Source: a virus
Reading direction: 5' to 3' (one strand)
DNA: 48,322 bases
Virus record (IMG/VR): IMGVR_UViG_3300026521_000291
Location: 1-48,322 of that record
Shown here: positions 1-48,322 of the stretch, one piece after another
How positions within the stretch are numbered: position 1 is the first letter of the stretch
How the letters are laid out: the number at the start of each line of letters is the position of its first letter
Position numbers and translations under genes: made by a program
Notes under the pieces: generated by a model
Databases searched by the model: none
What the model saw: the letters and a program-made list of their open reading frames with translations, nothing else
Told to the model about the DNA's origin: nothing

Positions 1-127
1 TATAACCTCTTTATAACCTCTTTATAACCTCTTTATAACCTCTTTATAACCTCTTTATAACCTCTTTATAACCTCTTTATAACCTCTTTATAACCTCTTT
101 ATAACCTCTTTATAACCTCTTTATAAC
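1..127. repeat. 11-bp tandem array, 11 copies
   Basis: Unit TATAACCTCTT repeats perfectly 11 times from base 1, followed by a partial copy. The array is cut by the window edge, so its true length is unknown. It ends about 28 bases before the Shine-Dalgarno of the first gene. The unit contains TAA, and since 11 is not a multiple of three the array holds stop codons in all three forward frames. Confidence 0.97.
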
Positions 128-164
128 ATAATTACACCAAAATTAAATACAAATAGGAGTTATT

Positions 165-863
165 ATGAATCAAAAAACAATTACTAATATATTAAATTCT
201 GTTAATTTAGATACTTGGATAATAAGCGACACACACCTTGGGCATAAAAACGTATTAGATTTCGAACCAAACAGATTAACTAGAATGCTCATCGATGGTT
301 ATTTTGCTGATGAGCATGATACATGGGTGGTAGATACATGGAATTCTATTATTAAACCAAATGATACTGTTTTACATTTAGGTGATTTTGCTTTTAAAGG
401 AGTAAATGATTTTATTAAGCGACTTAATGGGAATATTATTTTTGTTCTCGGCAATCACGATGATAAACCTAAAGCACAAAAATGGAAAGGGTCAAATGTT
501 TTGGATGGATTTTATTTTTATTACAATAATGAAATTTGTAAGATAATGGATATAGATGATCAGTTATTTAGTGGGTTTATAAAAGAATTAGGAAATATAA
601 AAATTTTATTCAGCCATTATCCAGTTTTTCATAATTGTGAATATGATAGAAAAAATAAATTAATTAACAAAAGAATTAAATTATTAGAAAATATTTATAT
701 TTCACACAAATGCGAACTCAATATACATGGTCACACACATTCAATTAATAGCACATTTGATAACTCTAGAAATGCATCACTAGAAAACATAGATATGAGA
801 CCACAAAAAATTAGAGAAATAATACTAAACAATCATCAACATAAATTTAATTGGAACATTTAA
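165..863 (+). CDS. Calcineurin-like metallophosphoesterase
   Basis: This 232-residue protein has the ordered metal-binding motifs of the calcineurin-like phosphoesterase superfamily: D22-x-H24 in SDTHLGH, G73-D74 in HLGDF, GNHD at 96-99, a lone H151 in FSHYP, and HGHTH at 188-192. The family hydrolyses phosphomono- or phosphodiesters with a two-metal centre; the substrate here cannot be read from sequence. AGGAG sits 5 bases before the ATG, so the start is well supported. It follows the tandem array at the window edge and precedes the intein-bearing ATPase, which has a similar AGGAGTTAT leader. Given the RNA-repair genes further on, a nucleic-acid end-processing role is possible but only inferred. 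Confidence 0.9.
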   Translation: MNQKTITNILNSVNLDTWIISDTHLGHKNVLDFEPNRLTRMLIDGYFADEHDTWVVDTWNSIIKPNDTVLHLGDFAFKGVNDFIKRLNGNIIFVLGNHDDKPKAQKWKGSNVLDGFYFYYNNEICKIMDIDDQLFSGFIKELGNIKILFSHYPVFHNCEYDRKNKLINKRIKLLENIYISHKCELNIHGHTHSINSTFDNSRNASLENIDMRPQKIREIILNNHQHKFNWNI

Positions 864-945
864 TTTGGTTGTGTTTAATTTGAATTACATTATTAATTCA
901 TAAATAAACAACAATTAAATAAACTTATAAAATTAGGAGTTATAA

Positions 946-2868
946 ATGATTAAACAAAAACATATAAAAAGTATTATTGAATCAATTAAAAAAGATTCAA
1001 TATCAGAAGCTTCATTTAGCGAAAATAAAGTTAAAAAAGTGGCTGATTTACTTTCAAGTATTCTTGGTAAAGATCTTGGTGGTGATTTTAAACTACTTGG
1101 TGGTTCTTTAGGTTATGAAACATTTAAGAAAAAAGGATACGGCGAAGGTAAAGGTTTCAAATACATAAATAAATCTGGTAACATGATTCGTTTTGGGTGG
1201 TTAAAAAAATCTAAATCACAATTTTCAATTAATGTTGTAGATTTTTGGGATGCTTCACAAGGTGCAGAGTGGTCTAAACCATCAATTACTATTAAATTAG
1301 AAGATTGGATGAATATAGTAGATGTTGTTTCAGAATTGAAAGATGTATTAATTCATGGTGATGATTCTATGTTGACAGTTAAAGAAAGTATAGATGAATC
1401 TAATAAAATGAAATTATTTGAATCTGCTCCAAGAAAAATGATAGCATATGCAAAATCAAAGGATGTTGAATATGAAGGTGAATCGGAACATAAATTAATT
1501 AAAAAACTAAAAGATTATGGTGTTTGGAATGCTGATGAATATAAAGGGTTTAAAGTAACTAAAGGCGAAGTTGAAAAAAATTCAGGTGAAGATTTATTTA
1601 AAGAAGCTGAGAAAAAACTCAAAACTCAAAAATATGCCGATCCAGATTTAGTATTTGATGATATCGAAAAATTAACTAAAGTTGTTGCACTTGGTGCACA
1701 AAATGCTCTTATTGTTGCTGGTATGGCTGGTATTGGTAAATGTTTAGGTGGTGGAACTCCTATAAAAACAACATTAGATAAAAGCGCACATACTATACAA
1801 GATATTTTTGAAATTATTGCAAAAAATGAAGATCATGAATTTAAACTATATGAAATGTATACACCTCAAACTGATATTTTTGTTCTTGATGAAAACGGAA
1901 AAGATGTAAAAGTTAATGGTATGATAGTTAAAAAAGAACCAACGGTTGATTTAATTACTAATATTGGGGTTCTTCGTGTTGCTGAGGAACATGCACTACA
2001 AGGTGAATTTTCACAAGTATTTGTAAAACAACTCAAAAAAGGTGATAAAATTTACAACACCAAAGAAGGTTTAGTTGAAATTTTAAATATTATGAAAGGT
2101 GATAATTCATTTGTTTATGATTTATCTGTTGATTCAGAAACACATTTATATCAAGATTTTTATGGTTATGTTCACCACAATACATTCCATGTTGAAAAAC
2201 AATTAAATTCAATGTTAGGTTCTCCAAGCGGACCAGATGCAAAATGGAGATATAGACAAGGTGCTAAACTTTCACCAATGGGTTTATATGTGGATTTATT
2301 TATGAATAAAGATGATATGACTATTGTATATGATGATTCAGATTCAGTATGGTCTGATAAAGATTCAATTAATATGCTTAAAGCTGCATTAGATACAAAA
2401 AAAGTTAGACAATTAACTTGGACATCTCCAAGAACTCAAAATGTTGAAATGCTATCACCAGAAGAAAGAGAAGAATATTTTGAGAAATTATATACTGCTT
2501 TAAAAGAAAAACCAGAAGATGTTGGTACAAAAATTAAATTACCAAATACATTTGAATTTACTTCAAGAATTATTTTTATATCTAATCTTGCTGCTTCTAA
2601 ATTCGAAGGTGGTGATATGGGTGCTATTGCTTCACGTTCTTTATTTATGAATATTAATCTTACGAGAGAAGATGTTATTAAAAGAATCGAAAGTATTTTA
2701 CCATTTGTTGAACCAGATATTCCAATGGATTTAAAATTGCAAGTAGTTGAGCAATTAGCACAAGGAACAAACCATTTAACTATGCGTGCTGTTATTGCTG
2801 GTATTGCTGTCCAATCTGCAGGATTTAATGATTGGGAAAGATTAGCTAAAACATATGCTGGAAGTTAA
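946..2868 (+). CDS. Phage AAA-type ATPase interrupted by a mini-intein
   Basis: The 640-residue product reads as a P-loop ATPase of about 493 residues carrying a 147-residue insertion. The N-terminal region (about 1-150) is an unrecognised domain. The Walker A motif GMAGIGK (259-265) is broken directly after its lysine; the expected threonine appears at residue 413 after the insertion. Downstream are a Walker B-like MTIVYDDSD (aspartates 463-464), a sensor-like N547 in IFISN and an arginine-finger-like R564. Similar ATPases of unassigned role occur in T4-like phages. AGGAG lies a few bases before the ATG. A strong terminator hairpin follows the stop. Without splicing the ATPase would lack a functional P-loop. 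The enzymatic role is unknown. Confidence 0.85.
   Translation: MIKQKHIKSIIESIKKDSISEASFSENKVKKVADLLSSILGKDLGGDFKLLGGSLGYETFKKKGYGEGKGFKYINKSGNMIRFGWLKKSKSQFSINVVDFWDASQGAEWSKPSITIKLEDWMNIVDVVSELKDVLIHGDDSMLTVKESIDESNKMKLFESAPRKMIAYAKSKDVEYEGESEHKLIKKLKDYGVWNADEYKGFKVTKGEVEKNSGEDLFKEAEKKLKTQKYADPDLVFDDIEKLTKVVALGAQNALIVAGMAGIGKCLGGGTPIKTTLDKSAHTIQDIFEIIAKNEDHEFKLYEMYTPQTDIFVLDENGKDVKVNGMIVKKEPTVDLITNIGVLRVAEEHALQGEFSQVFVKQLKKGDKIYNTKEGLVEILNIMKGDNSFVYDLSVDSETHLYQDFYGYVHHNTFHVEKQLNSMLGSPSGPDAKWRYRQGAKLSPMGLYVDLFMNKDDMTIVYDDSDSVWSDKDSINMLKAALDTKKVRQLTWTSPRTQNVEMLSPEEREEYFEKLYTALKEKPEDVGTKIKLPNTFEFTSRIIFISNLAASKFEGGDMGAIASRSLFMNINLTREDVIKRIESILPFVEPDIPMDLKLQVVEQLAQGTNHLTMRAVIAGIAVQSAGFNDWERLAKTYAGS
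1741..2181 (+). other. Mini-intein in the Walker A motif of the ATPase
   Basis: Residues 266-412 of the host protein have intein hallmarks. The first residue is Cys (block A, CLGGGTPI). A block B-like segment is RVAEEH with H349. Block F is VYDLSVDSETHLY. The end is VHHN, followed by Thr413 as the +1 nucleophile. The Hint fold is minimal in size, and no homing-endonuclease motif (LAGLIDADG or HNH) fits in 147 residues. The block B Thr of the usual TxxH motif is Ala346, an atypical change. Removing it restores GMAGIGKT. Splicing activity is inferred, not seen. Confidence 0.9.
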
Positions 2869-2871
2869 TTA

Positions 2872-2897
2872 AAAGAGTTGGTATTTACCAACTCTTT
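2872..2897 (+). terminator. Hairpin terminator after the intein-bearing ATPase
   Basis: A perfect 12-bp stem (AAAGAGTTGGTA with TACCAACTCTTT) and a 2-base loop begin 3 bases after the stop. The right arm ends in TTT only, so the U-tract is short. It lies 34 bases upstream of a copy of the recurrent promoter element. Confidence 0.75.
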
Positions 2898-2931
2898 ATA
2901 ACTGAATATAATTTCAGTTATATGTCATCCA

Positions 2932-2958
2932 AATAATCTTATAATATATTATATAAAA
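2932..2958 (+). promoter_or_regulatory. Recurrent promoter-like element, copy A
   Basis: A 27-bp sequence containing the palindrome TATAATATATTATA is identical to copies at 6033, 7608, 16160 and 17747. It supplies TATAAT- and TATATT-type -10 hexamers. The 5-prime leader after it (to the ATG at 2986) is nearly identical to the leader of the gene at 6087. Confidence 0.75.
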
Positions 2959-2985
2959 AGAAACAAAAGATTAAAGGATTCAAAA

Positions 2986-3411
2986 ATGCAAACTTCAAAC
3001 CAAACTTCAAACCAAACTTCAAACCAAACTTCAAACCAAACTTCAAACCAAACTTCAAACCAAACTTCAAACCAAACTTCAAACCAACCAATTCTAAAAA
3101 GAAATATTAAAGAAAATCAAACAGTATTTTATTTTAGACCAGCGAAAGCTTATATCGGAGAAATAAAAGGTCTTAAAAATAAAATTATGGAAATGCAATT
3201 CTCACATATTCAAGGTGGTGTTACATATTTCAAATACAAAAATTCATGGAAAAGAATTTACGATGGTATTAAAGGTAAATTGTATCACACACAAGAGGAA
3301 GCAGAAAAAGCCCAACAACAAATTATAAACGAAGCAAAAAAAGAAGCTATTAGATTGGCAGAAAATGAAATTAAAAGTCTAGAAAATAGTATTATTAAAC
3401 TTCGTTCTTAA
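2986..3411 (+). CDS. Hypothetical protein with N-terminal QTSN repeat
   Basis: I do not recognise this 141-residue protein. Directly after the initiator Met come eight perfect Gln-Thr-Ser-Asn tetrapeptides, encoded by eight identical 12-bp units. Residues about 40-95 look like a small globular domain rich in aromatic and basic residues (FYFRPAKAY, FKYKNSWKRIY). The C-terminal 45 residues are charged and probably helical (EEAEKAQQQ and EAKKEAIRLAENEIKSLENSI). AAAGGATTC precedes the ATG. It has its own promoter element. The repeat tail looks like replication-slippage expansion and is probably disordered. Confidence 0.75.
   Translation: MQTSNQTSNQTSNQTSNQTSNQTSNQTSNQTSNQPILKRNIKENQTVFYFRPAKAYIGEIKGLKNKIMEMQFSHIQGGVTYFKYKNSWKRIYDGIKGKLYHTQEEAEKAQQQIINEAKKEAIRLAENEIKSLENSIIKLRS
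2989..3084 (+). repeat. Coding 12-bp array, 8 copies (QTSN)
   Basis: The unit CAAACTTCAAAC is repeated perfectly eight times immediately after the start codon. No synonymous divergence is visible, implying recent expansion or active homogenisation. Confidence 0.97.
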
Positions 3412-3451
3412 TGTATCTGTATTAGGATAACGAATTCTAAATTAAATTAAC

Positions 3452-3466
3452 CATAGCCGAGCTATG
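3452..3466 (+). other. Short GC-rich hairpin in a leader
   Basis: CATAGC-CGA-GCTATG forms a 6-bp stem with a 3-base loop in an otherwise AT-rich 98-base spacer, followed by GCGGCG. Its role is unknown; it may be a processing or regulatory hairpin for the small gene at 3510. Confidence 0.4.
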
Positions 3467-3509
3467 CGGCGAATAACATATGCATAAAAGAATTATAAAA
3501 AGGTATAAA

Positions 3510-3752
3510 ATGTTAATATATCATAAAACCAATGATAAGTTAAAAATTACAGAAGTAATACATGGAGTAAATTCTATAACAAGAACATTTATAATAAAGG
3601 ATTTTTCAAAATTGCAAGAAAAAGATAAACAAATGGTATCGTCTCTTGCAAATGATGGTGATATTTATATAACTGGAGCTACCTTCAAAGATGCTATTTA
3701 TAGCGGAATGATATGCAAAAGAACATCATTTTCTTATTATTTAGAAAATTAA
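3510..3752 (+). CDS. Small hypothetical protein
   Basis: An 80-residue protein with no family I recognise. I prefer the ATG at 3510 over the in-frame ATG at 3480. AAAAGG lies about 6 bases before 3510, whereas the upstream ATG has no Shine-Dalgarno and sits in the hairpin-containing leader. The sequence mixes beta-like stretches (KITEVIHG, TRTFIIKDF, DIYITGATF) with a short charged helix (KLQEKDKQMVSSL), suggesting a compact alpha/beta domain. It belongs to a run of four small unknown genes (3510-5254). Confidence 0.6.
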   Translation: MLIYHKTNDKLKITEVIHGVNSITRTFIIKDFSKLQEKDKQMVSSLANDGDIYITGATFKDAIYSGMICKRTSFSYYLEN

Positions 3753-3808
3753 GAAAATATTAATACAAATTATTATATAATTTATAAATCAAAAAATAAA
3801 GGTTTAAA

Positions 3809-4357
3809 ATGAGAGATTTATTTAAAGATTATCAAATTAGTGAAGATTATAAAAATAATAATTTTATATTATCATTATCAAATCAATATAAAAAATCCAA
3901 TTTAACAAATAATCAAATATATGTTTTAAATAGCATTCTAGAAAAAGAGGAAGAAATAATTATTCCAAATTTTAAGAAATATTATGTTGTTAAAGAATAT
4001 TTCAATAAAACAGATTATCATGGAGATTATATGATAGACCATAAACTCCTATTTATTGATTCATTAGAATCAATAAATTTAAATGAATCAATTTCAGATT
4101 ATAATGCTGCGGATCACGGGGTGGTGATTGAACATAATAAATATGAAATAAAGGAAACTTTATTAGTTACAACAAAAATGGATGTTTATGTTTATTATTA
4201 TGATTATAAACAAAAAGTTGATCATATTTTGGAAAGATTGGAAAAAAATAATTTTAGAAAAAATAAAGTAAAATATGATTATATTAGAGCAATTAATTCT
4301 ATTTATGAAGGTTGTCCTAATAAATACATATTAAAGAAAATATTTTTCAAGTATTAA
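3809..4357 (+). CDS. Hypothetical protein, 182 residues
   Basis: No family recognised. The ATG is preceded by AAAGG in AAAGGTTTAAA. The protein is rich in Asn, Lys and Tyr, with a Tyr-rich stretch (DVYVYYYDYKQK, about 140-150) followed by a charged helix and a basic C-terminus. A short GC-richer patch (about 4108-4132) encodes the ADHGVVIEH region. TATAAT and TATAAATC sequences just upstream may serve as promoter elements. Confidence 0.65.
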   Translation: MRDLFKDYQISEDYKNNNFILSLSNQYKKSNLTNNQIYVLNSILEKEEEIIIPNFKKYYVVKEYFNKTDYHGDYMIDHKLLFIDSLESINLNESISDYNAADHGVVIEHNKYEIKETLLVTTKMDVYVYYYDYKQKVDHILERLEKNNFRKNKVKYDYIRAINSIYEGCPNKYILKKIFFKY

Positions 4358-4377
4358 ATTTTGGAAGGAAACTATTA

Positions 4378-4683
4378 ATGAATATAAATAATGTGAAGAA
4401 TATAAACACAGAAATTATAAATATAAATTATGATGGAGAAATAACTCTTAATATTAATAAACATAAACCATCAATGTTTTATAAATGCAATATATTAAAC
4501 ATTGATGAATCTAAACCATTTGTTCAAATTCAATTTTTTATAACAATATTTGAAAAAATAGTATATTATATTTTACAATATAAATTTCAAAAAATTATAT
4601 TGGACAATCGAATAGAATATTATTATGTATTAGACGGTTGCGAAAATAAATTTAAATCAATAATGGAGGGTGTAATTATATAA
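4378..4683 (+). CDS. Hypothetical protein, 101 residues
   Basis: No family recognised. GGAAGG lies about 9 bases before the ATG, and the gene begins 20 bases after the preceding stop, so the two are probably co-transcribed. The predicted protein is largely beta-prone (EIININ, EITLNIN) with a hydrophobic aromatic central strand region (VQIQFFITIFEKIVYYILQY, about 56-75). That region could be a buried strand-helix unit or a weak membrane segment. No catalytic motif is visible. Confidence 0.6.
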   Translation: MNINNVKNINTEIININYDGEITLNINKHKPSMFYKCNILNIDESKPFVQIQFFITIFEKIVYYILQYKFQKIILDNRIEYYYVLDGCENKFKSIMEGVII

Positions 4684-4746
4684 AAGGAAAAGAATTATAA
4701 AAGGTTAAAAAGGAATAAGGTTTATATAAATTAAAATATGATAATT

Positions 4747-4754
4747 TATAAATA
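4747..4754 (+). promoter_or_regulatory. T4-late-like promoter box
   Basis: TATAAATA, the T4 late -10 consensus, occurs 45 bases upstream of the ATG at 4799 and is followed by an A-rich start region. In such an AT-rich genome an 8-mer match may be chance. Confidence 0.35.
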
Positions 4755-4798
4755 AAAAAGAAATTTATGTATATACATAAAATATAAAGGAAAAAATT

Positions 4799-5254
4799 AT
4801 GATTACACTTACACAAAGAAACAGCGAAAAAACTATTAATTTAGAAAATGTTAGCGTTATTGCTATTGAAACTTCAAAACAAAAGGTTATTTTTAACTTT
4901 ATGAATTCTATCAATAAATTTGGAAGAAAAACACCTGATTATGCATATCTCACATATGAAACAGAAGAAGATGCATATAATGCATATAATAATATATTGG
5001 AAATCGAATTTATTAGCAATGAATTTTTTATATCATCATTTAATGACTCCATTGTTAATAAACATTCTATTAACACAATTAGCATTAGAGAAGATAAAAA
5101 ATTAATTATTTTTAATTTAAATTTTCCGGTTAGTGGTGATAATAAATCATCTATTTCAAAATCAGTATTTTGGAGCTATAATACAGATTTAGATTTTATG
5201 GAAGATAAAAAATTAATATTAGATTCTATAGATGAAAAACATTATATTGATTAA
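4799..5254 (+). CDS. Hypothetical protein with internal duplication
   Basis: This 151-residue protein seems to contain two related halves. Each has a strand-turn-strand (IAIETSKQKVIFNF near 20-33 and ISIREDKKLIIFNL near 96-109), followed by a serine/glycine loop and an acidic segment after an aromatic motif (YLTYETEEDAY; FWSYNTDLDF). This is my reading of the sequence, not a database match. AAAGG precedes the ATG. The stop is followed 17 bases later by a 9-bp tandem array. Function unknown. Confidence 0.65.
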   Translation: MITLTQRNSEKTINLENVSVIAIETSKQKVIFNFMNSINKFGRKTPDYAYLTYETEEDAYNAYNNILEIEFISNEFFISSFNDSIVNKHSINTISIREDKKLIIFNLNFPVSGDNKSSISKSVFWSYNTDLDFMEDKKLILDSIDEKHYID

Positions 5255-5271
5255 ATACAACTTTAAAGTTC

Positions 5272-5343
5272 AATAAACAAAATAAACAAAATAAACAAAA
5301 TAAACAAAATAAACATAATAAACATAATAAACAAAATAAACAT
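5272..5343. repeat. 9-bp tandem array, 8 copies
   Basis: Eight copies of AATAAACAA, three of them ending CAT instead of CAA, fill the spacer between 5254 and the Shine-Dalgarno of the gene at 5358. Reading the opposite strand gives a spurious Cys/Leu/Phe repeat ORF. Confidence 0.95.
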
Positions 5344-5357
5344 AATGGAGAATTAAA

Positions 5358-5651
5358 ATGGTAGAGACAATAGAAACAATTGCTAACAACGAAGAAGTAA
5401 TGGATATTTTTGATTATGCAAAGCAAATTATTGCTGCACAAATTGAAATTAAAGCAATTCAAGATGACATCAAACAAATTAAAAAAGATGCTAGAGATGA
5501 GGGTGTATTGGTTAAAGAGATTGATGCTGCTATCTCACAGCTTAAAAAAGAAGCAAAACAAATGCCTGGTGAAGCAAGAATTACCGAAGAAGTTTTAGAA
5601 AAACTTCGTGATAATAATGATATTATGAATTCGATTTCATTATTGGTATAA
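5358..5651 (+). CDS. Coiled-coil protein with GapR/DUF2312-like core
   Basis: A 97-residue, mostly helical protein. Residues about 27-70 (IEIKAIQDDIKQIKKDARDE, then GVLVKEIDAAI) resemble the DUF2312/GapR signature. That signature is a helix of repeated D-I-K-x-x turns, an E/D-G-x-x-V/L-K-x-I hinge, then a second helix. GapR-family proteins bind overtwisted AT-rich DNA. If the resemblance is real, this would be a phage nucleoid-type protein. GGAG precedes the ATG at the end of the tandem array. The resemblance is by eye only; a generic phage coiled coil is the alternative. Confidence 0.55.
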   Translation: MVETIETIANNEEVMDIFDYAKQIIAAQIEIKAIQDDIKQIKKDARDEGVLVKEIDAAISQLKKEAKQMPGEARITEEVLEKLRDNNDIMNSISLLV

Positions 5652-5667
5652 AAAATAAAAAATAAAT

Positions 5668-5688
5668 GTGAGGGTTAAAATCCCTCAC
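5668..5688 (+). other. Leader hairpin next to the 5700 start
   Basis: GTGAGGG and CCCTCAC form a perfect 7-bp GC-rich stem with a 7-base loop. The right arm ends directly before the ACGAGG ribosome-binding sequence of the next gene. It could terminate the upstream message or tune ribosome access. Confidence 0.6.
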
Positions 5689-5699
5689 GAGGAAATAAA

Positions 5700-5894
5700 A
5701 TGATAATAATAACAGTTCAAGAGGCTGAAGCTTTGCTTTCACATTTTACATATAATTATAAAACAAAGAATGGTTGCAATCCATCAAGATATGAAGCAAA
5801 AAAATATTTAGATGAGTTAATGATAGATAAAGGTATTAAAACAAATATTCCTAATCTCATAGAAAATTTAGTAAACATAAACTTAGCGTCATAA
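5700..5894 (+). CDS. Small hypothetical protein
   Basis: A 64-residue protein without recognised family. GAGG lies 7 bases before the ATG and touches the 5668-5688 hairpin. The sequence is predicted helical (VQEAEALLSHF and SRYEAKKYLDELMIDKG) around a KTKNGCNP loop; the pattern could suit a small DNA-binding or adaptor protein, but nothing decisive is visible. Confidence 0.6.
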   Translation: MIIITVQEAEALLSHFTYNYKTKNGCNPSRYEAKKYLDELMIDKGIKTNIPNLIENLVNINLAS

Positions 5895-5932
5895 ACTTAG
5901 TGTAACATCAATATAAATTTATTATAATTATC

Positions 5933-6000
5933 TAAATACTATAATAGCGTAAATACTATAATAGCGTAAATACTATAATAGCGTAAATACTATAATAGCG
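5933..6000 (+). repeat. 17-bp tandem array, 4 copies, each with TATAAT
   Basis: The unit TAAATACTATAATAGCG is perfect in four copies. Each copy has a consensus -10 hexamer TATAAT preceded by AC and followed by AGCG. The array sits 32 bases upstream of a promoter element copy (6033). Confidence 0.95.
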
Positions 6001-6032
6001 TAAATTTATATAATTCAGTAGTTTGTCATCTA

Positions 6033-6059
6033 AATAATCTTATAATATATTATATAAAA
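6033..6059 (+). promoter_or_regulatory. Recurrent promoter-like element, copy B
   Basis: Identical 27-bp element. Here a TTGTCA hexamer lies 17 bases before TATATT, which fits a sigma-70-type promoter. The whole leader to the ATG at 6087 matches the leader of the gene at 2986 almost base for base. Confidence 0.75.
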
Positions 6060-6086
6060 AGAAATAAAAGATTAAAGGATTCAAAA

Positions 6087-6560
6087 ATGGATAAATTAAC
6101 AATAACTGAGTTTTTAACCAAATGGGATAATAACGAATTTGATTCATCAATACCTTCTATGATTGAAGCTGGTTGGTATGATTGGTTTTGCGAAGATAAA
6201 TCACTTTTTAATAGAATTAAAGAATTAGTCCCAAAAATTAAATTTATGGTTAAAGAACGATATGTTAATCCAAATGAGTGCTACGTATGGTTTAAAAATA
6301 ATTGTCCAATGAATGGATCAACTTACGACGACTTTAGAATTTCTAATATACACACTGATGAAAATATTCTAGGTTGCGCACCTACTAGTGGTCACACAAG
6401 TTGTAAAGGGGTGGCTTCACTATGGTTTTTCCCTAAAAATGAAGGTGGTTTCAAAACATTTATTGAACCTCTTGGATGGGCACAAATGAAAAAAGATCTT
6501 AAAACACAAAAATATGCACAAGTTAGAGATTTATGTAATCCTAACCCAAGGAAACAATAA
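6087..6560 (+). CDS. Hypothetical protein, Trp/Cys-rich
   Basis: A 157-residue protein I cannot assign. It is unusually rich in Trp, with Cys residues scattered through it (about 34-134: FCEDK, NECYVW, NNCPMNG, GCAPTSGHTSCKG, LCNPN). The HTSCKG and CAPTS segments might bind metal, but no canonical CxxC pair is present. Its stop overlaps the start of the nuclease gene in TAATG, so the two are translationally coupled and may act together. It has its own promoter element. Confidence 0.65.
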   Translation: MDKLTITEFLTKWDNNEFDSSIPSMIEAGWYDWFCEDKSLFNRIKELVPKIKFMVKERYVNPNECYVWFKNNCPMNGSTYDDFRISNIHTDENILGCAPTSGHTSCKGVASLWFFPKNEGGFKTFIEPLGWAQMKKDLKTQKYAQVRDLCNPNPRKQ

Positions 6561-7312
6561 TGAAATTTATACCTTATTCATTTTCAAAAATTAGTTCACA
6601 CCAAACATGTCCATTAAAGTTTAAATTTGATTATATAGATAAACTTGGCATTTTTCAAAAATCTAAAGCTTTAGAAAAGGGCTCATTTGTTCATAAATGG
6701 TTAGAAAACAAAGGTTTAGGAAAAGACGAAAAACCATCATTTAAATTTACACTTTCTTCAAAAGATGAAGTAAAAGAATATGAAGAAATTTACCATAAAT
6801 TTTGTTCTTCTGAAATTGGACATAAATATTTAGACCCACAAGCTATTGGTGTCGAAATTGATTTTGGTGTTAAATACCAAAACGGTAAATTTACTACTAC
6901 ATCATATTGGGATAAAAGTGCATTATTTAGAGGAAAAATAGATCATGCATTCATGTTAAATGATGAGTTATGGTTAATCGATTGGAAAACTGGTAAAGTT
7001 AATCCGTGGCAAAACAATTTACAAATTGATATGTATGCTTTGTGGGGATTTTTAAATTATCCTAATATAAATACTATACGTGGAGCATTTGTATATGTAG
7101 AACATTCTGAAGAAAAATTTATCACATATAAAAGAGAAGATCTTTCAAAATTAATGAAAAATGTAGCATCAGTAATAAGAAACATAGAAACTGATGATAC
7201 TTTCGAAAAAAAGGAATCACCTCTTTGTAATTATTGTGCATACAGAGAAAAAGGTTTATGCGAACCAGAAACTGGTTCAGAATTTGCATCAAAATTTATG
7301 AAATATAATTAA
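6560..7312 (+). CDS. Cas4/RecB-like PD-(D/E)XK nuclease with Fe-S cysteines
   Basis: A 250-residue nuclease. It has H45 in GSFVHKWLE, D128 in RGKIDH, D141-x-K143 in LIDWKTGK, and the Q155-x-x-x-Y159 motif of RecB-family nucleases. Four cysteines, C17 (HQTCPLKF) plus C223, C226 and C234 (CNYCAYREKGLC), match the iron-sulfur arrangement of Cas4 and AddB. Expected activity is single-strand exonuclease or endonuclease in recombination or replication. The start overlaps the previous stop (TAATG) with AAGGAAAC upstream. No CRISPR genes are nearby, so a phage recombination/repair role is most likely. Confidence 0.88.
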   Translation: MKFIPYSFSKISSHQTCPLKFKFDYIDKLGIFQKSKALEKGSFVHKWLENKGLGKDEKPSFKFTLSSKDEVKEYEEIYHKFCSSEIGHKYLDPQAIGVEIDFGVKYQNGKFTTTSYWDKSALFRGKIDHAFMLNDELWLIDWKTGKVNPWQNNLQIDMYALWGFLNYPNINTIRGAFVYVEHSEEKFITYKREDLSKLMKNVASVIRNIETDDTFEKKESPLCNYCAYREKGLCEPETGSEFASKFMKYN

Positions 7313-7341
7313 GATATAAACACAAATACAAAGGATTAAAA

Positions 7342-7545
7342 ATGCAATATATCGGAAATTCACAATGGGAACATTATTTATCATCAAATGAGAAAATTAT
7401 ATTAACAACACAAGATTTATTAGATATGACAAGTGAAATATTTGAACAATCATCTCAGCAAAATTCGGAAGCTCAAGACCTACGCCGAAATATAATCATA
7501 GAATATAAAACTAAAAGAAATTTAAGAAAAGGCAGAAAATATTAA
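7342..7545 (+). CDS. Small hypothetical protein
   Basis: A 67-residue protein, not recognised. AAAGG precedes the ATG, 29 bases after the nuclease stop. An acidic, helical first half (TTQDLLDMTSEIFEQSSQQN) is followed by a strongly basic C-terminus (KTKRNLRKGRKY), as in small nucleic-acid-binding proteins. Its last codons form the left arm of a hairpin enclosing the stop. Confidence 0.6.
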   Translation: MQYIGNSQWEHYLSSNEKIILTTQDLLDMTSEIFEQSSQQNSEAQDLRRNIIIEYKTKRNLRKGRKY

Positions 7546-7564
7546 TATATCAAATATTTTCCGC
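7532..7564 (+). terminator. Hairpin spanning the stop codon at 7543
   Basis: GCAGAAAATATT and AATATTTTCCGC pair over 12 positions with one A-C mismatch; the loop is 9 bases. The left arm lies in coding sequence and the TAA stop begins at its last base. It precedes promoter element copy C. Confidence 0.55.
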
Positions 7565-7607
7565 AATTTTCCATCTATTATTACCACATTCATCAATACT
7601 TAAGGAT

Positions 7608-7634
7608 AATAATCTTATAATATATTATATAAAA
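7608..7634 (+). promoter_or_regulatory. Recurrent promoter-like element, copy C
   Basis: Identical 27-bp element, belonging to a second subtype with copy E. Both share the upstream TTAAGGAT and the downstream AAAAGGTTAAAAGGA that supplies the Shine-Dalgarno. Confidence 0.75.
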
Positions 7635-7651
7635 GGTTAAAAGGATATAAA

Positions 7652-7984
7652 ATGGTAAATCTTACAAAAAATGAGAAAAGGTTTTTAACAGATTATTTAG
7701 AAAATAATGGTTGTGGAGCTTTAACACCACAAGAATTATTAGAAGATAATTTTAGTTGTTTCAGCATACAAGCAGCAGAAGAAGAACTAACTAATTATAC
7801 ACCAAATCAAATTAGAGGTTTTTTATCTAGTCTAATAGAAAAAGATGTTTTATGGTTTGAAGAAAGAGATGCATACAGAGTTTTAGATAATGATGGGCTA
7901 CAACCATCTTTATATTGGGTTTCAGATGAATTTTTAAAAGATTTGCAACCTAATTTAACTTTTAAGGATAACCTATGCAATTAA
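7652..7984 (+). CDS. Putative winged-helix-like protein
   Basis: A 110-residue protein. Residues about 1-75 give a helix-helix-helix-strand pattern: NEKRFLTDYLENNG, TPQELLEDN, TPNQIRGFLSSLIEKDVLWF, then EERDAYRVLDNDG as a possible wing. This resembles the winged-helix DNA-binding fold and would suit a small phage regulator. The assignment is from pattern only. AAAAGG precedes the ATG, a promoter element lies directly upstream, and the end overlaps the next gene by 10 bases. Confidence 0.6.
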   Translation: MVNLTKNEKRFLTDYLENNGCGALTPQELLEDNFSCFSIQAAEEELTNYTPNQIRGFLSSLIEKDVLWFEERDAYRVLDNDGLQPSLYWVSDEFLKDLQPNLTFKDNLCN

Positions 7985-8226
7985 TATTATTAACTCAAAA
8001 TGATTTAAAAAATGATGATTTTATATGTGATCATGATTTAAATTCATATAAAATAGATTTTAAAAAAATATTTGAAGCTGATATGGTTATCACTGTATGT
8101 GAAACTCATTTTAAAATTCATAAAAATAGATACCAATTATCTACAGATGAATTAATTCCAAACGAGATATTATCAGATTATTTATTGAATATATTAGGAA
8201 TAAATTATGAAAATATATTTGAATAA
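7975..8226 (+). CDS. Small hypothetical protein
   Basis: An 83-residue protein with no recognised family, overlapping the previous stop by 10 bases and the next start by 20 bases. AAGGATAACCT supplies the ribosome-binding site. It is acidic, with one FEADMVITVCETHFKIH stretch of alternating hydrophobics. Tight overlap with an exported lysis-type protein suggests a shared operon. Confidence 0.6.
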   Translation: MQLILLTQNDLKNDDFICDHDLNSYKIDFKKIFEADMVITVCETHFKIHKNRYQLSTDELIPNEILSDYLLNILGINYENIFE

Positions 8227-8839
8227 AAAAATTACTAATTTATTATTTGGTGTTAGTTTATTTATAACACCAATATTAGGTGCTGATGATTTAAATCATA
8301 ATTTAAAATATGTTCTTAAACCAATATATACTAATTATAGTTCGCAGCAAATACAAAATTTGCAAATAGCATATTCGATAGGTAAAATTACAAGAGCAGA
8401 AGATGGGACAACATTCGAAAAAACATTACCAAGTATAATGTTGAGAGAAAGTTCAGCAAAAAATAATATTATAGGCGATGATAAAAATAAAAATGGCTCA
8501 AAAAGATCATTTACTGATTCTTCGCTTGGTGTAATGCAAGTAAGAGTATCAACAGCTAGGGAAATATCTAAAAAAGTGACTGCAATGAATTGGGTAAATA
8601 AATTATCAGATCATAAAATAGCAAATATGTTAAAAAACAACAATCAATTCAATATATTAATTGCTGCGCATTATATAAGGATAAATTACAATTTATCATT
8701 AAGAAGAAAGTATATAGATCCTATCTTTAAAACAATATCACGTTATAATGGAGGTTGGCATAATAAAACATATTACTCGAAAGTAATTAAAAATATGAAA
8801 AGCATAAAAAAATTAATAAAGAAAGGTATTTTAAAATAA
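8207..8839 (+). CDS. Exported transglycosylase-like (SLT) lysis protein
   Basis: A 210-residue protein starting with a signal-peptide-like segment: basic MKIYLNKK, then hydrophobic NLLFGVSLFITPILGA, with possible cleavage after GA near residue 26. The mature part resembles soluble lytic transglycosylases: catalytic-type E81 in LRESSA, then SLGVMQV (106-112), AAHYIR, and SRYNGG near the C-terminus. These enzymes cleave the MurNAc-GlcNAc bond. A signal peptide on a phage muramidase-type enzyme suggests Sec-dependent export. AGGA precedes the ATG, which overlaps the upstream gene by 20 bases. It may be the endolysin or an entry/release factor; no holin is evident next to it. Confidence 0.75.
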   Translation: MKIYLNKKITNLLFGVSLFITPILGADDLNHNLKYVLKPIYTNYSSQQIQNLQIAYSIGKITRAEDGTTFEKTLPSIMLRESSAKNNIIGDDKNKNGSKRSFTDSSLGVMQVRVSTAREISKKVTAMNWVNKLSDHKIANMLKNNNQFNILIAAHYIRINYNLSLRRKYIDPIFKTISRYNGGWHNKTYYSKVIKNMKSIKKLIKKGILK

Positions 8840-8859
8840 ATCTTAAAAAGGAGAAAAAT

Positions 8860-9033
8860 ATGGATTTCAATAAATTAAATGAAGTGTTAAAAAATTTAGT
8901 TAGCATTAAACATATTATGGATAGCGATGATATTAAAGTATATAATTTTATTATGACATTAGAAGCAACTACTCATAATATTAATTTAGTGAAGAAATTT
9001 AGTGATGATATGATGAATAAATACATCATCTAA
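8860..9033 (+). CDS. Small hypothetical protein, 57 residues
   Basis: A short reading frame with an excellent AAGGAG 5 bases before its ATG, 20 bases after the transglycosylase stop. The predicted protein is helical and amphipathic (NKLNEVLKNLVSIKHIMDSD, then FIMTLEATTHNINLVKKFSD). No family recognised. Its stop codon begins the 11-bp tandem array that follows. The Shine-Dalgarno and tight spacing support it being a real gene. Confidence 0.7.
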   Translation: MDFNKLNEVLKNLVSIKHIMDSDDIKVYNFIMTLEATTHNINLVKKFSDDMMNKYII

Positions 9034-9109
9034 ATTAAACACAAATTAAACACAAATTAAACACAAATTAAACACAAATTAAACACAAATTAAACACAAA
9101 TTAAACACA
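9033..9109. repeat. 11-bp tandem array, 7 copies
   Basis: Unit AATTAAACACA is repeated seven times perfectly, starting at the last base of the upstream TAA and running to the Shine-Dalgarno of the SPFH gene. The unit contains TAA. Confidence 0.96.
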
Positions 9110-9124
9110 AATTAAAGGAATACA

Positions 9125-10456
9125 ATGTTTACAAACAAAGATGGTAATTTAAAAATTGGAAAAATTATAGCATATGCTATTGGTGGTCTGCTAACTTTTA
9201 GTCTTATTATGGGAAGCTTCTATATTGTTGGTGGTACAGAATATGCTGTTGAAAGAACACCAAGTGGAGAAATGCAAGGAGTAGTTGAACCAGGAATTCA
9301 TTTTAAAGTTCCTTTTTTATCTAGTGTTCATTTTTACGATCAGTTTCAAACAGTGGCATATGTGGACGATGAAGACGGTGAAGGTGTTGGCACAATGAAA
9401 AGAATTAATTTTGCTGATACTTATGGTGGCTATGTAGGTGGAACTATTAGGTATAAATTATCTAGTAATCCAGATTTGTTAGTAGAAATGCACAAAGCAT
9501 ACGTTAATGAAAATAACCTAATTGAAAGTGGTTTAAAACCTATTTCAAAGCAATTACTTGTATATACAGCAAATCAGATTACTGGTGAAGATTTTATGCA
9601 AGGTGGACAAAACGAATATCAAATTCGTGTAGAAGATCAAGGAAATAATGGTTTATATATTACTAAACGGGAAAAGATTTTAGTTAAGAAAAATACATCA
9701 GATGTTGGCTTAAAGGATCAGAATCCACAAAAAAGACCACAAAGAGATTCTTATATTTTTAGAACAGTTATTCAAAAAGATAAAAATGGCATTCCTTTAA
9801 GACAAGAATTGCCTATTACAAAATATGGTATTAAGATTGTTCAAGTTACAATCGATGATTTTAGACCAGAGAAAAAACTAAATGACTTTATCAATAGAAA
9901 GAAAGAACAGATAGCAATTCGTCAAAAACTTGTAGAAGAACAAGAAAACGAGAGACAGTCTGCAGTAACAGCTGAACTTCGTGGTAATCGTGAACGTATC
10001 GAAGCAAGACAGAAAATGTTAAAAGAAAAAGATGCTGCTGTTATTGAAGCACAAAAAAGAGTGGATTTAGAACAAAAAGAAGCAGAGCTTCAAATTGTGC
10101 GTAAGAAAAAAGAATTAGAAATTGCAAAGGCAAATGAAGGCATTCAAATTGCTAATGCCATCGCAGCTAAACACCAAGCACAAGCAATCGAATCAAAGGG
10201 GTTAGCAGAGGCTAAAGTTAAAAAAGCTATGTATAATGCAGTTAGAAAAGATGTATTAGTGTTAGAGGTGAAAAAAATTACAGAAGTTGCAAAATATAAA
10301 GCACTTAAAGAATCACAAATCGTTCTTCCAAAAACAGTAATTATGAGTGGCGGAAGCGGGAAAGATGCTAGTTCATCTTTAGCACAATTAACAGATTTAT
10401 CTATTATGGGGAAAATTGACCAAATGGATAAAGAGAATAAAAATAAAAAAGAATAA
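9125..10456 (+). CDS. SPFH/band-7 (prohibitin/stomatin-like) membrane protein
   Basis: A 443-residue protein with one N-terminal membrane segment (about 14-36, IIAYAIGGLLTFSLIMGSFY). An SPFH domain follows: ERTPSGEMQGVVEPGIHFKV at about 43-62, continuing to about 265. A long Glu/Lys/Ala coiled coil (about 260-390) with EIAKANEGIQIANAIAAKHQ-type heptads comes next. Members form oligomeric cages on the inner membrane and often bind proteases. Phage versions could protect against host proteolysis or shape the membrane during infection; that role is inferred. AAAGGA precedes the ATG. The next gene is a lipoprotein, so the pair may form an envelope module. Confidence 0.88.
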   Translation: MFTNKDGNLKIGKIIAYAIGGLLTFSLIMGSFYIVGGTEYAVERTPSGEMQGVVEPGIHFKVPFLSSVHFYDQFQTVAYVDDEDGEGVGTMKRINFADTYGGYVGGTIRYKLSSNPDLLVEMHKAYVNENNLIESGLKPISKQLLVYTANQITGEDFMQGGQNEYQIRVEDQGNNGLYITKREKILVKKNTSDVGLKDQNPQKRPQRDSYIFRTVIQKDKNGIPLRQELPITKYGIKIVQVTIDDFRPEKKLNDFINRKKEQIAIRQKLVEEQENERQSAVTAELRGNRERIEARQKMLKEKDAAVIEAQKRVDLEQKEAELQIVRKKKELEIAKANEGIQIANAIAAKHQAQAIESKGLAEAKVKKAMYNAVRKDVLVLEVKKITEVAKYKALKESQIVLPKTVIMSGGSGKDASSSLAQLTDLSIMGKIDQMDKENKNKKE

Positions 10457-10489
10457 AAAAAATAAAAAATAAAAAATAAAAAATAAAAG
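10452..10489. repeat. Short A-rich 8-bp array
   Basis: About four copies of AAAAAATA-type units run from the SPFH stop codon to the AAAAGG of the next gene. Low complexity makes the exact copy number uncertain. Confidence 0.7.
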
Positions 10490-10497
10490 GATATAAA

Positions 10498-11100
10498 ATG
10501 AAATTTAAGTTTTTAAATTTATTAACATTGAGCACATTTTTATTTATGGTTTTAGTAGGGTGTTCAAACCCTACTCCAAAAGAAAAATTAAATGAAAAAC
10601 TAAATAATACTATTCAAAAAAATGAAAAATGTATGCAAGAAGGAGTTATTTCTCCAAAATGGATTTGTAGTCCACATATTGATGGTTTTTATAGTGGAGT
10701 TGGTGTTGCTGAATATTCGGTTGCTGGTATTAACCACATGAGAACTATTTCAGCAGCAAATGCCAGAAATGAAATTTCGAGACAAATTAAATTAAATGTA
10801 AAAAATAAAGTAGAATTATTTACTAGATCTACTGGAGCAAAAAATCAATCAATTGATAAAGTTAACACAGAAATAACTAAACAATTAACCAATATTGATT
10901 TATCAAATTCATATATAATGGATGTTTGGAGTGCCCCATCCGGTGCATATTACACATTGGTTGTTGTTAATAAAGATGATGTTAATAACCAGATTAGTAG
11001 CAACATCAATTCTAGTTATAAAAATGATAATGCTCTTTGGCAGCAATTTCAATCAAAACAAAGTCTGAAGGAATTAGAAAAAGATATAACAGAAAATTAA
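10498..11100 (+). CDS. LPP20-like lipoprotein
   Basis: A 200-residue protein with a lipoprotein signal: KFKFLNLL, a hydrophobic LSTFLFMVLVG, then C22 in the lipobox LVGC. The mature domain (about 60-165) has FYSGVGVAEYS, AANARNEISRQIKLNVKNKV and YYTLVVVNKDDV. This is the pattern of the LPP20 lipoprotein family, common in Helicobacter and Campylobacter relatives, where the cysteine is lipidated and the protein faces the periplasm or outer membrane. Phage lipoproteins can act in superinfection exclusion; that is only a possibility here. AAAGGA precedes the ATG. Confidence 0.75.
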   Translation: MKFKFLNLLTLSTFLFMVLVGCSNPTPKEKLNEKLNNTIQKNEKCMQEGVISPKWICSPHIDGFYSGVGVAEYSVAGINHMRTISAANARNEISRQIKLNVKNKVELFTRSTGAKNQSIDKVNTEITKQLTNIDLSNSYIMDVWSAPSGAYYTLVVVNKDDVNNQISSNINSSYKNDNALWQQFQSKQSLKELEKDITEN

Positions 11101-11133
11101 TTTAAAAATTAATTTAAAAATTATATTTAACTT

Positions 11134-11151
11134 TGGGGTTTTAAAACCCCA
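11134..11151 (+). terminator. Palindromic hairpin terminator
   Basis: TGGGGTTTTAAAACCCCA is a perfect palindrome able to form a GC-clamped hairpin 33 bases after the lipoprotein stop. A T-run lies within the arm rather than after it, so factor-independent function is uncertain. Confidence 0.6.
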
Positions 11152-11190
11152 TTCTTAAGTATAATTAAAGTAGAATTATATTATAATACA

Positions 11191-11256
11191 TACTAATACA
11201 TACTAATACATACTAATACATACTAATACATACTAATACATACTAATACATACTAA
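11191..11256. repeat. 10-bp tandem array, 6 copies
   Basis: TACTAATACA repeats six times perfectly plus a partial copy, within the 225-base gap 11101-11325. The rest of that gap holds the 11134 hairpin and AT-rich sequence; no gene is visible. Confidence 0.96.
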
Positions 11257-11325
11257 ACATACTAAAACAATATATGTTTATATATTTAGTCATTTAATTA
11301 TTAAAATGGAATATAAAGGTTTAAA

Positions 11326-13980
11326 ATGAAATTAACATTATTTAGAAGTAAAAAAACTAATTCAAAATTTCCATATAGTCCATATGATGAAGAATCAAAT
11401 AATGTATTCGATTTTATAAGTATAGAAACTAACATAGAAAAAGCTATGGAATATATTAGCTCAGAATTTATATTAAACAGAAATTATAATATACCAACAT
11501 TAACTAAATTATCACGAACTAAACGGGATTTGGAAAAATATTTAGAAGAAAGATTAGGTTTTGTTATATTAGATTTGGATAATATAACATCACAATATAA
11601 ATTGAATAAAATTATTGAATATTTAAAATCAAAGGATTATTATTTTAGTTTAGCTCCAAGTAGAAGTTATGATGGTGTTAATATTTTCAACCAGAAAGGA
11701 ATATTAATAGCTGATGGTTATAATAACAAAGCTAGTGCGCTTTGTATTTTATCAGAAATTAAAAAAGATTTGTTTGAATATTGTAAAGTCGATATATCTA
11801 GTTTAAATGAAGGAGCATTTCAAGCACCAACATATAAAGATGAAATTACAATTATTCATAAAGGCAATTATATCCCAACTTATGAAGTATTGCAACCTAA
11901 ACCAATAACAAAAAATGTAAATGTTGACAATTCATCAAAGGTGTTAGATATTTGCTTAGAATATTATAGATTGAGTGGATTTGTGATAGAAAGCACCAAA
12001 GATAATATAATAAGTTTTTCACACCCTTCAGAAAAAACAAAAAAGGGGTATTTTTTATTTACAAATAATCCTTTTAATATGAAACATTTTAATCCAGATA
12101 AACAATTTTCTATTTTCAATGAGGTTAAGGATAGAAAGGCTGTTCAGGATTATTTGGAGGAAATTAATAATATTAAAAGAAAAGAAGTATTAGGTGGTTT
12201 AGGCACATCAAAATATCAGCTTAATATTGATGAGAGATATATTAAAATAACGCCAGAATTAACAGATATGGTTGATAAATGGTATAATGAATGTGGTATA
12301 TTAAAAATTAAATCTGCTATGGGAACGGGAAAATCTTCAGTTATAAACTTAATAATTAAAAAAGCACATCAGGAATATAAACCAGTACTAATAATTACCA
12401 ATAGAATAAGTGTTGCGAACGATTTTAAAAACAAATATAACATCAAATTATATAGCGATGGTGATTATAATATCGGTGACTCATTAATAGTACAATTAGA
12501 AAGTTTACACAAATATAGTTTAAAATATTTTGATGTTGTTATTTTAGATGAATTTATGTCACTAATGTTGCATAGCAGAAATAGTTTAAGTGATTATAGC
12601 AATTTAAACAAAGTTAAATTGCAATACAGTTTAACATCAAAAAGATGTGTGATTGCCGATGCTTTTTTATATGGTGCCGAAGATATGTTTAAAATATCTA
12701 ATCCAGTATTTTGTATTAATAATTCATATAGAGAAAATATTAAAATAAACAGCTATGATGATATTAATACCTTTATTCATAATGTTATCAAATTTTCAAA
12801 ATCGGAAAAAAGATATAATAGAAAAGTTACTGTTAGTTGTTCATCAAAATTAATATCAAAGGTGTTATATAGATTATGTGAAGAAAATAATCTAAAAACT
12901 ATACTATTAAATTCTGATTCAAGCGATGAGGATAAAGTTTTAATATTTAAAGAATTTGAAAAGGAAAATCATGATTCATGGAATGTTTTTATTTATACAC
13001 CAACATTAACTGTTGGAGTATCAAATCTGAATAATATTAAACACCATTTTCATTACGATGAATCAAATTCAATGGATGTTATTAGCTCTATTCAAATGAT
13101 TAGAAGATCCAGAAAGGCTGAAAATATTCATTATTTGTTAGTAGAAAGGAAAAGATATTTACAAACATCATTAAAACATCTCAATGATGAAATTATATCT
13201 AACATTTCAAAATATTATATTAAAAATAAAAATTCATTATTAATAGATATTGATGAAAATGGCGATCCAAAACTTTCAACCACTGGTAATTTTATTAATA
13301 TTGTAGAAATAATTTATAATATTTTAGAATCAAATCATAAACATAGCTTTGAAATTTTATTAAGTCATCAAATAAAAAATAAACCAATATTAAAGAAAAA
13401 ACAAACTACAAAAATTAATATAAATAAATACAAGGAAATTATAAAAAATGAGGAACACAATGCTTTATTATCAGCATTAGAAAAATTAGATGAAATAAAC
13501 TATAGTCAAGACGTTATTGATGATTTTAGAAATAGAACACATTTAATAACAGATGAGGATAAATTGCTTAAATTAATGTCCGAAATAAAACCACATCTGA
13601 AACACAACATTTCTGATGATGATTTAAAGAAAATAATTAATAGGGAAATTAAAACCAAATTTAATTATATCGGAAAACTTAAGAAATTAAATTTATTTTT
13701 AACAAAAAATGAATATGAAATAAAAGGAATTTTAAATCATATAATTAGCGAAAATATTACTAATAAATCACAAATAGAATTTTTCAATTATTTATTATCC
13801 ATAAAATCTAAAAAAATACAACTAAAAAATAGATATTCAATAAATGAAATAAAGAAAATTGATAAATATATTAATTATAAGAGTTTTAAATCATTTATTC
13901 AAAAAATTGGTTATAGGAAAACCGGAAGTATTTATTCTATTACTCAAAAGATGATAGATGATTCTAAATTGGTAAAATAG
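11326..13980 (+). CDS. SF2 helicase, origin-binding-protein type, with possible primase-like N-terminus
   Basis: An 884-residue protein. The C-terminal two thirds contain superfamily 2 helicase motifs: Walker A SAMGTGKSS (330-338), LIITNRISVANDF (motif Ia), DVVILDEFM with DE at 408-409, and a motif VI-like QMIRRSRKA. This pattern matches the herpesvirus UL9/origin-binding-protein helicases also found in phages. Residues 75-185 contain FVILDLDN (D83, D85), then SLAPSRSYDGVN. That resembles the acidic strand and Ser-rich loop of archaeo-eukaryotic primases, but the rest of that fold is not obvious. AAAGG precedes the ATG. The stop codon merges into a tandem array. Role inferred: replication initiation. 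Confidence 0.8.
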   Translation: MKLTLFRSKKTNSKFPYSPYDEESNNVFDFISIETNIEKAMEYISSEFILNRNYNIPTLTKLSRTKRDLEKYLEERLGFVILDLDNITSQYKLNKIIEYLKSKDYYFSLAPSRSYDGVNIFNQKGILIADGYNNKASALCILSEIKKDLFEYCKVDISSLNEGAFQAPTYKDEITIIHKGNYIPTYEVLQPKPITKNVNVDNSSKVLDICLEYYRLSGFVIESTKDNIISFSHPSEKTKKGYFLFTNNPFNMKHFNPDKQFSIFNEVKDRKAVQDYLEEINNIKRKEVLGGLGTSKYQLNIDERYIKITPELTDMVDKWYNECGILKIKSAMGTGKSSVINLIIKKAHQEYKPVLIITNRISVANDFKNKYNIKLYSDGDYNIGDSLIVQLESLHKYSLKYFDVVILDEFMSLMLHSRNSLSDYSNLNKVKLQYSLTSKRCVIADAFLYGAEDMFKISNPVFCINNSYRENIKINSYDDINTFIHNVIKFSKSEKRYNRKVTVSCSSKLISKVLYRLCEENNLKTILLNSDSSDEDKVLIFKEFEKENHDSWNVFIYTPTLTVGVSNLNNIKHHFHYDESNSMDVISSIQMIRRSRKAENIHYLLVERKRYLQTSLKHLNDEIISNISKYYIKNKNSLLIDIDENGDPKLSTTGNFINIVEIIYNILESNHKHSFEILLSHQIKNKPILKKKQTTKININKYKEIIKNEEHNALLSALEKLDEINYSQDVIDDFRNRTHLITDEDKLLKLMSEIKPHLKHNISDDDLKKIINREIKTKFNYIGKLKKLNLFLTKNEYEIKGILNHIISENITNKSQIEFFNYLLSIKSKKIQLKNRYSINEIKKIDKYINYKSFKSFIQKIGYRKTGSIYSITQKMIDDSKLVK

Positions 13981-14080
13981 TAATAAATTGGTAAAATTGG
14001 TAAAATTGGTAAAATAGTAATAAATAGTAATAAATAGTAATAAATAGTAATAAATAGTAATAAATAGTAATAAATAGTAA
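13968..14080. repeat. Composite 9-bp and 10-bp tandem arrays
   Basis: Copies of a 9-bp AATTGGTAA-type unit (to about 14014) pass into six perfect copies of TAAATAGTAA (14021-14080). The first unit is a copy of the last codons and stop of the helicase gene (TTGGTAAAATAG), so the array appears to have grown out of the gene end. Confidence 0.93.
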
Positions 14081-14089
14081 AGGAAAAAA

Positions 14090-14716
14090 ATGATAATAGA
14101 TGCAATATTGAATTCAGTGAACTTAAATACCAGATTTGATAAATTTGATAAAGTCACTGAATTTAGGTTAAAAAATTCAGTAATAGTTGCTATGGGTTTA
14201 GGAATTTTAAGTCCATTAATAGTTGTTCTTAAAGGTATATATTTGCTACCGTGGATTGTTGCTTTAATGAGCATAGTTCAAACATTAACAGTAAAACTAA
14301 ATAAATTAATTTTAAAAAAATTTAATATTCAGGATATGTATAGAATCGGAATATTTATACATTTAGGTTTTATCATAAATAGTTCATTATATTTTATAAA
14401 CCCATTATTTACTGTTTATGGTGATGGTATATTAGCTATTATGGAAGTTGCTATTTTTTCATCTTATAGTATAGCTCTAAATAATTATATAACCAAATTT
14501 TACCCAAAAAGTATGTCAGAATTTCAAATCACAAAAAATAGTGCTTGGGCTGATGGGTATCTAATTGGATTAACGGCTATAACGGTCGTTACATTCTGTT
14601 CAACATTAGAACATGGACTATTATTATTTATCGCTTTTAACACCATTTTTAGTGCGTGGCTTGTATATAATTGGAACTTCTTTAAAAATATAGATATGGA
14701 TTTAGAAATTAAGTGA
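14090..14716 (+). CDS. Integral membrane protein
   Basis: A 208-residue protein with about five or six hydrophobic segments: about 29-48, 51-68, 86-108, 113-130, 155-172 and 176-194. Short charged loops separate them. No family recognised. The N-terminal 27 residues are charged and soluble. AAAGG precedes the ATG. It could alter host membrane or uptake physiology, or act in superinfection control; nothing in the sequence distinguishes these. A holin role seems less likely given its size and segment number. Confidence 0.65.
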   Translation: MIIDAILNSVNLNTRFDKFDKVTEFRLKNSVIVAMGLGILSPLIVVLKGIYLLPWIVALMSIVQTLTVKLNKLILKKFNIQDMYRIGIFIHLGFIINSSLYFINPLFTVYGDGILAIMEVAIFSSYSIALNNYITKFYPKSMSEFQITKNSAWADGYLIGLTAITVVTFCSTLEHGLLLFIAFNTIFSAWLVYNWNFFKNIDMDLEIK

Positions 14717-14780
14717 ATATTCAGTGAATATTAAGAATAATATAATATAATATAATAATTAAAAACAACAAAGGAATATT

Positions 14781-16091
14781 ATGGATAATTTAGAAAAATT
14801 TATTGAACATACTTGGTCAGTCAAAAAAGTGAATAATACACATCAGGAGTATTTTAGAATACCAACGGATCCATCTATGAATGAATTAGTTGATTGGTTT
14901 CAAACAGAATTTGTTTCTTTATCAAATTCCATGAAAAATTCTAATCATAGTTATAATGATAAACCAAACCCATTCCATTTAGAGGATTCTGTCTGGACGC
15001 ATACAATGATGGTATGTATGCAAGCTGAAATGTTAAATGTTTCCAAAATTAATAAAATTTGTGCATTATTGCATGATATTGGAAAACCAATTTGCAGAAC
15101 AGTGATTGATGGGAATTCAAAAAAACCAATATATAATGAAGCTGATTTACAAAAAAACAAAGATTTAGAAAATGAAATACCACAAAATGAAAAAAAGGTT
15201 CATTTTAGAGGTCATGAAGGTGTTTCATCCTATTTATCAATCGAACTTCTAAATGATTTATTATCGCGAGGTGTTATTGACTCAGATGAATTAATAATGT
15301 GTTTTAGAATTATATCTTTACATGGGATTTTATTTGATTATATTGATGAAGATGGTAATGAGAAAAAACCACATAAAATATTTGAAAAATTTAAAGCAAA
15401 TGAATATAAATTATTTGAATATTTTATCACTCAGGTAAAATGTGATTCATTAGGAAGATTTTACAAAGCAAAAAATGGAAGAAAAAATTCCGCAATGAAA
15501 TTAGGAACAGAAATTTACACAACCAATAGCTTTATTGAATATCATAAAAACAAAAATTCATCACTAAGCGAAAAAGTTGTAAAAAAATTAGAAAAAAGAG
15601 GTAAAATACCAAAATCTAATTCAATATTATTATATGTAGGGTTGCCTTGTTCTGGGAAATCTACATATTCAAAATATTTTAATGGGGAAATAATTTCCAG
15701 AGATGATATATTAATTGAATATGGCAAAGAAAAATACAATAATGGTGAATTTAGTAAAATTTTTAATATGTTAACTGATGAAGATCAAGAAAAAATTGAC
15801 ATCGAATACAGAAAAAGATTTGTTGATGCAACAAAAACCGAAAAAGATATTTTAATAGATATGACAAACCTAACAAAAAAATCAAGAAGATCAAAATTAA
15901 ATCGAGTAGACGAAAGTTTTAAAAAACAAATTAAAATGTTTATTGTGCCATTACATACTTTATATGAAAGAAACAAAAAAAGATTTGCAGAAGAAGGAAA
16001 ATTTATTAGAGATGAAGTGTATTTAAATATGGCAAAAAAATTTATTGTACCTACATATGATGAAGCTGATGAAATTGAATTTATTGTTTAA
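14781..16091 (+). CDS. HD-domain / polynucleotide kinase fusion
   Basis: A 436-residue two-domain protein. Residues about 60-225 form an HD phosphohydrolase: H74 in VWTHTMM, H98-D99 in LLHDIGKP, H145 in RGHEG, and D222. Residues about 280-436 form a P-loop kinase of the T4 Pnkp type: GLPCSGKST (287-295), ISRDDI, and an IDMTN motif. Pnkp kinases phosphorylate 5-prime OH ends. The HD part may take over the 2-prime,3-prime-phosphate removal done by the HAD domain in T4 Pnkp; that is inference. RNA ligase 1 lies 1.7 kb downstream, supporting RNA repair. AAAGGA precedes the ATG. Confidence 0.85.
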   Translation: MDNLEKFIEHTWSVKKVNNTHQEYFRIPTDPSMNELVDWFQTEFVSLSNSMKNSNHSYNDKPNPFHLEDSVWTHTMMVCMQAEMLNVSKINKICALLHDIGKPICRTVIDGNSKKPIYNEADLQKNKDLENEIPQNEKKVHFRGHEGVSSYLSIELLNDLLSRGVIDSDELIMCFRIISLHGILFDYIDEDGNEKKPHKIFEKFKANEYKLFEYFITQVKCDSLGRFYKAKNGRKNSAMKLGTEIYTTNSFIEYHKNKNSSLSEKVVKKLEKRGKIPKSNSILLYVGLPCSGKSTYSKYFNGEIISRDDILIEYGKEKYNNGEFSKIFNMLTDEDQEKIDIEYRKRFVDATKTEKDILIDMTNLTKKSRRSKLNRVDESFKKQIKMFIVPLHTLYERNKKRFAEEGKFIRDEVYLNMAKKFIVPTYDEADEIEFIV

Positions 16092-16101
16092 ATTCAATTT
16101 C
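16071..16101 (+). terminator. Hairpin containing the HD-kinase stop codon
   Basis: GAAATTGAATTTA and TAAATTCAATTTC form a perfect 13-bp stem with a 5-base loop. The stop TAA is the first three bases of the right arm. It lies 58 bases before promoter element copy D. Confidence 0.7.
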
Positions 16102-16159
16102 TAATAAAATTCCGAATTTTATCGGTATTTTATCGATATTTTAAGGTATATGTTATCTA

Positions 16160-16186
16160 AATAATCTTATAATATATTATATAAAA
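16160..16186 (+). promoter_or_regulatory. Recurrent promoter-like element, copy D
   Basis: Identical 27-bp element. The leader (AAAGATTAAAGGATTCAAAATG) is the same subtype as copies A and B. A stop-spanning hairpin precedes it. Confidence 0.75.
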
Positions 16187-16203
16187 AGATTAAAGGATTC
16201 AAA

Positions 16204-16386
16204 ATGATTATAATTGATTTAACATTAACCAACGGAGTAAAATTTTCATTTGTTATAAACGGAAATGTGGCATTTAGTGATGGATATTACCAAGATGGTA
16301 ATCATAATAATGGTGGCTATAATGTTAAAGAAACTAGAGAAGAAATAAAAGCTCTTATTAAAAAAGAAATGGATGCATTAAAATAA
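16204..16386 (+). CDS. Small hypothetical protein
   Basis: A 60-residue protein with strong expression signals: element D upstream and AAAGGATTC as Shine-Dalgarno. The sequence starts with two strands (IIIDLTLTNG, KFSFVINGNVAFSDG), then an Asn/Gly-rich loop and a charged helix (KETREEIKALIKKEMDALK). No family recognised. It is followed by a strong terminator hairpin, so it may form a monocistronic, highly transcribed unit. Confidence 0.65.
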   Translation: MIIIDLTLTNGVKFSFVINGNVAFSDGYYQDGNHNNGGYNVKETREEIKALIKKEMDALK

Positions 16387-16390
16387 TTCA

Positions 16391-16415
16391 TTGTTGAGGG
16401 ATTATCCCTCAACAA
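16391..16415 (+). terminator. Hairpin terminator
   Basis: TTGTTGAGGGA and TCCCTCAACAA form a perfect 11-bp stem with a TTA loop, 5 bases after the stop. There is no long T-tract after it. Confidence 0.7.
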
Positions 16416-16531
16416 ATATATGCAATGATACTCAAATTATTGTTAAAGTTAGTGAATATTATTAAATTGCAAAGTTTTAAAGAACTACATTTAGTATTCT
16501 TTTTAATTTTTACTTATGATAAGGTGTTATA

Positions 16532-16747
16532 ATGAAAATGATTGATAAAATTGAAAACCTTTTAAAAGATTTAAAAGGCAATAGAAACATATTAAAATTA
16601 ATTAAATGCAAAGACATTTTTAAATATATTGGTGATAACAATTTAAATTGGTCTATGGAAGATATTGGAAGAAATCAAAAAGAAGATGTAATCAATAGCA
16701 TAATTAAACATAATCCAGAATATATAACTAAATTAAAAGGAAACTAA
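16532..16747 (+). CDS. Small hypothetical protein
   Basis: A 71-residue basic protein, not recognised, with AAGG about 9 bases before the ATG. It is helical and Lys/Asn-rich (IENLLKDLKGNRNILKLIKC; EDIGRNQKEDVINSIIKHNP). It starts 145 bases after the upstream gene and is followed one base later by the next start, so it is the first gene of a three-gene cluster (16532-17666). Confidence 0.6.
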   Translation: MKMIDKIENLLKDLKGNRNILKLIKCKDIFKYIGDNNLNWSMEDIGRNQKEDVINSIIKHNPEYITKLKGN

Positions 16748-16748
16748 A

Positions 16749-17018
16749 ATGATAGTTATTCAAACAAATGCAGCTTTAGGTTATGGAGAATATGCGACTT
16801 TTATCAAAATACTAAATGAAGAAAATAAATTTTTGTGTATATTTACAAATGAAGATAGAGATTGGGATAACAGCTATAAAGTTGGAGAAATTGAGGAATT
16901 TGATTATCCTTCTGAATATGATATAATTCCTGAACATAAACATAATTTGGTTCTTAAAGAAAGTCCTTTAAAAGGAACATATTTATATGAAGAATTTTTA
17001 AAAAAGGTAAAAGGATAA
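16749..17018 (+). CDS. Hypothetical protein, 89 residues
   Basis: Starts one base after the preceding stop, with AAAGGAAAC as Shine-Dalgarno. Not recognised. Acidic, with aromatic-rich strands (NKFLCIFTNEDRDWDNSYKV) and a C-terminal helix. Overlapping expression signals tie it to the 214-residue protein that follows three bases later. Confidence 0.6.
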   Translation: MIVIQTNAALGYGEYATFIKILNEENKFLCIFTNEDRDWDNSYKVGEIEEFDYPSEYDIIPEHKHNLVLKESPLKGTYLYEEFLKKVKG

Positions 17019-17021
17019 AAA

Positions 17022-17666
17022 ATGGTAAAAATATTTAATTTAGAAATGGCAATTCATTATTTGGAGAGAGATAAAGATTATAGTTTATTTACTTGTGGTT
17101 TATATCAAGATAATGATAGAGAGATAACACATGAAGATGTTGATGAATTAAGAAAATTAAAAGAAGAAAGTAAAAATTCTTGGATGTATCAATACTACAC
17201 ACAAAATCTTGGTGGCACAAAATGGGTTAAATATGCTGAATTAGATGTTTTTACTGTTGAAAAAGATATGTTTGGAAAATATCCAGGTTGGAATTCTGAA
17301 AGTGAATTCCTATATTTTGGTTATAGTTCCGTAGTTTGTGGTCTTCAAGAAAAAATAAGAAATCTTGAAAGTAAAGTAAACAACACAAAAGAAAGAGGTC
17401 AAAGATATTTTGAAGAAAATTCTGGATATCAAGAAATGATTCAAAAAATGTCTACTGATTTTGGTGCAGAATGTCCTAAAGATATTGAGAAAAAATTAAA
17501 AGCAGAATATGATAAATGCACAGATGAATATAAAAATTCATTTTATATTCTTCCTTATACAATGGCAGCAAAACATGTTGCTGATATGCTTAATAAATGG
17601 GCTTTTATTGCCGAAAGAACTGATGTAATCGATGGTTGGTATGCTGTTTGGTCCATAGGAGATTAA
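17022..17666 (+). CDS. Hypothetical protein, 214 residues
   Basis: Not recognised. AAAGGATAAAA precedes the ATG. The protein is Trp- and Tyr-rich (YQYYTQNLGGTKWVKYAELD; YPGWNSESEFLYFGYSSVVC), with a central charged coiled-coil-like stretch (EKIRNLESKVNNTKERGQRY) and a C-terminal WAFIAERTDVIDGWYAVW motif. It is the last gene of a tight three-gene cluster and is followed by promoter element copy E. Confidence 0.6.
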   Translation: MVKIFNLEMAIHYLERDKDYSLFTCGLYQDNDREITHEDVDELRKLKEESKNSWMYQYYTQNLGGTKWVKYAELDVFTVEKDMFGKYPGWNSESEFLYFGYSSVVCGLQEKIRNLESKVNNTKERGQRYFEENSGYQEMIQKMSTDFGAECPKDIEKKLKAEYDKCTDEYKNSFYILPYTMAAKHVADMLNKWAFIAERTDVIDGWYAVWSIGD

Positions 17667-17746
17667 AATGATAAGAATAACACAGATAGTTTAAAATTCG
17701 AAATTTTCATCACCATAAAATATATTATTAATCAATATTTAAGGAT

Positions 17747-17773
17747 AATAATCTTATAATATATTATATAAAA
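17747..17773 (+). promoter_or_regulatory. Recurrent promoter-like element, copy E
   Basis: Identical 27-bp element of the copy C subtype, with TTAAGGAT upstream and AAAAGGTTAAAAGGA downstream. It drives the RNA ligase gene. A weak 6-bp hairpin (17693-17707) precedes it. Confidence 0.75.
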
Positions 17774-17791
17774 GGTTAAAAGGAATAACAA

Positions 17792-18940
17792 ATGAAATAT
17801 TATTTAAAAACAAAACAAGAATGTGATGCTATCGTTGAAAGAAATGAAGCTTTTATATCAAAAACAGTTAATGTTGAAGGTACAAATGTAGCTATTTATG
17901 ACTATAGATTAGCAGCATTAAGCGATTTTGTTAATGAAGAAGCATTTGAATTAAGAGGATTATGTTTTGTAGAACAGCCTGATGGTTCTTGGAAAAGAAA
18001 TTTACTTATGAATAAGTTCTTCAATGTGAACCAAACCGAAGGTTGGATGTACGACGATGTTAAAGATAAAAAAATAACAAGAGTTCAAAATAAAGAAGAT
18101 GGTTCAATAATTTCATTTGTTAAATTTCCTAATGGTTCAATAAGAGCAAAATCTAAAACATCATTTATTTCTGACCAAGCACAAGCAGCACAGGAATTTT
18201 TTGATAGAAATTCAATAATGAAAGAAGAAGTGGATCATTTACTTTCAAAAGGTAAAACTCCTATATTTGAACTTGTTGGCCCCGAAAATCAAATAGTTCT
18301 TGAATACCAAAACACCGAATTGATATTGCTTCAAATCAGAAATGAAGATGGTACTTATATGTCAGAAAAAGATTTGAAATGTTATTCAATGAATATGGGT
18401 ATAAAACAAGCTGAAGTTTTTGATGAGTCATATCATAATTTAGATTATCTTCTTGAATTAAAGGAAACTAACCAAGAAAATATAGAAGGTTGGGTTGTAA
18501 CTTTTGAAGATGGACAAATGGCGAAAATAAAAACAGTTCACTATCTATCACTTCACGGTTTAATAGGACCAGATGCATTTAGAGAAAATCTATTAGTTAA
18601 AACAATACTTGATGGGAACATAGATGATGTTATATCTGCTTTGGTGCCTGGAGAGAAGAAAGATAAAATAGTTTTAATGAATGAAAAAGTATCTCATAAA
18701 TTCAATGATCTAGTAGTAGAATTTATAAGATTGAGAGGTGAATATTTTAACAAATATCAGGAAAATAGAAAAGAATTTGCTTTAAAATATAAAAAACATC
18801 CTTTATTTAGTTCAGTGATGAAAACGTTGAATACATCTATGAGAGATGTTGAAAAAACAGCTGAAGGTGCAGTTACTGAATTTATATTAAGACAATGTAA
18901 ATCACTTGGTGAAGCAAAAGATTTTTTGAGTAAAATATAA
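17792..18940 (+). CDS. rnlA: RNA ligase 1 (T4 Rnl1-type)
   Basis: A 382-residue ligase close in size to T4 Rnl1 (374). The nucleotidyltransferase motifs align with T4: ELRG (53-56), NKFFNVN (74-80), the AMP-accepting K101 in KEDGS, RAKSKTSFISDQA, E160 in FELVGPENQIVLEY, E232 in IEGWVV, and K245/K247 in AKIKT. The T4 enzyme reseals tRNA cut by the host PrrC anticodon nuclease together with Pnkp. The HD-kinase upstream would supply suitable ends. Preceded by promoter copy E and AAAAGGAA. Confidence 0.95.
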   Translation: MKYYLKTKQECDAIVERNEAFISKTVNVEGTNVAIYDYRLAALSDFVNEEAFELRGLCFVEQPDGSWKRNLLMNKFFNVNQTEGWMYDDVKDKKITRVQNKEDGSIISFVKFPNGSIRAKSKTSFISDQAQAAQEFFDRNSIMKEEVDHLLSKGKTPIFELVGPENQIVLEYQNTELILLQIRNEDGTYMSEKDLKCYSMNMGIKQAEVFDESYHNLDYLLELKETNQENIEGWVVTFEDGQMAKIKTVHYLSLHGLIGPDAFRENLLVKTILDGNIDDVISALVPGEKKDKIVLMNEKVSHKFNDLVVEFIRLRGEYFNKYQENRKEFALKYKKHPLFSSVMKTLNTSMRDVEKTAEGAVTEFILRQCKSLGEAKDFLSKI

Positions 18941-18957
18941 TAAAAATAAGGTTTAAA

Positions 18958-19197
18958 ATGATTAATTTAAATAAAATATTTCTGTATATTAAAAATATGA
19001 TGAATAAAATACAATGGGATTATGCAAACAAGCATTGTGAATTATACTGGATTTCACAATTTACATTTATTAGTGTAATTTTATCATTGTTTGGAGTAGA
19101 TCCATTGATTTATATATCAATGATATTTTTCTTTGGTGCTATTATTGTTATTCAAATTTTTATAGGAACATTATATGATATATTTGTTCGAAATTAA
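18958..19197 (+). CDS. Small membrane protein
   Basis: A 79-residue protein with two hydrophobic segments separated by a short VDP turn (about 31-46 and 50-72: FTFISVILSLFG, PLIYISMIFFFGAIIVIQIF). The N-terminal 27 residues are basic and polar. It starts 17 bases after the RNA ligase stop with AAGG upstream. Two-segment small membrane proteins include holins and antiholins, but nothing links this one to lysis genes. Confidence 0.6.
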   Translation: MINLNKIFLYIKNMMNKIQWDYANKHCELYWISQFTFISVILSLFGVDPLIYISMIFFFGAIIVIQIFIGTLYDIFVRN

Positions 19198-19217
19198 AGT
19201 TTAAAGATTAAAGTTTT

Positions 19218-19258
19218 AAGAAAAATAAATTAAGAAAAATAAATTAAGAAAAATAAAA
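19218..19258. repeat. 14-bp tandem array, about 2.7 copies
   Basis: AAGAAAAATAAATT is repeated between the stop at 19197 and the AAAGG of the next gene. Confidence 0.85.
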
Positions 19259-19267
19259 GGAAATTTT

Positions 19268-20260
19268 ATGTATTGCGATTTCAATCCAAAATTATTTAAA
19301 GAATTTATAAGCATAAAAAAGAAAATTAAACCAGAGTTGGCAGATGATTGGGAAATCATTCCATATTCATATAATACAAATTCTGGAATGATGCTTTATA
19401 GCGAAAAATTAAATCAAAAAATTGCTGATATTGATTTAAGAAGATTTTTACAATTTAGTAAAGATCAAAATCTTACCATTCAAGGTCTCAAACTCCAAGG
19501 AACATATGTTGTTGGAAATGATCGTTCTGTTTATACAAAGGATATGTTTAATAAATGGAAAGATAAATTTGATACCAGAACAGAGATTATAATTAATAAA
19601 AAGGATTATAAAGTAGGTCATAAATATTTAACTCCTTGTGGTGCAAAAGTGATATATTTAGGTTATAGATATGTTGCTAGTATTAAAGATGATTATGATT
19701 ATAAAAAAATAACAAAAATAACTAAAAAATATTATGTATGTGAACCACAAACAGAAAAATCTAAATTTACTCATAAACACACAAGGAGAATTTTTGAACT
19801 AAAACAAAAATTCACAGAAGATTTAGGAAAAGTTATGTATGATAATGAAGATATTGATTTGTATTTAGAATCCTTCAAATCACGAAATATTAATATAGCA
19901 TGTTTCGAAAAAGAAAAACCAAAAAATGTAGAATTTGGTTTAGTAGAATTATCTGATTTTGATAAAGAATCTTCAAAAAAATATTACCACGCTGAAAATT
20001 ATTATAGATGTTTGGTTGTCAAAATTGACAACAAATATTATGGTGGTTATTTAAATGTTAAAAATAACAAAAATGACAAAAATGACAAAATTGGCAAAAT
20101 TGGCAAAATTGGCAAAATTAACAAAAAAAGCTTAATACATTTCGATATAAAAACATTATCCTTAGGAAAACCATTACTAAGTTTATATGAAAGGGGTGAA
20201 TTAGTAGATGTGGATAAATCATATAGAATTGGATTAATTGATTCAAATTCTAAATTATAA
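19268..20260 (+). CDS. Hypothetical protein, 330 residues
   Basis: No family recognised. The N-terminal half has DWEIIPYSYNTNSGMMLYSE and KLQGTYVVGNDRSVYTKDMF. The middle is basic and Tyr-rich (GYRYVASIKDDYDYKKITKI). Near residues 265-285 is a Lys-Asn-Asp / Lys-Ile-Gly tripeptide repeat encoded by 9-bp units; the preceding and following segments (ENYYRCLVVKIDNKYYGGYL; SLIHFDIKTLSLGKPLLSLY) look like parts of one domain, so the repeat probably expands a surface loop. AAAGG precedes the ATG. The stop codon lies in a 15-bp tandem array. Confidence 0.65.
   Translation: MYCDFNPKLFKEFISIKKKIKPELADDWEIIPYSYNTNSGMMLYSEKLNQKIADIDLRRFLQFSKDQNLTIQGLKLQGTYVVGNDRSVYTKDMFNKWKDKFDTRTEIIINKKDYKVGHKYLTPCGAKVIYLGYRYVASIKDDYDYKKITKITKKYYVCEPQTEKSKFTHKHTRRIFELKQKFTEDLGKVMYDNEDIDLYLESFKSRNINIACFEKEKPKNVEFGLVELSDFDKESSKKYYHAENYYRCLVVKIDNKYYGGYLNVKNNKNDKNDKIGKIGKIGKINKKSLIHFDIKTLSLGKPLLSLYERGELVDVDKSYRIGLIDSNSKL
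20061..20123 (+). repeat. Coding 9-bp array (KND/KIG)
   Basis: About seven 9-bp units (AAAATGACA, then AAATTGGCA) encode Lys-Asn-Asp and Lys-Ile-Gly tripeptides in frame within the 330-residue protein. Confidence 0.9.
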
Positions 20261-20340
20261 TATATTGAATTATAATATATTGAATTATAATATATTGAAT
20301 TATAATATATTGAATTATAATATATTGAATTATAATATGT
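20253..20340. repeat. 15-bp tandem array, 5 copies
   Basis: AATTATAATATATTG repeats five times perfectly plus a partial copy. It starts inside the last codons of the upstream gene, and its stop TAA (20258-20260) is part of the first unit. Each unit has a TATAAT. Confidence 0.95.
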
Positions 20341-20359
20341 AATCTATACGTAATGAAAA

Positions 20360-20385
20360 CTATCTTATAATATATTATAAGATAG
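20360..20385. promoter_or_regulatory. 26-bp perfect palindrome, variant F of the promoter element
   Basis: CTATCTTATAATA is followed directly by its exact reverse complement, giving a 26-bp dyad. It contains the same TATAATATATTATA core as copies A-E, with the flanks made symmetrical. It may be a strong operator/promoter or a cruciform-forming site. Confidence 0.75.
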
Positions 20386-20475
20386 GTTCTTTATATAGGG
20401 ATAAAATACTACTCTGTATAAATAGGTTATGCAGTTTTAAGGAACATCGATAGTATCCCTATATAAAGAACCTAT
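20382..20475 (+). ncRNA. Structured RNA candidate with 22-bp closing stem
   Basis: A perfect 22-base inverted repeat (20382-20403 with 20454-20475) encloses 50 bases. Inside, CTGTATAA and TTATGCAG (about 20413-20433) form an 8-bp stem with one G-U pair and a 5-base loop. No coding frame or tRNA fold fits. It follows the 26-bp palindrome directly and lies 46 bases before the next start. Alternatives are a complex terminator, a replication-origin structure or a small mobile element. Confidence 0.6.
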
Positions 20476-20521
20476 TCAAATAACAAATTATATTCAGATA
20501 AAGGTTAAATAAAGGAAAATA

Positions 20522-20782
20522 ATGAAAAATGCAACTAATACACAAACAAATGAAGTAATTAAACCACTAAAAGTATATATCACCGATATTTCAAAAGATG
20601 ATGGGTTTTACCCTCTCTTTAATAAAATAAGAGGTGAGGTCTTTATAATTAGAGACGCATTTACTAATACTTCTGATGATGATAAATATAAAGTAATTTA
20701 TGGAAGATTTGTTAATCAAAAATTAGATTCTAATTTAAAAAATGAAATTATGTTTGTAAAAGCAAAATATAAATTATTATAA
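20522..20782 (+). CDS. Hypothetical protein, 86 residues
   Basis: No family recognised. AAAGG precedes the ATG. The sequence has IKPLKVYITDISKDDGFYPL, then KIRGEVFIIRDAF and DKYKVIYGRFVNQKL, a beta-rich pattern like a small barrel. The final codons, AAA TTA TTA TAA, are the start of the 18-bp tandem unit that follows. Confidence 0.6.
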   Translation: MKNATNTQTNEVIKPLKVYITDISKDDGFYPLFNKIRGEVFIIRDAFTNTSDDDKYKVIYGRFVNQKLDSNLKNEIMFVKAKYKLL

Positions 20783-20830
20783 ATTAATAAATTATTATAA
20801 ATTAATAAATTATTATAAATTAATAAATTA
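20771..20830. repeat. 18-bp tandem array, 3 copies
   Basis: AAATTATTATAAATTAAT repeats three times plus a partial copy. The first unit contains the final codons and stop of the upstream gene. Confidence 0.93.
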
Positions 20831-20863
20831 TATATTATTCAAATTAACTATAAAGGAAAACAA

Positions 20864-22693
20864 ATGGCAAAAAATGATTATAAATTTAAAGAATTGGATG
20901 ATATTCAATGGTTATTATTAAGACCTCATAATATTATTGGAACTATGCAAAATATAAAACAAACAGGTTTTGTTTTAAAAGATGGAAAATTTGTATATGA
21001 AGATTATACCATAGTTCCAGCATTTTTTAAAATTATTAATGAAATTATAGATAATTCGATTGATGCTTATATTAAAAGTAATTTTACTTGTGGTAATAAA
21101 ATAGATATTACGATGACTGATGATACTATTACAGTCAAAGATAATGGACCCGGTATTCCAATAGAAAAACATGGTGATTCATATATACCAGTTACTGCTT
21201 GGGGCAAACCTAGAGCAGGTACAAATTTTGATGATTCAAAAAATGTTGGATCATTAGGAATGAATGGTGTTGGTAGTTTTGCAACAGTAGTATTTAGTAA
21301 ATTATTTATAGGCGAAACTGCAGATGGTAAACATAAATTTAAAGTCGAATTTAAAAATAATCTATCAGAAACAATTTTTTCTAAACCTACCAAATCAACA
21401 AAAAGAGGTACTACAGTAACATTTAAACCAGATTTAGAAAGATTTGGATTAACCAAAATAGATAAAATATATAAAGATTTGGTGTATCAACGATTAATTA
21501 ATATAGCATTTAGTTATAAAGATTTACAATTTACATTTAATAAAAAAGCAATTAAAGTTAATTCAAAAACATATATTTCACAGTTTGGTGATAATGCAAC
21601 AATGTTTGAAGGTGAAAATTATGTTGTTGCATTTTTGCCAAACCCAGATGATGATTTTAGATTTTTTGCATATACAAATGGATTAGCAAATACAAAACAA
21701 GGTTCACAAATAGATTATTTTCTAGAAAGGGTTGTTAACACTAAATTAAAAGATAAACTTCAAAAAAAATATAAATCTATTAAAGCTGGTGACATAAAAA
21801 ATAAACTAACAATGATAGTATTTTTTAGAGGGTTTAAAACTCCAAAATTTGATGGTCAAGCAAAAGAACAATTTACATCACCAGCTTCAAAAATTAGCGA
21901 ATTCCTTGGAAAAATTGATTTTGATAAATGGGTAGATAAAATATACCAAAATAAAAGTATTGTAGAACCTATTATAGAAGTGTATAGAATTAAAGAAGAA
22001 TTTGAAAAAAGGAAAGCACTTAAAGGGTTAGAAAAACCTAAGAAAAGAATTGATACCAAAAAATACACCCCAGCTATTGGACGCAGAAAATATTTGTTAG
22101 TTGCAGAAGGAGAATCTGCTTCGGGTGGTCTGATGCCTGCTTTAGGTAGAGAAAATTTTGGTTATTTTGAACTTAAAGGTAAACCTTTGAATGCATATGA
22201 TGCTACTCAATCAAAATTTCAACAAAATGCGGAATTGAGTTTATTATATAACATTATTAAAACAGAAGGTTATGAAATGGTTATTTATGCCACAGATCAG
22301 GATCTTGATGGTTATACAATTCGTGGTCTATTAAATGGATTTTTTTACAAATATTTAAGAAGTGATTGGTTATTAAATGGTAAAGTCGGATCATTAAAAA
22401 CACCCATTCGCGGAAAAATAAAAAATGGAAAAATCATAGATTGGGTTTATAATTTATCAGATGGCGAAAAACTATCAAATCAAGGACAGTCAAAATACTT
22501 TAAAGGTATTGGATCTTGGAAACCAGAATGGTTGCAAACAGTAATTAAAAAAGATGGCATAGAAAAAATGATTGATATGTGGGAATTTGATGAAGCAGCG
22601 GATGAGACTATAGATTCTTGGTTAAATGGTAAAAGAGTAGATATCAGAAAAGAATATTTAAGAAATAATGATTTTGACTTGATTAAGTTGTAA
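20864..22693 (+). CDS. 39: DNA topoisomerase II large subunit (T4 gp39/gp60-type, unsplit)
   Basis: A 609-residue GyrB-type subunit. The GHKL ATPase motifs are NEIIDNSIDA (59-68), DNGPGIP (93-99) and GMNGVGS (132-138). The transducer domain follows, then the TOPRIM domain with AEGESASGG (acidic E) and TDQDLDG. In T4 this protein is split into gp39 and gp60; here ATPase and TOPRIM parts are continuous, as in many relatives. With the medium subunit at 24207 it forms a type IIA topoisomerase for replication. AAAGG precedes the ATG. The stop is the first TAA of a 10-bp tandem array. Confidence 0.95.
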   Translation: MAKNDYKFKELDDIQWLLLRPHNIIGTMQNIKQTGFVLKDGKFVYEDYTIVPAFFKIINEIIDNSIDAYIKSNFTCGNKIDITMTDDTITVKDNGPGIPIEKHGDSYIPVTAWGKPRAGTNFDDSKNVGSLGMNGVGSFATVVFSKLFIGETADGKHKFKVEFKNNLSETIFSKPTKSTKRGTTVTFKPDLERFGLTKIDKIYKDLVYQRLINIAFSYKDLQFTFNKKAIKVNSKTYISQFGDNATMFEGENYVVAFLPNPDDDFRFFAYTNGLANTKQGSQIDYFLERVVNTKLKDKLQKKYKSIKAGDIKNKLTMIVFFRGFKTPKFDGQAKEQFTSPASKISEFLGKIDFDKWVDKIYQNKSIVEPIIEVYRIKEEFEKRKALKGLEKPKKRIDTKKYTPAIGRRKYLLVAEGESASGGLMPALGRENFGYFELKGKPLNAYDATQSKFQQNAELSLLYNIIKTEGYEMVIYATDQDLDGYTIRGLLNGFFYKYLRSDWLLNGKVGSLKTPIRGKIKNGKIIDWVYNLSDGEKLSNQGQSKYFKGIGSWKPEWLQTVIKKDGIEKMIDMWEFDEAADETIDSWLNGKRVDIRKEYLRNNDFDLIKL

Positions 22694-22776
22694 TTGGTTG
22701 TAATTGGTTGTAATTGGTTGTAATTGGTTGTAATTGGTTGTAATTGGTTGTAATTGGTTGTAATTGGTTGTAATTA
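22691..22776. repeat. 10-bp tandem array, 8 copies
   Basis: TAATTGGTTG repeats eight times perfectly. The first TAA is the stop codon of the topoisomerase gene. The 10-bp period places TAA in every forward frame. Confidence 0.97.
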
Positions 22777-22820
22777 AGCTATGTTTAAGCTATAATTACC
22801 TATAATTTATATATAAATTA

Positions 22821-22855
22821 GAAATGGAAAAAATGAAAAACATTTTTTCCATTTC
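22821..22855 (+). terminator. 15-bp hairpin upstream of the MBL-fold gene
   Basis: GAAATGGAAAAAATG pairs perfectly with CATTTTTTCCATTTC around an AAAAA loop. The stem includes a T6 run. It ends 15 bases before the ATG at 22871, just upstream of the AAAGG. It could end the topoisomerase transcript or act as a leader structure. Confidence 0.7.
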
Positions 22856-22870
22856 ATTTAAAGGAAAATT

Positions 22871-23653
22871 ATGAAAGTAACTTGCATAGGAAGTGGTGGA
22901 GCATTTGATACAGATCAACCAAACTCTAGTTTTATTGTAAAACTAAAAATTAATAATGATAAAAATTATAGTCATATTTTAATAGACTGTGGTTATAATA
23001 TTTTTTCTGAATTAAAAAATAATTATATTGATTTACTAGAAAAAATAGATTATGTGTTCATCACTCACATGGATGATGATCATATAGGGTCTTTAAAAAG
23101 CCTAATTTATTATAGATATTTTATATTAGGAAAAATAACGAAAATTATTCAACCATCTTTATATAGTGTTTTGGACGATTTGCAAACATATTTGAAAGAT
23201 TTAAACAAAGAACTTAAAGGTTACGAATATAAACATACACAAATGTTTAAAATTGTTGAGATGAATTATTTAGATAATGGCGTAAAACAAATTATTGGTG
23301 TTCATCATACACCAAGTAGTGGAATACTAATTAAAGAAACATACACTAATTCAATAGTTGTTATCAGTGGAGACACAAAGGCTACACATAGGTTTGAGGA
23401 TGTTTTAAAAACATGTTTGAATAATGAAGGTGGTGATAAATACGAAGATAATATCAAACAGAGTATTATCTTTCATGATTATAGTTTTTGGAATGCTCCT
23501 TCAAAAAATACACATGCTTGTGAATCCGATATTCTTAGCGAGTATTCAGAAACATTTAGAAATCACTTAATTAAGTATCATAATTCTGATGCAAAACTTA
23601 ATGGCAACACTTGGGAATTTGACTCATCAAATTCCTGGACATTGCAACAATAA
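22871..23653 (+). CDS. Metallo-beta-lactamase-fold hydrolase
   Basis: A 260-residue protein with the MBL-fold layout. It opens with KVTCIGSGGAFDTDQPNSSF, then ILIDCG (strand and Asp). The metal motif FITHMDDDHIGS (H66-x-D68-x-D70-H71) has Asp at the usual second His. It continues with VHHTPSSG, VISGDTK (D171 region) and FHDYSF. RNase Z-type and cyclic-nucleotide-hydrolysing relatives share this organisation, including the anti-Pycsar phosphodiesterase Apyc1. The substrate here cannot be decided. It interrupts the two topoisomerase genes. AAAGG precedes the ATG. A 15-bp hairpin lies in the leader. Confidence 0.82.
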   Translation: MKVTCIGSGGAFDTDQPNSSFIVKLKINNDKNYSHILIDCGYNIFSELKNNYIDLLEKIDYVFITHMDDDHIGSLKSLIYYRYFILGKITKIIQPSLYSVLDDLQTYLKDLNKELKGYEYKHTQMFKIVEMNYLDNGVKQIIGVHHTPSSGILIKETYTNSIVVISGDTKATHRFEDVLKTCLNNEGGDKYEDNIKQSIIFHDYSFWNAPSKNTHACESDILSEYSETFRNHLIKYHNSDAKLNGNTWEFDSSNSWTLQQ

Positions 23654-23657
23654 AATA

Positions 23658-23685
23658 ATTTAAGAGTAATTAATCGCTCTTAAAT
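23658..23685 (+). terminator. Hairpin after the MBL-fold gene
   Basis: ATTTAAGAG and CTCTTAAAT form a 9-bp stem with a 10-base loop, 4 bases after the stop. It is the first of two structured elements in the 231-base gap to 23884. Confidence 0.6.
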
Positions 23686-23687
23686 AT

Positions 23688-23760
23688 AGATATTGTGTTA
23701 TATGGCGATAAAAGTAATTTTAAGCGCCATATAAGTCGTTTTAAATTAATGTCAATATCT
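23688..23760 (+). ncRNA. Nested stem-loop RNA candidate with GUAA tetraloop
   Basis: An outer 8-bp stem (AGATATTG 23688-23695 with CAATATCT 23753-23760) encloses a 10-bp stem (TTATATGGCG 23698-23707 with CGCCATATAA 23725-23734). That stem is topped by TAAAA-GTAA-TTTTA, a 5-bp stem closed by a GNRA-type tetraloop. No reading frame occupies it. The remaining gap to 23884 holds AT-rich sequence and a promoter-like element. Confidence 0.55.
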
Positions 23761-23840
23761 TAAACACCACTATTATCATAAACTCATTATACCCCATTTA
23801 AACATATTAATGGTTTAATGTAATTCATATGTAAACATAA

Positions 23841-23863
23841 TTATCTTATAATATATTTATAAA
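23841..23863 (+). promoter_or_regulatory. Diverged promoter-like element, copy G
   Basis: TTATCTTATAATATATTTAT matches the recurrent element except in its right half. Downstream, the 11-bp segment ATAAAGGATAT is duplicated, giving two tandem Shine-Dalgarno sequences before the ATG at 23885. Confidence 0.6.
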
Positions 23864-23884
23864 GGATATATAAAGGATATATAT

Positions 23885-24112
23885 ATGAAAAATAAATATT
23901 TACTTAATTGGGAAAACTATGAAGGTAATATAATAAATACATTAAATGTAACATCAAATAAAGATGCTAAAATAATATATGATTATTTTAGTAAAAATTT
24001 ATCATGCAACGAAATACTTAATATAATTAATATAAGTGACAAAGAAGCACTTGATGATTATAAGGATGATATATGGTATGATTTAGAAGGAGATAGATTT
24101 ATATATTTATAA
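23885..24112 (+). CDS. Small hypothetical protein
   Basis: A 75-residue acidic protein, not recognised. It has two AAAGG sequences (about 10 and 21 bases upstream) in a duplicated leader segment. The sequence starts with KNKYLLNWENYEGNIINTLN and contains SNKDAKIIYDYFSKNLSCNE and a C-terminal WYDLEGDRFIYL. It sits between the MBL-fold gene and the topoisomerase medium subunit. Confidence 0.6.
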   Translation: MKNKYLLNWENYEGNIINTLNVTSNKDAKIIYDYFSKNLSCNEILNIINISDKEALDDYKDDIWYDLEGDRFIYL

Positions 24113-24186
24113 AACAATAAAACAATAAAATATTAAAACAATAAAATATTAAAATATTAAAATAATAAATATATAAATCAATAAAC
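24113..24186. repeat. AT-rich degenerate repeats
   Basis: Alternating ACAATAAA and ATATTAAA units fill the spacer before the topoisomerase medium subunit. They are less regular than the other arrays. Confidence 0.7.
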
Positions 24187-24206
24187 AAATATAGATAAGG
24201 ATATAT

Positions 24207-25553
24207 ATGAAAATTACAACTTTTTATGAAACAGACTATGTTGATGCTGCATCATATGATAATTTAAGAAAAATAGCTAGTGTTGCAGATGGGTTAAAAA
24301 ATTCTGGAAGAAAAGTAATTCATACAATTATACAAAAAAATATAAATAGTGATGTAAAGGTTAGTAGGTTACAATCTACAATTTCAGAATTTACAGACTA
24401 TTTACATGGTGAAGATAATCTTAGTGATGTAATCGTTAATATGGCTAGAAGATGGATTGGAACTAACCAATTACCATTACTAAAGGATGAAGGAAATTTT
24501 GGAAAAAGATTTAAACCTAAAGCATCAGCAAATAGATATATATTTACAAGAAAAGAAAATTATGTAGATAAACTTTTTATAAATGATGATTATCCAATTT
24601 TATTGCACCAAACATTTGAAGATATGAACATAGAACCAAGATTTTTTGTTCCAATACTTCCAGTTTTATTAATTAATGGATCTAGGGATGCTGTTAGTAC
24701 TGGATTTTATCAAAATATATTACCTCGTGGTTTAAATGAAATTATCAAAATGACTGAAAATTATATTAAAACCAATAAATATAAAATTCCTGATCCATCT
24801 TGGGCTGGATTCAATGGTAGCATATCAAGTGATAAAATTCCAAATAAATGGAATATTTATGGGAAGTTTACAAAAACATCTGCATACAGTTTAACAATAA
24901 CAGAAGTTCCTATTGGTTATAATTTAGCATCTTATAAAGATTTTTTAAATAATTTAGAGGATAAGAAAATTATCCAAAGCTATACAGATAAATCAAATAA
25001 TGAAAAATTTAATTATATAGTAAAGGTTAATAGAAAATTCTTTACTGATTATGATAATGATTTAAAAATTTTAAAAGTTCTTGGTTTAGAAAAATCATAT
25101 ACAGAGCATTTTAATGTAATGTCATCTGAAAATAGAATCTTAGAATATACCTCACCAGAACAAGTATTTGAAGAATATGTAAAAATAAGAGAAGAATTTT
25201 ATATAAAAAGAAAACAATATCTAATAGAAAAAATAACCCAAGATATTAAAATTGCTGCATCTAAATTTCTTTTCATTAAAGGAATAGTAAATGATTCTAT
25301 TAAAATAAAAAATACACCAAAAGCTGATGTAGAAAATCAATTGGATAATACACCAGGTATTATTCAAAAAGATAAATCATATAGTTATTTGTTAAATATG
25401 CCCATTCAAAATTTGACAAAAGAATTAATGAATAAAATATTAAATGATATTAAAGAATTAAAAAGTTATTTAGAAGATATTAATAATAAATCTGTTCAAA
25501 ATATGTGGTTAGATGATATTAAAGAATTTAAAAAAGCTATTAAAGCTAAATAA
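24207..25553 (+). CDS. 52: DNA topoisomerase II medium subunit (T4 gp52-type)
   Basis: A 448-residue GyrA/ParC-type subunit, close to T4 gp52 (442). The start is DAASYDNLRKIASVADGLKN, matching the conserved DGLKxxxRK region. The catalytic tyrosine is Y111 in ASANRYIF. The tower and coiled-coil regions follow (VFEEYVKIREEFYIKRKQYL). It lacks a GyrA C-terminal wrapping domain, as in T4. It partners the large subunit at 20864 for DNA cleavage and strand passage. AAGGATAT precedes the ATG. Confidence 0.95.
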   Translation: MKITTFYETDYVDAASYDNLRKIASVADGLKNSGRKVIHTIIQKNINSDVKVSRLQSTISEFTDYLHGEDNLSDVIVNMARRWIGTNQLPLLKDEGNFGKRFKPKASANRYIFTRKENYVDKLFINDDYPILLHQTFEDMNIEPRFFVPILPVLLINGSRDAVSTGFYQNILPRGLNEIIKMTENYIKTNKYKIPDPSWAGFNGSISSDKIPNKWNIYGKFTKTSAYSLTITEVPIGYNLASYKDFLNNLEDKKIIQSYTDKSNNEKFNYIVKVNRKFFTDYDNDLKILKVLGLEKSYTEHFNVMSSENRILEYTSPEQVFEEYVKIREEFYIKRKQYLIEKITQDIKIAASKFLFIKGIVNDSIKIKNTPKADVENQLDNTPGIIQKDKSYSYLLNMPIQNLTKELMNKILNDIKELKSYLEDINNKSVQNMWLDDIKEFKKAIKAK

Positions 25554-25578
25554 ATCAAAATAAAGTTAAGGTAGTTGC

Positions 25579-25869
25579 ATGAAACAAACACCAATTCAAA
25601 AAATCGGAAGTTCTGTATTATTTATATGCAGAACTAACATAGAAAATGATGGCAAAGATAGCTCATATGTTGAGGATAATTGTGAACTTTATGATAAAGT
25701 TCGATTGATAGTAATAGGAAAAGATGATTTATCACTATCAAATCAAAAAATTATAATTAAAAAATTTATGGATAAATTTAACATAACGTCAAAAGATATA
25801 AAAAATTTGATGTTCTTGCAACACAGTTCTGATGAATCAGATATAGATCTTGATGATATACCATTTTAA
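25579..25869 (+). CDS. Hypothetical protein, 96 residues
   Basis: Not recognised. AAGG lies about 8 bases before the ATG, 25 bases after the topoisomerase stop, so it is probably the last gene of that unit. It has a beta-like core (GSSVLFICRTN; YDKVRLIVIGKDDL), then a helix (NQKIIIKKFMDKFN) and an acidic tail (DESDIDLDDIPF) that ends in a hydrophobic motif. Such tails are typical of partner-binding peptides, including clamp- and SSB-binding proteins. Confidence 0.6.
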   Translation: MKQTPIQKIGSSVLFICRTNIENDGKDSSYVEDNCELYDKVRLIVIGKDDLSLSNQKIIIKKFMDKFNITSKDIKNLMFLQHSSDESDIDLDDIPF

Positions 25870-25946
25870 TTATTCCTCCAATATTCCTCCAATTCTCAAC
25901 ACCATACAAAACCCATACAAAAATTTCATTATCTTAAATATATATT

Positions 25947-25960
25947 AAATAATCTTATAA
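25947..25960 (+). promoter_or_regulatory. Partial promoter-like element, copy H
   Basis: AAATAATCTTATAA keeps the left half of the recurrent element 20 bases before the terminase small subunit gene. It may drive the packaging/head cluster. Confidence 0.5.
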
Positions 25961-25979
25961 ACATAATAATGGGGCAATA

Positions 25980-26576
25980 ATGGATAATATAATTGAAGCA
26001 GAGATTGAAAATGGTTACGATGAGGTGAATGAAATCACCAAAAGTGGGGGGTGCCCTCCAAGTTCTGATATGGAATATTCTAATGTTTCAGAAATGACTA
26101 AACAATTACAGGAACAAACATCAAAATTAGTTTCTGATCAGTCATTGCCTGAAAAGGAAATTATTGGACAAGTAAGTACCACAGAAATGGTTATAGATCT
26201 TGCGTTAGCTACTTTAGCTAGACAGGCATCGGTTAAATTAGTTAAATTAGAAGAATTTCTTGGAAGTGTTGAAGATAGATTATTTAAAAAAGAAACTTTA
26301 GATGAATTAACTAAAGCTGATCTTATGAATTTATATACATCAACTAGAATGATGAGAACAGATGCATTTAGAATGCTTAAAGAAATAAGAAAGGAATCTG
26401 ACTTTAATAATTTAGAAGCAACACTATTAAGTATGCATTCTAAAGAAGAATTAAATACAGCTAATGCTGATGGAAATAAAATGAAAGGTCTTTTAGAAAG
26501 TCTAATTATGAATGGCGACTTTCTAAATCAAGCACAACAACAACAAAGAAAAAATTTAGGAGTAAATGATGAGTAA
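25980..26576 (+). CDS. Terminase small subunit (gp16-like, by position)
   Basis: A 198-residue, mostly helical protein at the head of the packaging cluster, one small gene before the large terminase. Residues about 60-160 contain helices (TTEMVIDLALATLARQASVK, EFLGSVEDRLFKKETLDELT) consistent with the coiled-coil core of T4-type small terminases, which form rings that regulate the motor. The identification rests on position and helical content, not a diagnostic motif. GGGGC precedes the ATG. Confidence 0.65.
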   Translation: MDNIIEAEIENGYDEVNEITKSGGCPPSSDMEYSNVSEMTKQLQEQTSKLVSDQSLPEKEIIGQVSTTEMVIDLALATLARQASVKLVKLEEFLGSVEDRLFKKETLDELTKADLMNLYTSTRMMRTDAFRMLKEIRKESDFNNLEATLLSMHSKEELNTANADGNKMKGLLESLIMNGDFLNQAQQQQRKNLGVNDE

Positions 26577-26859
26577 ATATAAAGCGGTTAAAATATTAGA
26601 AGATAGAATTATAGTAGAGAAATTATCAGAAGTAGATGAAAAAAAGATGACACCACAAGATAAAAGAGACGCTAAAATGTATGCAAAAACACAAACATTC
26701 AAAAAAGCAAAAAGATTAAAAGCAATGTGTATGGATAAACATGGTGAACAAATTAAAAAATCTAATGGTAAATTAACTTGTGGATCAGATGGTAAAGTTA
26801 AAAAAGGTATGGATAAAGTTACTAAAAAAGCTATGATTAAAGCAAGAAAAAAACATTAA
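26569..26859 (+). CDS. Lys-rich small protein between terminase subunits
   Basis: A 96-residue strongly basic protein starting at the second of two adjacent in-frame ATGs; AGGAG is 6 bases before 26569 but only 3 before 26566. It overlaps the previous gene by 8 bases. The C-terminal half is Lys-rich (KVKKGMDKVTKKAMIKARKK) around one cysteine pair (MCMDK; LTCGS). It probably binds DNA or RNA or packs with DNA. No family recognised. Confidence 0.65.
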   Translation: MSKYKAVKILEDRIIVEKLSEVDEKKMTPQDKRDAKMYAKTQTFKKAKRLKAMCMDKHGEQIKKSNGKLTCGSDGKVKKGMDKVTKKAMIKARKKH

Positions 26860-26908
26860 ATACCAAAAATAAAAAATAAAAAATAAATTGAAGGTAATTT
26901 AATAAAAA

Positions 26909-28732
26909 ATGAAACTAAATAATGATGAATTGACTTCATTAGATAATGTAGATTTAAAACATTTATACGATCTATATGCAAAATCTAATGGTTATACAGA
27001 AACTCCTCCAACTATTGATGAGTTTATATCAGATCCATATTATTTAGGAGATTCTTTAAATAATGGAGATGCTGTATTTCCATATTGGAAAGATATATTA
27101 ATAAATATATACCCAACACCATTTTATGAAACAAATAGATATAAACTAATTGTTCTTAGTGGAGCTACAGGTATTGGTAAATCAACAGTAAGTAGTATTA
27201 TATTTTTGTATGATTTAGCTAGATTATTGTGTATGGAAGAACCACAACTAACATTCAAACTACCAAAATCGGCAAAAATATTTTTTACTTTAACAAATTC
27301 TACTTTAGAAAATGTTGAGGAAATAAACTATGATCCGATAATTAATTTTATTAGACAGAGTCCATTTTTTAGATCAAAATTTGATAACACCAAATCTAAA
27401 ACATCAATGTTTGTAAAAAATATTGATATTAATATGGTTTCTAGAAAAAGATCTTTAGTTGGTAAAAATGTGTACTCAGCATCATCAGATGAAATTAATC
27501 AAGAAGTGACACATGGTGGTTCAAAGGGTATAGTTACTGAAATGTATAATAGGATTAATTCCCGTTTTTTATTGAAAGGAAACTCCTGGCCAGGTCATTA
27601 TACACTCATATCTTCAGCAACAACAGAAAGTTCATTAATACAAACAATAATAGATAATGCACAAGAAAAAGAAGATGAATCATTTAATAAAGATGATATA
27701 TTAATAGTTAGTGCACCAAGATTTGAAATTCTTAAACATAAAATGGATTATTCAGGAAAAACATTTAAAATTTTTATTGGTGATTACCAATCTGATCCAT
27801 TCTTTATTAATTCAGAATCAGAAGAAAAAAGAGCAAAACAATTAGATGAAACAAAAATATATAAAGTCCCATTAGAACACCTTGGTGAATTTGAAAGTGA
27901 TATATATGCTGGGATTAGAGATGTTCTTGGTTTAGCTGTTAGTGATGTTAGAACATTTATACCATTTAAAGATAAAATCAAGCAAAGCCTACAACTTTCT
28001 AGAATTTGTGAATTAGATGAAATAATATTAGATTCTGATGCTAAATTAATAGATTTTTTTAATAAAGATACTTTAGATTCTTTTAAACCTGGTTCACAAA
28101 AAGTAATTGGTTTGGATATCGCATATAGTGGAGATAGATATGGGCTAGCTATGGTTCATATTCATGATGTAATTCAAAACGGAAGTTTAACCGAACAAGT
28201 TTATTGGGTTGATTTTGCTGTTGGAATAAAAGCACCAAAAGGAAAGCAATTACAACTCTCACAAATTAGAGAATTTATAATAGAATTAAGATCAATGGGA
28301 ATTGGTATAGAATGGGTTACCGCCGATTCATTCCAATCTACTGATACCCTACAATTATTAGCAAAACAAGGAATTAATACCAAAATGAATTCTGTAGATA
28401 GAAAAAAAGATGCATATCATAATATGCGATCTGCTATTATGGAAAATAGATTGAAAATGCCTTATAATAAAATATTGTATAAAGAATTAGTTTTTCTTAA
28501 AGAAGATGAAAAGAAAATAGATCACCCGGAATTCTTTCCGGATGGAACAATAGGATCTAAAGATATTTCCGATGCTGTATGTTCAGCATTATGGATAGCT
28601 CAAAATGAATTAGAATATAATCCATATCTAAGCAATGATTTTATTGATGAGATGAATGAAATGATAGATGATTTAAGACCAGAAGAAACTATATTTGGAA
28701 GAGGTGTTACAGGAAGATATGTTGAGAACTAA
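26909..28732 (+). CDS. 17: Terminase large subunit (gp17-like)
   Basis: A 607-residue packaging motor, the same size class as T4 gp17 (610). The ATPase domain has Walker A SGATGIGKST (84-93) and a downstream SSDEIN acidic motif. The C-terminal RNase H-type nuclease begins at VIGLDIAYSGDRYG, with further acidic residues in VTADSF and KDISDAV. The nearest GAAGG is about 14 bases before the ATG, longer than usual, and no better start is visible. Its end overlaps the glycosyltransferase by 14 bases. Confidence 0.93.
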   Translation: MKLNNDELTSLDNVDLKHLYDLYAKSNGYTETPPTIDEFISDPYYLGDSLNNGDAVFPYWKDILINIYPTPFYETNRYKLIVLSGATGIGKSTVSSIIFLYDLARLLCMEEPQLTFKLPKSAKIFFTLTNSTLENVEEINYDPIINFIRQSPFFRSKFDNTKSKTSMFVKNIDINMVSRKRSLVGKNVYSASSDEINQEVTHGGSKGIVTEMYNRINSRFLLKGNSWPGHYTLISSATTESSLIQTIIDNAQEKEDESFNKDDILIVSAPRFEILKHKMDYSGKTFKIFIGDYQSDPFFINSESEEKRAKQLDETKIYKVPLEHLGEFESDIYAGIRDVLGLAVSDVRTFIPFKDKIKQSLQLSRICELDEIILDSDAKLIDFFNKDTLDSFKPGSQKVIGLDIAYSGDRYGLAMVHIHDVIQNGSLTEQVYWVDFAVGIKAPKGKQLQLSQIREFIIELRSMGIGIEWVTADSFQSTDTLQLLAKQGINTKMNSVDRKKDAYHNMRSAIMENRLKMPYNKILYKELVFLKEDEKKIDHPEFFPDGTIGSKDISDAVCSALWIAQNELEYNPYLSNDFIDEMNEMIDDLRPEETIFGRGVTGRYVEN

Positions 28733-29513
28733 ATTAATAATAACATCATTGCCAGATAAAAATAAAATACCAACAGAAATAAAAAATGCTTGGAATGATA
28801 TGCTTAAAAATAATAAAAATTATGAATTAAGAGTGTTTGATAATAATGATTTAGAATATATAATGAAAAATGAATTTCCAGAATATAAAAAATACTGGGA
28901 TCAAATCAGAACAGAATATTATGTAGCCAAGGTTGATTTATTTAGAGTTTTATATATTTATAAATATGGTGGCATTTGGTTAGATGCAAAAATTGTTTTA
29001 AAAAGAAAATTAAATTCTATGGGTGATAATTTTCTTTTTGCTAGAGATAAAAGATGTGTTAGAAATATTAATAGCAATGCTGGGAATGTTGGTTCTGTTT
29101 CTAATGCAGCATTCGGTTTTACAAAAAATCACATATTTTTAAAATTATGTATAGAATATATAACTAAAAGATTAGATAATTATAAAAAGTGGTATAGTAT
29201 AATACCAGCAGATATGATTCCAAGAGGTCGAACTCAAATTTTAAATGTTACTGGACCAGGTGTTTTTAGGGATGTATTATGCAACAATAAAAACATCATA
29301 AAAAATAATAATATAAATTTATATCAACAATACAGTGATGCAATAGTTTGGAGCGTATTTGAACCACATATAAAGGTATTTTGGAATTTAAAAAGATATC
29401 ACCGAAAGATATTAGATATAGAAACTGATTATGATGATCTTCCATTACTTTATGGTATCGAATATAATTCTCATAATTCTTATAATTCTTATAATTCCTA
29501 TAAATTACAATAA
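28719..29513 (+). CDS. Glycosyltransferase (sugar-binding DXD type)
   Basis: A 264-residue protein with the glycosyltransferase sugar-binding region: LIITSLPDKNKIPTEIKNAW, KVDLFRVLYIYKYGGIWLD, with the acidic motif WLDAK in place of a DXD. Such enzymes transfer sugars from nucleotide donors to glycans or proteins. I chose the ATG at 28719, with AGGA 4 bases upstream, over the in-frame TTG at 28695. It overlaps terminase by 14 bases and precedes the portal. It may glycosylate a virion protein or alter a host glycan. The C-terminus has Asn-Ser-Tyr repeats. Confidence 0.85.
   Translation: MLRTKLIITSLPDKNKIPTEIKNAWNDMLKNNKNYELRVFDNNDLEYIMKNEFPEYKKYWDQIRTEYYVAKVDLFRVLYIYKYGGIWLDAKIVLKRKLNSMGDNFLFARDKRCVRNINSNAGNVGSVSNAAFGFTKNHIFLKLCIEYITKRLDNYKKWYSIIPADMIPRGRTQILNVTGPGVFRDVLCNNKNIIKNNNINLYQQYSDAIVWSVFEPHIKVFWNLKRYHRKILDIETDYDDLPLLYGIEYNSHNSYNSYNSYKLQ
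29466..29501 (+). repeat. Coding 9-bp array (NSY)
   Basis: Four 9-bp AATTCTTAT-type units encode Asn-Ser-His and Asn-Ser-Tyr tripeptides just before the end of the glycosyltransferase. Confidence 0.9.
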
Positions 29514-29556
29514 TTTGTTTATATTAAATATAAACAATACAATAAAAGGCAAATAA

Positions 29557-31044
29557 ATGGCAATATTTAAAAATTTATCAGATAATTTTAAAGAATTAAC
29601 TACACAATTATTTGGTGGTTGGACTGCACAAACAGATCCTGCTTTAATGTCTCAAATGCAATTAAATGCATCCAATGATAAAAAAACTATTAATTCACAA
29701 TTGATTACTAAATTTTTTGAAATATCATCTACTAAAAGTGGTATTATAAAAGATATAGATTCTATAAAGGAATTTTATTTTAGTCAATTAATAATTAATA
29801 GAATATTAGATGATGCACTTAATCCAACTGGAAATGATAATAGATTATTTAAAGCTATAATCTATAATAAAAATGGCGAAATAGATGAATCTGCTACTAA
29901 TTTATTAGATGAATTCGTAGATGAGTTTAATTTACAAAAAATGATAATTGATATAGCTAGTGATTTATTATTTTATGGAGAATATTATCTTAGATTAGAT
30001 GTTAATTCAATTAATGATGAAAATTTTTCAAAAAAAGGAATTATAAATATTCATGATGATGTAGAAATGGAAAATGTAATTCCAATTTTTAGAGATAGTG
30101 ATGTTAGTTATTACCTAAAATTAAACAAGAAAAAAATCGAAACTATTAGTCCAAGTAGTTTAGTTTATTTTAGTTTACCAAGTTCTAGAATAAGAATAAA
30201 AATAGATGGATTAGATGATAAAATAGCTTATCTTAGAATGGGGAAAAGTGTATTATATCCAGTATATGGTTTACTAAAAGAATTAAAATTTTTAGAAAAT
30301 ATTATTCCAATCAATTTTATAAATAATGCTTCTGCTACTAAATTAGTTAGTGTAACAGTTCCTAGCACAACTAAACCAATGGAAGCACAAAAAATAGCAA
30401 AAACATTTGAAGGTATGATTAATAATACCTTAAGAAGCAATTCATCTGGAAAAACAGATGATGAAGTATTAAGTGAATTACAAAACAGTTTAGGTAATGT
30501 TAAAGTAATTCCAAATTTTGGTGATAAAGGAGAATTAAATTCTGAAGATTTTAATTCTGAAGATAAATTTGAAGACATCCAAGAAAAAGTTGGTGATTTA
30601 AGAAAAATGATTTTAACAACTATTGGTATTCCTTCGTCTATTATTGACGAAGAAGGTTTAAAATCTGATGTTATAAAAGATCATGTAAGATATACAAAAA
30701 AATTAAAATCAATTCAATTTGCATTAAAAGAAGGTTTGCAAAGAATTTTTATAGTTCATTTAATTAATAATGGATTTGATAATTTCATAAAGGAAGATAT
30801 AAAAGTTCAATTTTTAAATGTTTTAAATACTGATGATTTAGAAAAGTTAGAATTTTTAGATTTAACTGTTTCTATGTTAGATAATTTTAAATCATTTGTA
30901 GAAGATTTTGAAGACAATGATAAAATTAAAATTAATATGCCAGAATATATTAAATTTATGAATGCACAATTTGAATCAAATGCTGGTTTTCAAATTTTTG
31001 AATTAAAAGATGAAGATGAACAGAATTCTGACGGAGGTTATTAA
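29557..31044 (+). CDS. 20: Portal vertex protein (gp20-like)
   Basis: A 495-residue protein at the portal position, close to T4 gp20 (524). The sequence has the T4-portal pattern. FYFSQLIINRILDDALNP lies near residue 70. A beta-rich clip region (SPSSLVYFSLPSSRIRIKID) follows, then a helical core (NIIPINFINNASATKLVS) and a DLRKMILTTIGIPSSIIDEE segment. Twelve copies are expected to form the DNA channel and bind terminase. AAAGG precedes the ATG. Its stop overlaps the next start by one base. Confidence 0.88.
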   Translation: MAIFKNLSDNFKELTTQLFGGWTAQTDPALMSQMQLNASNDKKTINSQLITKFFEISSTKSGIIKDIDSIKEFYFSQLIINRILDDALNPTGNDNRLFKAIIYNKNGEIDESATNLLDEFVDEFNLQKMIIDIASDLLFYGEYYLRLDVNSINDENFSKKGIINIHDDVEMENVIPIFRDSDVSYYLKLNKKKIETISPSSLVYFSLPSSRIRIKIDGLDDKIAYLRMGKSVLYPVYGLLKELKFLENIIPINFINNASATKLVSVTVPSTTKPMEAQKIAKTFEGMINNTLRSNSSGKTDDEVLSELQNSLGNVKVIPNFGDKGELNSEDFNSEDKFEDIQEKVGDLRKMILTTIGIPSSIIDEEGLKSDVIKDHVRYTKKLKSIQFALKEGLQRIFIVHLINNGFDNFIKEDIKVQFLNVLNTDDLEKLEFLDLTVSMLDNFKSFVEDFEDNDKIKINMPEYIKFMNAQFESNAGFQIFELKDEDEQNSDGGY

Positions 31045-31748
31045 TGAAATTCAAAACACAGGTCGATAAAATACAATATGATCTTTTAAATTTAAATGAA
31101 GGCGCTATTAGAAAAAGACTCTTCATTAAATCTAAAAAAATAGATAGAAAAAAATCTAAATTAATGAGAGATCATTGGAGAAGAAATAAAGCTAATATAT
31201 CAAAGGGTATAAAAAAATGGCATAAATCTACACAAGGTAAAAGATTTCATAGAGCTCTCGGTCGTTTTAATGCTCTAAGAGAAGGGGCGTTTTTACAATA
31301 TCATTATTATAATGAACAAACACCTAAAGAAGTTAATATAAGCATAGATGATGTTAACAATGCATTATTAAGTTTATCCAGCATAGAAACTCATCTATTT
31401 TTAGAATTACAATACTATGAGGCAAACTCTGAAGCATTAAGTGAATTTTTATCAATAATTTATCAATTTGTTGATGATTCATCATTTTTAAAGGAATCTT
31501 TATTAGAAAGTTATATTAGTGGTTCAATAAGCGGAGAAGATTATATATTATTAAATGATATTATCCAATTTTTTCAAGATCCAAAAGCATATATGTATGA
31601 AAAAAGAACTATTATGGGACTAAGCAATGATGAAAATTCTCAAGATTCAGAGTCATTAAAAGAGCAATTAAATTATATAAAAAATATAGATTTAATGGAA
31701 GATAGTAATATAATTTATGAAAAATTAGATGAATTATTAGAAAAATAG
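31044..31748 (+). CDS. Putative prohead core protein
   Basis: A 234-residue protein whose ATG overlaps the portal stop. Its position between portal and protease equals that of T4 prohead-core genes 67 and 68. Residues about 20-75 are highly basic (KRLFIKSKKIDRKKSKLMRD; GIKKWHKSTQGKRFHRALGR), and the rest is acidic and helical. This charge pattern suits an internal scaffold or DNA-contacting core protein. The assignment is by position. Confidence 0.6.
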   Translation: MKFKTQVDKIQYDLLNLNEGAIRKRLFIKSKKIDRKKSKLMRDHWRRNKANISKGIKKWHKSTQGKRFHRALGRFNALREGAFLQYHYYNEQTPKEVNISIDDVNNALLSLSSIETHLFLELQYYEANSEALSEFLSIIYQFVDDSSFLKESLLESYISGSISGEDYILLNDIIQFFQDPKAYMYEKRTIMGLSNDENSQDSESLKEQLNYIKNIDLMEDSNIIYEKLDELLEK

Positions 31749-31802
31749 TGTTTAATTATTATTATTAAATAATTATAAGAGAAAATATACAGAGGATATC
31801 AT

Positions 31803-33785
31803 ATGAAAGATTTAATATATGAAGATGTTGGTTTTTCGCCAACATCAATCATATCAGAAGGTAAATCATTAAAAGAAGGAGTACTTGCAATAGTAGAGGG
31901 TCCATCTTTTTTTAATGATGGATATTCGAGAAATGGAAGATTCTATCCAGCAAAATTATGGGAAAATGCTTTATCAAAACCTGAAACTAAAACGAGAATT
32001 GAAAGAGGATTGATGTTTGGGTGTATTGGACACCCAAAAGATTATACTTTAGATGAACTTTTAGAAAGTGGAAAAGTATCTCATAAAGTTACTAGTATTA
32101 AAATTGATAAAAACACCGGTGAAGGAATAGCTACTTATGAAGTTCTTGATACACCTAGTGGAAGAATTCTAAATACAATACTAAGAAGTGGTTCTAAAAT
32201 GCATGTTAGTACTAGAGCGTTTGGTGGTTTTACAAATGAAACCAAACAACATGGTGGGAAAACATATAAAATATTAGACGAAAATAATTTCGATTTAGAA
32301 AGTATAGATTTTGTTATAGAACCTGGTTTTTTGGCAGCAAACCCTTCACTAAAAGAATCTATTCAAGAAGATTTAGAAGAGCTGAAAGAAGATCCTGCAC
32401 ATATAGAATGTATTGGTGGTGTATGTGATTTATTTGAAGAAAATTCAAAAATAAATGAAGAAATAGAAAATGATGAACTAGAAAATAAAGATCGGTTAAA
32501 GGAAGAAGATATTAAAAAAGATAATAAAGAACCATTTAAAGTTAATAATAAATTAAAAGAAAATTTAAAAGATTTAGACAAAGAATCATTAATTGGTATT
32601 ATTGAAAATATAACTGAAGAAAACAATACATTATATAATCAATTAGACAATAATTCAAATAATGATAATTCAAATAATGATAACAATTCAGATAATGATA
32701 ACAATTCAGATAATGATAATAATTCAGATAATAATTCAGATAAACTTAAGAAAAATTATGTATCTTATGTTGAATTATTTTCAAAACTAATCAAATTTAA
32801 TAATGATTTTGCCGATGAATACAGTAAATTAATCGAATTCCTAGATAGAGATAATATTATAGAAGATAGTGAAATTAAAATAATTGAAGATATTTGTAAA
32901 AAAATTATTGAAACTGAAGGTATAGATGATTCTATAAAACAAGTTGGGCAAAAAATAATAAATTTAAATTATTCTAAAGTTAATAAAGTTAATAAAGATA
33001 ATAAAGATAATAAAGATAATAAAGATAATGAAGATAATGCTAAAGATGAAAATAATATTGAATCATTTGAATTTTCCGATTTTGTATATGAAATGATTAA
33101 TTCAACTAAAAATAATTATAATGAATTATATAAAAATATTCAATTAAAATTAAATCTTAAAGAAAAGCAAATACAGCAATTAAAAAATGCAACTATAATA
33201 TTAACAGAAAGACTTTCCAATGAAGATTCTACTACAGAAAAAGTAGTAGAAAAAATTGTAGAAAAGGTAGTTGAAGTTCCAGTAGAAAAAATTGTCGAGA
33301 AGATTGTGGAAGTTCCTGTAGAAAAAATTGTCGAAAAGGTTGTTGAGAAGATAGTAGAAGTTCCTGATGAATCAATTAAAGAAGATTTAGCTATTTTAAT
33401 TAAAGATAAAGCAGATTTAAATGAAGAATTAAGAGAACAGCAAAAAATTATTTTAGATACTAAAGAACAATTAGAAACATTGAAAATCGAATTAGATGAA
33501 AAAATACAAGATAAAAATGTTGAGATAAACAAACTCAAAGAAATAAATAATAAAAGTTTAAAAAATGAACACAATTATTTAGTAGAATATTTATCGGCAG
33601 TTTATAAAGTAGATAAAGATATAGTAGAATCTGAATTATCTAAAAATAGCGATATAAATATAGTTAAAGAAACTCTTAAAAAGACTAATAAACTATTAAG
33701 AAGAAACAGACCAGTGGATGTTCCAAATCATGAATATAAACCAAGAAATGAAAGAGCATCCTTTATGGAAAGTATAATTCAATAA
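31803..33785 (+). CDS. 21: Prohead protease-scaffold fusion (gp21 + gp22-like)
   Basis: A 660-residue protein. Residues about 1-190 match T4 gp21-type prohead proteases: VEGPSFFNDGYSRNGRFYP, FGCIGHPKD (His candidate), KMHVSTRAFGGF (Ser candidate) and FVIEPGFLAANPS. The rest is acidic, Asn/Asp-repeat linker (about 280-320 and 395-415), then a Glu/Lys/Val repeat (about 478-525) and a coiled coil. This resembles a scaffolding protein. T4 keeps protease and scaffold separate. The C-terminus is SFMESIIQ. AGAGG precedes the ATG. Possible internal scaffold starts were not resolved. Confidence 0.85.
   Translation: MKDLIYEDVGFSPTSIISEGKSLKEGVLAIVEGPSFFNDGYSRNGRFYPAKLWENALSKPETKTRIERGLMFGCIGHPKDYTLDELLESGKVSHKVTSIKIDKNTGEGIATYEVLDTPSGRILNTILRSGSKMHVSTRAFGGFTNETKQHGGKTYKILDENNFDLESIDFVIEPGFLAANPSLKESIQEDLEELKEDPAHIECIGGVCDLFEENSKINEEIENDELENKDRLKEEDIKKDNKEPFKVNNKLKENLKDLDKESLIGIIENITEENNTLYNQLDNNSNNDNSNNDNNSDNDNNSDNDNNSDNNSDKLKKNYVSYVELFSKLIKFNNDFADEYSKLIEFLDRDNIIEDSEIKIIEDICKKIIETEGIDDSIKQVGQKIINLNYSKVNKVNKDNKDNKDNKDNEDNAKDENNIESFEFSDFVYEMINSTKNNYNELYKNIQLKLNLKEKQIQQLKNATIILTERLSNEDSTTEKVVEKIVEKVVEVPVEKIVEKIVEVPVEKIVEKVVEKIVEVPDESIKEDLAILIKDKADLNEELREQQKIILDTKEQLETLKIELDEKIQDKNVEINKLKEINNKSLKNEHNYLVEYLSAVYKVDKDIVESELSKNSDINIVKETLKKTNKLLRRNRPVDVPNHEYKPRNERASFMESIIQ
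32651..32744 (+). repeat. Coding 18-bp array (Asn/Ser/Asp linker)
   Basis: Imperfect 18-bp units such as AATTCAGATAATGATAAC encode Asn-Ser-Asp-Asn-Asp linkers within the protease-scaffold fusion. Confidence 0.88.
32982..33038 (+). repeat. Coding 9-bp array (NKD)
   Basis: Seven or so AATAAAGAT-type units encode Asn-Lys-Asp tripeptides in the linker of the protease-scaffold fusion. Confidence 0.88.
33233..33367 (+). repeat. Coding repeat (EKVVEKIVEVP)
   Basis: Repeated segments encode EKIVEKIVEVPVEK-type motifs. Codons vary more than in the Asn/Asp arrays, which suggests an older repeat kept by selection for a helical or coiled structure. Confidence 0.85.
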
Positions 33786-33927
33786 GTTAAATATTTAAAT
33801 AAATAAAAATTATAATTTTATTTTAAAAATTTAATAATTTATATATTAAATAAAATTATAAGATTAGTATATGGTAGCAAAAAATGCCTTATCAAATTAC
33901 AAAAAACTTAATCATATGGAGAAAATT

Positions 33928-35325
33928 ATGAGCAAAATTAATATTACAGAACAAGTTGATCAGTACTTTGATAAGTACCGTGATTATATGGAATTTTACG
34001 AAAGTAAATCAACACTTGCAAAGACAAGAACAGTAACAAATGAAGATCTTTGGGCTTTAGGTCAACAATTAGAAAACTTTGAAGAATACAAAGCATTTTC
34101 AGAAGCAAACGGATCAATGGGTGACCTTGGTGTTTTACCAAACATTGCATTAGATGTAATTACTGCATCAGCTGCACAATCACCAATTTCATTATTTGCA
34201 TCTGTTCAACCACTTCAAGAACAACAAGGAACAATTTATTTCAAAAATGTTGTTGCTCGCACAACTCGTGGTAATGTTACTGCTGGTGATACTTTAGTAG
34301 ATGTTAATGGTCGTAAACTTCGTCCTAAAGCATTTTCAGGCGAAGAAATTTATGGTGAGGTTCTTGCTTCAACTGTAGATGGTACTACTTCATATACTGC
34401 AACTGTAGATTATGCACCAGTTCGTAAAAGAACAGTAGAAGTAATTCTTACAACTAATATCGATGTTAAATTAATTGATGATGGTAAAGGTAACCTTATT
34501 GGTACTGGTGGTCATGGTACAATTAATTATGAAAGTGGTGATGTAGTAGTTACACTTTTAGAAAATCCAGGTGATGGCGCAGATGCACTTAAAATTTCTT
34601 ACGCTTCTAACTTTGAAGTTATGGATGAAATTCCTACAATTAGTAGTGATTATGATTCAATTTCAGTTAAAGCGCGCACATTTGCATTACGTTCAGATAT
34701 TGGACTTTTCAAATCATTCTCACTTGGTAAACGTTTCGGAATCAATGTTGAAGAATCAATTGCAAGAGATTTAACACAAGAACTTACAACTGAGGTTGCA
34801 TCAGGTGTTGTTATGGAAGCATATTTAGGTGCAACTGGTAATACTACATGGGATAAAGCAATTCCAGATGGTGCAAGCTATTCATATACTGAACACAAAC
34901 TTACATTCTTTGATGCACTTAGCGATGCTGAGTCAACAATTCTTGGTAATGCTGGGCGTTCAGGTGGTCAAGCTGCATTAATCGCTGGTCTTAAAGCTAC
35001 TGCTATTATTCGTACACTTCCAGGTTTCAAACCTGCTGCTAATTTAAATGCTGTACTTGGTACACATTTCTTTGGTACATTAGATGGTAAACCAGTTATT
35101 CGTACAACTGTTATTCCAGAAAATGAAGTTCTTCTTGTATCTAAAGGTACATCTATGTTTGATAATGCTGTTGTATATGCTCCTTATCTTCCATTATTTG
35201 TAACTAATACATCTGAAGGTATTGATCGCAATCCTCTTAAATCACAAAAAGGTGTTGCTCTTCAAGCTGGTATGGCAGCTCCAGTTCCAACACTTATTAC
35301 TAAGATTACTATCCAAAACGCTTAG
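33928..35325 (+). CDS. 23: Major capsid protein (gp23-like)
   Basis: A 465-residue protein at the gp23 position. Conserved T4-type features include PNIALDVITASAAQSPISLF with SVQPLQEQQGTIYFKNV. A middle beta-rich E-loop/insertion region and a C-terminal IDRNPLKSQKGVALQAGMAA complete it. GGAGA lies 6 bases before the ATG at 33928; the in-frame ATG at 33871 has no Shine-Dalgarno, so I start at MSKINITEQ. Arginine codons are mostly CGT here instead of AGA, a sign of high expression. A GAAA-loop terminator follows. Confidence 0.93.
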   Translation: MSKINITEQVDQYFDKYRDYMEFYESKSTLAKTRTVTNEDLWALGQQLENFEEYKAFSEANGSMGDLGVLPNIALDVITASAAQSPISLFASVQPLQEQQGTIYFKNVVARTTRGNVTAGDTLVDVNGRKLRPKAFSGEEIYGEVLASTVDGTTSYTATVDYAPVRKRTVEVILTTNIDVKLIDDGKGNLIGTGGHGTINYESGDVVVTLLENPGDGADALKISYASNFEVMDEIPTISSDYDSISVKARTFALRSDIGLFKSFSLGKRFGINVEESIARDLTQELTTEVASGVVMEAYLGATGNTTWDKAIPDGASYSYTEHKLTFFDALSDAESTILGNAGRSGGQAALIAGLKATAIIRTLPGFKPAANLNAVLGTHFFGTLDGKPVIRTTVIPENEVLLVSKGTSMFDNAVVYAPYLPLFVTNTSEGIDRNPLKSQKGVALQAGMAAPVPTLITKITIQNA

Positions 35326-35332
35326 TTAAATC

Positions 35333-35364
35333 TTGAATAATTTAGGGAAACCTAAATTATTCAA
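35333..35364 (+). terminator. Terminator hairpin after the capsid gene
   Basis: TTGAATAATTTAGG and CCTAAATTATTCAA form a perfect 14-bp stem closed by a GAAA tetraloop, 7 bases after the capsid stop. A short T-run follows. The tight loop and GG-CC closure make it very stable. Confidence 0.85.
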
Positions 35365-35471
35365 TTTATCTACTACAAATAACCTTCAAAATATTATTCT
35401 TTCAATCAAATTAAATATTACTTTAACTACAAATATACTATTTAGTATGCTTGAGAGTATAAGGAGAAATA

Positions 35472-35960
35472 ATGAAAAAACAAATTCACAAAATTTTAAA
35501 TGTTACTGAATCATTAGTAATTTTAAAAGTAGATCTTAAACCATATAGTATTAACCCAAGTAAACATATTAGTTTATCATTAAGCGGAAAGGAAACTTTA
35601 TTGTTCCCTAAAAATAGTCTAAAGATAACTAAAGAAGATTCAGTAGAAACTGAAACTAAAGAACCTGAAGTTAAAGAACCTGAAACTAAAGAACCTGAAG
35701 TTAAAGAACCTGAAACTAAAGAACCTGAAAATGAAGTTAAAGAAACTGAAGTTAAAGAAACTGAAGTTAAAGAAGCTGAAGTTAAAGTAGAAACTGAAGA
35801 ATCTGAAACTGAAGTTAAAGTAGAAACTGAAGAATCTAAATCTGAAGTTAAAGAAACTGAAGATTCTAAATCTGAACCTAAAGCTAAAGAACCAGTTAAG
35901 GAAGAGATTAAGAAACCTGCTCGCGGAAGAAAAAAAGCTAGCACAAAAACAGAAAAATAA
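35472..35960 (+). CDS. Hypothetical acidic repeat protein
   Basis: A 162-residue protein directly after the capsid terminator. The N-terminal 55 residues look globular (ILNVTESLVILKVDLKPYSI). Residues about 60-140 are acidic Glu/Lys/Thr/Pro repeats (KEPEVKEPETKEPE), and the last 20 are basic (PARGRKKASTKTEK). Possible roles are capsid decoration or internal head protein; none is proven. AAGGAG precedes the ATG and the next gene starts 11 bases later. Confidence 0.65.
   Translation: MKKQIHKILNVTESLVILKVDLKPYSINPSKHISLSLSGKETLLFPKNSLKITKEDSVETETKEPEVKEPETKEPEVKEPETKEPENEVKETEVKETEVKEAEVKVETEESETEVKVETEESKSEVKETEDSKSEPKAKEPVKEEIKKPARGRKKASTKTEK
35652..35875 (+). repeat. Coding repeat (KEPE/KETE)
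   Basis: Variable 15-bp and 30-bp units (ACTAAAGAACCTGAAGTTAA) encode Glu-Pro/Glu-Val-Lys repeats in frame. Copies have diverged, unlike the perfect QTSN and EDPK arrays. Confidence 0.88.
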
Positions 35961-35971
35961 GGAGTTCTATA

Positions 35972-36787
35972 ATGAGCAAACTCAAAGAATTGCAAAGTTT
36001 TCTTGAAAAAAGTGATTTAAAGGTCGAAGTTCAAGAAAATGGTTCATTAATTGTTTCAGAAAAAATAGATGAATCTATTCAAGTACCAACTGATTTGGTA
36101 GCATTTGTAACAGTATATGAACAAGAATCAAATATAATTGCAAAAAATGGTGGCTATGAGTTAACAGTTACTAAATTTAGTGCAAACAACTTTCTCAAAT
36201 TATTATCAAGCGTATTTAGTGCTGATTATTCATTTGAAATGACTGGAGAATATACTATTTTAATTAAACCAATTCAAGATGGTATTAGACCAAATGGTGC
36301 TTCTGAAGGTTTAGATGAAGAATTGGATAAAGGGTTAGATGAAAAATGCAAAAAGAAAAAATCAGAGGAATCTGATGAATCTGAAGATTTAGATGAATCA
36401 AAATTTTATAGAGTTTATAAATTCAAAAATTCTAAAGATTCTGAAGGTGTTGCATCAGAAATGAATAATTCAGAAATCAAATGGAAAGAAACTGATTGGG
36501 CTATTTTTGATAATGAAATAGAAGCTTATACAAAAGAAGCTGCTAATGAATTAGAAAAAATAATTAAAGATAATTCAATTAAGGCAGAAATTTCAGAAAA
36601 TTCAAAATTAAGTTTTGAACAATTAGCTAAAAAAATAGATTCTGAAGATTTAGAAATAGAATTACACGAAGATGGACTAAAAGTTGAAACATCTGCTTCA
36701 AACATTATGAATGTTGCAGAAAAAATTGATTCATTAGCTAAAGGTTTAGTTATTGAAGCATATGATAAATATATATTAGTAAGCTAG
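35972..36787 (+). CDS. Hypothetical head-cluster protein with duplicated motif
   Basis: A 271-residue acidic protein, not recognised. Two segments look related: SDLKVEVQENGSLIVSEKID near 13-32 and EDLEIELHEDGLKVETSASN near the C-terminus. This suggests an internal duplication. A Lys/Glu linker (about 120-145) separates the halves. The N-terminal QSFLEKSD resembles the protease-like motif of neighbouring proteins. AAGGAG precedes the ATG. Probably a head protein by location. Confidence 0.6.
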   Translation: MSKLKELQSFLEKSDLKVEVQENGSLIVSEKIDESIQVPTDLVAFVTVYEQESNIIAKNGGYELTVTKFSANNFLKLLSSVFSADYSFEMTGEYTILIKPIQDGIRPNGASEGLDEELDKGLDEKCKKKKSEESDESEDLDESKFYRVYKFKNSKDSEGVASEMNNSEIKWKETDWAIFDNEIEAYTKEAANELEKIIKDNSIKAEISENSKLSFEQLAKKIDSEDLEIELHEDGLKVETSASNIMNVAEKIDSLAKGLVIEAYDKYILVS

Positions 36788-36796
36788 GAGAAATTT

Positions 36797-37447
36797 ATGG
36801 CAATCAAAGATTTAAGAAAACAAAACGAAGAATTAGTAGCAGTTAAGGAAGCAAAAGAGCTTTTAATAGCAAATGGATTTAGTGTATCAGAATCTGATGA
36901 GGTTGAAATTGAAATTGATTCAGTTTTAGAAACATTAAAGGAAAGTGGATATTTAGTAGTACCAAAAGATGATATTGATTTAGTAGAAAAACAAATGGAA
37001 ACTAAAATTATAGAAAAACTTAAAGAAAGTGGTTATATTATTTTAGATGAGGAAGAAGTTAAATTAGTTGACGAAGTTCTAGAAGATAAAGTAAAAGAAA
37101 GTTTAATTGAAAAAGGTTACACTATTTTAGATGAAGAAATGATGGATAAAGTAGATGAAGAATTAGAAAATATTCTTGCTGAAAAATTAGCTGAATCATT
37201 AAACGAAGAAATGAAGAAAGAAGATCCAAAAGAAGATCCAAAAGAAGATCCAAAAGAAGATCCAAAAGAAGATCCAAAAGAAGATCCAAAAGAAGATCCA
37301 AAAGAAGATCCAAAAGAAGATCCAAAAGATAAAAAACCTACAAAAGAAGCATTTCTTGAAAGTTTAATCCAAGGTGAAGAAACAGAAGATGGTATTAAGT
37401 CTTCATTAGGTGAATCTACTGCTAGTAGATTAAGTTCTTTAATCTAA
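36797..37447 (+). CDS. Head-cluster protein with 28-residue and EDPK repeats
   Basis: A 216-residue acidic protein. Three clear 28-residue repeats begin at 47, 75 and 103 (LKESGYLVV, LKESGYIIL, LIEKGYTIL), with a weaker fourth at 23. Nine perfect Glu-Asp-Pro-Lys repeats follow (residues 142-177). The C-terminus has EAFLESLIQGE, close to the SFMESIIQ terminus of the protease-scaffold fusion. A scaffold-like or head-decorating role is inferred. AGGAG precedes the ATG. Confidence 0.65.
   Translation: MAIKDLRKQNEELVAVKEAKELLIANGFSVSESDEVEIEIDSVLETLKESGYLVVPKDDIDLVEKQMETKIIEKLKESGYIILDEEEVKLVDEVLEDKVKESLIEKGYTILDEEMMDKVDEELENILAEKLAESLNEEMKKEDPKEDPKEDPKEDPKEDPKEDPKEDPKEDPKEDPKDKKPTKEAFLESLIQGEETEDGIKSSLGESTASRLSSLI
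37220..37327 (+). repeat. Coding 12-bp array, 9 copies (EDPK)
   Basis: GAAGATCCAAAA is repeated nine times with no synonymous change, indicating recent expansion. Confidence 0.97.
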
Positions 37448-37467
37448 TAAAATAAGGAGATTATGCT

Positions 37468-38034
37468 ATGACAATCGAAGAATTATCTAGTTATCTCCTT
37501 ATCAATTCTAATCAATATTTTATTGGTGGAGATATAGAGGTCGATGAGACAATTTTAAATGGGTTAGTTCAAAGAGCTTTATCATTTTATGGAAATTATA
37601 GACCATATGTAGATGACATTGAAGTATATATAAGCGATGGTGGTGAATTTAAAGAATATAATAACCAACAGGTGACTGGAATTCTTCGAGTATATTACAC
37701 AAATCCCATATATGATGACACAGAGGTTGATTTTAATTGGGATTGGGATAGAGATACTAAGGAATGGGCATCACAGGTAAGTGGAAAATATTGGGCTACA
37801 TGTTCGTTAATGCCAACTCTTTCTACTATTAATTATGACCAATATGAGTTTTTAGACTTGGTCCAAGGTTTATATTTGATGTACATCGGATCTTCTCGTA
37901 AATCGTTTAATATGGGTGATTTACCATTCGAAAATGATGGTGCTGATCTATATAATGATGGTAAAGAATTATTTGAAACAACAAAAGAAAAACTATCTGA
38001 ATCTAATAATTCTTGGTGGTATTCTATAACATAA
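37468..38034 (+). CDS. Putative neck / head-completion protein
   Basis: A 188-residue protein downstream of capsid and before sheath, at the position of neck proteins (T4 13-15 equivalents). It has helices (TIEELSSYLLINSNQYF; ETILNGLVQRALSFYGNYRP), then beta-rich aromatic segments (VDFNWDWDRDTKEWASQVSG) and a helical tail. Connector-adaptor proteins often have this helix-then-beta layout. No firm family. AAGGAG precedes the ATG. Confidence 0.55.
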   Translation: MTIEELSSYLLINSNQYFIGGDIEVDETILNGLVQRALSFYGNYRPYVDDIEVYISDGGEFKEYNNQQVTGILRVYYTNPIYDDTEVDFNWDWDRDTKEWASQVSGKYWATCSLMPTLSTINYDQYEFLDLVQGLYLMYIGSSRKSFNMGDLPFENDGADLYNDGKELFETTKEKLSESNNSWWYSIT

Positions 38035-38066
38035 ATATAACCATAATGGTTCAATAAGGATAAATA

Positions 38067-38276
38067 ATGAATTTAAATGAAGGATTAATTGATGTACTTT
38101 TTGATAAAATAGTATATAATATTAGAGTTGTTCATTCTGGAAGCAATATTGAATTTAAAATATTTCTTCCTGGATCAAAATCTGCATTATCATTAAAAGT
38201 AAAAACAAATACATTAATTAAATTTAAAGTTTGGTTTGATAAAATTTATAGCGGTATTATAGATGAGTCTAACTAA
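38067..38276 (+). CDS. Small hypothetical protein
   Basis: A 69-residue beta-prone protein (KIVYNIRVVHSGSNIEFKIF), not recognised. AAGGAT precedes the ATG, and its end overlaps the next gene by 14 bases. Position suggests a head-tail joining accessory. Confidence 0.55.
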   Translation: MNLNEGLIDVLFDKIVYNIRVVHSGSNIEFKIFLPGSKSALSLKVKTNTLIKFKVWFDKIYSGIIDESN

Positions 38277-38691
38277 TATTTCATTTAAACACCAAACTAG
38301 AATTTCATATCTTGCTATAAAACACCTCATAAGAATACAAGGCCTCAAATGTAACATATATTTCCCAGTAAGTGAAGATACCATATATAATGATGCATCT
38401 CAATCATATTCGTATAATGCATCACCAGATGAAGATGGCATATTTTTAATTACTGGGATATATGATACATCACCATTAACTGGTTTAGAATCAGAATATT
38501 ATAATACATTTACTGATTCAGAAGCATTTTTATATACTGTCGGTGATAATTTAGAATTTCCAAGAAATTCTAAAGTAGAAATTTGGTTTAATAATTCTTT
38601 AAAGGTGATGAGAATTCAAGACACCAACATTAAAGAAGGTATAGATGGAAATCCAATGTATGGTATTATTCAATTAGTACCAATAATATAA
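38263..38691 (+). CDS. Putative head-closure / connector protein
   Basis: A 142-residue beta-rich protein (GIFLITGIYDTSPL, SKVEIWFNNSLKVMRIQDTN), not firmly recognised. It overlaps the previous gene by 14 bases and has no strong Shine-Dalgarno, suggesting translational coupling. Size and location fit a head-completion or stopper protein. Confidence 0.5.
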   Translation: MSLTNISFKHQTRISYLAIKHLIRIQGLKCNIYFPVSEDTIYNDASQSYSYNASPDEDGIFLITGIYDTSPLTGLESEYYNTFTDSEAFLYTVGDNLEFPRNSKVEIWFNNSLKVMRIQDTNIKEGIDGNPMYGIIQLVPII

Positions 38692-38706
38692 TAAAAAGGA
38701 CAAAAT

Positions 38707-39354
38707 ATGATTAGTTCATATGCTATAGTTGGATTATTAGATCATGTTAAAAATAACTTATTAAAAGATTTTCCAGTAATAGATCAATTTGTTTTTGATG
38801 AAAATGGTGATTGGGGAAATAGAGCTATTCAATATATAACAAGAGAAGGCGTGTTTGCAAAATATGAAGGTAAAATTCAGGATAAATGGGTTTTATTAAT
38901 TTGGAACAGGGAATCGATAACTGAAGGTCAAATACATAGTAGAAGAATAACCACCAGTAGTTTTTTAGAAGGTGAAGGTGGTGATCTTGGTGTTTCAGAA
39001 GCAAGAATGGGTAGTCTACCAGTAAATGTAAGCATAATATGTAGTGATATAGAGATGGCTGAATGGATAGAGGAATATTTATTTGTTTTAGCAGGAGAAT
39101 CTATAAAATATGATATAGATATCCCAGATTTTGGAAACATTAGTGTAAGTGCAGAACATGCATTAGATTCTTCATTTGAAAAACTAACATTGGAAAATAA
39201 TGGAAGTGCTACAAAAATAGAAAAAACATTTATATTAAATTATCCAATTATTCTTCCAAAAAAATATCATCCATCTATAGGAAAAATAACAACAAGATTA
39301 GGTTTTGTCACAGATACATCAGTTGAGAAAATTAATGAAGATGTGATTGAATAA
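38707..39354 (+). CDS. Putative tail terminator / completion protein
   Basis: A 215-residue protein before the sheath gene. It has an alpha/beta pattern (AIVGLLDHVKNNLLKDFPVI; VNVSIICSDIEMAEWIEEYL) seen in tail-terminator and completion proteins (T4 gp15 position). Family membership is not proven. AAAAGGAC precedes the ATG. Confidence 0.55.
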   Translation: MISSYAIVGLLDHVKNNLLKDFPVIDQFVFDENGDWGNRAIQYITREGVFAKYEGKIQDKWVLLIWNRESITEGQIHSRRITTSSFLEGEGGDLGVSEARMGSLPVNVSIICSDIEMAEWIEEYLFVLAGESIKYDIDIPDFGNISVSAEHALDSSFEKLTLENNGSATKIEKTFILNYPIILPKKYHPSIGKITTRLGFVTDTSVEKINEDVIE

Positions 39355-39378
39355 AATAATAATAAACAACAAATAATT

Positions 39379-39422
39379 ATTATGTGTATATTATGTATAT
39401 ATTATGTATATATTATGCGTAT
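39379..39422. repeat. 11-bp tandem array, 4 copies
   Basis: ATTATGTATAT-type units (one GTGTAT, one GCGTAT variant) repeat four times in the 114-base gap upstream of the 51-residue gene. Confidence 0.9.
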
Positions 39423-39468
39423 ATTATTATTAAATTTTTATTAAATAAAAATAAATAAGGAGTATACA

Positions 39469-39624
39469 ATGAGCGAAAAAGTAAAAATTGTTTCATTTTC
39501 AAGCAAACCAATTACTATAACTTATGATGGTGGAAAGGTAGTTATTTCTCCAAAAAGCCAACATAAAGTTTATAAATCAAAATTACCAGGTAAGTTGCCA
39601 GAAGGCCTTATCATAATTCAATAA
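39469..39624 (+). CDS. Small protein upstream of sheath, 51 residues
   Basis: A short gene with an excellent AAGGAG 6 bases before the ATG, ending 12 bases before the sheath start. The sequence is a small beta protein (KVKIVSFSSKPITITYDGGK, VVISPKSQHKV) ending in LIIIQ. Its placement suggests a tail or neck accessory. No family recognised. Confidence 0.75.
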   Translation: MSEKVKIVSFSSKPITITYDGGKVVISPKSQHKVYKSKLPGKLPEGLIIIQ

Positions 39625-39636
39625 CGGAGAAGACAT

Positions 39637-42117
39637 ATGAGTGCAGCAGCAGTATGGTTAAAAGAGAGGGACTTATCTTTAAGAGTTCCATCATTCGATG
39701 GTGTATATAACGCTATTGTAATAAAAGCAGCTAAAGGTCAAACAGATGTTCCAAGATTAGTAACATCTGAAACAGATCTTTTAAAATATTTTACACCACA
39801 AGGAACTATTAAAGTTGGGTATGATAGTGCATATTATAGTGCATTAGCAGTTCTTCAAAAAACTAATAAGCTTTGGGTTAAACGTGTAGTTTCTGAAGAA
39901 TCTGGATATGGAATGGTTGGTGTTTCATCAGATCCTTCTAATATTTTTAGACAAATCAATTTAGTAAAACCTGAGTTCGAAGAAATAACTTTTGATGTTT
40001 CTGAAATTAAGGATGGTTCTAATGTAATTATCGCTAGCAATCCACAAGGTGGTTTAATTTCTGATCTTAATGGTAGAATTATTAATATAGAAGGTTTTGG
40101 TTCAAAAACTGTTACTTCTGTTGATGGACAAGAACTTACACTAGATAGCGCAATTGATGGAAGTATTTCATTTGTTGGAACTGGGTCAGCTACTGTAGCT
40201 GCTTCTTCAGATTATGCAACATTTGATGTTTCAGGTTTAGCAGATGGTGATGAATATATAGATGTTTCTAATTATTCAAGCACAGATGGTTCTGATATTA
40301 ATAGTTTGGCTGGTAAAGTTTTAACAATTAATAATGCATTCAATGTAACTGTTGATTCAGTAGATGGTACAACATTAACATTATCTGAAGCATTAGAAGC
40401 AAAGGATTCAGATACAGGAAATGGTTATGTTGGTAGACCAACTTCAACTTTTATCGTAAATAATGTTATTGATGGTGCAGAAACATTAGAAACTGGTTCA
40501 TTATCACCAGCTGGTGTAACATTAGCTTCTTTAGATGGTTTAACTGCTGATTTTGTTTTTGATTTAGATGATGGTTCAACACAAGCTGAATCTATTGTAA
40601 TTTCATATCCAGGAAGTGGTGTATCAATTAATTTAAATAATGCAATCAATAATGCACAAGTTGTAGATGTTGCAAATGGTGTAGCACCATTTAGTGAACA
40701 AATTGTTGATACAGTAAAAAATCCAGGAAGTATTAATTTTACTGCTAATGATTTATTTTTCCTTTATTCATCAGATGAAGGTGATTGGTCTAAAGATCTT
40801 AGAATTCAAATCATAACTGATCCAAAAATTGTAAAAATTGAAAATGCTTTTATTATTAAAGTTTTCTTTAAAGATAATTTAGCAGAACCAAAAGAAACAT
40901 TTACAGTATCAAGAATAGAAGGAACTAAAGATGGTTATGGAAGAAATATCTATATCGATGATGCTTTAAAAGCTTCTAATTTAATTCGTGGTTTTAATAA
41001 TCCAGTTATTGATGGAAAAATTTTACCGGCACCAACAGCTGATATAGTAGCTTGGGGAGAAGGTATAACATATGAACCAAATTCTGTAGTTTTTGATCAA
41101 ATATCTAAAGAGTGGTATATTACTAAAATTGGTGGAACATCTGCTGGGTGGACTTTAGAACAAGATAGTGGTGTAACAGACTGGAAAGTTTATAAAACAG
41201 CTATGATTGAAATGCTTGGTGGTGATGATGGAATGATGGTTACTGATTCAGAAATGCTTCAAGCAGTTGATACTTATGCTAATAAAAATTCATATCCAAT
41301 GACTTTATTATTAGATGGTGGTAATGCAGTTCCTTCATATCAAAAAGCAATGACTCAAATCGTTGAAAAACGTCATGATTCAATGGCAATTTTAAGTTGT
41401 CCGATTGCAGCAGAATTAGATAATGATTATGTTAATAAAATAGTACATTATAGAGATTATGAATTAAATATAAATTCAAGTTATGCAGCATTATTTACTT
41501 GTCACGTTGAAATAACTGATAAATTTAATGATAGAAAATTATTTGTTGCTCCAGATGGTTATGCAGCAGCGGCTGTTAACTATTCAGCATCTAACTTCGA
41601 AATTTGGTATCCACCAGCTGGTTACAAACGTGGTAAAATCTTAGTTGATGATACACTTCGTAGATACAAAGATGGTGAAATGGATTATTTTTATGATAAA
41701 GGTATTAACCCAATTAGATTCTATCCAGGAAAAGGTATTGCAATATGGGGTCAAAAAACTCTAAGTGCTAAACCAAGTAGTTTAGATAGAATGAATGTTA
41801 GACTTCTTTTAGTTATTATCGAACCAGCAATTTCTGAATTCTTAGAAGATTACTTATTTGATTTAAATACTGATGGAGTTAGTAAACTCATCGTTGCTGG
41901 AATCAATAGTTATATGGAAGGAATTAAAGCTAGAAATGGTGTATATGATTTCTATACAGTTTGTGATGATTCAAATAACACACCACAGGATTTAGATAAT
42001 CATATTTTAAATGTTGATGTATTTGTTAAACCAGTACAATCAATTGAATATATTAGCTTTACAACTATTATTACAAGCAGTGGTGTAGATTTTAAATTAG
42101 CTGCTGAAGCACTTTAA
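39637..42117 (+). CDS. 18: Tail sheath protein (gp18-like)
   Basis: An 826-residue sheath, larger than T4 gp18 (659). The C-terminal core is diagnostic: AILSCPIAAELDNDY, then IWYPPAGYKRGKILVDDTLR, INPIRFYPGKGIAIWGQKTL and DRMNVRLLLVIIEPAISEFL. An N-terminal inserted region holds two related beta domains (residues 119-181 and 196-266) that explain the extra length. The sheath contracts to drive the tube through the host envelope. GGAG precedes the ATG. Codons are biased as in other highly expressed genes. Confidence 0.93.
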   Translation: MSAAAVWLKERDLSLRVPSFDGVYNAIVIKAAKGQTDVPRLVTSETDLLKYFTPQGTIKVGYDSAYYSALAVLQKTNKLWVKRVVSEESGYGMVGVSSDPSNIFRQINLVKPEFEEITFDVSEIKDGSNVIIASNPQGGLISDLNGRIINIEGFGSKTVTSVDGQELTLDSAIDGSISFVGTGSATVAASSDYATFDVSGLADGDEYIDVSNYSSTDGSDINSLAGKVLTINNAFNVTVDSVDGTTLTLSEALEAKDSDTGNGYVGRPTSTFIVNNVIDGAETLETGSLSPAGVTLASLDGLTADFVFDLDDGSTQAESIVISYPGSGVSINLNNAINNAQVVDVANGVAPFSEQIVDTVKNPGSINFTANDLFFLYSSDEGDWSKDLRIQIITDPKIVKIENAFIIKVFFKDNLAEPKETFTVSRIEGTKDGYGRNIYIDDALKASNLIRGFNNPVIDGKILPAPTADIVAWGEGITYEPNSVVFDQISKEWYITKIGGTSAGWTLEQDSGVTDWKVYKTAMIEMLGGDDGMMVTDSEMLQAVDTYANKNSYPMTLLLDGGNAVPSYQKAMTQIVEKRHDSMAILSCPIAAELDNDYVNKIVHYRDYELNINSSYAALFTCHVEITDKFNDRKLFVAPDGYAAAAVNYSASNFEIWYPPAGYKRGKILVDDTLRRYKDGEMDYFYDKGINPIRFYPGKGIAIWGQKTLSAKPSSLDRMNVRLLLVIIEPAISEFLEDYLFDLNTDGVSKLIVAGINSYMEGIKARNGVYDFYTVCDDSNNTPQDLDNHILNVDVFVKPVQSIEYISFTTIITSSGVDFKLAAEAL

Positions 42118-42127
42118 GGAGTAAAAA

Positions 42128-42628
42128 ATGGGAAGACCAACAATTGAGAATATTAGAGGGTTAGGTGACTTTGCTGTCACCAACCGTTGGGATATTACAG
42201 CATCAAATATACCTGGATTGCCAGGACAAGATTTAAACTTTAGAGCTATTAGTGTAGATGTACCAAAAAGAACTGGTTCTACAGTAGAAATTAGTATTCG
42301 TGGTCATAAAGTTAGACAACCAGGTGATTATGAATATAATAGTCCGATTACAATTACATTATCAGAAACAGATGATTATAAAGTAACTAAAGCTTTAAAT
42401 ATCTGGAGAGAAATGATATCAATGTCTATTACTGGTATTCAACTGCCAAAAATGGCTGTTAGTACAATAGTTGTAATTAATAGATTAGATAGACAAAATA
42501 ACGTACAACATACTTGGACTCTATTTGGTTGTTTCTTAGAAGATTATGAACTTGGTGATATGTCAGACACTGGTGATGCTATCCAACCAACAATTACATT
42601 AGCATATGATTATTTTGTTGAGGCTTAG
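42128..42628 (+). CDS. 19: Tail tube protein (gp19-like)
   Basis: A 166-residue tube protein (T4 gp19 163). It shows the T4 tube pattern: ITASNIPGLPGQDLNFRAIS, VDVPKRTGSTVEISIRGHKV and a C-terminal LEDYELGDMSDTGDAIQPTI. Rings of six stack to form the tube inside the sheath. AAGGAG precedes the ATG, 10 bases after the sheath stop. The final codons form part of a hairpin enclosing the TAG stop. Confidence 0.92.
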   Translation: MGRPTIENIRGLGDFAVTNRWDITASNIPGLPGQDLNFRAISVDVPKRTGSTVEISIRGHKVRQPGDYEYNSPITITLSETDDYKVTKALNIWREMISMSITGIQLPKMAVSTIVVINRLDRQNNVQHTWTLFGCFLEDYELGDMSDTGDAIQPTITLAYDYFVEA

Positions 42629-42643
42629 TCTTCAACAAAATAA
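42610..42643 (+). terminator. Hairpin enclosing the tail tube stop codon
   Basis: TTATTTTGTTGA and TCAACAAAATAA form a perfect 12-bp stem; the TAG stop (42626-42628) is in the 10-base loop. The right arm runs into the following tandem array. Confidence 0.7.
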
Positions 42644-42740
42644 ATTTTAAATAAATAATAAATTTTAAATAAATAATAAATTTTAAATAAATAATAAATT
42701 TTAAATAAATAATAAATTTTAAATAAATAATAAATTTTAA
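42641..42740. repeat. 18-bp tandem array, 5 copies
   Basis: TAAATTTTAAATAAATAA repeats five times perfectly plus a 10-base partial copy, filling the spacer to the next gene. Confidence 0.96.
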
Positions 42741-42756
42741 TCATTGAGGATAAACT

Positions 42757-43221
42757 TTGCTTACAATAGAACATCTTAGATCCAAACAATGGGATAAAAC
42801 AAATTTATGGGAATTAAACATAGATGGTAAAACCGGAATTAGTTGTCCAGCAATTTCAGTTGAAATAGGTTTCCAAGGTGGTGAAGGTGGAAATATGGGT
42901 GATACATCACTTTTATATCCTAAAAATACTACTTATCCTATTATGTCTATAACATATGTAGATACAGAAGATTTAGACTTTACAAATTATTTTAGAAAAT
43001 GGTTTAAGCAAATTTATAAACAAAATAATTTTAGTATTACTCCTATTAATGATGCTGTTAGAGATTGTATAGTCATGAAGTTAAACTCAATGAAAATACC
43101 AACCCAAGAGTGGACATTAAGAATATATCCTATTGGTCAAATAACTTATCAAGGTGATTCCGATGGATCATCTACACCAACTTATTCGCTCCAATTTGTA
43201 GTTGCTGCTGGCGATATATAA
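42757..43221 (+). CDS. Second tail-tube-like protein (TTG start)
   Basis: A 154-residue protein. The first usable start is TTG at 42757, with GAGG 7 bases upstream; the next in-frame ATG would remove 47 residues of apparent domain. The pattern resembles tube-fold proteins (KTNLWELNIDGKTGISCPAI, SVEIGFQGGEGG, then SITPINDAVRDCIVMKLNSM). It follows gp19 directly. It may be a tube-initiator or baseplate tube adaptor (gp48/gp54-type role). The last codons and stop lie in a 15-bp hairpin. Confidence 0.65.
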   Translation: MLTIEHLRSKQWDKTNLWELNIDGKTGISCPAISVEIGFQGGEGGNMGDTSLLYPKNTTYPIMSITYVDTEDLDFTNYFRKWFKQIYKQNNFSITPINDAVRDCIVMKLNSMKIPTQEWTLRIYPIGQITYQGDSDGSSTPTYSLQFVVAAGDI

Positions 43222-43236
43222 CAGCAACTACAAATT
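43193..43236 (+). terminator. 15-bp hairpin enclosing a stop codon
   Basis: AATTTGTAGTTGCTG pairs perfectly with CAGCAACTACAAATT around a 14-base loop that contains the TAA stop (43219-43221). The left arm is wholly coding. The right arm runs into the 9-bp array. Confidence 0.75.
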
Positions 43237-43287
43237 CACACAATTCACACAATTCACACAATTCACACAATTCACACAATTCACACA
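43234..43287. repeat. 9-bp tandem array, 6 copies
   Basis: ATTCACACA repeats six times perfectly. It starts inside the right arm of the hairpin. Confidence 0.96.
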
Positions 43288-43348
43288 ATTCATACTTCGC
43301 ACACTCTTCAAATTTATTAAATAATTCAAAATTATCAAGGAATGTTTA

Positions 43349-44287
43349 ATGGATAAGGTAAACCAAAGAGTCAAACCAATAACATATGCTGAAGCTTTAG
43401 AAGCTAAAAAAATATTTGAAGAAACTGGTAAACAAATATTAATGGAAGAAAATAAAACGGATGAATATACTGAAATAGATAATAGCGTTTCTACACTCAA
43501 TTCTATAGAAATTCAAACACTTCCGAGTAAAGGAAAGGCATATCCAGTCAAATCTACTATTTATTTTAGCCCACTAACTTTTGGAGAATTAAAATTTTTG
43601 AGTGGTTCCACTTTAGAACCACTAGAATCTATTGAATTTTTTCTTAAAAAAATCCAATGCAATTTTGATAAAAATGAAATTACATATTTTGATTTTTATT
43701 ATATAGTAGTTTTAATAAAAATGTCAACTTATGGGACAAATGAATATAATATAAATTTTCAATGCAAAAAATGCAAACAAAATATTAAAAATTCATTTAG
43801 TGTTTTAGATTTAGATTTTGATGAAATACAAACACCTGTTCCTGCTATAATAAAAAGAAACGACGAAAAGCTTGAAGATATACAAATTTATCCGTTGTCA
43901 ATAGGAAAGTATAGAAAACTTATTATTAATAACTTAACCGACGATTATGATGCGTATATGGCGTCTCAAATTAAGAATTATGATTTTGATGAATCTTTAA
44001 AAATAATAAAAGAAGAACTGTGTGGAATTAACACAAATTTATTAGAAACTATAGATGAGTTATTTTATCATGGTGTTAAAGATATAATAATTAAATGTAA
44101 TAATATATTGCCTGTCTCAGAAGAAAAATCTATCGGCGATGAAGAAGTTAAAGAAGAAGGTGTTATATCATCTGGGGAGGTTTGTGGCGCATCTCACGCT
44201 ATACCCTTTCAATCACTCACCAAATACATTAGTGCCACCGATGGAGCCAAAGAATCTCTTAGAGATAGAATCCATTTTGGCTTATAA
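43349..44287 (+). CDS. T4 baseplate hub-type protein (gp26/gp51-like)
   Basis: A 312-residue protein with the T4 baseplate-protein signature: EIQTLPSKGKAYPVKSTIYF (about 54-73), SPLTFGELKFLSG, and a zinc-finger-like C139-x-x-C142 in FQCKKCKQN. T4 gp26 and gp51 act in baseplate hub assembly. It precedes the tape measure, and its 3-prime end overlaps a +1-frame ORF, an arrangement typical of tail-assembly chaperones. AAGGAA precedes the ATG. The final 35 codons are GC-richer than the body. Confidence 0.75.
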   Translation: MDKVNQRVKPITYAEALEAKKIFEETGKQILMEENKTDEYTEIDNSVSTLNSIEIQTLPSKGKAYPVKSTIYFSPLTFGELKFLSGSTLEPLESIEFFLKKIQCNFDKNEITYFDFYYIVVLIKMSTYGTNEYNINFQCKKCKQNIKNSFSVLDLDFDEIQTPVPAIIKRNDEKLEDIQIYPLSIGKYRKLIINNLTDDYDAYMASQIKNYDFDESLKIIKEELCGINTNLLETIDELFYHGVKDIIIKCNNILPVSEEKSIGDEEVKEEGVISSGEVCGASHAIPFQSLTKYISATDGAKESLRDRIHFGL

Positions 44288-44396
44288 AATGAATATATCA
44301 CCAAAGGATATTCAAAATTTAGAATATGGTGAGGTATTATTTTTAGAAAAGCAATTAGCTAAATTTATAGAAAAGGAAAATGAACAACATGTCTAA
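44241..44396 (+). CDS. Small overlapping protein before the tape measure, possibly a frameshift extension
   Basis: In the +1 frame relative to the gp26-like gene, an open frame continues to 44396 and overlaps the tape measure by 17 bases. From 44241 it would give 51 residues (EPKNLLEIESILAYKMNISP, DIQNLEYGEVLFLEKQLAKF). Neither ATG (44241 or 44289) has a Shine-Dalgarno; 44289 is one base after the upstream stop. It may be translated by coupling or as a frameshift fusion. The start is uncertain. Confidence 0.5.
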   Translation: MEPKNLLEIESILAYKMNISPKDIQNLEYGEVLFLEKQLAKFIEKENEQHV

Positions 44397-47300
44397 AAAA
44401 TCATTTGATAAAATCCGAAGTAATCAACTTAATGATGAAGATTTTTTATCAAAAAAAATAAATTTTGCAACAGAATCTCCTAATTTAAATACACAATTGT
44501 ATAATATTGGTGGAGATAATAATATTAATAATAATGATAATAATAATGACTCTATCAATAAAAGTAAAGATGAAATTTCTATTGATATTAGTAATGATTC
44601 TGACGACGAAATTTTAGAAGTTCTTAATGATATTAAAGATAGTGAAGAAAAATCTTATGAGTTAAATAAATATGAATTAGAGCAACAAAAATTATCTGAA
44701 AGAAGATCTGCTATCCAAGGGACAAAGGAAAGCATAGATGCTATAAGTGAAAATCAGGGTGCATCTAATATAAAACAAATGGTATTAGAATCTAATGGTA
44801 TAGGGCAAGCTTACATGGCATTAGATGAAATGTTAGATATATCATCATTGTCCACATCAGCATACGAAAAAATATTTAATGAACAAATAGATGATATAGA
44901 CGAACAAATAAATTCATTAGATAAAATTACTGATAAAATAGATCAATTAGAAATTGATGTTGATATTAATACAAATAATACAAATAATACTGATAATACA
45001 AATAATACAAATAATACTGATAATACAAATAATACAAATAATACTGATAATACTGATAATACAAATAATACTGATAATACTGATAATACAAATAATACTG
45101 ATAATACTGATAATACTGATAATACTGATAATACAATCAAAAAATCTAGTGAAAATATTGTAAACACTTCTGAGGATAGCATAGATAAATTGTCAGAGTT
45201 AATATCTGATGAAAATTCTAAAATATCACTAGAAGAAGAATCCGTTAAATTATATGATGAACAAATCAAATTAGAACAAGAAAGATTAGATGTTGATCGC
45301 GAAAATTTAAAAAATCAGCCAGACAAAGAAGAACAACAGGTTGCTGACGAAGAGGCAAGAGATTTTAATAAAAGACAAACTGAATCATTAGAAGAGATAG
45401 CTAAATTAACTAATGAAAATAATTCTAATGAAAGTAATTCATCTATTATAAACAATTCAAATGATTTAAGTAATGATTCTAAGGATAAAAAAGGTTTTTT
45501 TGAATCATTGTTGGGAACTATAATGATTCCATTTACATCAATAACATCTAAAATATCTGGATTTTTAAAACCAATAACTAGCATATTAACAGATTTTTTT
45601 AGTGGGGTAAAGGGATTATTTAGAATGTTTACTATTCTAACTGCTGTTATAGGTGGTGTAGTAGGTTTTTTTAAAACAGATGATATATTTGGCGAGAATG
45701 CTACATTAGGTGAATATTTAGCATCTACTATTGCTGGTATATTATCAGCATTTACCTTCGGGATTGTCGATATAGAAGATTTGGCGATAGGTTTAAAGGA
45801 TTCATTTAGTGATGTTGCTGATGTCTTAAGTGATGTTGTTGATGAAATTTTTGGTATATTTGATTCTATAATAAGTATTTTTACCGATACTTCAGATAGC
45901 ACCGTTTCTGCAGCATCAGATTTAAAAGATGCTGTAACATCTATATTTTTAGTAATCGGAAAAATAATTGGTGCTATTGCAAAAGTTGTGGGAACTGTAT
46001 TAAAAACAGTATTTAAAATAATTGGTGCTATAGTAAAGGTAATAGTAGCTATAGTTAAACCATTTGTTGTAGTAATTAGTAAAATACTTGGGGTGGTATT
46101 CAGTGCTATTGGTGGTATTATAGATTTTCTAATGCCTATAATTAATGCATTTATAAGCGTAATTACCGGAATATTAGATGGTATTCTTGGTGTGATAGGT
46201 TTTATTGCTGATGCAATAGGTGCCGTTCTTGGTGGTTTGTTTGATTCAATTAGTTGGATTGTTGGAACATTAGTTGATGGATTATCATTCGCTATTGATT
46301 TAATATTAGCTCCATTTAAATGGGCTGCTGATGCTATAAGTTCATTATTTAATTGGTGGATAGATAGTTTAACATCAATATATGATTCTTTAGTTTCAGC
46401 ATTTAATTGGTGGGTAGATGTTTTAAAATCTGCATTTGATATTTTTATAACACCATTTAAATGGACTGCAGATGCTTTAAGTTCATTATTTAATTGGTGG
46501 ATAGATACCTTTAAAAGTATTTTTAATTCTATATTATCACCATTTGATTGGATTATAGATGAAGTTAAAAGCTTCTTTGATATGTGGTTTAATGGAATTA
46601 AAGCGGCATTTAACTTATTTATGAAACCATTTGAATGGTCTGCTGATGCTATAAGTTCATTATTTGATTGGTGGGTTGACACATTTAAAGGAATAATAGA
46701 TGCATTACTTTCACCATTTGAATGGATAACTAATAAAGTTAGTTCATTTTTTGATAGCATTTCTAAGGTGTTTGATTGGATTATGGATAAAATCCATTCA
46801 ATTATGCATCCATTTGATACAGTAACAGAAAAAGTTGGTGAATCTATAGATAAAGGTATAGATAATACAAAAATTATGGCTTTTGATGTTAAACAAAAGG
46901 CTGAAAAGGTTGCAAACTCTTTGAATCCTTGGGGACTAGATAGTGATGAATTTGATAAAAAACAAAAGACCGAAAGAGAAGAATATATCAAACAGTTGAG
47001 CGATAAAAGAAAGAAAGAAAAGGAAAATAAAAATAAAAAGATAAAAGAGGATGAATCAAATCCTGATAAAAAGAATTCGAAAGCATATAATACCAAACAA
47101 AATAAAATAAAAAACAGAACTAGTGCTGCCGAAGGTAAGAAAGGGTTTGATTATAATAATTATGAAGGAACTAAAAAAGTTCAATATAAAATTAAAAAAA
47201 TAAAATCTATTAGTTCTACTTCTGAAAGTATGGATCCAGGAAAATATTCTATAAAAGATTTATTTAAATTAAACGGCAATGTTGATGTTAAGGATTTAAA

Positions 47301-48036
47301 CCCATCAGTTTTATATAATCTTAAAGCGATGGGAGCCGAATATTTAGATACATATGGTTCTAAAATGCAAATAAATTCAGCTTTTAGAAGTTTCGATGAA
47401 CAAGCAAAACTTAAAGCAAAATTTGGTTCAAAGGCTGCAGCACCAGGAGCTAGTATGCATAATTATGGATTCGCTGTGGATATGAATACATCAAATGCAA
47501 ATAATGCTATAAAAGCCGGTCTTTTTGATAAATATGGTTTTCATAGACCAGTAAAGGGTGAAACTTGGCATGTAGAACCAGTTGGAATAAATAGAACTGC
47601 GATTAGAGAAAATGGAATGAAAGAATATTCTAAATCAAAAACTTCTAACACTAGTAATATAAGTAATTCTAATAATTCTAATAATTCTATCAAATCGGAT
47701 GAAGTTAGTTCATCTTCTAAAATAGTTGCATCGGAAAAAACACCGGTTGATAATAAATCAACATCAACATCAATGAATACAACATCTGTTAGTGTTTCTA
47801 ATATTTCATCTAATATTAAACCTGCAAAAGTTAATATACCAACATCAAAAAGTATAATAAAAAACAATCAACGTGAAAGTTCTTCAGTTGTGCAAAATAA
47901 TATTGTTGCACCACCATCAAAAGTATCACAACAAGTTAAAATAACTAAAGAATCTGAAACTTCATTTCCACCAGTTAAAACTGCAGTTAGTGATGCTGAT
48001 TTATTGGTATTAGGTGGAGTATTTTTAAATAAATAG
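44380..48036 (+). CDS. Tape measure protein with M15 peptidase domain
   Basis: A 1218-residue protein. The N-terminus is acidic, with a Thr/Asn/Asp repeat (about 197-252). A long hydrophobic region (about 380-620) and Trp-rich repeats such as ADAISSLFNWWIDS (about 645-810) are typical of tape measures. Residues about 960-1070 form an M15/VanY peptidase: INSAFRSFDEQA, then H1027 in SMHNYGF, D1034, and H1064 with E1066 in TWHVEP. It probably sets tail length and cuts peptidoglycan cross-bridges on entry. Two ATGs (44380, 44389) follow AAAAGGA; the second may be the true start. Confidence 0.85.
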   Translation: MNNMSKKSFDKIRSNQLNDEDFLSKKINFATESPNLNTQLYNIGGDNNINNNDNNNDSINKSKDEISIDISNDSDDEILEVLNDIKDSEEKSYELNKYELEQQKLSERRSAIQGTKESIDAISENQGASNIKQMVLESNGIGQAYMALDEMLDISSLSTSAYEKIFNEQIDDIDEQINSLDKITDKIDQLEIDVDINTNNTNNTDNTNNTNNTDNTNNTNNTDNTDNTNNTDNTDNTNNTDNTDNTDNTDNTIKKSSENIVNTSEDSIDKLSELISDENSKISLEEESVKLYDEQIKLEQERLDVDRENLKNQPDKEEQQVADEEARDFNKRQTESLEEIAKLTNENNSNESNSSIINNSNDLSNDSKDKKGFFESLLGTIMIPFTSITSKISGFLKPITSILTDFFSGVKGLFRMFTILTAVIGGVVGFFKTDDIFGENATLGEYLASTIAGILSAFTFGIVDIEDLAIGLKDSFSDVADVLSDVVDEIFGIFDSIISIFTDTSDSTVSAASDLKDAVTSIFLVIGKIIGAIAKVVGTVLKTVFKIIGAIVKVIVAIVKPFVVVISKILGVVFSAIGGIIDFLMPIINAFISVITGILDGILGVIGFIADAIGAVLGGLFDSISWIVGTLVDGLSFAIDLILAPFKWAADAISSLFNWWIDSLTSIYDSLVSAFNWWVDVLKSAFDIFITPFKWTADALSSLFNWWIDTFKSIFNSILSPFDWIIDEVKSFFDMWFNGIKAAFNLFMKPFEWSADAISSLFDWWVDTFKGIIDALLSPFEWITNKVSSFFDSISKVFDWIMDKIHSIMHPFDTVTEKVGESIDKGIDNTKIMAFDVKQKAEKVANSLNPWGLDSDEFDKKQKTEREEYIKQLSDKRKKEKENKNKKIKEDESNPDKKNSKAYNTKQNKIKNRTSAAEGKKGFDYNNYEGTKKVQYKIKKIKSISSTSESMDPGKYSIKDLFKLNGNVDVKDLNPSVLYNLKAMGAEYLDTYGSKMQINSAFRSFDEQAKLKAKFGSKAAAPGASMHNYGFAVDMNTSNANNAIKAGLFDKYGFHRPVKGETWHVEPVGINRTAIRENGMKEYSKSKTSNTSNISNSNNSNNSIKSDEVSSSSKIVASEKTPVDNKSTSTSMNTTSVSVSNISSNIKPAKVNIPTSKSIIKNNQRESSSVVQNNIVAPPSKVSQQVKITKESETSFPPVKTAVSDADLLVLGGVFLNK
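44968..45135 (+). repeat. Coding 9-bp array (TNN/TDN)
   Basis: About 18 in-frame 9-bp units, ACAAATAAT or ACTGATAAT in a patterned order, encode Thr-Asn-Asn and Thr-Asp-Asn tripeptides in the tape measure. Confidence 0.93.
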
Positions 48037-48052
48037 CTAATTTCTTTAACAT

Positions 48053-48091
48053 AAAAGTCTAACTGTGTAAGTCATACAGTTAGACTTTTTT
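48053..48091 (+). terminator. Intrinsic terminator after the tape measure
   Basis: AAAAGTCTAACTGT pairs with ACAGTTAGACTTTT (14-bp stem, 9-base loop), followed by a six-base T-tract. It is the clearest factor-independent terminator in the window. Confidence 0.9.
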
Positions 48092-48218
48092 CTATGTCTG
48101 TGTAAGTCATACAGTTAGACTTTTTTCTATGTCTGTGTAAGTCATACAGTTAGACTTTTTTCTATGTCTGTGTAAGTCATACAGTTAGACTTTTTTCTAT
48201 GTCTGTGTAAGTCATACA
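48064..48218 (+). repeat. 35-bp tandem array, 4.4 copies, derived from the terminator
   Basis: A 35-bp unit starting TGTGTAAGTCATACAGTTAG is repeated four times perfectly plus 15 bases. It is the loop, right arm and T-tract of the terminator plus CTATGTC. Only the first copy has the left arm. The rest of the gap to 48322 is AT-rich; CTATATAATAAAA near 48271 could be a -10 region, but no gene is visible. Confidence 0.95.
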
Positions 48219-48322
48219 CCTCTCTCATTATTAAAATCATCAAAATACAAAAATTAAATACTAACAAAGACTATATAATAAAAAATAAAAAGTTTATATA
48301 TAATAAAATTTAAAAATAAAAA

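What the first reader, a model, noticed from the sequence alone, without database searches (positions are those of the whole stretch)
1741..2181. Mini-intein inserted exactly within the Walker A GK/T of a phage ATPase
Residues 266-412 start with Cys, have block A/B/F-like segments and end in HHN followed by Thr. Deleting them restores GMAGIGKT. It is endonuclease-free and only 147 residues. The block B Thr of TxxH is replaced by Ala, so chemistry may be slow or conditional. ATPase activity would depend on splicing, making this a possible switch.
Basis: partly seen in the sequence, partly recalled or inferred. Interest (0 to 1): 0.75.

Follow-up and report, generated by a model that had tools for sequence, protein, structure and literature searches.

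The report
Mini-intein splitting a phage ATPase P-loop
A T4-type phage gene for an ATP-using protein carries a small self-removing protein insert (an intein) exactly inside the ATP-binding loop, so the enzyme must splice itself before it can bind ATP; this is a well-known kind of element in a host protein for which I found no earlier intein record, and a related phage has the same intein in broken, two-gene form.

Summary
Residues 266-412 (nt 1741-2181) of the 640-aa ORF 946-2868 are an in-frame insert between Lys and Thr of the Walker A motif of a T4 NrdC.10-type AAA ATPase (phrog_1250). Every uninterrupted homologue checked has a clean GK[T/S] junction. The insert is a class 1 mini-intein: an HMM of phage inteins built without it matches at 1e-6, the AlphaFold model is a Hint fold matching the gp41-1 and VidaL inteins in the PDB, and Cys1, block B His, block F Asp, His-Asn and +1 Thr are all present. 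A relative (L136) carries the homologous intein at the same GK^T site, but as an atypically split intein (14-aa IntN) with a NUMOD3/PD-(D/E)XK-type endonuclease gene between the halves. The window copy is the fused, endonuclease-free form. A switch is possible but has no evidence. GK^T is a textbook intein site, so this is a new member of a known kind. The extra value is a contiguous/split pair at one site.

The parts
946..1740 (+). N-extein: first part of NrdC.10-type AAA ATPase, ending in Walker A GMAGIGK
1720..1740 (+). Walker A motif up to Lys (GMAGIGK); interrupted before Thr
1741..2181 (+). Class 1 mini-intein, 147 aa, C1 to N147
   Evidence: HMM 1.1e-6, Hint fold, same-site relative L136
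1741..1770 (+). Block A, CLGGGTPIKT with Cys1 nucleophile
1972..2001 (+). Block B region, around RVAEEHALQ; catalytic His84 at 1990-1992, Ala81 at 1981-1983
   Evidence: invariant His column
2107..2181 (+). Block F/G, SFVYDLSVDSETHLYQDFYGYVHHN; Asp127 at 2119-2121, His146-Asn147 at 2176-2181
   Evidence: invariant columns D127, H135, H146, N147
2182..2868 (+). C-extein, starts with +1 Thr (Walker A Thr), then Walker B and rest of ATPase, stop included

Best explanation
ORF 946-2868 encodes a precursor of a NrdC.10-type AAA ATPase of a T4-like phage with a class 1 mini-intein between the Walker A Lys and Thr. After translation the insert folds as a Hint domain. Cys1 makes an N-S acyl shift helped by the block B His, the thioester passes to Thr+1, Asn147 cyclises, and the two exteins join with a native peptide bond. 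This gives a 493-aa ATPase with an intact GMAGIGKT and a free 147-aa intein. The precursor should be unable to bind ATP normally, so splicing is a required maturation step. The intein has no endonuclease and cannot home by itself; it probably persists because imprecise loss would destroy the P-loop. A relative carries the same intein in split form with an endonuclease between the halves, so the window copy is a fused, endonuclease-free allele. Shown: the anatomy, homology and site; predicted: the fold. Inferred: splicing activity, loss of ATPase activity in the precursor, reason for persistence, and any evolutionary direction.
For: Clean empty site in all uninterrupted homologues. HMM of phage inteins without the window: E 1.1e-6. 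hhalign to three other phage inteins: 97.2%, E 3.9e-11. Profile with relatives matches solved inteins VidaL 2.5e-16 and gp41-1 6.8e-12. AF2 with 21 sequences: pLDDT 77.6; the top 20 Foldseek PDB hits are inteins, gp41-1 1.3e-7, VidaL TM 0.72. Same-site intein in L136, 35% identical over 144 aa, all catalytic residues kept; clade support 99/95. GK^T is described as the classic P-loop intein site (PMC5050341).
Against: No curated intein model hits the window copy (Pfam PT-HINT only 0.058, below cut-off; no NCBIfam intein hit). The N-terminal 35 residues of the model have low confidence. No experiment shows splicing.
Confidence: 0.94

Rival explanations
1. Conditional splicing switch: the intein splices only under some condition, and so controls when the ATPase becomes active.
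For: GK^T position makes ATP binding depend on splicing; a P-loop mini-intein in archaeal RadA is conditional (PMC5790916).
Against: The proposed reason, block B Ala, is the norm in this intein family including fast VidaL. No regulatory feature found. Cys1 is the only Cys in the insert, so there is no disulphide trap within the intein.
Confidence: 0.05
2. In-frame self-splicing intron or translational bypass element: the insert is removed or skipped at RNA level.
For: Insert is bounded cleanly and in frame.
Against: No Rfam intron match in 800-3000. Protein-level homology to inteins, correct catalytic residues and Hint fold. In L136 the halves are separate proteins.
Confidence: 0.01
3. Decayed or inactive intein: insert still in frame but splicing-dead, so the ATPase is non-functional or tolerates the insert.
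For: No endonuclease, no close relatives, weak match to curated models.
Against: All splicing residues kept although the intein differs at about 65% of positions from L136; extein motifs intact; no stops.
Confidence: 0.04

Closest known systems
TerL1-a and other GK^T P-loop inteins (mycobacteriophage TerL; Vibrio phage VP-1/VAP7 TerL, L010/L093)
   [quoted passage not shown] class 1 residues; block B AxxH in the VP-1 copy.
   Different: Other host protein; about 27-30% identity over the aligned intein for VP-1, whose copy is 179 aa.
VidaL (PDB 6vgv), atypically split intein; here found at GESG^SGKS of phage UvsX
   Same: Hint fold, AxxH block B; VidaL's short 16-aa N-half ends near the point where L136 is split.
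   Different: Window intein is contiguous, sits at GK^T in another ATPase, about 20% identical.
gp41-1 split intein (PDB 6qaz)
   Same: Best Foldseek match; phage replication ATPase host; non-Thr block B.
   Different: gp41-1 is split and ends THN; the window copy is contiguous and ends HHN.
L136 NrdC.10 split intein (IMGVR_UViG_3300025697_000210), found here
   Same: Same host protein, same GK^T site, sister in the tree, same residues including AxxH and HHN|T.
   Different: Split after 14 residues with a 361-aa NUMOD3/PD-(D/E)XK-like endonuclease gene between the halves.

Membership tests
Class 1 intein | In-frame insert at a conserved site with intein-less homologues showing a clean junction | tested here: met
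Class 1 intein | Nucleophile Cys/Ser/Thr at position 1 | tested here: met
   C266
Class 1 intein | Block B His and block F Asp | tested here: met
   H84 and D127 of the insert are invariant across 21 inteins
Class 1 intein | C-terminal His-Asn and +1 Cys/Ser/Thr | tested here: met
   H411-N412 then T413
Class 1 intein | Hint fold | tested here: met
   Predicted only: AF2 pLDDT 77.6, Foldseek to solved inteins
Class 1 intein | Match to curated intein models | tested here: inconclusive
   No Pfam/NCBIfam intein hit for the window copy, but relatives in A6 hit PF14890 and TIGR01443/TIGR01445
Class 1 intein | Protein splicing shown | not testable with these tools
   Needs expression
Split intein | Two separate genes for the halves | tested here: not met
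   One open frame through the insert
Mini-intein | No homing endonuclease domain | tested here: met
   147 aa, no endonuclease family hit, mostly covered by the Hint profile
Group I/II intron | Catalytic RNA structure | tested here: not met
   No Rfam intron hit at 800-3000
NrdC.10-type AAA ATPase (phrog_1250) | Homology over the exteins to T4-type NrdC.10 with Walker A/B | tested here: met
   PHROG 1.6e-24

The most novel reading that the evidence does not exclude
The window intein is a natural re-fusion of a formerly split, endonuclease-carrying P-loop intein: loss of the endonuclease and stop codon rejoined the halves into one working mini-intein, so fracture of inteins in phages is reversible at a single site.
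Probability: 0.3. Interest if true: 0.45.

Novelty: new member of a known kind. Interest (0 to 1): 0.33.

Why it matters
It adds a host protein, the NrdC.10-type ATPase, to the P-loop inteins of phages, and gives a matched pair at one site: contiguous and endonuclease-free in this phage, split with an endonuclease between the halves in a relative. Such pairs let one test whether inteins fracture once or can be rejoined. It also shows that AxxH in block B should not be read as a sign of a weak intein.

Tried and rejected
Single-sequence AlphaFold of the insert failed (pLDDT 41) and was not used. Curated libraries gave no intein hit. Direct scans for close relatives of the whole protein, of the C-extein and of the VP-1 intein found none or one. 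Alignment A3 was too diverse to scan. Intron reading rejected. Slow-chemistry reading of block B Ala rejected after tallying relatives. The deep tree has many weak forks; only the window + L136 pair is used. The bacterial genome scan found nine NrdC.10 relatives: eight with an uninterrupted P-loop, one where no Walker A was detected (L156, 27% match); none with an intein.

Full report
What was checked. The ORF 946-2868 (+) encodes 640 residues. Residues 266-412 (1741-2181) start with Cys and end His-Asn, followed by Thr. The window is an IMG/VR virus record of 48,322 bases with T4-type head and tail genes; its terminase and capsid are nearest to Rhizobium phages such as RHph_TM39 at 35-42% identity.

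The host protein. The exteins match phrog_1250 (1.6e-24) and T4-type NrdC.10 proteins, which carry an AAA ATPase motif (PMC1524935). The function of NrdC.10 is unknown. Joining the flanks restores GMAGIGKTF, which aligns with GAAGIGKTF and similar in CC31, Erwinia, Vibrio and Acinetobacter phages. All 80 IMG/VR relatives and the nearer L002, L091, L092 have an uninterrupted P-loop. So the insert has a clean empty site.

Is it an intein? Curated models miss it (PT-HINT 0.058). But relatives tell a clear story. The seven weak tblastn hits of the insert in phage records are in three kinds of P-loop protein: TerL at GK^T, and split inteins in PhoH and gp41 helicase a step earlier, before TGK[ST]. 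hhalign to three of these gives 97.2%. A profile including them matches solved inteins, VidaL first. From VidaL-like patterns 32 phage loci were fetched; an HMM of them, without the window, hits the insert at 1.1e-6, while none of 2000 shuffles is reported. AlphaFold with this alignment gives a Hint fold (pLDDT 77.6, over 90 in much of the C-terminal part), and the top Foldseek PDB matches are inteins. Cys1, block B His, block F Asp, His-Asn and +1 Thr are all there.

The same site in a relative. A pattern for GxAGxGKC followed by Leu/Phe in IMG/VR found L136. There a NrdC.10 N-half ends GMAGIGK|CFCGETEMDVEFPL-stop; a 361-aa gene with NUMOD3 and PD-(D/E)XK-like matches follows; then a gene starts with IntC and runs IHHN|TYTVV into the C-extein. 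Intein identity to the window is 35%, extein identity 33% and 43%, so the intein has diverged about as much as its host, which fits old common descent at this site. The pair is a supported clade (99/95). L133 has a similar split N-half in a NrdC.10 homologue (GSAGVGK|CLFSDVEIPVEIK-stop) and then the contig ends; a phosphoesterase gene like the window's 165-863 lies upstream.

How it works. By the standard class 1 pathway the precursor yields a 493-aa ATPase with intact Walker A. Since Lys and Thr of the P-loop are 147 residues apart in the precursor, ATP binding should require splicing; this is inferred. TerL1-a inteins at the same GK^T position are called classic P-loop insertions, and splicing is argued there to be needed for the active site (PMC5050341).

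In the alignment Ala is in 17 of 21, Ser 3, Asn 1, Thr none; L136 also has Ala. These sequences were gathered as VidaL relatives, so the tally describes that family, not all inteins. VidaL has Ala and a half-time of about 1 min; gp41-1 has Ser and about 5 s. The inference of slow splicing therefore fails. A switch remains possible in principle (RadA, PMC5790916) but nothing here supports it.

Evolution. In the UvsX site three states occur: split with an endonuclease-like ORF between halves, split without it, and contiguous without it. At the NrdC.10 site the split-with-endonuclease state (L136) and the contiguous state (window) are seen. Which came first is not decided.

Verdict. Real, ordinary in kind, with a new host protein as far as the searched collections show, and a useful split/contiguous pair.

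Noticed in passing
window 1-127, 2989-3087, 5933-6005, 9032-9116, 20253-20338, 20769-20831, 22687-22775, 37217-37329, 42639-42740, 48063-48218: Many perfect (100%) tandem arrays of different units, 10-35 bp long, mostly between genes and some inside ORFs; both contig ends lie at or near such arrays. Unusual density, unexplained.
   Followed up: no
L126:6226-6702 (minus strand), also L135, L140: Contiguous 159-aa GK^T mini-intein in a clamp-loader-like ATPase, ending IIHHN|TT.
   Followed up: partly
L138, L141, L134: Likely split-intein N-halves at GK^ of clamp-loader-like and ClpA-like ATPases.
   Followed up: no
L113, L117, L121, L122: VidaL-identical or near-identical IntC sits in phage UvsX at GESG^SGKS; the UvsX site shows split+endonuclease-like ORF, split, and contiguous states.
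   Followed up: partly
L142, L143: Other viral GK^ inteins in large NTPases, not VidaL-like by the HMM.
   Followed up: no
window 9125-10456: 443-aa SPFH/prohibitin-like protein encoded in a phage (impression from the sequence only, not searched).
   Followed up: no
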